Positions 1 through 40,530 of a DNA stretch of 40,530 bases are shown piece after piece. The translations under genes were made by a program, and so were the position numbers. Under the pieces are notes generated by a model. The model made no database searches and was not told where the DNA came from. It saw only the letters and a program-made list of their open reading frames with translations. How positions within the stretch are numbered: the stretch's first letter is position 1; every line of letters begins with the position of its first letter. The DNA comes from a virus, in the IMG/VR virus record IMGVR_UViG_3300009553_000046, positions 1 through 40,530 of that record; one strand, given 5' to 3'.

Positions 1-1
1 C

Positions 2-1438
2 GTCAACACCGCCGACGCACTGGTGCGGATGCGCGAGGTCGCGCGCAACATCGAGGCGCTTGAGAAGTTCAAGACGGATCTGCAAGCGGAGGGCCGCGCT
101 CGTCCTGTGGTCGGCGGCAAAGCGCCTGCAGGGTTTGTCGAGACCAAGATCCCGCAGCTTCGCGGCATGGCGTTCGAGCCCAAGATCGCTCATGCGTTCG
201 ACGACTTCTACAAGCCCGGCCTTGAAGGACTGGAGGGCCTGCGCAAGATCAACCAGTTCGCCACCGGCTCCATCTTCTGGAACCCGATCCCCCACATCGA
301 GAACGTGGCGGCGCACTGGTTCACCGGCCGCGGCTGGGACTGGATCAGGCCCGGTCCCGTCAAGGGTTTCGCCACCGACGCCGGCCGCGCCATCAAGGAA
401 GTGGTCAGCCAAGGCCCCGAGTATCAGCGGCTGCTGCGCGAGGGCAGCGGACTCGTCTACGGCGGCGTGAAGAACGGCGACTTCTACCAGCAGATGGGCC
501 GTCGCTTCGGCATGGACATCGAGAAGAACTGGGGTGAGTGGAAGCCGCTGTTCGACAAGTTCGGCCTGAAGACGCCCTACGAAGCCACGGCCTGGTGGTA
601 CAGCAAGATGCGCAATGTGCTGTGGGCCGCGAACGATATGTTCATGCTCCATCGCGTGTTCGAGCTCGAGCGTAAGGGACTGCCGGCGCGCGCTGCCATC
701 AAGGAGGCCGAGCGACACATCCCGAATTATCGCATCCCGTCCGAGGTGCTTGGCTCGCGTCAGTTCTCCCGCATCCTGCAGGAGCCTGCATTGACGATCT
801 TCAGCCGATATCACTACGGCATGTGGAAGTCGTACATGAACATGCTGAGTGACTTGGTGAAGGGCGGCGGCAAAGAACGCATGGAAGCCGTCGGCAACCT
901 CGCGGCGCTGGGTGTCCTGATGTACGGCGTTTACCCGGCGCTCGATACGGCGTTGCAGATGGCGACTGGCGATCCCAAGGCGCAGAAGCTACGGCGCGGT
1001 TCGGCATCCATCCCGACGTGGGCGAAGGAGCTTTATCACGGCGACTTGTCGTTCCCGCAATTCCTGTCGAACACCATCACGATGGCGCCTGCTACCAAGG
1101 AAGGCATGCAGCAATTCACTGGCAAAGACTGGTTCACCGGACAGGACTTGGGGAATGTCATCCCGCGAACCGAGCACGCGGTTAAGGCGCTCGTGTCGCC
1201 CTACAACACCGCCGCTCAAATGACAGACCAGCGCACCGGCACGCGCAGCGCGGGACGCACGGCGTTTGACACCGTTGTGGGTGCGAAGAACACGTCGGAG
1301 CGCACGACAGCCGGGCGCGAACGCGCCAAGATCCAGCGGCAGAAGGCCGACGCGCGACAGGCAGAGCGTCCGACGGGACCGATCTCGCAGGGGGCTAAGT
1401 TTGTCCGCGACAAAATTCGCGAGTACAAAGGCCCATGA
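2..1438 (+). CDS. C-terminal part of a large phage virion / polyvalent-type protein (5' partial)
   Basis: The reading frame is open from the left edge (frame of base 2) to a stop at 1436-1438, so the true start lies outside the window; the first internal ATG is at 23. About 480 residues are visible. They are rich in aromatic and amphipathic stretches, with one hydrophobic segment near residue 300 (motif ALGVLMYGVYPAL) and a basic, Arg/Lys/Gln-rich tail. This resembles the C-terminal part of the giant internal-virion or polyvalent proteins that many podoviruses encode at the end of the structural operon. No catalytic motif is seen here. It overlaps the next gene by four bases (ATGA). Inference: it is the distal end of the late operon whose earlier genes lie at the right side of the window. 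Confidence 0.7.
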   Translation, partial: VNTADALVRMREVARNIEALEKFKTDLQAEGRARPVVGGKAPAGFVETKIPQLRGMAFEPKIAHAFDDFYKPGLEGLEGLRKINQFATGSIFWNPIPHIENVAAHWFTGRGWDWIRPGPVKGFATDAGRAIKEVVSQGPEYQRLLREGSGLVYGGVKNGDFYQQMGRRFGMDIEKNWGEWKPLFDKFGLKTPYEATAWWYSKMRNVLWAANDMFMLHRVFELERKGLPARAAIKEAERHIPNYRIPSEVLGSRQFSRILQEPALTIFSRYHYGMWKSYMNMLSDLVKGGGKERMEAVGNLAALGVLMYGVYPALDTALQMATGDPKAQKLRRGSASIPTWAKELYHGDLSFPQFLSNTITMAPATKEGMQQFTGKDWFTGQDLGNVIPRTEHAVKALVSPYNTAAQMTDQRTGTRSAGRTAFDTVVGAKNTSERTTAGRERAKIQRQKADARQAERPTGPISQGAKFVRDKIREYKGP

Positions 1439-1851
1439 AGCCTCTCCTGAAATCAGCCGCAGTCGAGTTCGTATCGGAGCCGGCGCCCAAGCCGATCAAG
1501 GTGCCGAACCTCGGCAGCCTGGACAAGCTTGACTTGCCGGTGAGCATCCCGATGCCTGCGAGGGCCGTCGTGCGCGAGGAAGTGCTGGACGCAAGCGAGG
1601 GTCTCGACACGCTCACGCAGCTCGCGCTGGACAAAGCCAAAGAGATCCTCGAGATGGCGCTTGTCCCCGGCGATGACGATTTCACCGCCATTCTCAAAGC
1701 GCAGGTTTCGCAGGTGCAGACGATCCTCACGACTCAGGCTCGTGTGGATGAAGGGCGGTTCAAGAAAAAGCAGATCGATAAGCTTGGTGAGATACTTGAC
1801 GCGATCCGATCGGAAGAAGCGCGGTTGGTGCCGGGGCGTGTGCTAAACTAA
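1435..1851 (+). CDS. Small helical phage protein, possibly terminase small subunit-like
   Basis: 138 residues, starting at an ATG that overlaps the previous stop (ATGA). The N-terminal 55 residues are Pro-rich and look flexible. The rest is predicted helical, with the pattern LDKAKEIL...LKAQVSQVQTILTTQARVDEGRFKKKQIDKL. The run 'ILTTQARVDE.RF+KKQ' reminds me of phage small-terminase-like or replicative scaffold proteins, but this comes from memory and not from a search. It is the last rightward gene before a hairpin and the converging early operon. A chaperone or another minor structural role is equally possible. Confidence 0.65.
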   Translation: MKPLLKSAAVEFVSEPAPKPIKVPNLGSLDKLDLPVSIPMPARAVVREEVLDASEGLDTLTQLALDKAKEILEMALVPGDDDFTAILKAQVSQVQTILTTQARVDEGRFKKKQIDKLGEILDAIRSEEARLVPGRVLN

Positions 1852-1868
1852 GACGGTGTCTCACCGTC
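1852..1868. terminator. Hairpin between converging operons
   Basis: A perfect 7-bp inverted repeat (GACGGTG, TCT loop, CACCGTC) sits one base after the stop of the rightward gene and just before the last stop of the leftward operon (1873). It is symmetrical, so it could act for both converging transcripts. There is no following T-run, so intrinsic termination is uncertain. Confidence 0.4.
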
Positions 1869-1872
1869 ACGG

Positions 1873-2121
1873 TCAGGGTGTCAGGTTATCCTCGATCGCG
1901 GCGATAACTTTGCTCCAAAGGGGAGCATTGTCGTATTCCGTCAGAAGTGTCGCCCCGTTTCGGAACGTCAGTTCGATCCAATAGACGCTCACCGATTTCC
2001 ATGTCTGGAATCCAACCACGTCGCGACGCACGAACGCTAGATGCACGATCCCGTTGATATAGACCTTCGTAAGGTCATACGTGATCTTGCTGCTAACCCT
2101 TGCTTCGCGTCGGTCTGTCAT
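1873..2121 (-). CDS. Small phage protein of unknown function
   Basis: 82 residues starting at MTDRREARVSS (ATG at 2121). I prefer this start to a longer in-frame extension because the extension is low-complexity and overlaps the upstream gene fully. The sequence alternates short beta-like segments (YINGIVHLAFVRR, VSVYWIELTFRNGATLL), suggesting a small beta fold. It is the last gene of the leftward early operon, 2 bases after the previous stop, and lies next to the convergent hairpin. I do not recognise the family. Confidence 0.6.
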   Translation of the reverse strand: MTDRREARVSSKITYDLTKVYINGIVHLAFVRRDVVGFQTWKSVSVYWIELTFRNGATLLTEYDNAPLWSKVIAAIEDNLTP

Positions 2122-2123
2122 CG

Positions 2124-2426
2124 TCACGGAACCTCCACCCGCATTAAGGGCTCGCCTGGCGCACCGTACCGGAACGCCCTTCTGATTTCGTGATCCTGCT
2201 TCACCTGAATTTCGCGCCTGATCTGGTCGGCAATGGCAGGATGCACGATCAGCTCGCCTGTCGCGATGTTGTGGAAGGCCGCCGGTCGCTTTCGGAACTC
2301 GCCGCCAAATCGCTTGATGAGCTTCTTGCGGATGCGCCGCGAGCGGTGCCGGGAATCCGGGAATAGCCGCTCTGTAGTTTCCTCTAGCGCGTAGGGGCTT
2401 TCGACTATTCTCATTCCCAGGATCAT
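2124..2426 (-). CDS. Small basic phage protein of unknown function
   Basis: 100 residues from ATG 2426, chosen because a GGGGAAGA ribosome site lies a few bases upstream; the longer in-frame reading is a shadow of the DUF3850 gene. It is basic, with a cluster HRSRRIRKKLIKRFGGEFRKRP (about residues 27-48) followed by a segment ending DQIRREIQVKQDHEIRRAFRYG. The charge suggests nucleic-acid contact, but no domain is recognised. It overlaps or abuts its neighbours in the leftward operon. Confidence 0.6.
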   Translation of the reverse strand: MILGMRIVESPYALEETTERLFPDSRHRSRRIRKKLIKRFGGEFRKRPAAFHNIATGELIVHPAIADQIRREIQVKQDHEIRRAFRYGAPGEPLMRVEVP

Positions 2427-2458
2427 GCTGTCTTCCCCAGATGTGATGTGACGGAACG

Positions 2459-2737
2459 TCAGCACTGCAAGCCGAGCACAACGAAGCCGGGCTCGATGCC
2501 GAACTGACCGCCGGTCAGCACGTACCAAATCTCGCGCTGGATGGTGTGAATCGGCTTCCCATCGGCGTCGATCTCAACTTCGTGCTGTTGGTGCTTTTCT
2601 TCGCGGGTCCGCATCAGCACGACTTGGTCGCCTTTTTGGAAACCGCGATCATCGCGGCGAACCTCGAAGTTCTTTTCGCCACGCTCAACCGCGTCGTAAT
2701 ACTGCGGCAGGCATTTCAATCGATGGATAACTGGCAT
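2459..2737 (-). CDS. DUF3850 (ASCH/PUA-like) protein
   Basis: 92 residues. The pattern H-x-LKC-x3-YYDAVERGEKNFEVRRDDRGFQKGDQVVL is the signature of DUF3850, a small ASCH/PUA-like beta-barrel fold common in phages. The family is thought to bind RNA or modified nucleotides; its substrate is not established. The N-terminal HRLK and the FEVR-DDRGF-GD core are all present and the length is normal for the family. The start at 2737 abuts the previous stop (2738). Probably an early accessory protein. Confidence 0.85.
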   Translation of the reverse strand: MPVIHRLKCLPQYYDAVERGEKNFEVRRDDRGFQKGDQVVLMRTREEKHQQHEVEIDADGKPIHTIQREIWYVLTGGQFGIEPGFVVLGLQC

Positions 2738-2965
2738 TCAGCCCTCCTCGTTTGGCGTCGGTGACTGCTGATTTCCGGCCGCAAGCTCAGCGCGGAACTC
2801 ATCGCGGCGCCGATCCCATTGCAAATCCAGCGCGCAGCCGCCGATATAGCCGCTCCGCGCGTCGTCGAGCAGATCGCTCGCTGTATGGAGGAGCACTTGC
2901 AGTCGCTCTATCTCAGCCGTCTGGTCGGCGCACTTCTTGGCCCACATCTCGGTTGCTGCGGTCAC
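2738..2965 (-). CDS. Small phage protein, coiled-coil-like
   Basis: 75 residues from a GTG at 2965. I chose this over the ATG at 2989 because an AAGGAG site stands 8 bases before the GTG, and the GTG overlaps the upstream TGA (GTGA), the coupling style used throughout this operon. The middle (KKCADQTAEIERLQVLLHTASDLL) is heptad-like, followed by a charged tail. This type of short coiled-coil protein is common in phage early operons; its function is unknown. Confidence 0.6.
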   Translation of the reverse strand: MTAATEMWAKKCADQTAEIERLQVLLHTASDLLDDARSGYIGGCALDLQWDRRRDEFRAELAAGNQQSPTPNEEG

Positions 2966-3195
2966 GATTGCTGCTCCTTGCTCGAACAACTGCTGTCACG
3001 GTCGCGCGGATCATCGTAGACCCCGATAACCGTGCCGGCGTGAATTGCCTGCGCTCTCGCTTGCAGCCATCCCGAGAGCCGGACCAACTCTTTCTGCACC
3101 GCCAGTGCAGTATCGTGGGGCAAGTGCTTCGTGCTCCACCCGCCGACGCGCGAAGCGCAGTCCGCAACAATGGCAGCCTTTTCGTGTGGCTTCAT
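2962..3195 (-). CDS. Small phage protein of unknown function
   Basis: 77 residues, ATG at 3195, stop overlapping the next GTG. It begins MKPHEKAAIVADCASRVGG and contains an amphipathic helix (VQKELVRLSGWLQARAQAI), with a charged, Ser-rich end. The ribosome site is weak (GTAGAGA). No recognised domain or catalytic residues. It sits 6 bases downstream of the Cys-rich gene 3202-3558 and was probably co-transcribed with it. Confidence 0.6.
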   Translation of the reverse strand: MKPHEKAAIVADCASRVGGWSTKHLPHDTALAVQKELVRLSGWLQARAQAIHAGTVIGVYDDPRDRDSSCSSKEQQS

Positions 3196-3201
3196 CGGTC
3201 T

Positions 3202-3558
3202 CTACCTATCTGAAATCAGTCGAGCGATTTCATCTGGATTTTCGCAGCGCCACTGTTCCCAGCTTGGATCGATAAGTTTGTGCTGCGTCCATTCCGGAAC
3301 GTCTGGCTTTCTCGTGAATGGCTTCCGTTGGCGCGGGTAGCAGCGCTCGCAGAGCTGTCCGAACTTCGGCGAGTAGCCTAGGTGCTCTGAACAAAAGTGG
3401 AGGCCGCAGCCGCGGTTCTCACCTGGGGTATTGATCATGCCGCAAACATGGCTGAGCCCGCGATCGATCTGTTTGTTGCAATCTGGATGATCACAGAGTG
3501 CCGGCACGCCGTAGCCGATGTCCCGGTCATCTTTGCCTGTGCCTACAGCCCACCCCAT
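3202..3558 (-). CDS. Cys/His-rich putative zinc-binding phage protein
   Basis: 118 residues from ATG 3558, supported by a strong AGGAGG site 9 bases upstream; the longer in-frame version lacks such a site. It has three Cys/His groups: C22-D-H-x2-C27, C39...C51-x4-C56-x2-H59 and C70-x2-C73. Together these suggest one or two structural zinc sites. The C-terminal third (TRKPDVPEWTQHKLIDPSWEQW) is Trp-rich. Likely an early nucleic-acid or protein-interaction module. The family is not recognised beyond 'phage zinc-binding'. Confidence 0.65.
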   Translation of the reverse strand: MGWAVGTGKDDRDIGYGVPALCDHPDCNKQIDRGLSHVCGMINTPGENRGCGLHFCSEHLGYSPKFGQLCERCYPRQRKPFTRKPDVPEWTQHKLIDPSWEQWRCENPDEIARLISDR

Positions 3559-3589
3559 CAATAGCCTCCTGTTGATCGCCGACGACACG

Positions 3590-3793
3590 TCAGCGGGCCG
3601 GAAGCAGGCCGGCATCCACTGCCGCTTGCTCCAAAAGCTGAAGGCGGCGAACAGCCTCATAGATTTTCTGTTGCGCCAGCTTGTCTTCGACATGGAAGGC
3701 GGCAATCCCTACTAAGCTTAAGCAGAGTTCCTTTGAGCTCATCCTGCGCGGCGGCGTAGGAGCCTTCTTCGTCTTCGCAGCTTTCTTTTTCAT
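3590..3793 (-). CDS. Small phage protein with basic N-terminus
   Basis: 67 residues, ATG 3793 preceded by GGAGAGG. The first 18 residues are strongly basic (KKKAAKTKKAPTPPRR). A helical region follows (LCLSLVGIAAFHVEDKLAQQKIYEAVRRLQLLEQAAVDAGLL). A basic tail plus an amphipathic helix suggests DNA or RNA binding, but this is inference only. It stands 29 bases upstream of the preceding start, within the leftward operon. Confidence 0.6.
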   Translation of the reverse strand: MKKKAAKTKKAPTPPRRMSSKELCLSLVGIAAFHVEDKLAQQKIYEAVRRLQLLEQAAVDAGLLPAR

Positions 3794-3822
3794 GACGCCT
3801 CTCCGTGTCTAGCCACATGCGA

Positions 3823-4068
3823 TCAGATGCCAGTGCCATCGCGCGAAACGCGCGCCGCATGCTCGTCGAAGCCGCGCATGAGTGCGTTGGCGAACCAAGC
3901 GATCATCGTGCCTTCGTCCATGGTCGGATTCAGCTTGCAGAACGCCTTGGCCCAGTCCTGGGCGTCGAATGACGGCAGCGGCCAGTCCGGCCGATCTTCG
4001 GGCTTCGTGTCCGCATGCTCACGCTCGAACTCAGCATGGTCGCCGTTGAGGATGATCGGGTAGGCCAT
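3823..4068 (-). CDS. Conserved-looking small phage protein
   Basis: 81 residues from ATG 4068, with AAGGAG 6 bases upstream (this decided the start over a 10-residue extension). The acidic N-terminal half is followed by DAQDWAKAFCKLNPTMDEGTMIAWFANALMRGFDE, a helical block I remember from other alphaproteobacterial phages as a hypothetical protein. No known function. It lies between two other short early genes. Confidence 0.65.
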   Translation of the reverse strand: MAYPIILNGDHAEFEREHADTKPEDRPDWPLPSFDAQDWAKAFCKLNPTMDEGTMIAWFANALMRGFDEHAARVSRDGTGI

Positions 4069-4116
4069 TTCATTCTCCTTCGTTGCAATAGGCCGCAAAG
4101 CGTCAGACAGGGCGCA

Positions 4117-4299
4117 TCAGCGTGCGTCATCGTTCCAAAAGCCAAGAACATGCCCAAGGGAGCGCGGCCTACGGTCAAGCTCATCAGCCGCCTGTTCGAG
4201 CACCACGGCTGAGACTGTGACGGTGTTTGGGTTGCCTGCGGCGTTCCTTGCGCCGCCTGTGTTTTCGATGATCTTTCGGATCATTTCGCTAGTCGTCAT
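4117..4299 (-). CDS. Small phage protein of unknown function
   Basis: 60 residues starting MTTSEMIRKIIENTGG at ATG 4299, with GAGAGGTGAG just upstream. An alternative TTG at 4320 would add seven residues and has no ribosome site. The sequence is a short amphipathic N-terminal helix, a Gly/Asn turn, a second helix (SAVVLEQAADELDRR) and a hydrophobic end. It is 25 bases downstream of the primase-helicase stop and is probably translated from the same message. Confidence 0.55.
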   Translation of the reverse strand: MTTSEMIRKIIENTGGARNAAGNPNTVTVSAVVLEQAADELDRRPRSLGHVLGFWNDDAR

Positions 4300-4324
4300 A
4301 TCGCTCACCTCTCCAGACAAACGC

Positions 4325-7228
4325 CTAACGTCTCAAACTCTCGTTGTACGCAACAACACGCTCGTCGTGCGGTTTACGCGGAGGCAGTCCGGGCTCGACA
4401 ACCTCGCGCAAACCGCCCTTCACCGAAGGATGCTCTGCGTCGATCTCGTAACAGGTCGATTGACCGGATGCGTAGTCGGTGCCAGCGCCAAGTGTCAGCC
4501 GTCGGCTCTCGCGCACCAGCACGCCAAGCGCCTTTAGCTTCTCGAAGAACGGACGGATCGGGATCGCGTTCTCGACGAGCCACTTCCTGAAGAACACCTC
4601 TTGGATATAGAGCCGACCGGGCACGCGCTCGTAACGGATCTGGAGCTCATGACGCGGCGTAATCAGCGGCCGCTGGTCCTGCTTCGGCTTCCACTCGTTC
4701 TGCACGACCAATGTCGACTGGATCGACTTCGACAAGAACTGCGCGAGGATCAGCGACGGATCGGCGCGGTGGTCGATCGCCATCACAGAGCCCTTGGCGT
4801 ACTCGATCGCCCAGTCGGTGATGCGGTCGGTGGAGCACGCAAGGATGCCCAGCTTGTTGACCAGAACGCTGGCTGCCATCACACTCGCGATGGTGCGCAC
4901 CCAGAACCGATGCTCATTGGTGAGCCCCGAACGCTCCCACACCTGGTCGGTCCACTTCGGCAGCGCCTCGGTGATGAATTTGAGCACCTGCGGATTGGTC
5001 AGGAGCTGCATGTAGGCGTGACCGGCGTGACCGGAGTTGTCGCGCAGCGCGCGCTTCAGGTCGTCGCCCTTCTTCGCAATGCCCTTGGGGATCGACGTCT
5101 CGAACTCCAGCACGCGATAGGCCGGCGCATCGGTTCCCGCGTTGGTCGCCAGCACGTCGCGGATGCTCTGATTGGAGGCGAGCGTCAGGATGGTCGACCA
5201 GCTTGCCTTGGAGTGCCGGAGGTTGCCGTCCTGCGTGCCGCGCATCTTGTCGCGGCCGTTGGTGAACATCAAGACGAACTCTCTAATTTGGTCAGGATCG
5301 CGGTTGTAAAGCTCGTCCCACGTCACAGGGAGGTTTGCGAGGACACCCAGGATGAGAGACTTCGATACTCGGGTGTCATCATCAGTGAGTCTAATTCCTT
5401 CTTTCCGTCCCCAGACAGATTCGATTGCTTCAAGCGCAGTAGTTTTACCAGAGCCAGACTGGTCATTAGCAAGGCTGATGATAGATCCGCCTTCTCCGCT
5501 GCTGTGAAATCGCATAAGGGGTGCGGCGAAGCTTCCAAGCAGAGCGAAAGATTGCGGCTCGCATCCTTGAGCGAACAAAGTGTTAGCAGCAGCAGACCAC
5601 TTTCCAAGTTCGCCTCCCTTGCATGGTCCAAGCCATTGGTTCCTGATCTTCACTTCGTCGGCGCCGATGATCGGCTGCGCGGTGCCTTGCACGTACAGGT
5701 GCGGGCCGTAGAGGAACGAATTGTCCTCCTTCCAGCCGTACTGCTCGAACCGCTTATCGAGCTTGTTGTCTGCGTTGAACATATCGACCGCTTCCCGCAC
5801 GTACCGCTTGAACAGATCGCTGTCGTGGATGACAGCACCTCTCCCCGATATATCGCTCACCCCGGTCGAGGAGAAGATGGACTTCGCACCGACCACCAGT
5901 TCCTTGGCGCTCTCGTTCGGCAGCTCCAGGCCGAAGCGGTAGGAGAACGAGTCGCCGTTGATCTCGCCAGTCTGGACACCCTTCAGGTAGAGCGGGTACG
6001 TCGAGACCGTGTCGTAGAGGTCTTCCCCTTCGTTGCTCTCTTTCGTGAAGACGAGCGCGCGGCCTTGCCAGCGGAAATCGACGGGGAGACGTGGTAGTCC
6101 TGCCAGTTCTGCCAACTGTGCTGTAGGCAGTTGTGCGACAGCCACCGGAGATAGGGACTGGGCAGACCCATCACTGGCGGCATAGGGGGAACGTCCAAGC
6201 TGTATCGGGGACGTAATCTTCCCGCGGAAACTGCATCCTTGACACGCTGCCGAATTGACACCCGCGAACTTCTCGCAGGTTGTAGGTCCAAATTGACGGC
6301 TGCGCGCAAGGCGCTCGTCTGTTTCTTGTTGAGTGTAGTTGGGGTGTCCGCTGCTCCACTCGTGAGCAAAGTTTGCGCCATCGACGCAATGCGCAAGCAG
6401 TCCGATCGCAGCGTACCAATGAGGCTCTGCAATTCGCCCATTGCTGTCGCGAAGTCCTGCAACCTGCGCGCATCCGTCGGCGATGGGCTCGGCATAGCTT
6501 GGGGTCTCGACGTGGAGCTGGAGGGCACCTGCGACGAGGCTTCGACGTCGCGGCAGAGTTGTTGATAGTAGTGACGTGTGCGGCGACAAGCTGCGCACGG
6601 GCAGTTTCGATGTTCGGAGTGCAGCATTCAACTCTCCCAAGTCGCTCAGCCGGTAGGGACCGACAGGTCCGCCCCAGCGGACTATTGTTTCGTTGTCGTG
6701 CTTTCGGTTCCGTGTGCCCGGCGGTCGGAGTATCGATGCAATATCCGCAGTTCGACTCCCATCCGCTTGTAGACCGAAACTGTCACAAGATAATCGAATT
6801 CGCGCAGCGATTGATCGCCAAACTTCCGAGTCCACTGCTTGTTCCAGCGGCCAATAGCAATGAACACCACTACCCGATCCAACAAAAATCGGGACAGGCA
6901 GCCCGCCACGCTGGCAAAACGCTGCGGCGGCTTCAGCGGCTTCGGTTGCGTCTGCGTACGGCTTTCCTGGCCCAGCATCGACGTCGAGCCAGAAACTCTT
7001 AGCGGCCAGAACATTGGACTGCTTCCTGTTGTCGCTGGTCTTGTAGGACGCGCAGGCGTGGTAAATGGTCTTGCCCAGCGCGTCCTCGGTGGAGATGATG
7101 TGCGCCAGTTCCTCGAACGACGTGGTGAAGCGGTGGTACTTCCGGCCGCCAGGTTCGAAGATCGCCGCGCACTTCAAGCCCTCACTTGGGAGAATGAGCT
7201 TGAGGAAGTCGAGCGCGGATGGCTGCAT
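4325..7228 (-). CDS. Primase-helicase: archaeo-eukaryotic-type primase domain plus DUF927 helicase
   Basis: 967 residues. The N-terminal region has the primase-like motifs LDVD (residues 81-84) and SGSGVHCYW (118-126), the D-x-D and sGsGxH-x-Y patterns of archaeo-eukaryotic/RepB-type primases. A Cys group (C318, C329, C332) sits in the linker. The DUF927-type ATPase follows, with Walker A DQSGSGKTT (590-598) and Walker B VTWDEL (635-640). It would unwind DNA and lay primers for the family A polymerase encoded upstream in the same operon. ATG 7228 has GAGGG upstream and overlaps the previous gene by 47 bases. Motifs are seen directly; the DUF927 assignment is by pattern memory. Confidence 0.88.
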   Translation of the reverse strand: MQPSALDFLKLILPSEGLKCAAIFEPGGRKYHRFTTSFEELAHIISTEDALGKTIYHACASYKTSDNRKQSNVLAAKSFWLDVDAGPGKPYADATEAAEAAAAFCQRGGLPVPIFVGSGSGVHCYWPLEQAVDSEVWRSIAARIRLSCDSFGLQADGSRTADIASILRPPGTRNRKHDNETIVRWGGPVGPYRLSDLGELNAALRTSKLPVRSLSPHTSLLSTTLPRRRSLVAGALQLHVETPSYAEPIADGCAQVAGLRDSNGRIAEPHWYAAIGLLAHCVDGANFAHEWSSGHPNYTQQETDERLARSRQFGPTTCEKFAGVNSAACQGCSFRGKITSPIQLGRSPYAASDGSAQSLSPVAVAQLPTAQLAELAGLPRLPVDFRWQGRALVFTKESNEGEDLYDTVSTYPLYLKGVQTGEINGDSFSYRFGLELPNESAKELVVGAKSIFSSTGVSDISGRGAVIHDSDLFKRYVREAVDMFNADNKLDKRFEQYGWKEDNSFLYGPHLYVQGTAQPIIGADEVKIRNQWLGPCKGGELGKWSAAANTLFAQGCEPQSFALLGSFAAPLMRFHSSGEGGSIISLANDQSGSGKTTALEAIESVWGRKEGIRLTDDDTRVSKSLILGVLANLPVTWDELYNRDPDQIREFVLMFTNGRDKMRGTQDGNLRHSKASWSTILTLASNQSIRDVLATNAGTDAPAYRVLEFETSIPKGIAKKGDDLKRALRDNSGHAGHAYMQLLTNPQVLKFITEALPKWTDQVWERSGLTNEHRFWVRTIASVMAASVLVNKLGILACSTDRITDWAIEYAKGSVMAIDHRADPSLILAQFLSKSIQSTLVVQNEWKPKQDQRPLITPRHELQIRYERVPGRLYIQEVFFRKWLVENAIPIRPFFEKLKALGVLVRESRRLTLGAGTDYASGQSTCYEIDAEHPSVKGGLREVVEPGLPPRKPHDERVVAYNESLRR

Positions 7229-7508
7229 TGTAACGGTCCCTCACGTATGTCCTGCGCAGGCGTTGCGATGCAGGAGGCAGAGGGAACAGCTTCAGCCTGA
7301 CGGCCTTCTCCAGCAGCTCGAGATCCTCGAACGCCTTGTCCCCCGACTTCGACCGCTTCTTGGATTGGCTCCTGCGCCCCGGCTCATGACCTTCTTCGAC
7401 CCAGGTCCACACCGTAGGGTAAGGCCGGTCGAACCAGGTGTGCAAGTCGAAGACGGTCAGGTCGGCCGTCTTCATCATCTGCTTGACACGCGCTTGGAAG
7501 GTTGCCAT
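7182..7508 (-). CDS. Putative HTH-like early protein
   Basis: 108 residues from ATG 7508, which shares one base with the previous stop (TGATG). The segment MMKTADLTVFDLHTWFDRPYPTVWTWVEEGHEPGRRS reads like a degenerate helix-turn-helix: a helix, a short turn and a recognition helix with VWTWV. A basic stretch (SQSKKRSKSG) and a C-terminal amphipathic, Arg-rich part (LRRTYVRDRYNAAIRARL) follow. Likely DNA-binding, possibly a replication cofactor, since it is translationally linked to the primase-helicase. No named family. Confidence 0.62.
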   Translation of the reverse strand: MATFQARVKQMMKTADLTVFDLHTWFDRPYPTVWTWVEEGHEPGRRSQSKKRSKSGDKAFEDLELLEKAVRLKLFPLPPASQRLRRTYVRDRYNAAIRARLPQAHSPK

Positions 7509-7729
7509 CAGCGACAATACCAGCCTTTGAGTCGTGGAAGCGCGTCCAGCACCAATCTGATGTCACGCTGAGATTGCTTCGTCTCGGCCTGAATCAGCAC
7601 GATGATGGCCTGCTTATTAAGGCCATTTTTCTGGAGGTGCTCGAACGCCTCGCCGATGCGCACGATGGCTTCGGCGAGGATTTCCTTCGACTCGGGTTTC
7701 TCTGTACTTTTCACGACACGAACAGCCAT
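7508..7729 (-). CDS. Small helical phage protein
   Basis: 73 residues, ATG 7729, stop overlapping the next start by one base. The sequence is almost wholly helical and charged (KEILAEAIVRIGEAFEHLQKNGLNKQAIIVLIQAETKQSQRDIRLVLDALPRL). The second half (NKQAIIVLIQAETKQSQRDIRLVLDAL) could form an HTH-like or dimerising helix pair. It lies between the 400-residue DNA-binding candidate and the HTH-like gene. Function unknown. Confidence 0.65.
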   Translation of the reverse strand: MAVRVVKSTEKPESKEILAEAIVRIGEAFEHLQKNGLNKQAIIVLIQAETKQSQRDIRLVLDALPRLKGWYCR

Positions 7730-7735
7730 GATGGC

Positions 7736-8938
7736 TTACCCCGTCGGCAATGCGAACGCCGCGTCGATCGCCGCCTGCATCGACTTGTCGGGCGCCGCGG
7801 GCTGCGCCAGGCCGAACTGAGCGGGGCTCGGCTGCGCGGCTTGCTGCACCGGCTGCTCCCGCCTCAGGAAGGCCGGGATGTCGAGCCCGTCGGCATTGGG
7901 GACCGCAGCCTGCCCCGTGGGGGGTTGTGCGGCAGGCACGCCCTGCGCCGGGGGGGCGAGCACAGGGTTGGGGGCAGGCTGCGGATTGGGAAACGGAGCC
8001 GTCACGGTGGGGCTCGACTGCATGAATTGCGTGCCTGCAGGAGGCATCACAGTTGCCTGCGCAGCACGCGCGTTGTCAGCCTCGATCTCGGCCTTGGTGC
8101 GGCGCTTGCGCTTCTCAGGCTGCACGCCATCCATGGGTTGCACAGACTGCGCTGGAGCAACGCTGGAGGGCGCAGACGGTGTTGGTGACGGGGCAGATAC
8201 GAAAGGGCCTTGAGCGTTCGCCTGTGGGGTTGGCTGCACAGGAGGCGGAAGCGCCGTCGTACCAGGCTGCGGGCCGGCGAGCTGTCCCTGCCACGGCTGG
8301 TCGTTCGCGCCCACGATCTCGGGGGTGACGCCGCGGTCGAACGCGGCCTGCGCCTCGTCGATCTTGCTCCAGCCGACCGGGGAAAACTTGAGGACGCCCT
8401 GCGACTCGAACGCGAGCTGCGTGACCACCTCGTAGAGCTCCACGCCGCCGGGGTGCGTGTTGGACTTCTGACCGGCGAGCATGTTGACGTAGGCCGACCA
8501 GTTCTTAAACGAGCCGGGCTTGATGGTCATCAGGTAGATACCCTGCTCGCCAGGGACGATGAAGGCGACCTTCTTCATGTCCACGCACGCCTTGATCTTG
8601 GTGCCGGTGAACTTGGAGATCGCGCTACCGATGGCGTTGTGCGGGCACGTCATGCACTTCGGCGACTGCGGCGTCTGGGCCTGCACCGATGGCGCCTCGC
8701 CATTGTCGGACCAGCAGATCGGGATGTCGCCGGTGTCGTTGGGGTTGTACTCCTTGCCCCAGTACATCTTCGACGTATGGTCGTTGAGATCGATGATGAC
8801 GATGTCGAGCGTCAGCAGGTTGTGCGGCCGCTCGTTGCCGGCCGAGTCGATCAGCGTGAAGCGGTTGCCGTCGATCGACAGCCGCGGGGGCATCGGACGG
8901 CCGAGATTGGCAGCGGCGACGGTGGCGAGTGAGCGCAT
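7736..8938 (-). CDS. Putative single-strand DNA-binding-type phage protein with long disordered tail
   Basis: 400 residues. The N-terminal half (about 15-190) is a compact domain: PPRLSIDGNRFTLIDSAGN, a beta-rich stretch, a Cys group (C75, C95, C98, C118) within KCMTCPHN, and PGSFKNWSAYVNML. From about 220 it becomes a Pro/Gln/Ala-rich tail with a basic island KRKRRTKAEIEAD, ending in ALPTG. I remember proteins with this N-terminal pattern from phage replication operons, annotated as hypothetical. The globular domain plus disordered tail resembles an SSB, and its place between the helicase and primase genes fits. The function is inference. Confidence 0.65.
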   Translation of the reverse strand: MRSLATVAAANLGRPMPPRLSIDGNRFTLIDSAGNERPHNLLTLDIVIIDLNDHTSKMYWGKEYNPNDTGDIPICWSDNGEAPSVQAQTPQSPKCMTCPHNAIGSAISKFTGTKIKACVDMKKVAFIVPGEQGIYLMTIKPGSFKNWSAYVNMLAGQKSNTHPGGVELYEVVTQLAFESQGVLKFSPVGWSKIDEAQAAFDRGVTPEIVGANDQPWQGQLAGPQPGTTALPPPVQPTPQANAQGPFVSAPSPTPSAPSSVAPAQSVQPMDGVQPEKRKRRTKAEIEADNARAAQATVMPPAGTQFMQSSPTVTAPFPNPQPAPNPVLAPPAQGVPAAQPPTGQAAVPNADGLDIPAFLRREQPVQQAAQPSPAQFGLAQPAAPDKSMQAAIDAAFALPTG

Positions 8939-9162
8939 TAGGAGGGTTCCTTCTCAGTGAATTGGAAGTGTTGCTGAGCTTGGGTGATGAGGTCGACAAT
9001 GACCCCGCGAAGGGGCCACTGGGCGTAGTCTTCGGTCGACAGCGACTTTGCGATCTCGCGCCAGCGCTTTATAGGCAGCGTGATCGTAAGCGTTGCGTTT
9101 ACTTCATCAAGTGAAGCAAGCGCAAACTCCGCGCGCACACCGAGGTAGGACGAAGCCTTCAC
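8938..9162 (-). CDS. Small phage protein of unknown function
   Basis: 74 residues from a GTG at 9162 that overlaps the upstream TAG (TAGTG). The stop overlaps the next ATG (TAATG). The sequence is a mixed alpha/beta pattern (ATLTITLPIKRWREIAKSL, GVIVDLITQAQQHFQFTEKE). Codon use and tight coupling support a real gene. I recognise no domain. It may work with the adjacent DNA-binding candidate downstream. Confidence 0.65.
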   Translation of the reverse strand: MKASSYLGVRAEFALASLDEVNATLTITLPIKRWREIAKSLSTEDYAQWPLRGVIVDLITQAQQHFQFTEKEPS

Positions 9163-9548
9163 TACGATCTCCTGAAGTTCACTTTCTGGATGGTGGTGAT
9201 GTCGATGCCCGACGGCGCGGACCCGTGCGCGTCGATGTGTTCCTTGATCTTCTCTTTGCTTACAGCGTTTGTAAAGTACGAAAACGGGTCGGCGTCAACA
9301 TTGACGATATAGTTGATGAACGCCTGCCGGTCCGCCAGCCTCACGCTCATGTGCGTGGTGCGGTAGGCGGTGCCGAACTCCGTCTTGATGTTCTCCGCGC
9401 CCGTGTCGATCAGGTGCTGTTGGACGGCGCCCTCGATGGCGACCATGCCGTCTTTATAAGGCTTGAGTCGTTCCTCGTCGGCCTTTTGCTGGGCTTCGAC
9501 GTAGTCACGGATGGAGATGTATTTCTTGATGAGATTGGCGGGGGTCAT
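9162..9548 (-). CDS. Conserved phage protein, Gp157-like coiled-coil type
   Basis: 128 residues, ATG 9548. It begins MTPANLIKKYISIRDYVEAQQKADEERLKPYKDGM, a coiled coil. A beta segment follows (ENIKTEFGTAYRTTHMSVRL), then a helical region and the end GIDITTIQKVNFRRS. This long-coil-plus-'T.fG..y...' layout matches phage Gp157/Gam-like early proteins, some of which protect DNA ends or inhibit host nucleases. That role is not shown here. It is coupled to both neighbours (ATGA upstream, TAGTG downstream). Confidence 0.7.
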   Translation of the reverse strand: MTPANLIKKYISIRDYVEAQQKADEERLKPYKDGMVAIEGAVQQHLIDTGAENIKTEFGTAYRTTHMSVRLADRQAFINYIVNVDADPFSYFTNAVSKEKIKEHIDAHGSAPSGIDITTIQKVNFRRS

Positions 9549-9712
9549 TTGCTCTCTCCCAAAGCGCAGATCACGAAACAGGCAAAAAGGAACAGAATAA
9601 TGCCCCCTGCAGCGTCTGCGTATTTTGATGCCCTTTCGGGGTCAGTGTTTTCTGCCCATTGCATAGTGACGATGGAAACCGACAATATGATTGCCCAGGA
9701 AAGGGTTTTCAT
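9545..9712 (-). CDS. Small two-pass membrane protein
   Basis: 55 residues, ATG 9712; a longer in-frame version is a shadow of the helicase gene. Two hydrophobic segments (residues 4-18, LSWAIILSVSIVTMQ; 36-51, GGIILFLFACFVICAL) flank a short charged loop (ENTDPERASKYAD). It overlaps the helicase end and the next start (ATGA). Such small membrane proteins in early operons often modulate the host envelope or superinfection. No direct evidence of function. Confidence 0.62.
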   Translation of the reverse strand: MKTLSWAIILSVSIVTMQWAENTDPERASKYADAAGGIILFLFACFVICALGESK

Positions 9713-11255
9713 TGTTCCTGCACCATCTTCAGCAACAGCCCTTGCAGGGTCTCGTTGCTCTCCAACCTTCTGAAAATCTCCCGCTCTATCGCGGTGGCGA
9801 CGAGCTGGACAACGACACAACTTCTCCGCTGCCCTGGTCGATGGATTCGTTTATTGGCCTGTAAATATAGTTCAGTACGGTCAGTAGGTGCGAACCACAC
9901 GATGGCAGTAGCGGCGACAAGTGTGAGCCCATGTGACATGGTTCCTGGATCAGCAACAATGATCCTGGGGTTGGCGTCCTGCTCGAACGAGCGGAAGATT
10001 TCATTGCGTTCCTTCGGGCTCGTGTCACCGTGAACCTGCGCGACCGTATAATCCTTGCTCAACTCCGAATATAACATAGTCAGAACCGAACGCAATGGGG
10101 CAAACACAATTATTTTCTCGTTGCACTGCTCGATCACTTCACGAAGGGCAGCAAGACGAGGCGAACAGTCGAGCCGATGAACAGGCCGGTCGCCGCCCCT
10201 AACAGCAGGGCCATACACAGATCCACAACTGATCTGGATAAGCTTGCCGCGTAGTACCGCCTCGTTCGCAGCCGTGATAGCCCTGCCTTAGCCTGCAGCA
10301 CCAACTCATTCTTCATCTCCTTGTAGGCCGCCTGCTGCTCGGCGCTCAGCTCCACCTCGCGCTGCTGCACCGTCATCGCTGGCAGGTCGACGCACTGGTC
10401 GATCGAGAACCGTACGGCGGGCTGCAGGAGCTCCATCGCCGCGGCGTGTGAGCCGGACTTCGGCACCCACTTGTACATGGATACCTTGGTCATCGTCCGG
10501 TCCTGGTATGAGTAGAACGACTCGCCTTTGCAGTTGTTGACGAGTTTGGCCATGCCGTAGGCGTCGAGCGGGCCGTTCGGCGTCGGCGTGCCGGTCATCA
10601 TCCACAAGTAATCTTTTTTTCCCAGCAGGGTTCGCGCCAGTTTATGGCGCTTCGTGGTGCGGTCACGGTAAGCAGAGCACTCGTCCACGATAGCCATTCT
10701 AATGTCGGGTCGCTGATCCAGCTCTTTGGCCACGACAGCGAGACCATCAAAGTTGATGACGTAAAAGTCCGCCGGTTTTGCGAGCAGCTCGCGACGTTTG
10801 GCAGCACTGCCGTGGATGACAACAACCGTGCGACGTCCGAGGAAATGAGTGAAGACGGCATCGGCCCACACCCGTTGCATTGTGCTTAGTGGACAAACAA
10901 TGAGACAGCGAACCCCAGGAAACTGACGCAGGATAAAATCACTGGCCCATAAAGCAGCAAGGGTTTTTCCTGTGCCCATATCCGAGAGGACAAAAGCTCG
11001 AGGGTGAACAGACAAGAAATTAGCTGTGATCCGCTGAGCAGCAAAAGGAGAATAGCGGCCGGGCCAGTCATAAGCGTCGTCCATCGGTGAGGGGACTTGC
11101 AACCCCAACCATCGGAGAAGCTGGAGGTTGTACAGCGTGTTCGGCGTGGCGACGAAGCCGTTGTGCAGCCGGCGCGCAGACGGGATCGCCTGCACGACCT
11201 TGTCGGCGATCGGCGTGTCGTGGATGACGACGTTACGCTGACGGTCGAGCCACAT
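9709..11255 (-). pseudogene. SNF2-type DEAD-box helicase, interrupted by an apparent 1-base frameshift
   Basis: The family is clear: Walker A DMGTGKT (residues 92-98), DECS box (191-194), TGTPTPNGPLDAYG, then in the C-terminal lobe VHGDTSPKER and QANKRIHRPGQRR. ATG 11255 is chosen (44 codons after the open frame begins) because AGGCTGGAG precedes it. The N-terminal frame runs to 10285 and ends its sense at QAKAG; the C-terminal frame starts with ITAANEAVLRGKLIQISCG. Adding one G at 10281-10283 joins them as QAKAG-AITAANEAV, giving 515 residues, the normal size. No good start exists for the second half alone. It is either a real mutation, a homopolymer error or a frameshifting site. Confidence 0.85.
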
Positions 11256-11580
11256 GCTCCAGCCTATAAAGGTGCGTGCCCATGCCGCGGCTGTGATTGC
11301 GCACGGCCCAGCCCATCGGGTTGATCGCCTTGTTGATCCGGGTGACGGACGTGATGACGCACTCCCGCGCCGTATCGGGACCGCCATCGCGGCGCTCGCT
11401 GTAAAGCACGTCGATCAGGTCGTCGATCGGTCTGGCGCAGCGCATCACCGCTTCGAGGATCTTAAAGGCGTGCGGCGAGAGCACGACGGCGTGCTCGCTG
11501 GTCATGACGATGTTGTAGCGTGGCACCAGCTTGAGGCCGGTCCGTTGCGGCAGCGGTTGCTCGCAGCACGGGCAGTTCAT
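11233..11580 (-). CDS. Winged-helix-type protein with N-terminal CxxC group
   Basis: 115 residues, ATG 11580 with GGAGG 5 bases upstream. The first residues contain C4-P-C-C7-E-x-P, a partial zinc-knuckle pattern. The body (VVLSPHAFKILEAVMRCARPIDDLIDVLYSERRDGGPDTARECVITSVTRINKAI) fits the winged-helix of OmpR-like C-terminal domains; such stand-alone wHTH proteins occur in phage genomes. It overlaps the helicase start and is coupled to the preceding gene (ATGA). Likely a transcriptional or DNA-binding protein; target unknown. Confidence 0.75.
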   Translation of the reverse strand: MNCPCCEQPLPQRTGLKLVPRYNIVMTSEHAVVLSPHAFKILEAVMRCARPIDDLIDVLYSERRDGGPDTARECVITSVTRINKAINPMGWAVRNHSRGMGTHLYRLEHVARPSA

Positions 11581-11999
11581 TTATTCCTCCGCTTGAACGT
11601 ACGGCGCTGAACCCCGAGTTCAGATGCCGTCTTGGACACGTAAGCTTCCGACACGCCGAGCCTTGCAGCGATCTCGGCCACGGGTCTGTTCATTTTGTAC
11701 AACGACATCGCAGCTTCTTTTATTTTGGGGTCAAACCCGCGAGGACGTTTACTGCACCCTGCGAGACGAGCATAGCGCAACACTGTGTGTTTGCTGCAGC
11801 CGTACCGCGACGTGATGTCGTCAACCATAACGCCATTTTTGTAATCGCGAACGACGCGGGTGAATCGAACAAGTCGGTTGGCGCGTTCGTGAGTGAACGT
11901 GAAAATGCGCTTTACCGCGTTCATGATTGACAGAAGGGGCTTCGGCGCTTTCGCCGTGCGCAGATAGTCCGCAGCGTCTTGCAGGCACCAGTGCGGCAT
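11577..11999 (-). CDS. Double helix-turn-helix DNA-binding protein
   Basis: 140 residues, ATG 11999 with GGAGAATAA upstream. Two HTH-like motifs are visible: VDDITSRYGCSKHTVLRYARLAGC (about residues 58-81) and VAEIAARLGVSEAYVSKTASELGV (about 108-131). The tail is basic (QRRTFKRRNK). This resembles phage or transposon-type resolvase/terminase HTH modules, but no catalytic domain is present. Likely a DNA-binding regulator of early or late transcription. Coupled to the wHTH gene downstream. Confidence 0.75.
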   Translation of the reverse strand: MPHWCLQDAADYLRTAKAPKPLLSIMNAVKRIFTFTHERANRLVRFTRVVRDYKNGVMVDDITSRYGCSKHTVLRYARLAGCSKRPRGFDPKIKEAAMSLYKMNRPVAEIAARLGVSEAYVSKTASELGVQRRTFKRRNK

Positions 12000-12003
12000 C
12001 CAG

Positions 12004-12315
12004 TTATTCTCCCGTCTCCGGGTTGTAATGGTTGAAGACGTGCTGAGCGATGTAGTCCTTGGTCCGCTCCAGCGAGTTGGTGGTGAAGGCTATGCCGCCG
12101 GCCTGCGCGATTTCACGGATGCACAGCGCCTGGATCTTGGTGGGCTCGTTGACGCCTGGCCGCTTCACCTCGATCGCGACGAAGCGGCCTTTGATGCAGC
12201 ACAGCAGGTCGAGCGTGCGTGAGCCGATGCCCATCTGCACAGGACTAAATACGTAGGCACCGACCGACTTCAACCAGTCGCGGATTTGCTTTTTGACGAC
12301 GCCTTCGGGAGTCAT
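12004..12315 (-). CDS. VRR-NUC domain nuclease
   Basis: 103 residues from ATG 12315 (overlapping the previous stop, ATGA); the 37-residue upstream extension is low-complexity. It carries the core of the VRR-NUC fold: GSRTLDLL (D), GRFVAIEVKRP (E-x-K) and the downstream Q-ALCIREIAQAGG helix. This PD-(D/E)XK family includes Holliday-junction-cleaving and replication-associated nucleases. It could trim recombination intermediates alongside the Cas4-like exonuclease and helicase of this operon. Family motifs are seen directly; the structure-specific role is inferred. Confidence 0.82.
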   Translation of the reverse strand: MTPEGVVKKQIRDWLKSVGAYVFSPVQMGIGSRTLDLLCCIKGRFVAIEVKRPGVNEPTKIQALCIREIAQAGGIAFTTNSLERTKDYIAQHVFNHYNPETGE

Positions 12316-12491
12316 GAGCGCGCGTCCATATCCATCGCAGGAGTCATGCTGAGCAGCCCGGCACCTAGCGCGACAAGAACTGCACCCTCGCCGCCCACGT
12401 GAAGCCCGATCATGATTAGCGCACACGAACCTCCCCTGATAATACAGGTGAAGAATATCTTCTCGCCTCGGGAAAGGGGTTTCGCAGCCAT
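12312..12491 (-). CDS. Small membrane protein (59 residues)
   Basis: ATG 12491, one base after the previous TGA; its stop overlaps the nuclease ATG (ATGA). Translation gives a basic N-terminus (MAAKPLSRGEK), a first hydrophobic stretch (IFFTCII), then LIMIGLHVGGEGAVLVALGAGLLS as a likely membrane span and an acidic end. It fills exactly the gap between the two flanking genes, which argues for a real gene. Function unknown. Confidence 0.6.
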   Translation of the reverse strand: MAAKPLSRGEKIFFTCIIRGGSCALIMIGLHVGGEGAVLVALGAGLLSMTPAMDMDARS

Positions 12492-12492
12492 A

Positions 12493-12717
12493 TCAGTTCA
12501 CCACGTGCGGGCGCCAGCCCTGCTGCGCGACATCCATCGTCACCACCGTGATCGACGCGATCTGGTCGGCGGGCACCATGAAGCGCTCGGTGAGCACGTA
12601 GCCGCACGCAACCACGTTCGCCCAGAACTGAGGGAGCTGCGCGTTCTCAGGCACCTCGTAGTCGTAGAACACCTGCGGGATGGGGCCTTTGACGATGATA
12701 CGGAAGTATTTTTTCAT
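12493..12717 (-). CDS. Small phage protein of unknown function
   Basis: 74 residues, ATG 12717 after GAGGAA. It begins MKKYFRIIVKGPIPQVFYDYEVPENAQLPQFW and appears as a small alpha/beta domain: two beta strands, a helix (FWANVVACGYVLTERF), then another beta strand (QIASITVVTMD). Its charge and codon use fit neighbours. No known family. It lies between the Cys-rich gene 12765-13013 and a small membrane protein. Confidence 0.65.
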   Translation of the reverse strand: MKKYFRIIVKGPIPQVFYDYEVPENAQLPQFWANVVACGYVLTERFMVPADQIASITVVTMDVAQQGWRPHVVN

Positions 12718-12764
12718 GTGTTCCTCGTTTTGCTACGGTCTGGGCGCATCACCGTGCGTCTGCA

Positions 12765-13013
12765 TCAGTTGAGCTTGCACGGCATTTTGATCGACCGTGG
12801 ATCGTCGGGCCGCCCAGCCGTGGTCGCCGCGACCCGGTAGCCGCAGCGCTTGCACTCCACGACGTAGTGGCCGCAACGCGGAGCGGGGCAGGTGAGCTGC
12901 GCGGTGCACGTCTTGGCCGCTCCGTTCGAGCAGTCCAAGTCCTTGCCGTTCGGATATGCGGGATCGGGCGCACACTGCGGCTCGCGCTTGCCGTCCACCC
13001 ATTCGATTTTCAT
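12765..13013 (-). CDS. Cys-rich putative zinc-binding phage protein
   Basis: 82 residues from ATG 13013 (overlapping the HAD gene's stop, ATGA). Eight Cys are spread as C14, C28, C36, C42, C47, C54, C57 and C78; CPAPRCGHYVVECKRCGYRVAATTAGRPDD is the most conserved-looking part and suggests a zinc ribbon (C-x4-C-x6-C-x2-C). I recall similar small proteins in phage early regions. Likely a structural zinc module for nucleic-acid or protein binding. Confidence 0.65.
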   Translation of the reverse strand: MKIEWVDGKREPQCAPDPAYPNGKDLDCSNGAAKTCTAQLTCPAPRCGHYVVECKRCGYRVAATTAGRPDDPRSIKMPCKLN

Positions 13014-13420
13014 CGCTTGTTCCACGGCTTGAACTCCTTGAGCGTTTGGATTGCCGGCCAGCGCCCGGTGAACGTCAGGGCGCGGTCATCGATGGAAATC
13101 ATCGCTGCGGGCTTCTCTGCCGGATAACTGATCGCGTCGCGGATGCGGAGGGCACGATCAAAATCCTTCGGGTCGCCCGCAAAGGCGCAGTCGAAGTGAT
13201 CGGCCAAGTGCTTCCATAGCCAATCCTTCATCGCCTGGGTGCCGCCGGGCTGGTGCGACCGACTACTGAAAATCTGCACATCGAAATGGTCGATGGCCTG
13301 TTCAAGGAAATCGAAGGTTCCCGCGACAGGCGGATCGGGGATCACGTCGGCACCCTTCCACCCGCTGCTATAACTGTGGATCACGCCATCAAAATCGAGA
13401 CACAAAATCGGTTTCCCCAT
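13010..13420 (-). CDS. HAD-superfamily phosphatase-like protein
   Basis: 136 residues from ATG 13420, chosen because AGGAGG stands 6 bases upstream (a second ATG two codons earlier is overlapped by that site). Motif I LDFDGVIHS (D-x-D) is at residues 8-16, a motif-II-like IFSSRSHQPGG follows, and ISIDDRALTF lies near the C-terminus (motif IV region D-D). Small HAD proteins like this in phages are often polynucleotide 3'-phosphatase-like or nucleotide-acting. The substrate is not shown. The next gene overlaps by four bases. Confidence 0.78.
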   Translation of the reverse strand: MGKPILCLDFDGVIHSYSSGWKGADVIPDPPVAGTFDFLEQAIDHFDVQIFSSRSHQPGGTQAMKDWLWKHLADHFDCAFAGDPKDFDRALRIRDAISYPAEKPAAMISIDDRALTFTGRWPAIQTLKEFKPWNKR

Positions 13421-13465
13421 TTTCATCCTCCTCGTGCGTTTTCCGACACACACCTCTCCTTTGCG

Positions 13466-14116
13466 TCACTTCGCGCGATTGAAGCCACACGACTTGACGG
13501 GACACCAGCCGCACAATGGTCCTTGCTTCGTCGGCCACTCGCCGCGCTTGTGCGCCATCTCGATCTCGTCGGCCTTTTCCTGCAGGCACTCCAGCGTCTC
13601 GCCGACGTTGGAGACGTCGTAGGGACGCCCCAGCTTGTTCTCCTTGAGCCACACGTAGCGCGCCGTGATCTTGCGCAAGTGTGGCCGCGCGGCCTGGAAC
13701 GCCATCGCGTGCAGCTCGAGCTCGTATGGGTCCTCGTAGTCGCTGCGGCCCGTTTTCCAGTCAAGAAATAAAGCCGTGTCGTTCATCTCGACCACCACGT
13801 CGGCTTTGCCGCGGAACCACACCGAGTCGTCGTAGTAAGACACGGGCGTGCCGTCGCGCTGGATCGCCACCTTGGTCTCTGTGGTCGGTTTGAGCGCGTC
13901 GAGCGCCAAAGCGTAGGGCTCGAACTTGGCGCACTCCGGTGGGAGCGGCGTGCCTTTGCCAACGCGCTTGTCGAGCGCTTCGTGAACCGTGTTGCCCCAA
14001 GTGATCGCCTCGGTCGGGACGAACTTGATGTCCTTCAACACGTACCGATGGAACGCCTGCTTGGGGCAAGTGTCGTAACAGTTCAGAAAACTGTAGCTGT
14101 ACGTTGGGAGTTTCAT
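13466..14116 (-). CDS. Cas4/RecB-like PD-(D/E)XK exonuclease with four-cysteine cluster
   Basis: 216 residues. N-terminal SFLNCYDTCPKQAFHRYVL is the usual entry of the family. The active site is FRGKADVVVEMN...LFLDWKTGR (D, D-x-K), followed by LELHAMAFQ. Cys are at 13 and 17 and at 202, 205, 210 (CGWCPVKSC), so a Cas4-type iron-sulphur cluster is likely (one N-terminal and three C-terminal Cys). It would degrade or resect DNA ends for recombination. It overlaps the short membrane gene (ATGA). Phage Cas4-like nucleases are well known; no CRISPR is nearby. Confidence 0.85.
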   Translation of the reverse strand: MKLPTYSYSFLNCYDTCPKQAFHRYVLKDIKFVPTEAITWGNTVHEALDKRVGKGTPLPPECAKFEPYALALDALKPTTETKVAIQRDGTPVSYYDDSVWFRGKADVVVEMNDTALFLDWKTGRSDYEDPYELELHAMAFQAARPHLRKITARYVWLKENKLGRPYDVSNVGETLECLQEKADEIEMAHKRGEWPTKQGPLCGWCPVKSCGFNRAK

Positions 14117-14208
14117 GCCCCGAACACCCGCATGAGCAGCGCGCCGGCCGTAAACGCAATGAGAGCCGTTGCCGCAATAGCATATCGCGCGGATGTAAGC
14201 GTGATCAC
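14113..14208 (-). CDS. Tiny membrane peptide (31 residues)
   Basis: GTG 14208, with GGAG 6 bases upstream and overlapping the previous TGA (GTGA); its own stop overlaps the exonuclease ATG (ATGA). The product is one hydrophobic segment, YAIAATALIAFTAGALLMRVF, with an N-terminal ITLTSAR and a short end. It fills exactly the space between two coupled genes. A membrane micropeptide is plausible; alternatively it is only a translational-coupling relay. Confidence 0.5.
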   Translation of the reverse strand: MITLTSARYAIAATALIAFTAGALLMRVFGA

Positions 14209-14369
14209 TTGCGTCTCCGCTTCACGACCGCGTTCGCCTCGCGAATCGCTCGCCCTTCATCGCCGGTCTTCGACAGGACGCTATTTGCGACCTTCGACCA
14301 CTGGCGTTTTGACTTCGGACTCTTTGCTTTCTTCGTCTTGCGATTGGCGTCGTTCGCGTTCCAGGGCAT
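14205..14369 (-). CDS. Small basic phage protein (conserved-looking)
   Basis: 54 residues, ATG 14369 sharing a base with the lipoprotein stop (TGATG). The sequence MPWNANDANRKTKKAKSPKSKRQWSKVANSVLSKTGDEGRAIREANAVVKRRRK closely follows a pattern I know from many phages (start MPW..., a basic stretch, then 'W..VAN.VL..TGDEG.AIR.AN'). Its function is unknown; the basic charge suggests nucleic-acid contact. Given as positions because it is too short for most ORF callers. Confidence 0.72.
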   Translation of the reverse strand: MPWNANDANRKTKKAKSPKSKRQWSKVANSVLSKTGDEGRAIREANAVVKRRRK

Positions 14370-14686
14370 CAGCAGCTCCTTTCTTTGGGCGGCTCAAGAC
14401 AATTTTCGTCGAACCAGCGTTCATCTGCCGCATGGTCCGGTGGTCCGCGCCGATCAAGCTCCCATCTATATTTAAAGGGCGGATCGGAAATTGTACCGGA
14501 TCGGTGGAGCATCAGCTTCTCGATTCTTGAATACCACGCGACCCAACAGTAGCCGCCTATTTTATGAACGGCAGACTTCTTCGCGTTGGCGTCGCGGAAT
14601 AAAATCACGGTGCCAACATTGTCGTCGACAAAATCGCTGCACCCAGCAAGCGCCAACAGACAAATTCCTCCAATAAGCTTTTTCAT
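14369..14686 (-). CDS. Small secreted lipoprotein
   Basis: 105 residues. The signal segment MKKLIGGICLLALAGC ends in a lipobox (LALAGC, Cys16), so the mature protein would be lipid-anchored. The mature part (SDFVDDNVGTVILFRDANAKKSAVHKIGGYCWVAWY) has a mixed beta pattern. Its start overlaps the polymerase stop (ATGA), with GAGG upstream. A lipoprotein inside a replication operon is unusual; phage lipoproteins of this kind can block superinfection. Function not shown. Confidence 0.7.
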   Translation of the reverse strand: MKKLIGGICLLALAGCSDFVDDNVGTVILFRDANAKKSAVHKIGGYCWVAWYSRIEKLMLHRSGTISDPPFKYRWELDRRGPPDHAADERWFDENCLEPPKERSC

Positions 14687-16512
14687 TTCTCATACCTCGT
14701 CGAGATCACAGCCTCGCAGTCAAGAGGCAACTCCGGCATCCACGCTGGCGTGCGCTTCATCTCCGCAACGATCAGTGCGAACTTATCATGTATGTTGGCA
14801 TCGTCAAGAAGCAGGCACACCACGTCGTCATGCGTCATGGTCACGATGCGGATGCCGGCCGCCTTGATGCGGTTCATGGCTGCGGTGACGATGATGCGCG
14901 CCAGCGCCTGCACCAGGTTCTCGACGAGCTTGGCGCCGTACATCTTGGCGTATTCATAATTACCTTCGCCTTTTCGCTTCTTGGTCTTAATACGCCAGTA
15001 GCGGTCGCCGCTCTCCTCGTCGGTGTGCCACTCCAGCGTGTCGTAGATCAGCTCGATGCCGTTTGGCAGGACGATGCGACGGTGGCCCTTGGCTGCGTCG
15101 CAGCGGATCTTGAAGACCAGCCAGTCCGACGACTCGAAGCCGTGGAGGCGGTCTAGGACTCCTTCGGCGTCTCGCCAAAGGGACACAACGTGGGTGTGAG
15201 TAGAACGATATGCGTCGCGAGCCCGTAGCGAAGCGGCCTCGTCGAGCAGGATATTAGCTCTAATCCGTAGCGTTGCCCTAATTTTTGCAGCTCCGCTTCC
15301 AAATCCGCATTGAAGCTCGAGCACTTTTCCGACTTGTCGCTCGACTGGGTGGTCTCGCTTGTTGATTGGCCGCTTGTAGAACTCGCTCGCGACGTTGACA
15401 TAGGGGTCTTCTCCGTTCTTAAACCGCTCGACCACGTCCCACTGGCCGGCCAGGGTGTTGAGGATGCGGCACTCGATCTGGCTAGCGTCTGCGATGGCGA
15501 ACTTGTGGCCGGCGGGCGCCTCGATCGCTTTCTTCAGGGACGGCGGCGGGTTCTGAAAATTGAGCTTGTCGCCGCCGCTAAAGCGTGACGTGTGAGCACC
15601 AGCGTAAGAAAGATAGATACAAAGAGGCCCGCGCTGGCCCATGTGAGCCATACGCACAGCTCTTGACTGAAGGATAGATGTCTTGGTTCCCAGGCGGGCG
15701 GCAGCGAGGGCCTGCACTCGTTCGTTCTCATGATCTTCCAACCCCTTCATGAACGCATCGGTCTTGGCGAACGCCCATATCGGGCCGTTGGTGCCTTGCT
15801 TCTGCTCCGGTATGACGCCTTCGGCTTGCAGTAGCTTGGCGAACGTGGCGTCCGAGCGCAGGTCTTTGGGCGTCAAGCCCACTTCGGCCAGGAGCTCGCG
15901 CCTGCGCTGCTCGTCCTGCGCCCACACGTCGCGGAGCTGTTGTAGATTGGCGACGGCTGTGGGCTCGGCGAACATGCGGATCGTGGTGTCGATGACTTGG
16001 TATTCTTCGGCCGGGAAGCCTTGCGCGAGGCGACCGAAAATGTCCCACGTCAGATCCACGTCATGGCAAGCGCCATCAGCAACAAGGCGCCGAGTATGGT
16101 CAGGTAGTTCGCTCCAATGTCGACCCTTAAAAAGGTCGTAGGGGACATTCTTTGCAGCGAGGTCGAAGTGAGCAGCCAGAGAGGCCAGGCTGACAGACAG
16201 ATGATTCCCAAGCCGCAAGCGAGCCATTGAGAGAGTGTCAAGCCAAGCACGGGGTTTCACTCCGTAATGGTGAGAGAGGATCAAGCCGTCGAATTGGGCG
16301 TGGTGGCAGAGAACGGCCGTGTTATCCCAGTCGATAGGAGGCAAACCGCCCCACCATTGGGTTAAACCGTTTGAGGTGCGAACGGCTACGCCCAACACCT
16401 CGAACCGCGGATCGCGTACATACGCCTCCGTCGTCATTTTCTTCAGCGAGTACTCGTCGTCGAAATAAGTCTCGAAGTCCAAGGTTATGATGTTCATGTT
16501 TGTGATGTTCAT
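14683..16512 (-). CDS. Family A DNA polymerase with 3'-5' exonuclease domain
   Basis: 609 residues. Exonuclease motif LDFETYF (D11, E13; numbering from the first ATG) starts the protein; HHAQFD follows. Polymerase motif A is DASQIECRIL, motif B is ERQVGKVLELQCGFGSG (R-x3-K) and motif C is MTHDDVV. Aligned to E. coli Pol I, position 762 is Leu and 766 is Phe. The motif C acid pair is D-D, not D-E. It copies the phage genome and pairs with the DUF927 primase-helicase. The start is uncertain between 16512 and 16497 because of a 15-bp tandem repeat and no clear ribosome site. Confidence 0.9.
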   Translation of the reverse strand: MNITNMNIITLDFETYFDDEYSLKKMTTEAYVRDPRFEVLGVAVRTSNGLTQWWGGLPPIDWDNTAVLCHHAQFDGLILSHHYGVKPRAWLDTLSMARLRLGNHLSVSLASLAAHFDLAAKNVPYDLFKGRHWSELPDHTRRLVADGACHDVDLTWDIFGRLAQGFPAEEYQVIDTTIRMFAEPTAVANLQQLRDVWAQDEQRRRELLAEVGLTPKDLRSDATFAKLLQAEGVIPEQKQGTNGPIWAFAKTDAFMKGLEDHENERVQALAAARLGTKTSILQSRAVRMAHMGQRGPLCIYLSYAGAHTSRFSGGDKLNFQNPPPSLKKAIEAPAGHKFAIADASQIECRILNTLAGQWDVVERFKNGEDPYVNVASEFYKRPINKRDHPVERQVGKVLELQCGFGSGAAKIRATLRIRANILLDEAASLRARDAYRSTHTHVVSLWRDAEGVLDRLHGFESSDWLVFKIRCDAAKGHRRIVLPNGIELIYDTLEWHTDEESGDRYWRIKTKKRKGEGNYEYAKMYGAKLVENLVQALARIIVTAAMNRIKAAGIRIVTMTHDDVVCLLLDDANIHDKFALIVAEMKRTPAWMPELPLDCEAVISTRYEK

Positions 16513-16520
16513 GTTTGTGA
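16491..16520. repeat. Perfect 15-bp tandem duplication at the polymerase start
   Basis: Two adjacent copies of TGTTCATGTTTGTGA (16491-16505 and 16506-16520) span the beginning of the polymerase gene and duplicate its first codons (MNITN-MNIIT), creating two in-frame ATG starts at 16512 and 16497. No Shine-Dalgarno is visible before either, so translation is probably coupled to, or weakly initiated from, the upstream region. Confidence 0.8.
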
Positions 16521-16530
16521 TGTGACGGGA

Positions 16531-16716
16531 CTACGGCTCAAAGTATTCAACGGTTTCAATCGTGAGGCCGTGTTCTTTGGCGTAGCGCTCTCCGCTCTCC
16601 TTGGTCGGCCCCTTCCACACGATCGAGCGGTTGTGCCAGATGAACCAACGATCTTCCTCCGGCACACCGGGGACTTCTTGCACTAGCCGCGTTTGGTCTA
16701 GCCAAGCGTTCAACAT
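16531..16716 (-). CDS. Small phage protein of unknown function
   Basis: 61 residues, ATG 16716 with GGAG about 9 bases upstream. The middle part (PEEDRWFIWHNRSIVWKGPTKESGERYAKEHGLTIETVEYFEP) is a compact alpha/beta pattern with Trp residues. It sits 18 bases before the DNA polymerase gene and may be translated with it. I recognise no family. The reading frame contains no signs of decay. Confidence 0.6.
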   Translation of the reverse strand: MLNAWLDQTRLVQEVPGVPEEDRWFIWHNRSIVWKGPTKESGERYAKEHGLTIETVEYFEP

Positions 16717-16809
16717 TTGCCATCGCTCCGTGACTGCTGATCTGTAACCACTTGATAGGTATCGGTTTATTAACTAGCCTGCGCGCGTCGGAAACCTGTC
16801 GGGGAGAGT

Positions 16810-17226
16810 TCAATGCGCTGGAAGACACTCGCATTTGCGGCTGCCGTTTACGTCGCACAGAACGCCTGCACTACCGGAGCACAAGCTTACGACCGGCATG
16901 CGGTCGAGGGCTACGGGCTTGGTGCGCACGAACGAGTCCACGGCTACCGCAGTCACCGCCAGCGCAAGCATCACGCCGAACGCCGTGCACACCACGTTGT
17001 ACATGCGGTTGTCTCTCCGCACCTTCGCCGCCACGTACTCGTCCAACGTGAAGCGCCGCGAGTCGTCGACCATCCCAAGGGCTGTCCGCGCGTAGCATTC
17101 TGCGGCTGCGGCGTCGCGCTCAAGGTGTTCGGGCACGCTAGGCGCGAGCTCTGGCTCGCTGCAAACTGGCTCCGATTTCCTGCCGCCGCTCCCGCGCCAG
17201 GGATGGTCGCTGCTCGCAGAGGTCAT
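16810..17226 (-). CDS. Possible membrane protein, antisense to the secreted-protein gene
   Basis: 138 residues. A membrane span (MYNVVCTAFGVMLALAVTAVAV, about residues 75-96) follows RRFTLDEYVAAKVRRDN. The frame is in register with the plus-strand gene (codon opposite codon). By hand count over about 60 codons, its third positions are about 87% GC against about 62% for the plus frame, which fits the local phage codon habit. Against it: the upstream ribosome site is weak (GAGG, 12 bases away) and the opposite frame has a signal peptide and family resemblance. Either, or both, may be real. Confidence 0.42.
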   Translation of the reverse strand: MTSASSDHPWRGSGGRKSEPVCSEPELAPSVPEHLERDAAAAECYARTALGMVDDSRRFTLDEYVAAKVRRDNRMYNVVCTAFGVMLALAVTAVAVDSFVRTKPVALDRMPVVSLCSGSAGVLCDVNGSRKCECLPAH

Positions 17227-17361
17227 GTGTTCTACATCCTCAAACCTGTCGCACCGGGCCTGGTGCTGGCGTACGACCCAAATTCAGGGCGCCATCAGAC
17301 CCGCATCCACGTCCGCAGCCTCGCCGGCTTTCGCGTGGTTGATCCGAGACGCGGCGTTTAG
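16813..17361 (+). CDS. Secreted rhizobial-type protein with Cys/His motif (possible moron gene)
   Basis: 182 residues, ATG 16813 preceded by GGGGAGAG. The signal peptide (MRWKTLAFAAAVYVAQNACTTGAQA) is followed by a His/Arg-rich stretch, then a domain VAFCGCGVAL...LWLAANWLRFP...APGMVAARRGHVFYILKP...DPNSGRHQTRIHVRSLAGFRVVDP. That layout resembles secreted proteins of Rhizobiales with a Cys and a His as in NlpC/P60 or TIGR02594-like cell-wall proteins; this is from memory and no catalytic assignment is proven. It is the only plus-strand gene inside the leftward operon, so it may be a separately transcribed host-derived (moron) gene. A weak promoter candidate lies at 16752 (TTGATA). Its end overlaps the next minus-strand gene. 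Confidence 0.6.
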   Translation: MRWKTLAFAAAVYVAQNACTTGAQAYDRHAVEGYGLGAHERVHGYRSHRQRKHHAERRAHHVVHAVVSPHLRRHVLVQREAPRVVDHPKGCPRVAFCGCGVALKVFGHARRELWLAANWLRFPAAAPAPGMVAARRGHVFYILKPVAPGLVLAYDPNSGRHQTRIHVRSLAGFRVVDPRRGV

Positions 17362-17502
17362 CTGTTCCTGATAGCGCATCGCTGCGTAGAGACGCCGCAA
17401 ACGCACTTCGTTCGGCAATCCTACGCAGCGACCCCATTCGTACTGGCCGGCGGCCACGACAGAACTCGCGACTTCATATTCAAGGTCAAGTTGCGTTTTC
17501 AT
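17284..17502 (-). CDS. Small phage protein of unknown function
   Basis: 72 residues, ATG 17502, which overlaps the upstream zinc-finger gene by 17 bases. The sequence (MKTQLDLEYEVASSVVAAGQYEWGRCVGLPNEVRLRRLYAAMRYQEQLNAASRINHAK) is mainly helical with a mixed charge. Its last 78 bases lie opposite the 3' end of the plus-strand secreted-protein gene. No recognised domain. Probably an ordinary early gene of the leftward operon. Confidence 0.6.
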   Translation of the reverse strand: MKTQLDLEYEVASSVVAAGQYEWGRCVGLPNEVRLRRLYAAMRYQEQLNAASRINHAKAGEAADVDAGLMAP

Positions 17503-17638
17503 CGCGCCCTGCTTCGCAGTTCCAACACCGTGGCGTGTTCGGCTCGTTCACACACTCGCACTCACGACACTCCCATACGCCCGCGCGACGTTCGCGCAGG
17601 GAGGGACGACGGTAAGAGGGGTCGGAGTAGGACCACAT
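17486..17638 (-). CDS. Small protein with RanBP2-type zinc finger
   Basis: 50 residues from ATG 17638; the 32-residue upstream extension has no ribosome site of note. The C-terminal half exactly fits the RanBP2 zinc-finger pattern W-x-C-x2-C-x3-N-x6-C-x2-C, with W29, C31, C34, N38, C45 and C48. The N-terminal half is short and Arg/Ser-rich (SYSDPSYRRPSLRERRAG). These fingers bind RNA or ubiquitin in eukaryotes; small bacterial and phage copies also occur. The partner here is unknown. Confidence 0.65.
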   Translation of the reverse strand: MWSYSDPSYRRPSLRERRAGVWECRECECVNEPNTPRCWNCEAGRDENAT

Positions 17639-17778
17639 GGTTGCCTCATAACATAGTTGATAAACATAGTCAAACCGGCTGCATGAGCTTTCCAAGCTTA
17701 GCGTAGTACGCATTGTGTAGAGCTGCGCAGCCACGAGAGCCTTTGGCCAGTAAACAAGTGCCTTGCGCCGGCTGAGTG

Positions 17779-18060
17779 TTATCCTGGCCAGCTCCGGGGA
17801 TGAACTTTATTTTGGGCGCTACGAACAGCACAAGATCCGAACGCGGCACGTATTGCTGCCACCAAGGCGCAGACGTGCGGGTCGAGATCGAACAAGGCTG
17901 CAATTACTGCATCGTGATCGGCCACGCTAGCGCGATCTAGTGTGAAGCGCAGGGCACCTTGGCGATTGATTCGGAAGTCGCGAAAGCGCACTCCCGTTCG
18001 ATCGATAGCTTCCACAGCCAAGGCAGGATCTGTAAACCCCGCTGAAAACCTTATCTCCAC
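17779..18060 (-). CDS. Phage protein of unknown function
   Basis: 93 residues from a GTG at 18060, with AAGGAGG 8 bases upstream, which strongly supports this start. The N-terminal part (MEIRFSAGFTDPALAVEAIDRTGVRFRDFRINRQGALRFTLDRA) looks like a small alpha/beta domain. The last 30 residues (LVAAIRAAFGSCAVRSAQNKVHPRSWPG) are less convincing, and another frame (17670-17903, TTG start) reads sensibly there, so a frameshift or mis-set end is possible. 140 bases between this and 17638 hold no clear gene, but hold the TCAACTATGT motif region. Confidence 0.5.
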   Translation of the reverse strand: MEIRFSAGFTDPALAVEAIDRTGVRFRDFRINRQGALRFTLDRASVADHDAVIAALFDLDPHVCALVAAIRAAFGSCAVRSAQNKVHPRSWPG

Positions 18061-18063
18061 GGC

Positions 18064-18426
18064 CTAGCCCTCCTTTGCGAGTTTGAGGGCGGCGCGAATG
18101 TCGTCCACCCAATCGCCAAGCGTGACTTTGCGTGGCGTTCCGCCCGCACATATGCTCAGCGTGTTGACCGTGCTGCATAGCTGCTCAATTCGTTGGTTCG
18201 CTTTGTCCAACGCCTCCACCAAAGCATCATGGGCGTTGCAGGCTCGGACGATGAAGGCGGCATTGGCTTCCGCTACGGGACCAGCTTCCGGCTTTTCAAA
18301 CTCACCGATAACTGCGGCCACGGCTCGCAAGCCCGGGCCTATATCGATGCCCTTATTGTAAGGACTATGATTGTATCGGTACGGGTGTACTTTCCAAGGC
18401 GTCGGGGTGTGCTGTGATTTGGTCAT
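18064..18426 (-). CDS. Phage early protein of unknown function
   Basis: 120 residues, ATG 18426. The N-terminus is His/Pro/Tyr-rich (TPTPWKVHPYRYNHSPYNKG). The middle (VAEANAAFIVRACNAHDALVEALDKANQRIEQLCSTVN) is a helical block of the kind I know from many hypothetical phage proteins ('EANA.FIVRACNAHD.LVEAL'). The end (LGDWVDDIRAALKLAKEG) is also helical. No catalytic residues. It is 4 bases upstream of the following start and is part of the leftward operon. Confidence 0.72.
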   Translation of the reverse strand: MTKSQHTPTPWKVHPYRYNHSPYNKGIDIGPGLRAVAAVIGEFEKPEAGPVAEANAAFIVRACNAHDALVEALDKANQRIEQLCSTVNTLSICAGGTPRKVTLGDWVDDIRAALKLAKEG

Positions 18427-18438
18427 GGTGGGAGGGTC

Positions 18439-18678
18439 CTATTCCTGTTCGCCGCAAGCGCGCAGGAACCTGGCGCGGTCAAAGCGGGGATTGGTGCCGG
18501 CGCAAGCATCGGCGAACGCCAGCGCCACAGAGCGCTTCTGGGTGCGCAGTGTGGCAGCATGGTCAGGCATCGCCTTGATAGTTGCCGCGATGAAAGCGAA
18601 GTGACGATGCTCTAGCTTTGCGCTTCCATGACCGTTGGTTTGATCTTTGCGCAGCGCTGATTCGGCAGTAAGAGGCAT
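18439..18678 (-). CDS. Conserved-looking phage protein
   Basis: 79 residues, ATG 18678 after CTGGAGATCAAC. The core HFAFIAATIKAMPDHAATLRTQKRSVALAFADACAGTNPRFDRARFLRACG fits a small helical family I recall from phages ('HF..IA..IK..P......VA..FAD.CA.TNPRFDR.RFL.ACG'). Function unknown. It stands 13 bases before the next gene, and 81 bases separate it from the previous one (18760), which hold two hairpins. Confidence 0.72.
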   Translation of the reverse strand: MPLTAESALRKDQTNGHGSAKLEHRHFAFIAATIKAMPDHAATLRTQKRSVALAFADACAGTNPRFDRARFLRACGEQE

Positions 18679-18714
18679 GTTGATCTCCAGGATTCAGGTT
18701 TCTGAACTCATCAG

Positions 18715-18758
18715 GCACCGCGTCACGGTGCGACGCCTCTCGCGAGAGGCGTTTCGTT
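18715..18758 (+). terminator. Tandem hairpins in the gap 18679-18759
   Basis: A perfect 20-bp palindrome (ACGCCTCTCG/CGAGAGGCGT, 18733-18752) is followed on the plus strand by TTCGTTCTT, the look of a plus-strand terminator. Just before it lies a smaller hairpin (GCACCG...CGGTGC, about 18715-18731). The neighbouring genes run the other way, so the role may be RNA processing, attenuation or insulation against antisense transcripts. Confidence 0.45.
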
Positions 18759-18759
18759 C

Positions 18760-18969
18760 TTAGGCTTTGTTCATTTCGATCACTACGCCGGCTGTGATCT
18801 CCAAAGCCTTGGACACTTCGGCCAGCGTGCGGCGTGTAAATGATTGGCCGCCATTAGATGCTGTCCAGCCGCCGTAAGTGCGCTTGATGCGCCATATGGT
18901 GCCGTTCGCGTAGCCAACGTATTGGCCCTTGCGAAACGCGCTTTTGTCGATGTTGTGAAAACTAAGCAT
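18760..18969 (-). CDS. Small phage protein of unknown function
   Basis: 69 residues, ATG 18969 with CTGGAGG about 8 bases upstream. The sequence MLSFHNIDKSAFRKGQYVGYANGTIWRIKRTYGGWTASNGGQSFTRRTLAEVSKALEI suggests a small beta-barrel-like domain followed by a helix. Basic and Gly-rich, it could bind nucleic acid, but no family is recognised. It is bordered by two hairpin-containing gaps, so it may be an independently controlled unit of the operon. Confidence 0.65.
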   Translation of the reverse strand: MLSFHNIDKSAFRKGQYVGYANGTIWRIKRTYGGWTASNGGQSFTRRTLAEVSKALEITAGVVIEMNKA

Positions 18970-19043
18970 CGGTGTGACCTCCAGGGTTCTGATTTGTGGA
19001 CCGTGAACTAACTTATCAACTATGTCAACTCACTTGGCGGGAG

Positions 19044-19081
19044 AGTGATCGGCCATTGTGGATAAAGGCCGATCACTTTTT
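19044..19081 (+). terminator. Rho-independent terminator (plus-strand orientation)
   Basis: An 11-bp perfect stem (AGTGATCGGCC, 19044-19054; GGCCGATCACT, 19067-19077) is joined by a 12-base loop (ATTGTGGATAAA) and followed by TTTTG on the plus strand. This is a textbook intrinsic terminator for rightward RNA, yet the genes around it run leftward. It would stop antisense transcripts, for example from the plus-strand gene at 16813. The gap 18970-19087 also holds the TCAACTATGT motif. Confidence 0.7.
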
Positions 19082-19087
19082 GTTACG

Positions 19088-19369
19088 TCAGGCGCCGCGA
19101 CCACCGAGAAAGCCGCGCGGACCGTCTCGCATCACATAGAACGCATGAAGGGCGGCGATATAGTGCTCCCACGCATGACGGAGCTCGGTATCGCCGGCAA
19201 GATCGCTATCCCGGCTTGTGTCGTCGTTGCGCCGAACGTTCTCGCCATTGACATGCGCCACAGCACGTAACCAATGCCACTTATCGCATCCTGGATATTT
19301 ACGTGCCACAAGGTCCGTGAATGAATGCTCTAGCGCTTGCCAGACTGAATTGGCCTCTTGCAGACCCAT
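19088..19369 (-). CDS. Phage protein of unknown function
   Basis: 93 residues, ATG 19369 with AGGAGGG 8 bases upstream. The N-terminal part (MGLQEANSVWQALEHSFTDLVARKYPGCDKWHWLRAVAHVNGENVRRNDD) is helical and His/Trp-rich. The second half (ELRHAWEHYIAALHAFYVMRDGPRG) is also helical. No zinc or catalytic pattern is complete. It lies in the leftward operon between two other short genes. Function unknown. Confidence 0.65.
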   Translation of the reverse strand: MGLQEANSVWQALEHSFTDLVARKYPGCDKWHWLRAVAHVNGENVRRNDDTSRDSDLAGDTELRHAWEHYIAALHAFYVMRDGPRGFLGGRGA

Positions 19370-19431
19370 TTCAAATCCCTCCTATTGAGCCGCGTTTTGC
19401 GGCGAGCAAGTCGTTAAGCTTCGTTCGATGC

Positions 19432-19584
19432 TCAGGGCTCAAACTGCGCGAGAGCGGCGAGCACGCGCGCCCATTGCTCGGTCTTGTCGCCGCGATAGAC
19501 CAGGTTGCGGCCCTCCCAATACCAGCCGTAAGGCAGTGTGGGGAGGGACAGAAGCGATTCGCCAAGGGTGTGGTCAGTCTGCAT
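19432..19584 (-). CDS. Small phage protein of unknown function
   Basis: 50 residues from ATG 19584, which overlaps the end of the HTH regulator by 11 bases. It begins MQTDHTLGESLLSLPTLPYGWYWEGRNLVYRGDKTEQW; the central aromatic part (YGWYWEGRNLVYRG) looks like a short beta hairpin. The longer in-frame version is a shadow of the regulator gene. The 62-base gap between it and 19369 holds no clear gene. Confidence 0.55.
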   Translation of the reverse strand: MQTDHTLGESLLSLPTLPYGWYWEGRNLVYRGDKTEQWARVLAALAQFEP

Positions 19585-20143
19585 TGGTCGTCCTTTCAAA
19601 ATTGAACGGCTTGGGTTGCGCTTGCTCGGACGGCCGTCCATCGCCTAGCAAGCGTTTGAGTTCGGGGAGTAGCCTGACGTGCTCGGGATGGTCCGGGTAA
19701 AAACACCGGAGCTCCCATGTGTCCAGGTTGAGCTGGACGTAAGTGTCGGCGCCTTGCGGCGTGCGCTTGTCCATGATGTTGAGCGTGGCCATAAGGTCGC
19801 CAGTGATCGAGTCGCGAGCCTTGCTGCCGGCGAGGCGGTAGAACGAATAGGGCCACGGCTGAGCCTTGGCGTGGTCGTACGTGATCGGCTGGCCACGCAG
19901 ATCCCAGCAGCGGTGCTTGCTGTAGTCGAAGCGGGGAGGCTTCGCGGGTTGCCCGGCAGATGCTTTGCGCTGCTCTAGGATCGTGTCCAAGGCTGCCAAT
20001 GGGGCAGTAATGTCCTCGGTGAACGATGCGCGTCCAGCCTCACGATTCGCGATCATGTCGCGCGTCCAGCCGAGATGCTGGGCGAGATCGTCCTGCGTCA
20101 GGTTGCGGTTTACGCGCCAGCGTTTGAGCTGATCGCCAGTCAT
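19574..20143 (-). CDS. HTH (XRE-like) regulator with an extra C-terminal domain
   Basis: 189 residues from ATG 20143; the 113-residue upstream open frame is a shadow of the upstream zinc-finger gene. The N-terminal MTGDQLKRWRVNRNLTQDDLAQHLGWTRDMIANREAGRASFTEDI is a typical XRE helix-turn-helix. The C-terminal part (RFDYSKHRCWDLRGQPITYDHAKAQPWPYSFYRLAG...LDTWELRCFYPDHPEHVRLL) is a separate alpha/beta domain I cannot name. As one of the first two genes of the leftward operon, next to the repeat-rich control region, it is the best candidate for the protein that binds the TGTGTT/AACACA sites. That pairing is inference. Confidence 0.8.
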   Translation of the reverse strand: MTGDQLKRWRVNRNLTQDDLAQHLGWTRDMIANREAGRASFTEDITAPLAALDTILEQRKASAGQPAKPPRFDYSKHRCWDLRGQPITYDHAKAQPWPYSFYRLAGSKARDSITGDLMATLNIMDKRTPQGADTYVQLNLDTWELRCFYPDHPEHVRLLPELKRLLGDGRPSEQAQPKPFNFERTTNAD

Positions 20144-20370
20144 CAGTGTTTCTCCCGAATATGCTGGTCGATGACCGCAGGCGCAAAGCCCCATTTGCAG
20201 TGCGGGCATTCGACACTGCTGGTGCCTCCACGCCGCTTTAGCTCGGTTTCGATTTCCTGCACCATGAACATACGGCGACATTCCTCGGCCATCGTCATGG
20301 TCCCACGGTCGTGTTCGTGGAATTTGAGCGAACGTTTGAGCTGCTCGGTTGTGACTTTCGCGAAGTCCAT
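20143..20370 (-). CDS. Small zinc-finger protein, first gene of the leftward operon
   Basis: 75 residues, ATG 20370 with AGGAGAC 8 bases upstream. The N-terminal half (FAKVTTEQLKRSLKFHEHDRGTMTMAEECRRMFMVQEIETELKRRGG) is helical. The C-terminal CPHCKWGFAPAVIDQHIREKH is a C2H2-type finger (C55, C58, H70, H75 by hand count). It probably binds DNA or RNA. The stop shares a base with the regulator start. It is the first gene read leftward from the control region, so it is an immediate-early candidate. Confidence 0.75.
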   Translation of the reverse strand: MDFAKVTTEQLKRSLKFHEHDRGTMTMAEECRRMFMVQEIETELKRRGGTSSVECPHCKWGFAPAVIDQHIREKH

Positions 20371-20420
20371 TGGATTTGTCTCCTGTTGTAGGGCGCAATA
20401 CGCGCCGACGCCCGCAGAGA

Positions 20421-20671
20421 TAACACGTTTGTGTTAGAGACGCAATAGGCCAACACAACATTTTTGTGTCTGTGTAACACATGTGTTGTGTTTCGTGTGT
20501 TGAAAAACGGCCATTTTAGCCGGTTTTAAGGGTCGAAGGCTAAAATCTGCTAATAGGCTGAAAAAATTGTCCAATGATATCAATAACTACAGCCTAGCAG
20601 GGTTTTGGAGATAGAGCGGAGGTCGTGCGGTGTGTTTTGTGTTGGATGGACAACACAACACAAAGAACACA
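20421..20671. repeat. Cluster of 11 TGTGTT/AACACA sites
   Basis: Hexamer positions counted by eye: 20430, 20452, 20476, 20482, 20487, 20496, 20631, 20638, 20652, 20657, 20666, in either orientation, in two clusters. Within them are paired inverted forms: TAACAC/GTGTTA (20421-20436), AACACATGTGTT (20476-20487) and TTGTGTTG/CAACACAA (20637-20658). This is the look of a multi-site operator for the early regulator, or origin iterons. Confidence 0.8.
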
Positions 20672-20796
20672 AGGGGTATATATATACTTTCTAAAATCTA
20701 ATAGTATAATAATAATAAGACCCCATGGACCTCAACGATTTCAACCACTTGTGGTCAGATCCTCACTTGCTGGTCGAAGTGCGCCGCCCTCCGCAC

Positions 20797-20887
20797 TAGC
20801 ACAAATGGTATCCCGCTACCACATTTAGCACATATATTCCTAGGTTTTACGGCGATTAGCACATTCAGTCCTATGCTAGGAATATAT
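20797..20887. repeat. TAGCACA direct repeats and long-loop inverted repeat
   Basis: TAGCACA appears three times, near 20797, 20826 and 20857, spaced about 30 bp apart. A perfect 12-bp inverted repeat, ATATATTCCTAG (20832-20843) and CTAGGAATATAT (20876-20887), brackets the third copy. The spacing resembles repeated protein-binding sites. Confidence 0.65.
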
Positions 20888-20907
20888 TCCATCGACTAGG
20901 CTAAGTT

Positions 20908-20921
20908 CATGCATATGCATG
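20908..20921. repeat. 14-bp perfect palindrome
   Basis: CATGCATATGCATG reads the same on both strands. It lies in the repeat-rich control region about 175 bp before the methyltransferase start. It may be a dimer-binding operator or simply a chance palindrome. Confidence 0.55.
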
Positions 20922-21096
20922 GATCGGCCGGCGAGCTCGGCGCCAGGCAGCTCGAGCAGCGTGCTTGGAACTTGGGGTTAAAGGCGAAGGCCGACGGGGT
21001 TGATTCTTTTTTATCAGGTGATCCAAAAATCGCTTGCGTTTTCAAAACCAACTATAACATACTCAGCACATCGCCCCTCCTCCCCCGCAAAACCTC

Positions 21097-21571
21097 ATGC
21101 GCGCCTATTACAACGAGAACGACAAAAACTGCGCAGCATGGCTTCGCGAACTCATCGCGGATAAGCTGATCGCAACCGGAGACGTGGATGAACGCGACAT
21201 ACGAGACGTCAAGCCCGCAGAACTTCGCGGCTACACCCAATGTCATTTCTTCGCAGGCATCGGCGGCTGGTCGCTCGCTCTACGTCAAGCGGCTTGGCCA
21301 GATCATCGCCCGGTATGGACGGGAAGCTGTCCTTGCCAGCCTTTCTCCGCGGCAGGCCAACGCCGCGGGTTTGCTGACGAGCGGCACCTGTGGCCCTACT
21401 GGCACTGGCTCATACAGCAGTGCACGCCTACAAAAATTTATGGAGAGCAGGTTAGTACAGCACCCCTTTGGCTCGACGGAGTGTGCGCTGACCTGGAAGC
21501 ATGTAAGTTTGCCGTCGGGGCGGCGCATATTCCGGCTGTCAGCGTCGGTGCGAAGCACATACGATACAGGG
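21097..21571 (+). pseudogene. 5' part of a C5-cytosine DNA methyltransferase, split by the transposon
   Basis: Residues 1-158 show FFAGIGG (motif I, about 51-57), SCPCQP with catalytic Cys80 (motif IV), GEQV (E117, motif VI) and GAKHIRYR (motif VIII-like). The gene would methylate cytosine in phage or host DNA, for example to evade restriction. The open frame continues past 21571 into transposon DNA and stops at 21837 after 88 alien residues. Removing 21572-24225 plus one target copy joins it in frame to 24234-24646, giving a 295-residue enzyme. There is no clear ribosome site before 21097. Confidence 0.88.
21564..21571 (+). repeat. Left target-site duplication of the transposon
   Basis: ATACAGGG lies immediately left of the left inverted repeat and is repeated exactly at 24226-24233 on the right side. 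The 8-bp size fits the IS1595 family. Confidence 0.93.
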
Positions 21572-21598
21572 GGCGATATTCGACTTCCCGTACCCACC
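21572..21598 (+). repeat. Left terminal inverted repeat
   Basis: 27 bp, perfect match to the reverse complement of 24199-24225; starts GGCGATATTC and ends CCCACC. Beyond it the two ends diverge. Confidence 0.93.
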
Positions 21599-21685
21599 CC
21601 GATTTGTCGAGTCTGCGTTCGCTAGACGTTCACGGCGATGCAACTTCGTTCCGAAACGTTCCGCTCACCAATCGTCGCGGTTGCG

Positions 21686-21907
21686 TCAATCCTTCCGCTT
21701 GGTCCGTGCGGCGGCGCGCAGCCGATCCTTGTCTAGCTCAGACACGCCCGGCCCTGGCTTACGGATCATTTCGCCAAGGATGCGGTCTAGCGCTCCGGAA
21801 TCCTGATCCGCACCAAGCTCCCGAGCGGCTTCCTTGAACCGCTCGGATTGCTTTTTGTCCTTAAGCTTTGGCGTTCGCTTTTGCTTTTGACCTTTTATTC
21901 TGCCCAT
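21686..21907 (-). CDS. Small transposon companion protein
   Basis: 73 residues, ATG 21907 with GGAAGG upstream, 14 bases downstream of the transposase stop and co-directional with it. The sequence is basic at first (MGRIKGQKQKRTPKLKDKKQSERFKEAARELGADQ) and charged throughout. I recall small proteins with 'PKLKD..Q..RF.E.A.ELG.D' beside IS1595-type transposases in alphaproteobacteria. Function unknown; it might regulate or help transposition. Confidence 0.7.
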   Translation of the reverse strand: MGRIKGQKQKRTPKLKDKKQSERFKEAARELGADQDSGALDRILGEMIRKPGPGVSELDKDRLRAAARTKRKD

Positions 21908-21921
21908 AGGGCGGCCTTCCG

Positions 21922-22839
21922 CTAATTAGTTTGCTTGTAGGTCAGTCGCTTGCCGACAATGCCCTGCAATGCGCGGTCGGCGCGGTTCACGTCATCCACA
22001 CCCAGCGCAACGCGATTGCTGAAACGGAAATCGAACTCCGCAAGGTAACGGTGCAGGTGCTTCTCAGCGCAGTGCTGATACACGCCCTTCATGCCGCGCT
22101 TAAACACCGAATAGAAGCCCTCCACGGCGTTCGTGGACACTTCCCCACGCACGTATTCGTTGATGTCGTGGTTGACCGTCTGGTGCTTCGGATATTCGAT
22201 TTTGAGGCTCTTGTACCAGCTAGCTTGGTCCGTCATCACCTTGGCCTCGCGGTCGAGATTGGCGCGGATAATCGGGATCAGCGCACCGACCGTGTTTCCG
22301 TCAACGTGGAAGCTCCGCGCCGATCCGCCACGCTCGACCAGCGTCAGGACCGTATTGCGGAACTGCGGACCGCGCCGCTTCGTCTTGCTGTTCGCGCCCT
22401 CCTGAAAGCCAATGTACGTCTCGTCGACTTCCACGATGCCGCCATCTGAGCCGAGCACCGGCATCCCGAGAACGCGCATCGCCTCGCGCACGCGGTGCGA
22501 CATGAACCAGGCCGTCTTGAGCGTGACGCCCAGCACGCGGTGAAGCTGGTTGGAGCTAATGCCCTTCTTGCTCGATGCCATCAGGTGGATTGCCTGCAAC
22601 CAGAGACGCAGCGGGACGTGGCTGGCCTCAAACACCGTGCCGACCGTCGCGCGGAACGGCTTGCGGCAGGCGTAGCACTTGTAGACGCCGATCCGCGTGG
22701 ACTTGCCCTGAAGCTTGCCGATCCGGTCGGTGCCTTGGCAGTGCGGGCAGACTGGCCCGTTCGGCCAAATGCGAGCTTCGAGATATTCGTAAGCCGCTGC
22801 TTCATCGTGGAAATGGGCGGCATCAAGAACGGAAGACAT
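21922..22839 (-). CDS. IS1595-family transposase
   Basis: 305 residues from ATG 22839 (AAGGGATTT upstream). The TTG at 22863 is a poorer alternative. Zinc ribbon: C31, C34, C55, C58 (CPHC, CYAC). The DDE-type core is VEVDETYIG (D139), VMTDQASWY (D204) and STNAVEGFYSVFKRGMKG (N237/E240, K248), the ISXO2/IS1595 pattern. It binds the terminal repeats and moves the element by cutting and joining DNA. All signatures and the full length are present, so it looks active. It is transcribed away from the DUF5343 gene. Confidence 0.93.
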   Translation of the reverse strand: MSSVLDAAHFHDEAAAYEYLEARIWPNGPVCPHCQGTDRIGKLQGKSTRIGVYKCYACRKPFRATVGTVFEASHVPLRLWLQAIHLMASSKKGISSNQLHRVLGVTLKTAWFMSHRVREAMRVLGMPVLGSDGGIVEVDETYIGFQEGANSKTKRRGPQFRNTVLTLVERGGSARSFHVDGNTVGALIPIIRANLDREAKVMTDQASWYKSLKIEYPKHQTVNHDINEYVRGEVSTNAVEGFYSVFKRGMKGVYQHCAEKHLHRYLAEFDFRFSNRVALGVDDVNRADRALQGIVGKRLTYKQTN

Positions 22840-22887
22840 GGCTAAATCCCTTATGTGATTCAACTATGTCAGGCGTATATGGGTACG

Positions 22888-23097
22888 TCAAGTAACGGCC
22901 CCATTATTTGTATCACGAATTATTTCAAACCAACGGGCAATCGTTGCTTCAAAATAGTCACGCGCTTCCCGCTCAGTCGCGCCGATTACGCCGATGCAAA
23001 GGCTTGCCCCCTGGGGGGACGCGGCCAGCCAGTCCCCGTGGGGCCGACGAATCAGATTCGGGCAGATGACCGGATGAGCGCCAGATTCTTTGGCCAT
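22888..23097 (-). CDS. Small transposon passenger protein
   Basis: 69 residues from ATG 23097, with AGGGAG 7 bases upstream; the 18-residue extension upstream is unsupported. The sequence MAKESGAHPVICPNLIRRPHGDWLAASPQGASLCIGVIGATEREARDYFEATIARWFEII is a compact alpha/beta pattern, with a helix at the end. It stands just before the transposase and shares its direction, so it is probably transcribed with it. No known family. Confidence 0.6.
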   Translation of the reverse strand: MAKESGAHPVICPNLIRRPHGDWLAASPQGASLCIGVIGATEREARDYFEATIARWFEIIRDTNNGAVT

Positions 23098-23251
23098 GAC
23101 ATGCTCCCTTATTGAGACGGCCATCCCAGCACACAGAAAATATACTGTCAAATCAATATGTTAATGAGAGTTGGTATTCGCCGTACCAAAAGGCATTGCA
23201 AACCAGCAACCCTTGTGCTTTACCACAGTCGCCTAGAACCAGGAGGCTGCC

Positions 23252-23983
23252 GTGGCTGTTACCAGGGACCGCTCAGCGCCCTACACCGCTCCGAGCGCAA
23301 TCGTCGAGTTGATCAACCGCTACCGCAATCGCGGGTTGCCTGCTCCCATTGACCGGGAAGTGTTGGCGAGGGCCAGCGTGGCCGACGGCTTGATCTCGCG
23401 CACTCTGCAATCCCTTGAGGTGCTCGATCTGATTGACGAAAAAGGGATGCCAACCGAGGCGCTAGAGGGACTGCGACTCGCCCCCGAGGCTGAATTCCAG
23501 AGCCGAATGGTGGACTGGCTCAGAGGTGCTTACGCCGAAGTCTTCTCTTTCGTTGATCCGTCTCAGGATGGCGAAACCCGCGTCCGCGATGCTTTCCGCA
23601 GCTACCATCCGGTTGGACAACAGAGCCGGATGGTCGCTCTGTTTCTCGGCCTCTGTGCCGCCGCTGGTCTTGTTCCTGAGAAGCCCGAGTCCGCGCCCAG
23701 GCCTTCGGCGCGCACCGCCTCGCCTGCGTCGGCTTCGCCGGTCGGCACTCCGCGCCAGCGCACCATCGCCAAGCGCATCGTTTCCGAGCGCGTGCTCAAG
23801 GGCGCACCGCCGCCTAACCCGGCCGTGCCACCCGCGCTAGCGGGTCTGCTCGCCAGCCTGCCCGCCGAAGGCGACACCTGGACCAAGGCCGAGCGCGCCA
23901 AGTTCATCGCCGCCTTCACCGCCATGCTCGACTTCTGCTTCCCGGTCGAGGAGGCCGCACCCAAGACGGGAACGGCGGCCTAG
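23252..23983 (+). CDS. DUF5343 family protein carried by the transposon
   Basis: 243 residues from a GTG at 23252, with AGGAGG 7 bases upstream. Residues 8-110 (SAPYTAPSAIVELINRYRNRGLPAPIDREVLARASVADGLISRTLQSLEVLDLIDEKGMPTEALEGLR...WLRGAYAEVF) match the DUF5343 pattern: a helical start, 'L..L..L.LID..G.PT', and 'lr.aYae.F'. A Pro/Ala/Ser-rich linker and a second helical segment follow. It is transcribed opposite to the transposase. The family's role is unknown. Codon use is GC-rich, like the host and phage. Confidence 0.78.
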   Translation: MAVTRDRSAPYTAPSAIVELINRYRNRGLPAPIDREVLARASVADGLISRTLQSLEVLDLIDEKGMPTEALEGLRLAPEAEFQSRMVDWLRGAYAEVFSFVDPSQDGETRVRDAFRSYHPVGQQSRMVALFLGLCAAAGLVPEKPESAPRPSARTASPASASPVGTPRQRTIAKRIVSERVLKGAPPPNPAVPPALAGLLASLPAEGDTWTKAERAKFIAAFTAMLDFCFPVEEAAPKTGTAA

Positions 23984-24160
23984 GTGGCCGCCGCCCAGAA
24001 CTGACCCCGGCTGTATCGGGGAACCAGAGCCTCCCGGCGCGATCAAGGTTATGGCCGCGACACGCAGGTGAGGTGCAGAAGCTCCCTCAGTAGTTTCGAG
24101 GGGTGAGCCGCCTCGCAGGACCGCCATCAACGGCCTGCGAGGCGGTGCCGTTTTAACTGA
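23975..24160 (+). other. Structured stretch after DUF5343 gene, candidate non-coding RNA
   Basis: From the stop of DUF5343 to the terminator there is no convincing gene. Hairpins lie in series: GGCGGCC-TAGGT-GGCCGCC (about 23975-23993), CCCCG-GCTGTAT-CGGGG (24005-24021), CCCTC-AGTAGTTTC-GAGGG (about 24085-24103), and the terminator stem (24108-24145). The order and the final terminator would fit a short structured RNA made with, or from, the DUF5343 transcript. Only the pairing is seen. Confidence 0.45.
24108..24156 (+). terminator. Rho-independent terminator of the DUF5343 transcript
   Basis: A 12-bp perfect stem, CCGCCTCGCAGG (24108-24119) and CCTGCGAGGCGG (24134-24145), has a 14-base loop and is followed by TGCCGTTTTAA on the plus strand. 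It ends rightward RNA from the DUF5343 gene before the right end of the transposon. Confidence 0.8.
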
Positions 24161-24167
24161 TTTGGTC

Positions 24168-24190
24168 GGTCTTGAACAGCATTCAAGACC
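24168..24190. repeat. Inverted repeat next to the right end of the transposon
   Basis: GGTCTTGAA, loop CAGCA, TTCAAGACC: a perfect 9-bp pair, 8 bp inside the right terminal repeat. It may be a transposase-binding or transcription-insulating site. Confidence 0.6.
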
Positions 24191-24198
24191 TGGAATTC

Positions 24199-24225
24199 GG
24201 TGGGTACGGGAAGTCGAATATCGCC
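24199..24225 (-). repeat. Right terminal inverted repeat
   Basis: 27 bp, the exact reverse complement of the left end (21572-21598). It is followed directly by the target duplication at 24226-24233. Confidence 0.93.
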
Positions 24226-24233
24226 ATACAGGG
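24226..24233 (+). repeat. Right target-site duplication of the transposon
   Basis: ATACAGGG, identical to 21564-21571, immediately right of the right inverted repeat. Confidence 0.93.
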
Positions 24234-24646
24234 CCTGGTTTACTGCCGACTCCGAGTGCGAGCAGTTATGGGACGAATCAAGGTGGAGCGGCGGGGCGCA
24301 CTGGAAAAGTTCGGCCCTCGCTGCAATCAATGGCGAAGCATGGACTGTGGCCAACGCCGCGATCTTCGCCGAACGAGAACCGGCAGAAAAAGATAAGCCC
24401 GTCGCAGGCGACGGGCTCGCACGGTCTATCACTTGCAGCAATGGCCAACCTATGGCCTACACCAACAGCAAACCGACGAAGTGGGTTACAATCCCACGGT
24501 GTGAACGCAATACTTGGCGTCCTGAACCCGCAGTGGGTCGCGTGGTTGATGGGCTATCCCACAGCATGGTGGAAGCCGCGCTACACGGTTTCGGAAACGC
24601 AATCGTTCCCCAAGTCGCTGCTGCCTTTATTCGAGCAACCTCCTGA
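24233..24646 (+). pseudogene. 3' part of the split C5-cytosine DNA methyltransferase
   Basis: The frame that continues the methyltransferase after in-silico removal of the transposon (first codon GCC at 24233-24235) ends with TGA at 24644-24646. It contains the target-recognition stretch and, near the end, GFGNAIVPQVAAAFI, which is the final conserved motif X of these enzymes. The 137 residues alone cannot be functional. A GTG at 24200 inside the terminal repeat is in frame, but there is no reason to think it is used. Confidence 0.85.
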
Positions 24647-24650
24647 TTGA
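24234..24650 (+). pseudogene. Second overlapping frame, 3' part (WPTP-type protein), also split by the transposon
   Basis: In another frame the same DNA reads GLLPTPSASSYGTNQGGAAG, LWPTP, LNPQWVAWLMGYPTAWW, a pattern often seen in phage proteins linked to methyltransferases. Its 5' part is in the same frame at 21188-21571 (…GLLTSGTCGPTGTGS…SASVRSTYDTG). Removing the transposon joins the two into a 266-residue frame. It may be an overlapping gene or merely an open shadow of the methyltransferase. Confidence 0.45.
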
Positions 24651-24709
24651 CCCTCTCGCGGTCCTATGCTCCACTCCCCTCGTTCCTCCCGTTGACGCAA
24701 CCCAACTGA

Positions 24710-24738
24710 ACCCGGAGACTAAACCCTCCGGGTCTTTT
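24710..24738 (+). terminator. Rho-independent terminator after the methyltransferase
   Basis: Stem ACCCGGAG (24710-24717) and CTCCGGGT (24726-24733), 8-base loop, followed by CTTTT. It separates the methyltransferase unit from the late operon. The gap 24651-24810 otherwise holds only the ribosome site of the next gene; the late operon promoter is not resolved. Confidence 0.85.
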
Positions 24739-24810
24739 GCCGGAACCTCTCGTGGCCGCATGGGTTCACTCTACGTCCCGATCCCCCATCGCACTTTTGT
24801 AGGAGCCCCT

Positions 24811-25140
24811 ATGTTTTTCGCAATCGCCCCGCAGCAGGTCGCGCTTCCCGACGGCCCTACCCTCGACTTCCGCGTCAACCCCGCCGATACGTCCCTCGTG
24901 GAGATCCACATCGCGGCCGCCGACGGCGTGCACGTGCTGACGTTCAAGCGCAACGGCGCCTACGCCTCCAGCGAGTTCATCCCGACCGAGAAGCCTGAAG
25001 CCGACGCCGCACCTGCCACTGAACCAGCGCCCCCGCAGCAGCCTTCCCCGCCCATCGCCCCGCTCGCCGAGTACAAGTCGGTGAACGACGATGCGGTGCG
25101 CAACGGCGAGTACACGAGCGCCGACCAGACCAAGCCCTGA
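24811..25140 (+). CDS. Small acidic protein at the start of the late operon
   Basis: 109 residues from ATG 24811, with AGGAG 6 bases upstream (this decides against the in-frame start at 24760). The N-terminal half (MFFAIAPQQVALPDGPTLDFRVNPADTSLVEIHIAAADGVHVLTFKRNGAYASSEFI) is beta-rich. The second half is a Pro/Ala/Glu linker (PEADAAPATEPAPPQQPSPPIAPLAE). I do not recognise a family. The stop overlaps the KTSC gene start by one base. Confidence 0.65.
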   Translation: MFFAIAPQQVALPDGPTLDFRVNPADTSLVEIHIAAADGVHVLTFKRNGAYASSEFIPTEKPEADAAPATEPAPPQQPSPPIAPLAEYKSVNDDAVRNGEYTSADQTKP

Positions 25141-25340
25141 TGCCCCGCCAATCCTTCCCCGGCTCCTCCGCTCTCTCGTCTGCCGACTACGACGAGGAGC
25201 GGCAGGAGCTGACGATCACCTTCACGTCCGGCAGGTCGTACACCTACCGGCAGGTGCCGCCCGACATCTGGGACGGCTTGCAGACGGCCGACAGCCCCGG
25301 TAGGTTCTGGAACAGTCAGATCAAAGATCAGTTCTCGTAG
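25140..25340 (+). CDS. KTSC domain protein
   Basis: 66 residues. The pattern SSADYDEERQELTITFTSGRSYTYRQVPPDIWDGLQTADSPGRFWNSQIKDQ is the KTSC domain: 'Y(D)...L...F.SG..Y.Y..VP...w..l..A.S.G.f.n..Ik'. KTSC is a small domain found in phages and lysyl-tRNA-synthetase-linked proteins; its role is not established. The ATG shares a base with the previous stop, and the stop is 9 bases before the next ATG. Confidence 0.85.
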   Translation: MPRQSFPGSSALSSADYDEERQELTITFTSGRSYTYRQVPPDIWDGLQTADSPGRFWNSQIKDQFS

Positions 25341-25349
25341 GGCACCCAC

Positions 25350-25505
25350 ATGGCCAAGCACCCCGGCTTCAAGGCAGTGCAGTCGTCCATCGCGAAGAAA
25401 GAGGGCGTGTCGCCCAAGCGCGCTGGAGCCATCCTGGCCGCATCGACGCGCAAGGCGTCCCCTGCCGCGAAGAAGTCCAACCCGCGGCTGAAGCGCGTCA
25501 AATGA
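25350..25505 (+). CDS. Small basic phage protein
   Basis: 51 residues (ATG 25350). The sequence MAKHPGFKAVQSSIAKKEGVSPKRAGAILAASTRKASPAAKKSNPRLKRVK follows a pattern I recall near terminase genes in many phages ('MAKHPGF..VQ.SIA.K.GVS...AG.IL...TR.AS..AK..NPRLKRV'). Basic; possibly DNA-binding. The stop overlaps the next ATG (ATGA). It is below common ORF size limits. Confidence 0.75.
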   Translation: MAKHPGFKAVQSSIAKKEGVSPKRAGAILAASTRKASPAAKKSNPRLKRVK

Positions 25506-25675
25506 AAGTCGGCGACGTCGTCACCGCCATCCTCGACAACAAGACGCCGGGCGGTCTCGAGATCACGGGGGAGATCACGTCGACTGACAGCGCCGCGGGG
25601 TTGCTGCAGGTGCAATCCCAGTTCGGCGTGCGCATCTGGGTGAGCGAGGCGGCCGCCAAGCCGGTAGATGCGTGA
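25502..25675 (+). CDS. Small phage protein of unknown function
   Basis: 57 residues, ATG 25502 overlapping the previous stop. The sequence (MKVGDVVTAILDNKTPGGLEITGEITSTDSAAGLLQVQSQFGVRIWVSEAAAKPVDA) is beta-strand-rich, compatible with a small SH3-like barrel. It overlaps the next GTG (GTGA). Function unknown. Close coupling with neighbours supports it as a real gene. Confidence 0.65.
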   Translation: MKVGDVVTAILDNKTPGGLEITGEITSTDSAAGLLQVQSQFGVRIWVSEAAAKPVDA

Positions 25676-25782
25676 CCTTCGAGCGCGCGGTCCTCGCCTT
25701 GCAGGCGTTCGGCATCGTCGTCAGCATGTGGACGTGCTACCGTTCCTGTCAGGTATGGAAGCGCATCCGTGACCGCATCTGA
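25672..25782 (+). CDS. Small membrane-type peptide before the terminase
   Basis: 36 residues from a GTG at 25672 that overlaps the previous stop. The product (VTFERAVLALQAFGIVVSMWTCYRSCQVWKRIRDRI) has a hydrophobic N-terminal half and a basic C-terminal half. Its stop lies 14 bases inside the terminase start. It may be real or just a translational link; confidence is limited by its size. Confidence 0.45.
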   Translation: MTFERAVLALQAFGIVVSMWTCYRSCQVWKRIRDRI

Positions 25783-27778
25783 GCCAACGAGAGACGAGTT
25801 GATCCGCAAGCTCGCGGCCAACCCCAGGCTCGCGCACCAGGTCCTGTTCAAGCACCGTCATCCCGACGAGACGCCGGAGTTCCATGGCGAGATGGTCGAC
25901 CTGTGGTACAGCGCCGCACCCCAGGTGCTGACGATGGCGTTCCGCGGTGGCGCTAAGTCGACGGTGGCCGAGGAGGCCATCACGGTGATGGGTGCCTTGA
26001 GAATGTTCAAGAATTGCATCATTCTCGGCGAGAACGAGCCGCGCGCGATCGAGCGCCTCACGGCCATCAAGCACGAGTTCGAGACCAACGAGTACCTGCA
26101 GGACCTGTTCGGTCCGCTGGTCGGCAACATCTGGCAGGAGAAGAAAATTGTCCTCAGCAACGGAGTTGTTCTACAGGCATTTGGCCGTGGTCAGTCTCTC
26201 CGCGGTGCTAAGCATCTATCTGCTCGCCCTGACCTGGCTTTTGGCGATGACATGGAGGACGACGAGTGTGTGGCTACCCCAGAAGCCAGGGAGAAGTTTA
26301 AGCAATGGTTTCTCAAAGTGGTCATACCAGCTTTGGCCCCCGGCTATCGGTTTCGCATTGCTGGCACTCCTCTGGACCCTGAGTCCTGGCTGATGAAGCT
26401 GAAGGCCGCACCCGACTGGGTGACGAAGGTCTTCCCGATCGAGAGCAAGGATGCTGAGACCGGCGAGCGCGTGGCGACATGGAAGGCGCGCTTCCCCCTC
26501 GAAGCCATCGACGCCAAGATCGTCTCTTACCGAAATCTCGGCGCGATGCAGGAGTATCAGCAGGAGTACATGTGCGAGGCGAGCGACCCAGCCAGCCGGA
26601 CGTTCACCTCCGACATGATCCGCGTCAAGGTGCAGGACCGGACGTGGCATCCCGTCTATGCGATGTACGACCCGGCGCGATCGACCGACAAGAACAAATC
26701 GGCGACCACCGGCTGGGCGGCGTGGTCGTGGGTTGGCTCGCGCATGATCGTGTGGGACGCCGGCGGCGGTTTCTGGAAGCCCGACGAGATCGTCAACGAC
26801 ATCTTCCGGGTCAACGACGAGTACCGGCCGATCACCATCGGCGTCGAGCAGACTGGCCTTCACGAGTTCATCATGCAACCGCTGCGCGCCGAGCAGATCC
26901 GCCGCGGGACGCTGATACCTGTTCAGGCGCTGAACGCTCCGCAGCTCGGCCAGATCGGCGTCATCAAAGGCTTGCAGCCGTTCTTCAAGGCGCAGGAGGT
27001 CGAGTTCGCCAAGGAGATGCCGGAGCTGGTCAAGCAGATGCTTGCCTTCCCCACGGGCCACCGTGATACGCTCAACGCGCTGGCTTACGCGCCGAGACTG
27101 CGGTCGGGTTTGCCAGTTTATGACGGCTTCCGTTCGGAGCATGTCAGCGAGTTGGTCGAACTGCGCCCGCGGGAGACGGTGTACCTAGCGGTCGGCGCCA
27201 CCGGGCAGTACACCACTGCGGTGCTCTGTCAGTTCATCCAGGGGGTTCTCAATGTCACGCACGACTGGTGTTGCGAAGGTGATCCTGGAGCTACCCTTGG
27301 CGACATCGTTCAATCCGCGTGCCTTGCCGCCCGACGTTCAGTTAAGCTCGTTGCCGGACCGCAACATTTTGACCCTCATGATACCGTGGGTTTACGGGCC
27401 GCCGCTCGCAAAGTCCCTGTTGCAGTCGACCGTGGAGGAGCTGTTACGAACGGTCGTGAGGGACTGCGGCAACTCCTTGCGACCGCCAAACGAGGATACC
27501 CCGCCGTCGCCGTGCACCCCGACGCCCGATGGACGCTTAATGCTCTCGCCGGAGGCTACTGTCGCGCTGTCACAAAAGCCGGTGTCGTTACCGAGTTTGC
27601 CACCGACGGCCCCTACCGCACCCTGATGGAAGCCCTCGAGTCGCTGGTCGCGCTCACGCGCGCCGGGAGCGAGACAGGTGACACGCCTGCCAACTTCGCA
27701 TATTCTTCCAGCGGACACAGGTATTTGACGAGCCTGCCTCAACCAAACTCTCAGGGGCTGCTCGCGACCAAGAGGTAA
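25769..27778 (+). CDS. Terminase large subunit
   Basis: 669 residues from GTG 25769. ATPase: Walker A FRGGAKST (58-65), Walker B LAFGDD (156-161). Nuclease: YDPARSTD (D301) with GHRDTLNALAYA downstream, the pattern of T7-like terminases. It cuts and pumps DNA through the portal encoded two genes later. From about residue 455 an extra segment (ETVYLAVGATGQYTTAVLCQ...WTLNALAGGYC) resembles a second RNase H-like fold, making it longer than T7 gp19 (about 586). No small terminase is adjacent; the gene at 1435 is a distant candidate. Confidence 0.93.
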   Translation: MTASEPTRDELIRKLAANPRLAHQVLFKHRHPDETPEFHGEMVDLWYSAAPQVLTMAFRGGAKSTVAEEAITVMGALRMFKNCIILGENEPRAIERLTAIKHEFETNEYLQDLFGPLVGNIWQEKKIVLSNGVVLQAFGRGQSLRGAKHLSARPDLAFGDDMEDDECVATPEAREKFKQWFLKVVIPALAPGYRFRIAGTPLDPESWLMKLKAAPDWVTKVFPIESKDAETGERVATWKARFPLEAIDAKIVSYRNLGAMQEYQQEYMCEASDPASRTFTSDMIRVKVQDRTWHPVYAMYDPARSTDKNKSATTGWAAWSWVGSRMIVWDAGGGFWKPDEIVNDIFRVNDEYRPITIGVEQTGLHEFIMQPLRAEQIRRGTLIPVQALNAPQLGQIGVIKGLQPFFKAQEVEFAKEMPELVKQMLAFPTGHRDTLNALAYAPRLRSGLPVYDGFRSEHVSELVELRPRETVYLAVGATGQYTTAVLCQFIQGVLNVTHDWCCEGDPGATLGDIVQSACLAARRSVKLVAGPQHFDPHDTVGLRAAARKVPVAVDRGGAVTNGREGLRQLLATAKRGYPAVAVHPDARWTLNALAGGYCRAVTKAGVVTEFATDGPYRTLMEALESLVALTRAGSETGDTPANFAYSSSGHRYLTSLPQPNSQGLLATKR

Positions 27779-27780
27779 CC

Positions 27781-27960
27781 ATGTTCAAGCAGGGCGATAA
27801 GGTCGAGGTGTACTTCATCCATCCCGGCCAGCACGAGCCCTTGTGGCACAGGGGAGTTGTGCAGAAACAAGCTGAGCAGTCCGCGTCTTACGTCGTCGCT
27901 GTCGACAGCGTTATCACGCAGGCTACGCCGGTTAATATCCGCAAGGTGACGGATGGCTGA
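27781..27960 (+). CDS. Small phage protein of unknown function
   Basis: 59 residues, ATG 27781, two bases after the terminase stop. The sequence (MFKQGDKVEVYFIHPGQHEPLWHRGVVQKQAEQSASYVVAVDSVITQATPVNIRKVTDG) is beta-rich and reads like a small SH3-like barrel. It overlaps the portal start by 8 bases. Such small genes between terminase and portal are common. Function unknown. Confidence 0.7.
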   Translation: MFKQGDKVEVYFIHPGQHEPLWHRGVVQKQAEQSASYVVAVDSVITQATPVNIRKVTDG

Positions 27961-30148
27961 CGCTCAGCTTGAGGCGCAGGACGACGACTTGGACCTTGAG
28001 CCCGAGGAGGACGAGGGTCCTGCGCTCGAGCGCGACGAGGAGCTGAGCAAGCGCAAGTCCGTGCGCGATCAGTTGCTTGACCTATACCAGGAGGTCGAGA
28101 CCGGGTTCCAGAACCAGGCGGACCGGGCCGACAACAACGCCGACTACTGGGACATCTACAACTGCAAGCTCGGCGGTAAGCAGTTCTACTCCGGCAACAG
28201 TAAGATCTTCGTCCCCCTGGTGAAGGACGCGGTGGATGCGCGCAAAACGCGGTTCGCGAATCAGGTGTTCCCACCCTCCGGCCGATACGTGGACGCGATC
28301 AGCGAAGACGGCACCGAGCCTTTCGCGACGCTCTCGCTTCTGGATCACTACACGCGCAAGGCCAAAGTCCGCACCGAGGTGATGCCCGCGCTGTTGGTCA
28401 ACGGCGACGTCGAGGGCCAGTACAGCATCTACGTTCACTGGCAGGAGTACGAGCGCAACGTCACGCAGAAGGTCAAGTCCCCGGTCACGGTCGGGGGGCT
28501 GCCAACCGGCGAGGAGGTTGACGACATCGACGAGCAGGAGGTGACGAGCGGTTGCCCCTACGTCGAGGTGATCGCGGATGCCGACCTGCTGGTGCTGCCC
28601 TACACGGCGGACTGCCTCGAGGAGGTGATCGCTTGCGGCGGGTCGGTGACCGTGCTGCGGCGCTGGAGCAAGTCGCAGATCAAGAAGATGGCGCGCGAGG
28701 GTGAGATCACCAAGGCGGGCGCTCAGACACTGCTCGAGGAGATGGTCGATGATGCCGTTGCGAAGGGCCAACCTCGAACCGATAAGCCTGCAAAAATGGT
28801 GGACGCGGCTGGCATCAAGAACGCCCGTGGTACTAAATATGCCCTCGTCTATGAGACGTGGTCGGTCGTTTCTATTCGCCGGGGGGAGCGTCGGTTGTGC
28901 CGAATCTATTTTGGCGGCAAAGACAACATCCTCTCCTGCAAACGTAATCCCCTTTGGTGCGATCTCCTCCCAGTTATCTCGGCGCCGGTGAAGAAGGTTC
29001 AGGGCTCGTTCAAGGGGCGCAGCCTCGTCGAGCCGGTTGCACCGATTCAATACATGGCGAACGACGCCTGCAACGAGGCGATGGACAGTGCGGCCTATGC
29101 GCTGATGCCGATCGTCATGACGGACCCCAATGAGAACCCGCGCGTGGGGTCGATGATTCTGTCGCTTGCTGCGATCTGGGAGACGTCGCCGAAGAACACG
29201 CAGATACTCAACTTCCCGCCGATCTGGAAGGAAGGCTTGGAGATCGTCTCCGGCTGCAAGAACCAGATCAAGGAGTCGCTCGCCGTCAACTCGTCGATGG
29301 TGACGCAGCAGGGTACGACCAAGCTCAATCAGGCCGAGATTGCGCAAGAGCAGCAGGTCGACCTATTGACCACGGCTGACGCAGTCACGGTGCTCGAGCA
29401 CGGCATCCTGACGCCGATGCTCAACCTGTTCCTCGCGCTCGACCACCAGTACCGTGACGACGACATCTTCGTGAAGCAGTGGGGCCCGATGGGCACCCAG
29501 GCCAAGCTGGAGAAGGTGACACCGATCACATTCGACAAGCGCTATGAGTTCATTTGGTTCGGCGTCGAGCAGGCGCGCAGCCAGCAGCAGATCCAGATGC
29601 AGATCGCGGCGATCAACGTGATGCGCGGCATCCCGCCCGATCAGTACGCACCCTACAAGCTCGACCTGCGGCCGGCGCTCACGCACATCGTCGGTTCGGC
29701 TTTCGGCCCGCAACTCGCCCCGCTCACGTTCAAGTCCCCCGAGCAGCTCATGCCCGTCATGGCGGACATGGAGAACGAGATGCTTGGGCAGGGCTTCACG
29801 GTCGACGTGCACGAGCTCGACGACGACAACCTGCACATCCAGAGCCACATGCGGTTGTTGCAGTCCAACCCGCAGAGCGACTACGCACTCAAGATGCAGG
29901 CGCATATCTTTAGCCATATCCAGCAGATGCAGCGCAAGGCGATGGCTGTCGGGATGGCACAGGGTCCGATGGGACAGTTGGGCGCACCAGGAGCGCCGGG
30001 CGTCCCAGGAGGCGCAGGACCGGGAGTAGCGGGCACGCCGCGGCCGGGCGCGCAGCCCATGCCGCCCAAGGGCGCGCAGCAGCCGCCGGGCGCGATTCAC
30101 CAGGACCGCCTGCAAGATCCGTCACAGATGCCGAGGAAGATGGGATGA
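27953..30148 (+). CDS. Portal protein (head-tail connector)
   Basis: 731 residues. The acidic N-terminus is followed by SVRDQLLDLYQEVETGFQNQADRADNNADYWDIYNCKLGG and a long helical/beta body with IAQEQQVDLLTTADAVTVLEHGILTPMLNLFLALDHQYRDDD, typical of podovirus portals. The C-terminus has a Gly/Pro/Ala-rich tail (GQLGAPGAPGVPGG...). It forms the ring through which DNA is packaged and to which head-tail genes at 38-39 kb connect. Identification rests on length, place after the terminase and overall pattern. The next start overlaps by four bases (ATGA). Confidence 0.85.
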   Translation: MADAQLEAQDDDLDLEPEEDEGPALERDEELSKRKSVRDQLLDLYQEVETGFQNQADRADNNADYWDIYNCKLGGKQFYSGNSKIFVPLVKDAVDARKTRFANQVFPPSGRYVDAISEDGTEPFATLSLLDHYTRKAKVRTEVMPALLVNGDVEGQYSIYVHWQEYERNVTQKVKSPVTVGGLPTGEEVDDIDEQEVTSGCPYVEVIADADLLVLPYTADCLEEVIACGGSVTVLRRWSKSQIKKMAREGEITKAGAQTLLEEMVDDAVAKGQPRTDKPAKMVDAAGIKNARGTKYALVYETWSVVSIRRGERRLCRIYFGGKDNILSCKRNPLWCDLLPVISAPVKKVQGSFKGRSLVEPVAPIQYMANDACNEAMDSAAYALMPIVMTDPNENPRVGSMILSLAAIWETSPKNTQILNFPPIWKEGLEIVSGCKNQIKESLAVNSSMVTQQGTTKLNQAEIAQEQQVDLLTTADAVTVLEHGILTPMLNLFLALDHQYRDDDIFVKQWGPMGTQAKLEKVTPITFDKRYEFIWFGVEQARSQQQIQMQIAAINVMRGIPPDQYAPYKLDLRPALTHIVGSAFGPQLAPLTFKSPEQLMPVMADMENEMLGQGFTVDVHELDDDNLHIQSHMRLLQSNPQSDYALKMQAHIFSHIQQMQRKAMAVGMAQGPMGQLGAPGAPGVPGGAGPGVAGTPRPGAQPMPPKGAQQPPGAIHQDRLQDPSQMPRKMG

Positions 30149-30345
30149 CGAACCTGCAAGCGATAATCATCGCCATCGGCCTTGCGCTTGCAGGCATTGG
30201 CTTCGCGGCCGCACAGGTCGGCAAATCGATCCCCGACGGGGTTCTCGGTTGCGTCTATTACTCGTCGCCGCCGACCCTGACCAACGGTCAGTCCTACGTG
30301 CTGACATGCGATTCGACAGGTAAACTGAGAGTAATAACGTCATGA
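30145..30345 (+). CDS. Small secreted or membrane-anchored protein
   Basis: 66 residues, ATG overlapping the portal stop. The N-terminus (LQAIIIAIGLALAGIGFAAAQ) is a signal peptide or single span with an AAA-Q-type site. The short mature part (IPDGVLGCVYYSSPPTLTNGQSYVLTCDSTGKLRVITS) is beta-like. The 'TLTNGQ.Y.L.CDS.GKLRV' pattern recurs in virion-associated proteins. It begins a run of three secreted proteins that ends with the spike. Overlaps the next ATG. Confidence 0.7.
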   Translation: MTNLQAIIIAIGLALAGIGFAAAQVGKSIPDGVLGCVYYSSPPTLTNGQSYVLTCDSTGKLRVITS

Positions 30346-30506
30346 AAAAGTTACTCGGATGGGCGGTGTTTTGCGCAGTCGTGCTGCTCCCGCAGAAGGT
30401 CGATGCAGCAACCGTGGTGCAGACATGCGGGACGCTTCCACAGCCGTACACGGTCGGCTCGACACGCCCAGTCACTGTGGATACGAACGGGCAGGTGTGC
30501 TCATGA
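30342..30506 (+). CDS. Small secreted protein paralogous to the spike N-terminus
   Basis: 54 residues. Signal peptide MKKLLGWAVFCAVVLLPQKVDA, then ATVVQTCGTLPQPYTVGSTRPVTVDTNGQVCS. The mature part closely matches the N-terminus of the next gene (identical VVQTCGTLPQ, then P/TY(T/A)VGS and TVD.NG), so the two are duplicates. The stop overlaps the spike ATG (ATGA). Likely a shortened copy or a partner of the spike. Confidence 0.75.
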   Translation: MKKLLGWAVFCAVVLLPQKVDAATVVQTCGTLPQPYTVGSTRPVTVDTNGQVCS

Positions 30507-32164
30507 AGCGTTTCATTCTCGGGCTGCTCCTCACATTGGCATGTAGCCTCGCGCACGCGCAGGACGCGCTTGTCGTTCAAACTTGCGGGACGCTACCCCA
30601 AACGTATGCTGTTGGGTCGTCGCAGAAACCAACGGTGGATGTGAACGGACGGTCGTGTCTTTCGTCGAGCGTGAACTTGGGGCAGAGTTATTCACTGGCG
30701 AACTATTTGACCCCCGCCCAACTGACAACGGCGCAGAGCGGTGTTAATACCAACGACGTTAGTAGTGCCATCACGAACTGGCTCGCCGCGTGCCCGACCA
30801 ACGGATGTGTTCTTATAGTTCCGCCAGGATATTTTTATTCAGCAACTTGCAATTTTACAATCGCCAATCCGTTTCTGATGTGGGGTGCGGGGCCGGAAAG
30901 TATTGGCGGCGTATCCGGCGGGTATGGGTCGTTGTTCGCATGCGGGTCCACCAGTGCTAAGCACTTCAATGCTACCGCCATTACCGGGACATTTCAGGCT
31001 CTTGGTTTCCGTCAAGTCGGAGGAACGGCTACGTCCGGCTCATCGGCAGTCCTTGTCACGAGCGGCGTTGCTACGCAGAAAATCAACTTCGGTAATGTTT
31101 CCGTTGACGGGTACTATGACGGATTAGACATCGCTGTAGGCAGTTCATGGTTTGTTGATCGGGTTGCCGTTTTTAATTCGGCGCATTATGGCGTTAGGAT
31201 ACGAAACATTGTGTCGGCTGATGCCGGCGACTGGCGACTGACAAACTCATGGATTTATCCTGTTAACGCGGTGGCAGGCATCAGCTACGAAAGTTCGGGC
31301 GGCGGTCTTATAGCCAATACCAAAATCGTTCCAAACTCGGGGACCGTCACAAATGGTCTGATCGTGAATGTTAGCGCGTCCACACAATTACAGGTGATCG
31401 GAAACGATTTTGAAGGCATGTCGGAAGAACCGATCAAGATCGTGAACGGCTTCCAGGGCATCGTCATAGCCAATAACTATCTTCGCAATACCATCGGTGG
31501 TGGCACCGGCTCAGACATCGTTGCAACGAACGCGCCTGCAATGATGATCATGGGTAATGATTTTGTTGGTGGCGGCACGTATGCGATTACGCTTACAAAT
31601 TCCGCAGGCACTTTGATCGGGCCGAATAAGTCCGGCAGTCCCAACACCGTTAATGTGATCAGTGGAAGTTACCAGGATTACTGGAATGCGCCAGATCAGT
31701 GGACATCACTGACCATCCAAGGTAGCGGCCCGATCAAGACGACAGTGGCGGGTTCAACGCTCACCGGCGCGGATCTCGCAGCGAAGAAGCTATACTTGAA
31801 TCAAGGCACCGGCGGTCAGTCGATCCTGACGATGAACGCGCTTGGGTCGGATTATATGGCGTTCGTTGTCAACGGCACCGACGGCATTGACGTCGTATCG
31901 AGCGTTGCAGGATCGACCACGGACAAAGTCGCTGCACACTGGGGCACGACAGGTGGCTGGCTGATCGGTGCTGGCAATCCTGTGATGGCGCAGGGCGAGC
32001 TTGCCGGACAGAAGATCACCGCCAGCGGCAGCGCTCCAGGCGCGGGATTCTGCAAAGAAAGTTGGGTGGCAGGGACAAGCGGAGGCACCTGCAAAAAGAT
32101 CGCCTATTGCGGTACGAGCACTACACCGACCACGATCATCGACAATGTTGGCAGCGGTTGCTGA
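30503..32164 (+). CDS. Secreted beta-helix-type tail spike / receptor-binding protein
   Basis: 553 residues from ATG 30503. A signal peptide (MKRFILGLLLTLACSLAHAQ) precedes the short CGTLPQ module. The body from about 75 to 380 has repeated short turns (LFACGSTSAKHFNATAITGT, NVSVDGYYDGLDIAVGS, GIVIANNYLRNTIGG) typical of right-handed beta-helices, like pectate-lyase or spike proteins. The C-terminus is Cys-containing and Gly/Ser/Thr-rich. It probably binds or cleaves a host polysaccharide. The DNA is visibly less GC-rich than neighbours, suggesting an exchanged module. A signal peptide on a spike is unusual. Confidence 0.7.
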   Translation: MKRFILGLLLTLACSLAHAQDALVVQTCGTLPQTYAVGSSQKPTVDVNGRSCLSSSVNLGQSYSLANYLTPAQLTTAQSGVNTNDVSSAITNWLAACPTNGCVLIVPPGYFYSATCNFTIANPFLMWGAGPESIGGVSGGYGSLFACGSTSAKHFNATAITGTFQALGFRQVGGTATSGSSAVLVTSGVATQKINFGNVSVDGYYDGLDIAVGSSWFVDRVAVFNSAHYGVRIRNIVSADAGDWRLTNSWIYPVNAVAGISYESSGGGLIANTKIVPNSGTVTNGLIVNVSASTQLQVIGNDFEGMSEEPIKIVNGFQGIVIANNYLRNTIGGGTGSDIVATNAPAMMIMGNDFVGGGTYAITLTNSAGTLIGPNKSGSPNTVNVISGSYQDYWNAPDQWTSLTIQGSGPIKTTVAGSTLTGADLAAKKLYLNQGTGGQSILTMNALGSDYMAFVVNGTDGIDVVSSVAGSTTDKVAAHWGTTGGWLIGAGNPVMAQGELAGQKITASGSAPGAGFCKESWVAGTSGGTCKKIAYCGTSTTPTTIIDNVGSGC

Positions 32165-33211
32165 GTGCCCTCAGTTGTCTTTCTCGTCGCGATTCTGATC
32201 CTTCCGGGCATCCCCGAACTCGCGACCGCGCCGCGGTGGTGCGTGCTCGCCGCGGTCGTTCCGTTCATCTGGTACTTCAATCCGGGCACGCGCACGCGCG
32301 GTCATGTGCTCGGCCTTTTGTTCCTCGCGTGGTGTGCGCTCTCGCTCGCGTGGACGTTCAATTTTTATGACGGATTGTTACAAGCTGGGAAGTTCGGGTT
32401 GCTTGGGCTGTTGTTCTGCATCGGCGCGGCGCGGCGCGATCTCAACGCGGTATGGGTAGCGGCGGCGCTTGGCGCCGGCGTGAACAGCGCGATCATGATC
32501 GCGCAGACATTGGGCTGGGACGGTTTGCCGCAAGTCACGCTGCCGGCCGGCACCTTCTACAACAAGAACTTTGCTGCGGAGTTCTGCGTGATCGCCGCCG
32601 TCGGGATACTTGGCGTACCCAGGTGGCGGTGGCTGGTGCTGATGGCTATTCCAGGGGTGATTCTCGGGCAAAGCAAAACCGTATTTTTAGCTTTAGGATG
32701 CGCGCTTATCCTATTGATATGGCAGAAAAATAAAGTTGCGGCCGCACTTTCGGGGGCGGCGACCGCGGTGCTTGGTACGATCTTCGGCGGCTACACGTTC
32801 ATCCAGCGAACGCAGATGTGGGAAGACACGCTGGCGGGGATGACATTCTGGGGCCGCGGCATCGGCTCGTTCTGGGCGACGTATCCCGAGTACGCCAAGC
32901 AGATCGACAGCCTCGCTCTGCGGCCGACCGAAGCTCACAACGACCTGCTTCAACTGCTGTATGAACTCGGGCCTGGAAGTCTTGTGCTGGTCGCACTTTT
33001 GGCGTTTGCTTTGCGCGGCCCGCTCACCCGAGAGCACTATGTCACCGTCGTCTTCCTCGTCATCGGACTGGCAGCCTTCCCGCTCTACATGCCTGCTACG
33101 GCGATGTTCGCGGCTCTTGCTGTTGGCCATCTTTGCCGCGATCGGGTTGAACTGCGCAGCCCTGTGGTTGAGCGCTCAAGCGTTACTTTCGCTGTCTACC
33201 CGCTCACCTGA
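32165..33211 (+). CDS. O-antigen ligase / Wzy-like polytopic membrane protein
   Basis: 348 residues from a GTG right after the spike stop. About nine or ten membrane spans are visible. Motifs FYNKNFAAEF, RTQMWEDTLAGMTFWGRGIGSFW and, near the end, EAHNDLLQLLYELGPGSLVLVALL match the Wzy/O-antigen-ligase family (key 'R.....W.......G.G.G.F' and 'HND.LQLL.E.G'). It would act on surface polysaccharide in the inner membrane. In a phage this suggests surface conversion that alters the receptor or blocks rivals. Start codon and ribosome site are weak. The ending overlaps the next frame by about 170 bases. Confidence 0.78.
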   Translation: MPSVVFLVAILILPGIPELATAPRWCVLAAVVPFIWYFNPGTRTRGHVLGLLFLAWCALSLAWTFNFYDGLLQAGKFGLLGLLFCIGAARRDLNAVWVAAALGAGVNSAIMIAQTLGWDGLPQVTLPAGTFYNKNFAAEFCVIAAVGILGVPRWRWLVLMAIPGVILGQSKTVFLALGCALILLIWQKNKVAAALSGAATAVLGTIFGGYTFIQRTQMWEDTLAGMTFWGRGIGSFWATYPEYAKQIDSLALRPTEAHNDLLQLLYELGPGSLVLVALLAFALRGPLTREHYVTVVFLVIGLAAFPLYMPATAMFAALAVGHLCRDRVELRSPVVERSSVTFAVYPLT

Positions 33212-33491
33212 CGCCACGGCGTACCTCATCAGCGCTGCTAAGTTGTTTCCCTATAGCCACCAGGTCCGCACGGCCTACCCGCGCTATTTCATGGCTGTAC
33301 GGTTGTACGACCGGCGCAAAGAAGCCATTGCTGCGTTGGAGGCCGACCTGCGAGATAATCCATTCGCAGCTGACGAGTGGACGGCGCTGATGGCTTACAA
33401 GCTTGCGGACGGCGATGAAGCAGGCGCTGCGGCCGCGGTTGAGCAGATCAAGAAGCTGCGCGTGGGGGTGACATTGGAGAAAGACCCATGA
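33039..33491 (+). CDS. Membrane-anchored TPR-like protein, partner of the ligase-like gene
   Basis: About 150 residues; the start is uncertain (ATG 33039 or a TTG near 33117), since most of the early part overlaps the ligase-like gene. One hydrophobic span (LLLLAIFAAIGLNCAALWL) is followed by a helical repeat (ATAYLISAAKLFPYSHQVRTAYPRYFMAVRLYDRRKEAIAALEADLRDNPFAADEWTALMAYKLADGDEAGAAAAVEQI), like the TPR tails of some Wzy/ligase proteins. It probably forms a unit with the previous protein. The stop overlaps the endolysin ATG (ATGA). Confidence 0.62.
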   Translation: MSPSSSSSSDWQPSRSTCLLRRCSRLLLLAIFAAIGLNCAALWLSAQALLSLSTRSPDATAYLISAAKLFPYSHQVRTAYPRYFMAVRLYDRRKEAIAALEADLRDNPFAADEWTALMAYKLADGDEAGAAAAVEQIKKLRVGVTLEKDP

Positions 33492-34105
33492 GCGTTCGCA
33501 TGTTCCCCGACGAGGTCAAGTTCGAGCAGCGGCTGCTGAAGTCGGCCGGCTTCTATAAAGGCAAGATCGACGGCAAATACGGTCCGATGACGCAGCAAGC
33601 TGAAGCCGACTGGGAGGCCGACTATCTCGAGACGCAGATGTTGTTCGGCACGTTCGACCCGCGCAGCGAGAAGTGCATCGTCACGCTCCTCCCCAAGGCG
33701 CAGGCGGCGGCGCGGCAGGTGATGAAGCTGGCGCAGCAGCGGGAGACTCAGACCGGTATCAAATGCCTGATCCTATCGGGCACGCGCACTTACCCGGAAC
33801 AGGACGAGCTTTATCGGAAGATCCCTAAAGTCACCAATACGCGGGGCGGCCAAAGCAACCATAACTTCGGAATAGCTTTTGACATAGGTTTATTCAAAGG
33901 CGGTGAGTATTTAACCGGAGCTTCTAAAGCAGAAGATCAGGCGTATAGTGACTTCGCGAAAGCAGTAAAGCAGACCATTGCTACATTGGAGTGGGGCGGT
34001 GACTGGCGGTTGTTCCCCGATGCTCCGCACTACCAATTTATGACCGATAAGTCCTTGGCTCAAATAAGGAACGCTTTTGAGGTCGGTGCGCTTTCACTTG
34101 CCTAA
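33488..34105 (+). CDS. Endolysin: peptidoglycan-binding plus M15-type peptidase
   Basis: 205 residues. Residues 10-50 (EVKFEQRLLKSAGFYKGKIDGKYGPMTQQAEADWEA) form a peptidoglycan-binding module. The peptidase follows: SGTRTYPEQDELY, GGQSNHNFGIAFDIG (H and D of the zinc site) and HYQF (second His), as in L-alanyl-D-glutamate/CwlK-like peptidases. It cleaves the wall at lysis after the holin opens the membrane. No signal peptide. The start overlaps the TPR-like gene. Identification is strong from motif order. Confidence 0.88.
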   Translation: MSVRMFPDEVKFEQRLLKSAGFYKGKIDGKYGPMTQQAEADWEADYLETQMLFGTFDPRSEKCIVTLLPKAQAAARQVMKLAQQRETQTGIKCLILSGTRTYPEQDELYRKIPKVTNTRGGQSNHNFGIAFDIGLFKGGEYLTGASKAEDQAYSDFAKAVKQTIATLEWGGDWRLFPDAPHYQFMTDKSLAQIRNAFEVGALSLA

Positions 34106-34156
34106 TCAGTATATTAAGGCATAATCCTCAATTATCAGGTTAGAGGAGGGCGCGCA

Positions 34157-34507
34157 GTGACTCTTACTCCTGCACAATGGATCGCAGTTGCCATCGGAAT
34201 GCTGGGTGTCTTTGCCACCGGCGGCACGCAGCTTGACGTGATCGTCGGTGTGACGATGGCGAAGGTTATTGTGGCCATTTGCACGCTGACGTCAGCGGCG
34301 CTTTCGGTTCCGCTTGCCATCCTCACCGGCCAAGGCAGTGTCCTCAGGCAGGTTCAAGCAATGCCTGGTGTCGAGAAAATCACGGTCAATGCTCAAGCCA
34401 ACCAGACGGTGGCGCAGCTCGCCACCAATCAGTCGAACCCGAAAATTGAAGCTACACCCGGAGCACAAGCCGCGGTCAGTCGCACCGCCGCAGGAGGTAA
34501 TTCATGA
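34157..34507 (+). CDS. Putative holin
   Basis: 116 residues from a GTG at 34157, with AGAGGAGGG upstream. Two hydrophobic segments (IAVAIGMLGVFATGG and DVIVGVTMAKVIVAICTLTSAALSVPLAIL) are followed by a hydrophilic tail rich in Gln/Asn. Size, two-span layout and the place after the endolysin fit a holin. It would form the lesion that releases the endolysin. A 51-base gap separates it from the endolysin. The stop overlaps the lipoprotein ATG. Confidence 0.65.
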   Translation: MTLTPAQWIAVAIGMLGVFATGGTQLDVIVGVTMAKVIVAICTLTSAALSVPLAILTGQGSVLRQVQAMPGVEKITVNAQANQTVAQLATNQSNPKIEATPGAQAAVSRTAAGGNS

Positions 34508-34860
34508 AGTGGTTGATCAGTCTTTTCGCCGCGCTGTCCCTCTCGGCGTGCGCAACCATCGGTGCGTCGATCCCGAACCCGCTCGGCGCAGGTCAGCTCG
34601 CGACCATCGAGTCGGCGTACGGCGTCCCGTTGAGCGCCGCCGTCGCGTACAAGCAATTGTGCGTCAACCGCACGATCCCGCCGTCGTGTCGCACTATCGT
34701 GGTGCAGATGCAGAGCGCTGCGCAGAAGGCGCAGGGGGCCATCGTCGCGGCACGCGGAATCGCGAAAAACCCTACGCTTGATGCTATTTCCGCAATCGCG
34801 GCTGCGCAGCAGGCATTGGCTGATTTCCAGGCCGTCCAGAACGCAAACGGAGTTCACTGA
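34504..34860 (+). CDS. Lipoprotein of the lysis region (outer-spanin-like candidate)
   Basis: 118 residues. A lipobox ends the signal segment (MKWLISLFAALSLSAC, Cys16). The mature part has ATIGASIPNPLGAGQLATIESAYGVPL and a long helical region (AAVAYKQLCVNRTIPPSCRTIVVQMQSAAQKAQGAIVAARG). Its place after the holin suggests an outer-membrane spanin partner, but it lacks the usual Pro-rich composition, so the role is not certain. Coupled start (ATGA). Confidence 0.65.
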   Translation: MKWLISLFAALSLSACATIGASIPNPLGAGQLATIESAYGVPLSAAVAYKQLCVNRTIPPSCRTIVVQMQSAAQKAQGAIVAARGIAKNPTLDAISAIAAAQQALADFQAVQNANGVH

Positions 34861-34861
34861 C

Positions 34862-35110
34862 ATGGACATCGCATCCATCCTGCTGATCGTTGAGAAGGCG
34901 ATCAACATTGCGACCGCGGTCGCGCCCGTGGCGTTTCAGGCCATTGAGAACATCAAGTCGTTCGCCACGCAGTTCGCGGCGAGCCTGAAGGGCGACACCA
35001 TCACGCCGGCCGAGCAGACGCAGATCGAGACGATGGTCGATGCGCTCTACGCGAAGCTGCAGGAGCCCCTTCCGCCGGCGCAGCCCGGCGACCCGGACTA
35101 CAAGGGATGA
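34862..35110 (+). CDS. Small lysis-region protein
   Basis: 82 residues, ATG 34862, one base after the lipoprotein stop; the longer in-frame reading upstream is a shadow. A hydrophobic start (MDIASILLIVEKAINIATAVAPVAFQAIENI) may lie in the membrane. A helical stretch (QFAASLKGDTITPAEQTQIETMVDALYAKLQE) and a Pro-rich end (PLPPAQPGDPDYKG) follow. Possibly a lysis accessory. Family not recognised. Confidence 0.6.
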   Translation: MDIASILLIVEKAINIATAVAPVAFQAIENIKSFATQFAASLKGDTITPAEQTQIETMVDALYAKLQEPLPPAQPGDPDYKG

Positions 35111-35113
35111 GCG

Positions 35114-35353
35114 ATGCAAGAGCCGATCAGCAAGAGCACGCCGGTCACGATCGGCCTTGTCATCCTGGTGCTCACCGTTTCAGCGGGCGCCATCTTTAAA
35201 GCGGGCCAAGTGCTCACGGAGTTCGATTATGTCAAGGCGGGTTTGTCGGACATCCGTGCGGACGTGCTTGAAATCAAGCGCACGATTCAGCGTGTCGACC
35301 GCTACCAGCGAGGTGAGGGCGAGAATCCCGCAAAGCGCAGTGAGCTTCGGTAG
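35114..35353 (+). CDS. Single-span membrane protein with coiled-coil tail (inner-spanin-like candidate)
   Basis: 79 residues. After a short N-terminus, one membrane span (VTIGLVILVLTVSAGAIF) is followed by a coiled-coil-like part (VLTEFDYVKAGLSDIRADVLEIKRTIQRVDRYQRGEGE). This topology is that of inner spanins, paired with the lipoprotein two genes upstream. It is shorter than typical and could instead be a pinholin accessory. It closes the lysis group. Confidence 0.6.
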   Translation: MQEPISKSTPVTIGLVILVLTVSAGAIFKAGQVLTEFDYVKAGLSDIRADVLEIKRTIQRVDRYQRGEGENPAKRSELR

Positions 35354-35367
35354 GTTCATGCGTCGTA

Positions 35368-35396
35368 TTGACATTCCCCTATAACGCGCGGAAAAT
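35368..35396 (+). promoter_or_regulatory. Possible promoter for the scaffold-capsid genes
   Basis: TTGACA (35368-35373) and GAAAAT (35391-35396), spaced by 17 bp. The first box is a perfect -35; the second matches 4 of 6 bases of a -10. It lies about 100 bp before the scaffold gene. The host sigma factor use is not proven. Confidence 0.45.
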
Positions 35397-35406
35397 GCAG
35401 CAGTTC

Positions 35407-35473
35407 CGACTGGTGGCCGTAAGTCACTGCCCGAGTTGTTCCCGTAAGGAACTTAACGACTGGTGGCCGTAAG
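35407..35473 (+). repeat. 17-bp direct repeats in the leader of the scaffold gene
   Basis: CGACTGGTGGCCGTAAG occurs at 35407-35423 and 35457-35473, 50 bp apart. Between them GTTCC-CGTAA-GGAAC can fold into a small hairpin. They lie in the presumed 5' untranslated leader of the scaffold-capsid unit, with ribosome site AAGGAG before 35494. Confidence 0.75.
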
Positions 35474-35493
35474 CCCACTGAAGGAGAAGTGTA

Positions 35494-36267
35494 ATGCCCG
35501 GTGAGAACGACGACAACCTCGAGTTGGAGACGCCGAATGAAGGGCTCGAAGCCGAAGCGGATGCCGACAGTCCCGATCGCGAAGATGCAGAAGTCGGGGC
35601 CGAGCTTGAAGGGGCCGCCGAAGGTGACGGGTCCGATGCTCAAGAAGGGCAAGAAGTAGAAGGCGAGCCGCGGCGCCCCACGCGGGGCGAGGCACGCTTT
35701 CAGAAGCTCTCGCAGACCACGAAGCAGGCCGTCGAGGATGCGGCCACGGCTCGGCGAGAAGCGGCGGAATTGAGGGAGCGACTGGCACGGCTCGAGCAGC
35801 CCCGGCAGGAGCAACCGAAGGGGCCGTCAGCGGAAGAAATCGCGCTGATGACTCCGCAAGAGTACGCGGATTACAAGCTGGGGCAGGCCGAAAAGCGGTT
35901 CCAGCAAACAGTGGGGCAGATTCAGTGGCAGACCTACGAGGCAAGCGACCGGGCCGCCTTCAACGCTCTGAAGGCCACCGACCCGCTTGCCACGAAGTAT
36001 GCCGACGAGGTCGAGACCCGGCTGGCGCAGCTACGGCAGCAGGGCCAAAACGTCGATCGTGAACGTCTCCTGACGTACATTATCGGCGAGAAGGCCCGGC
36101 AGGGGCGCACGGCGGCGCGGGGCAAGCAGGCGGCTGCGGGGCAGCAGCGGATTGCTCGGCAGCAGACGCGGCCCGGATCGCCGCAGCGCAGCGATACCCC
36201 AGCTCGTCGGGGGCAGATGAGCGAAGCGGAGGCACGCGAAAAGCGCCTCGAGAACATGACTTTCTGA
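35494..36267 (+). CDS. Scaffolding protein
   Basis: 257 residues, ATG 35494 after AAGGAGAAG. The N-terminus is very acidic (residues 4-60, rich in Glu/Asp), followed by a long coiled coil (KLSQTTKQAVEDAATARREAAELRERLARLE) and, after a Pro/Glu linker, more helices. The C-terminus is basic (TPARRGQMSEAEAREKRLENMTF). Acidic-coil-basic is the usual layout of scaffolding proteins, and it is next to the major capsid gene. It directs assembly of the shell and is then lost. Confidence 0.82.
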   Translation: MPGENDDNLELETPNEGLEAEADADSPDREDAEVGAELEGAAEGDGSDAQEGQEVEGEPRRPTRGEARFQKLSQTTKQAVEDAATARREAAELRERLARLEQPRQEQPKGPSAEEIALMTPQEYADYKLGQAEKRFQQTVGQIQWQTYEASDRAAFNALKATDPLATKYADEVETRLAQLRQQGQNVDRERLLTYIIGEKARQGRTAARGKQAAAGQQRIARQQTRPGSPQRSDTPARRGQMSEAEAREKRLENMTF

Positions 36268-36289
36268 ACCAGACCCGGTGGCCTGGTTC
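36266..36289 (+). terminator. Hairpin between scaffold and capsid genes
   Basis: GAACCAG (36266-36272) and CTGGTTC (36283-36289) with a 10-base loop, followed by GTTTAGG. The stem is short and the T-run weak, so it may be a processing site or partial terminator affecting the ratio of the scaffold and capsid messages. Confidence 0.4.
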
Positions 36290-36304
36290 GTTTAGGAGCG
36301 AGAG

Positions 36305-37648
36305 ATGGCTACGAACCAGGCCTCCCAGTTTTCTTCCGACATCGAAAACTATATCGCGGACAAGACGTTGCCCCTGGCCCGTCGCCAGTTGGTCGCGTAC
36401 CAGTTCGGCGACCCGCTGACCCTCCCCAAGGGCCGCGGCACCACCTACACGGCGACCCGCTTCAACCGCATCCCGCTCCCGTTCTCGCCGCTCTCCGAAG
36501 GCGTTCCGCCCATCGGCGAGACCATGACCATCTCGCAAGTGAGCGCGGTGGCCCAGCAGTGGGGCGATAAGGTCACGATCACGGACGTGGCGGAGCTCAC
36601 CATCAAGCACCCGCTGGTGACGAAGGCGCAGGAACTGATCGGCCTTCAGATCGGCGAGACGCTCGACCGCAACACCTTCAACAACCTGCTGGCCGGCACC
36701 CAGGTCAACTACGTGAACACCCGCGGCTCGCGGGCTTCGCTGGTGACGGGCGACGTTCTCAACCCGCACGAGATCAACCGCGCCGTCGGCGCGCTCACCA
36801 CCATCGGCGCGCCGCGCTACATGGGCGACGAGCAAACTGACATCAAGATCCAGGCCGAGGCCGGCGGCTCCAAGGCATCGTCCAACCCACGGCAGATGCC
36901 GCACTATCCCGCGATCCTGCATCCGCTCGTGGTGCAGGACATGCGCGAGAACTCCACCGTCGTGACGGCGTGGTCCTACTCGGACATCAATCGGCTCTAC
37001 AACTCGGAAGTCGGCGAGTGGGGCGGCGTGCGCTTCTGCTCCTCAAACATGGTCCCGACCTTCACCGGCGTCACCACGACGACCGGCACCGCGGCCACCA
37101 CCGGCTCGCTCGCGACCGGCAACTACTTTGTCCAGATCACCGGCTCAGACACCCAGAACCAGTATGAGAGCCAAATTTATCAGGTCTCGGCCGCAGTTGC
37201 GGTCACGGGCCCGAATGGCTCCGTCACTGTCACGGTGCCGTCGACCAGCGGCTACACCTGGAACGTCTACATCGGCACCACGTCGTCTCCGACGAACCTG
37301 GGGCTGAGCACGTCCGGCCCGACCGTCGGTCCGATGGCGGGGCAGGCGACCCAGCTCGCCGGCGGCTCGACCGTTACCATCACGGGCACGGGCATCGCGC
37401 AGACCCCGCCGGCGGCTCCGGCCAACGGCATCACGGTCTATCCGTCGTTCATCTTCGGCCGCGGAGCCTACGGTCAGGTGTCGCTGGACGAGGTCAAGAT
37501 CACCGCCCTGTTCGGCGCCGACAAGTCCGACCCGCTCAATCAGTTGCGCGTGGTCGGTTGGAAGGTGTTCTACGGGACGCTAATCGAGAACAACACGTTC
37601 TTCATGCGCATCGAGAGCACGTCGGCCTTCAGCGCGACCTTCGGCTAA
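36305..37648 (+). CDS. Major capsid protein (N4-gp56-like) with an Ig-like insertion
   Basis: 447 residues, ATG 36305 after TTAGGAGCGAG. The start (residues 1-245) and end (375-447) match the N4-gp56-family capsid: LARRQLVAYQFGDPLTLPKGRGTTYTATRFNRIPLP and, at the end, VGWKVFYGTLIENNTFFMRIEST. Between about 252 and 374 there is an extra beta-rich, Thr/Ser/Gly-rich domain (ATGNYFVQITGSDTQ, SVTVTVPSTSGYTWNVYIG), compatible with an Ig- or FN3-like fold exposed on the surface. It forms the head shell. The identification of the main fold is firm; the insertion is inferred. Confidence 0.88.
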   Translation: MATNQASQFSSDIENYIADKTLPLARRQLVAYQFGDPLTLPKGRGTTYTATRFNRIPLPFSPLSEGVPPIGETMTISQVSAVAQQWGDKVTITDVAELTIKHPLVTKAQELIGLQIGETLDRNTFNNLLAGTQVNYVNTRGSRASLVTGDVLNPHEINRAVGALTTIGAPRYMGDEQTDIKIQAEAGGSKASSNPRQMPHYPAILHPLVVQDMRENSTVVTAWSYSDINRLYNSEVGEWGGVRFCSSNMVPTFTGVTTTTGTAATTGSLATGNYFVQITGSDTQNQYESQIYQVSAAVAVTGPNGSVTVTVPSTSGYTWNVYIGTTSSPTNLGLSTSGPTVGPMAGQATQLAGGSTVTITGTGIAQTPPAAPANGITVYPSFIFGRGAYGQVSLDEVKITALFGADKSDPLNQLRVVGWKVFYGTLIENNTFFMRIESTSAFSATFG

Positions 37649-37682
37649 CGCCAAGAAGGTGCAGGACTGAGAGGAGAGTAGA

Positions 37683-38048
37683 ATGGCCTTGGGGACCCTT
37701 GGAACGAACGCGACCACGACTCTTCAGGCCCTTCAGTATCGAGGCGCGACGGCTGGTGGCGTAACCGCCAGCCGCGCGGATCTCGCGGCGCTCGCTGCAC
37801 TGATCCTCGACGATCAGTCGTCCCAGATGGGGCAGCCGGCCAATGCCGCCCCATCAGCCAAGCCGATCTTTCCCGGTGCGTTCAATCCATTCTACAACAC
37901 GCTGATGATCCCGAACCGCGGCATCCTCAAGGTGCTCCCGGGCGATTGGATCGGCGTGGATGCGAACGGCTGGCCGATCCTTCTTTCCCGCAACGCGGTT
38001 GCAGGCGGCACGTCGCCGTCTGCCTCCACTTCATGGACACACTCCTGA
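37683..38048 (+). CDS. Small head-associated protein
   Basis: 121 residues, ATG 37683 after GAGGAGAG, 35 bases after the capsid stop. The N-terminus (MALGTLGTNATTTLQALQYRGATAGGVTASRADLAALAALILDDQSSQ) is Ala/Thr-rich, the rest (KPIFPGAFNPFYNTLMIPNRGILKVLPGDWIGVDANGWPILLSRNAVAGG) beta-rich. It may decorate or stabilise the capsid. The stop shares one base with the next ATG. Confidence 0.65.
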   Translation: MALGTLGTNATTTLQALQYRGATAGGVTASRADLAALAALILDDQSSQMGQPANAAPSAKPIFPGAFNPFYNTLMIPNRGILKVLPGDWIGVDANGWPILLSRNAVAGGTSPSASTSWTHS

Positions 38049-38467
38049 TGGCTCGCAAAAATATCGATCGCACCAAAGTCCCGCCCGAGATGCTCGCGAA
38101 GGCGCGCGAGGCCGCGCTTGCGAAGCAGGCTCGGCTGATGGCGGAGGCAGAGCTTGGCATCTCCGACGACAGCATGCCGGTGCAGAAAGGGCCGCTCGGC
38201 GACGAGGGTGAGATTGAATCGGTGTTCGTCAACCTGGCCGAGTTCGCCGACCGTCTCGTGATCGACGGCGTGATCTACGTCCACAATCGCACCTACGACA
38301 TGCCAGCTGCGAAGGCGCAGGTTGTCAAGGAGATCATGGCGCGCGGCTGGCGGCATCAGGCCGAGATCGAGGGCAAGGACAGCGAGTTCTATCTGCGCCA
38401 GCAGCTTCAGAACACCGCGGTTCGGCTCTCGCCGAAAGGCACTTCCCGTATCCAGCTTCAACAGTAA
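38048..38467 (+). CDS. Structural-region protein of unknown function
   Basis: 139 residues from ATG 38048, sharing a base with the previous stop (TGATG); the upstream in-frame part is a shadow. The first half is helical and basic (LAKAREAALAKQARLMAEAELG). The second half has a beta-rich core (GEIESVFVNLAEFADRLVIDGVIYVHNRTYDMPAAKAQVVKEIMARGWRHQAEIEGKDSEF). It may be a head or adaptor component. Family not recognised. Confidence 0.65.
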   Translation: MARKNIDRTKVPPEMLAKAREAALAKQARLMAEAELGISDDSMPVQKGPLGDEGEIESVFVNLAEFADRLVIDGVIYVHNRTYDMPAAKAQVVKEIMARGWRHQAEIEGKDSEFYLRQQLQNTAVRLSPKGTSRIQLQQ

Positions 38468-38476
38468 GGAATTTGT

Positions 38477-38947
38477 ATGCCCGACGATACTCCGGCGCCG
38501 ACCGCGCCTGCGCTTGGTTTCTCGATCACGTCTAACATCACGGATCGCAGTCAGATCGTCGTTCAGTCGTTCGTGCCACTCGACGCGGACGACACCCTGA
38601 TCAACACCACGCTCGACAAGGTCATGCGTGCGTGCGACCGGCAGCGGGCGAAATATCTGGTCGACGACTTCCGGCTGAAGCTTCAGTTGGAGGAGAACGC
38701 GCTGGAAGCGCAGAAGCAGGTGATGACGGATCGGGTCAGCAAGCTGGCGGATCTTAAGAACACGTACCAGCAGGAGTGGTCGACGTCGAACCGCCGCGGC
38801 GAGTTCAAGCTGAGCACGCAGCAGGAAGGGAATATCTCGAAGGTCCAGACGGACATCGAGAACATGAAGAAGACCGTCGAGGGCATGGAGCAAAACGTCG
38901 CGCGCTTCCGTTCCAACCTGGAGCAGCTCGAAGCCCAAGCGAGGTAA
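38477..38947 (+). CDS. Coiled-coil structural-region protein
   Basis: 156 residues, ATG 38477 with AAGGAATTT upstream. After a Pro/Ala N-terminus and a beta-like part (FSITSNITDRSQIVVQSFVPL), the rest is a long coiled coil (KLKLQLEENALEAQKQVMTDRVSKLADLKNTYQQEW... ISKVQTDIENMKKTVEGMEQNVARFRSNLEQLEAQ). Such proteins serve as internal or connector elements. Function unknown. Confidence 0.65.
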   Translation: MPDDTPAPTAPALGFSITSNITDRSQIVVQSFVPLDADDTLINTTLDKVMRACDRQRAKYLVDDFRLKLQLEENALEAQKQVMTDRVSKLADLKNTYQQEWSTSNRRGEFKLSTQQEGNISKVQTDIENMKKTVEGMEQNVARFRSNLEQLEAQAR

Positions 38948-38953
38948 AGGGCA

Positions 38954-39712
38954 ATGGCGCAATCTGCACAGACCATCTGTACGCTTGCTCGGCAGATTGC
39001 GAAGTGTCCCCAGTACACCACGCAGTCCGGTCAGCTTCTGAACATGATTCTTCAGGAGCTGGCGCAGGACTACGACTTCGACACCATCCGCAAGACGCAC
39101 TCCAGCACGTTCGTCACGTCGAGCGTTTCGGGCCCCGGCAATCAATACATCGCTGGCTGCGGCCCGAACCCGATGCCGGCCGACTTCCTGCGCGCCGAGA
39201 ACAACGAGGTCATCTGGTATCTGCAGGGCGTCCGCTACGTCATCGTGATCCTCGACCAGGCCGAGTTCGACCGCCTCACACAGACGTCCGGCTTCAACTC
39301 CTACCCGACGGTCGGCTACATCGACATGGCGCCCGTCGCCGATAGCCTGCCGCCGAACCTCTACGTGTGGCCGCCGGCCTCGGGCGCTTACAGCTTCACG
39401 GTGCGCTACTTCCCGCAGAAGGACGACATCGTCACGCCGGAGTCGAGCTCGACGATCCCGTGGTTCCCGAACCAAACCTACCTGATCACGCGACTGGCTG
39501 GCGAGTTGATGCGGATCACCAACGATGATCGCGCGCAGGCGTACCTCGGAGACAACGAGGAGAACGGTATGATCGGCGCGGGCGCGATCCTGTCCAAGTA
39601 TCTGAAGATGAAGGACGACCCGGAGGGGCGCGTCGAGACCGTGAAACTCGACCGGCGTCGGTTTGGTCGCAACTTCTCCAACCTGCCTGACACAAAGCTC
39701 GTGGGGTGGTGA
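38954..39712 (+). CDS. Head-tail adaptor / tail tubular-type protein
   Basis: 252 residues, ATG 38954, 6 bases after the previous stop. The sequence (ICTLARQIAKCPQYTTQSGQLLNMILQELAQDYDFDTIRKTH ... NLYVWPPASGAYSFTVRYFPQKDDI ... IPWFPNQTYLITRLAGELMRITNDDRAQAYLGD) follows the pattern of podovirus adaptor proteins (tail tubular A/gp4-like): an N-terminal helical part, a beta sandwich and a helical C-terminal part. It would sit under the portal. The family match is from overall layout, not search. Confidence 0.68.
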   Translation: MAQSAQTICTLARQIAKCPQYTTQSGQLLNMILQELAQDYDFDTIRKTHSSTFVTSSVSGPGNQYIAGCGPNPMPADFLRAENNEVIWYLQGVRYVIVILDQAEFDRLTQTSGFNSYPTVGYIDMAPVADSLPPNLYVWPPASGAYSFTVRYFPQKDDIVTPESSSTIPWFPNQTYLITRLAGELMRITNDDRAQAYLGDNEENGMIGAGAILSKYLKMKDDPEGRVETVKLDRRRFGRNFSNLPDTKLVGW

Positions 39713-40530
39713 GTGTCGCTTCGCAACACCCAGCCCTTCCCGTTCAGCCCTGTCGGCGTCTCGGACGCACTCGACGGGTCGAACGTCATGAAGGGGGGCA
39801 TGACCACCCTTCAAAACCTGATCCCCTACCCCGGCACGCGCAACCTGTGGGGCTGCCGGCCGGCAGCGACTGAACTGATCGACCTGGCCGACAACATTGC
39901 CGACGCGGGCTTCATCTCGACGTTCAAAGTCATCGGCAACATCATGTACGGGCTGGTGGCGTCGAGCACCTTTCCCGGCCACGACTACCCGTTCGCCTAT
40001 AATCTGCTGACCGACACCTACATCGCGGTGACGGGCGCAACCCTCAACAACACGCCGGTGAGCCCCGCGAGCACGGGCGACTGGACGCCCCCGACGATGG
40101 ACTTGATCGGGGTGCGACTTGTTGTCACACACCCCGGCTTCAACGGGACCGCGGGCAACTATTTCGGCTGGTTCGACATCTCGACGCCGACCGTGCCGAC
40201 GTGGAACGCGGGCAACACCGGCGGCGCGGTGGTCATGTCGACGGCGCCCATCGCTGTGAAGCAGTTCGGCCAGCGCGCCTACTTCGCGATCAATCCGCCG
40301 TCCGGCCAGCCGTCACTCGTGGCGTCGGATGTGCTCGACGCGCTCACGGTGACGAACGCTGGACAGGTGCTGACGTTCGGCGACAACCAGCAACTCACGG
40401 CGCTCGGCGTGCTTGGCCTCGACAATCAGTTTGGTGGCCTGACGCAAGCCCTGATGGTGTTCAAGGGCGTCTCCAACATCTACCAGGTCACGGGTGACTA
40501 TGCGCTCTCGACCGGCTGGCTCGTGAACTC
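39713..40530 (+). CDS. Large tail/virion protein, 3' partial at window edge
   Basis: A GTG at 39713 directly follows the previous TGA. The frame stays open to the window end (272 residues and more). It begins VSLRNTQPFPFSPVGVSDALDG, then TLQNLIPYPGTRNLWGCRPAA and FKVIGNIMYGLVASSTFPGHDYPFAYNLLTDTY, a beta-rich pattern like large tail-tube or tail-hub proteins (tail tubular B/gp10-like) that follow the adaptor in podoviruses. It is not among complete frames because no stop lies in the window. Confidence 0.72.
   Translation, partial: MSLRNTQPFPFSPVGVSDALDGSNVMKGGMTTLQNLIPYPGTRNLWGCRPAATELIDLADNIADAGFISTFKVIGNIMYGLVASSTFPGHDYPFAYNLLTDTYIAVTGATLNNTPVSPASTGDWTPPTMDLIGVRLVVTHPGFNGTAGNYFGWFDISTPTVPTWNAGNTGGAVVMSTAPIAVKQFGQRAYFAINPPSGQPSLVASDVLDALTVTNAGQVLTFGDNQQLTALGVLGLDNQFGGLTQALMVFKGVSNIYQVTGDYALSTGWLVN

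Follow-up and report, generated by a model that had tools for sequence, protein, structure and literature searches.

The 40,530-nt viral record IMGVR_UViG_3300009553_000046, analysed here at its full length and referred to as the window, contains a 2654-bp insertion. It is real, its proposed borders are correct, and it is an IS1595-family element of variant architecture. Its intact parts suggest activity, and we consider it very probably an autonomous, cargo-carrying transposon of an extended layout, inserted into a phage cytosine methyltransferase gene. An earlier sequence-only reading had called an IS1595-type transposon at this locus. That call is borne out by domain matches and catalytic motifs, but the reading was partial, leaving unmentioned the extended layout with its internal half-repeat promoter, the recurrence of the cargo, and a second frame in the target gene.

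Borders and anatomy of the element

The element occurs once in the window. Its terminal inverted repeats agree at 27 of 27 positions, and an exact 8-bp target-site duplication (TSD), ATACAGGG, lies on both flanks; the borders proposed from the sequence were right to the base. Within 5 kb, a perfect inverted pair of 27 bp would arise by chance with a probability of ~7e-10, which the duplication multiplies by a factor of ~1.5e-5, making coincidence negligible overall. The transposase matches Zn_ribbon_IS1595 (PF12760, 1.7e-12) and DDE_Tnp_IS1595 (PF12762, 6.6e-32) in Pfam and transpos_IS1595 (NF033547, 6.5e-55) in NCBIfam, and it retains CPHC...CYAC, DETYIG, TDQASWY, and NAVEGFYSVFKRG, so the zinc ribbon and DDE residues reported earlier are indeed kept. 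Three further ORFs lie between the ends. The features of the locus are as follows:

21097–21571, plus strand: cytosine methyltransferase, 5′ part, frame 0 (Pfam DNA_methylase; phrog_363)
21188–21571, plus strand: overlapping ORF in the +1 frame, 5′ part (phrog_1008, joined product)
21564–21571, no strand: TSD, left copy, ATACAGGG
21572–21598, plus strand: terminal inverted repeat downstream of the transposase (27/27; 26/27 nt identical to the corresponding Rhodoplanes end, L004)
21686–21907, minus strand: basic 73-aa ORF immediately following the transposase, a conserved accessory ORF of this particular IS1595 group (homologues)
21922–22840, minus strand: IS1595-family transposase, ATG start at 22840
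22863–22891, minus strand: predicted promoter of the transposase, TTGACG-17-CATAGT, its -10 preceded by TG (promoter scan)
22880–22893, minus strand: putative left-end relic from the ancestral element, the inner half ACTTGACGTACCCA of the repeat (14/14; outer 11 nt degenerate)
22888–23097, minus strand: small passenger ORF, ~70 aa from ATG 23097 (87 aa from TTG 23151), overlapping the relic (homologues)
23252–23983, plus strand: passenger gene for a 243-aa DUF5343 protein (PF17278, E 8e-24; homologues L247–L251)
24199–24225, minus strand: terminal inverted repeat on the cargo side (27/27), the putatively acquired outer left end in transposase orientation
24226–24233, no strand: TSD, right copy, ATACAGGG
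24234–24646, plus strand: cytosine methyltransferase, 3′ part, frame 0 (phrog_363; continuous with the 5′ part on joining)
24234–24650, plus strand: overlapping ORF in the +1 frame, 3′ part (phrog_1008, joined product)

The transposase probably starts at ATG 22840, since the TTG at 22863 that opens the longest ORF falls inside the predicted promoter; the promoter scan returned three promoter-like sites in the region against 0.6 expected. The 73-aa ORF is 62–69% identical in L004–L006 and has weak matches in ~28 further relatives, where its position is mostly the same. Assignment to the IS1595 family follows from the ISXO2-like DDE transposase with its N-terminal zinc ribbon, from the 8-bp TSD, found likewise in 72 relatives, and from ends that have 20–26 of 27 nt in common with those of many relatives. 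Passenger genes had been noticed earlier, correctly: with the DUF5343 gene and the small ORF between its ends, the element is not an ordinary insertion sequence, which holds transposition genes only, and its intact transposase sets it apart from mobile insertion cassettes, which have none of their own.

The target is, as had been claimed, a phage methyltransferase gene. When the flanks are joined through one copy of ATACAGGG, they encode a protein of 295 aa whose full length aligns with phrog_363 (DNA methyltransferase; E 5e-67), and the Pfam match of the 5′ part identifies it as a C5 methyltransferase. In 70 non-redundant homologues the protein is continuous here, every alignment column around the insertion point, which lies near VGAKHIRYRAWF of the window protein, being gap-free. 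Exact ends, an exact duplication, and a gap-free target restored on joining therefore indicate a clean and probably recent insertion, in agreement with the earlier view of its age. The empty-site check then suggested gave a divided answer: the methyltransferase is uninterrupted across the site in homologues, but no empty site turned up for the same phage species, since its closest phages (L125 and L126, terminase 79% identical) lack a methyltransferase match, as does the related L127.

Layout relative to other IS1595 elements

The IS1595 family, of which Siguier, Gagnevin, and Chandler reportedly gave an account in 2009, shares with the window element its transposase domains, terminal inverted repeats, and 8-bp target duplication. 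A duplication of this length is also described for ISApl4, as is usual in the family (PMC12561309). Relatives of the transposase were gathered at 79 loci in genomes and 42 in viral contigs, with a genome search adding a few more, and the window element falls in a large alphaproteobacterial IS1595 group. In the 72 relatives with exact 8-bp duplications in which the near left repeat (typically GGCGATATTATACTTGACGTACCCA) is terminal, the element end lies a median of 60 bp from the transposase match and total length ranges between 1294 and 5055 bp, with a median of 2230. TTGA is present in 57 of their 72 left ends and in 7 of the 72 right ends, and the ordinary left end therefore appears to double as a -35 region. 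Thus, while most group members have their transposase ~60 bp from a terminal left repeat holding its TTGAC promoter box, the corresponding repeat of the window element is internal and halved, and cargo flanks the transposase on both sides.

We define as extended those elements whose duplication-flanked ends lie far from the transposase and which contain the internal inner-half repeat ACTTGACGTACCCA. Six elements have this layout: the window element (TSD ATACAGGG), L004 from Rhodoplanes (AATACAGC), L005 and L006 from Xanthobacteraceae (ATTATAAT in each), and L253 (GAAGCGCC) and L058 (Hoeflea; AATATTTT). L005 and L006 have identical chromosomal neighbours and hence represent one old insertion. 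Throughout the set, duplications occur only at the farther ends; the internal repeat is intact at 14 of 14 inner positions with 0–3 of 11 outer bases, and has no 8-bp duplication on either side. TTGA is found in none of the 12 outer ends, the right end of L005 is of a TTGCC type, and both outer ends of the window element are of the right-hand type, from which we infer that the outer ends of extended elements derive from the right end. Two other elements flagged by script, L116 and L112, were set aside, as neither has a half-repeat adjoining its transposase (7/14 and 9/14 positions matched).

The closest relative is L004 (positions 3907–6520 of a Rhodoplanes piscinae MAG), with a 75% identical transposase, the same extended layout, the 73-aa ORF, and a near-identical right end; it differs in its length (2614 bp) and in its cargo, which lacks DUF5343. 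From their translations we take its left cargo to be a small coiled-coil or winged-helix-like ORF and its right cargo a PilZ-like ORF. A quick transposase tree groups the window element with L004, L005, and L006 (SH-aLRT 90), nests L253 with L252 and L254, and places L058 with rhizobial elements; since the last two stand elsewhere in the tree, the layout probably arose more than once.

The extended IS1595 layout is a little-studied arrangement, its former left end persisting solely as the predicted promoter of the transposase. In the scenario we propose, an ancestor would have had its left repeat ~60 bp upstream of the transposase, and cutting would have moved to a more distant, right-type end, so that the DUF5343 gene and the small ORF came to lie within the element. 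Of the former left repeat, the outer, cleavage-side half would then have been lost, while the inner half would have been kept because it provides the transposase promoter with its -35 region; it may also serve as a site of transposase binding or autoregulation.

Cargo, phage context, and competing explanations

The DUF5343 gene is divergent to the minus-strand small ORF, which belongs to no Pfam family and whose relatives adjoin DUF5343 in L248, L249, and L250. The divergent pair recurs in L248 within a 5013-bp element (TSD GAATTTCC) whose IS1595-type transposase is 30% identical to that of the window, and in L250 as a 1478-bp cassette without a transposase (TSD TGGATACG); L249 holds the same cassette without an exact duplication. 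Its presence in both the L248 element and the L250 cassette indicates that the module travels with IS1595-type ends. Going by the translations, the further genes of L248 are presumably Fic/Doc-like and others, the L250 cassette appears to lie between rimM and trmD, and the name RhuM at cargo-related loci is likewise our reading. Mobile insertion cassettes are known to carry cargo between inverted repeats without a transposase (PMC3913671), and L250 is such a cassette holding this very pair, whereas the window element has its own transposase and different ends.

Homologues of the window DUF5343 protein are uncommon (4 of 397 genomes in the order searched), no relatives were confirmed in viral contigs, and no mention of DUF5343 was found in the literature searched. 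Against PADLOC the cargo gave only a weak candidate-defence match (PDC-M34A, 3e-4), and folding the DUF5343 protein from its sequence alone gave a poor model (pLDDT 43). Our best guess, a tentative one, is that DUF5343 and the small ORF could form a regulatory or defence-type pair. A HicB-like antitoxin identity for the small ORF was dropped, as Pfam gave it no support.

The contig is that of a phage, encoding a DNA polymerase, primase/helicase, terminase, portal, major head protein, endolysin, and a repressor-like HTH protein. A prophage origin, as had been suggested, is not demonstrated: a PHROGs scan of 19 large proteins of the window detected no integrase, though the repressor-like protein is present. 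Intact insertion sequences had also been described as rare in phages, and here the picture is mixed: IS1595 elements are uncommon in phage contigs, yet they recur. Relatives of the window transposase are encoded by 42 other IMG/VR stretches, and when 12 of these with exact 8-bp duplications were re-checked, at least four lay beside phage structural genes (L083, portal and terminase; L085, tail; L102, terminase; L108, head-tail adaptor), so that such insertion is uncommon rather than unique. No such match exists among 50,697 GenBank phage records, in which terminase matches are at most ~30% identical. The proposed search for other copies with the same exact ends returned none among the viral contigs searched, nor was a second copy of the exact element found in the searches made.

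We envisage that an alphaproteobacterial host was the source of the element, which the phage would have acquired when infecting that host or residing in it as a lysogen. The transposase would pair both 27-bp ends and mobilise everything between them, and its cutting and staggered joining into the methyltransferase gene would have copied 8 bp of target, with probable loss of methyltransferase function.

We weighed this single transposition against three other accounts. Two neighbouring insertions, namely an ordinary IS1595 element ending at the internal half-repeat and a separate DUF5343 cassette, might seem plausible given that the internal repeat is located where ordinary left ends are and that in L250 the gene pair forms an independent cassette, bounded by ends of its own. 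Yet the sole duplication flanks the outer ends, which agree 27/27 with each other and differ from those of the L250 cassette; the internal repeat has lost its outer 11 nt and, as in all six extended elements, adjoins no 8-bp duplication; and L004, L005, L006, L253, and L058 share the outer-end layout with other cargo where inspected. We regard two insertions as decidedly improbable.

Long-term residence in the phage lineage as domesticated cargo, as opposed to recent arrival, is very improbable for this element in our estimate: its G+C (0.604) does match the remainder of the contig (0.599), but the related phages L125–L127 do not carry it, and perfect ends and duplication, an uninterrupted transposase, and a broken target gene argue for recent arrival. 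To an assembly chimera, in which host transposon sequence was misjoined to phage reads, we assign a near-negligible probability, even though the contig is viral and the relatives of the element are mostly bacterial, as an exact duplication and perfect ends at both junctions together with a fully restored methyltransferase frame are the outcome of transposition.

A second frame in the interrupted methyltransferase gene

Comparative sequence evidence suggests that the interrupted gene specifies two proteins in overlapping frames. Once the gene is restored, its +1 frame is open and matches a separate family, phrog_1008 (E 2e-28), which is now also labelled "DNA methyltransferase". This frame is open across most of the gene in 78 of 78 viral homologues. 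Beyond codon 35 it has 1.3 stops on average, compared with 4.4 when synonymous codons are shuffled; the +2 frame has no such deficit (11.7 observed, 11.5 shuffled). Pairwise identity of the +1 product is 0.44 versus 0.273 (sd 0.001) in shuffles, an excess largely limited to codons ~80–280, with the first 80 codons near the null and serving as an internal control. Identity is raised in the +2 frame too (0.41 versus 0.28 shuffled), as expected where synonymous sites are constrained.

The +1 relation holds in all six cultured-phage records opened, of which PhiXhv-5 has both frames annotated, FoX4 the +1 frame only, and Bas71, Marilyn, pangalan, and SJM3 the other frame only. Bas71, Marilyn, and pangalan, at a G+C of 0.49–0.52, each have significantly fewer stops than expected (P 0.005 or less); SJM3, in the same G+C range, shows a weaker deficit (P 0.075). 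An ATG with a Shine-Dalgarno-like sequence is present in 17 of 70 homologues (7.2 in shuffles, maximum 14), a modest indication of a start signal, and the predicted fold of the +1 protein is mostly of low confidence save for one hairpin (pLDDT 60).

In the actinophage ShiLan, an HNH insertion lies out of frame in a methylase gene (PMC11855218). ShiLan resembles the window in that an insertion has entered a phage methylase gene and frames overlap; however, that insertion is a homing one that is itself open in the methylase frame, whereas the window has been entered by a transposon and its overlapping frames belong natively to the methyltransferase gene. We found no published account of overlapping methyltransferase frames in the literature searched, a non-exhaustive body with few subscription journals.

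Should two proteins be encoded at the insertion locus, one transposition event would inactivate both. Taking the lines of evidence jointly, it seems likely that the phrog_363 gene carries an independently conserved +1 gene, phrog_1008, over approximately its last two thirds, in phages of hosts from Alphaproteobacteria to Escherichia, Salmonella, Klebsiella, and Vibrio; that a single transposition disabled the two; and that the transposon takes on cargo by dividing an end in two, the cut site being relocated and the promoter or binding half retained.

The window thus provides base-exact evidence that a cargo-bearing bacterial transposon entered a phage genome, and it suggests one route from insertion sequence to transposon, in which the cut site shifts outward and the old end is kept as a promoter. 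It also exposes a conserved, apparently dual-coding methyltransferase locus that is common in phages and inconsistently annotated, as one frame, the other, or both, and this overlap in the target gene may be a more surprising fact than the transposon.

A second reading frame in the methyltransferase gene

Window 21097-21571 and 24234-24650: interrupted phrog_363 methyltransferase gene with a +1-frame ORF.

Across the window and the comparison loci L136-L215 and L258-L263, the +1 frame of the phrog_363 gene constitutes a second conserved ORF, phrog_1008, whose product carries WPTP repeats and, close to its end, the motif NPxxSRWLMGxPPEW. Stop codons are depleted in this frame, and conservation of its product exceeds that of synonymous shuffles. 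Annotation of the locus varies, with one frame, the other, or both being called.

A helicase in two ORFs

Window 9709-10218 and 10134-11387, minus strand: phrog_62 DNA helicase, two overlapping ORFs.

This single family is spread across both ORFs (profile positions 692-959 and 984-1138); the split may reflect a sequencing error, a programmed frameshift or a natural division.

IS1595 elements and their cargo

L248 3077-8089: IS1595-type element, 5013 bp, target-site duplication GAATTTCC.
L250 3727-5204 and L249 about 3478-4954: transposase-less cassette, DUF5343 plus small ORF.
L005 4054-6159 and L006 4051-6370: extended element in two Xanthobacteraceae MAGs.

IS1595 elements with flanking duplications also occur in viral contigs L083, L085, L102 and L108, adjoining phage genes for portal/terminase, tail, terminase or head-tail adaptor. 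The L248 element sits within a comM/yifB-like gene and carries DUF5343, the small ORF, and Fic/Doc-like and RhuM-like proteins. The cassette occupies the rimM-trmD interval in two related genomes; in L250 its ends are CGGCATTAGGTAGC and its target-site duplication is TGGATACG. In L005 and L006, the same extended element occupies an identical chromosomal site and its left-side cargo ORFs differ, and therefore after insertion the cargo either changed or underwent strong divergence.
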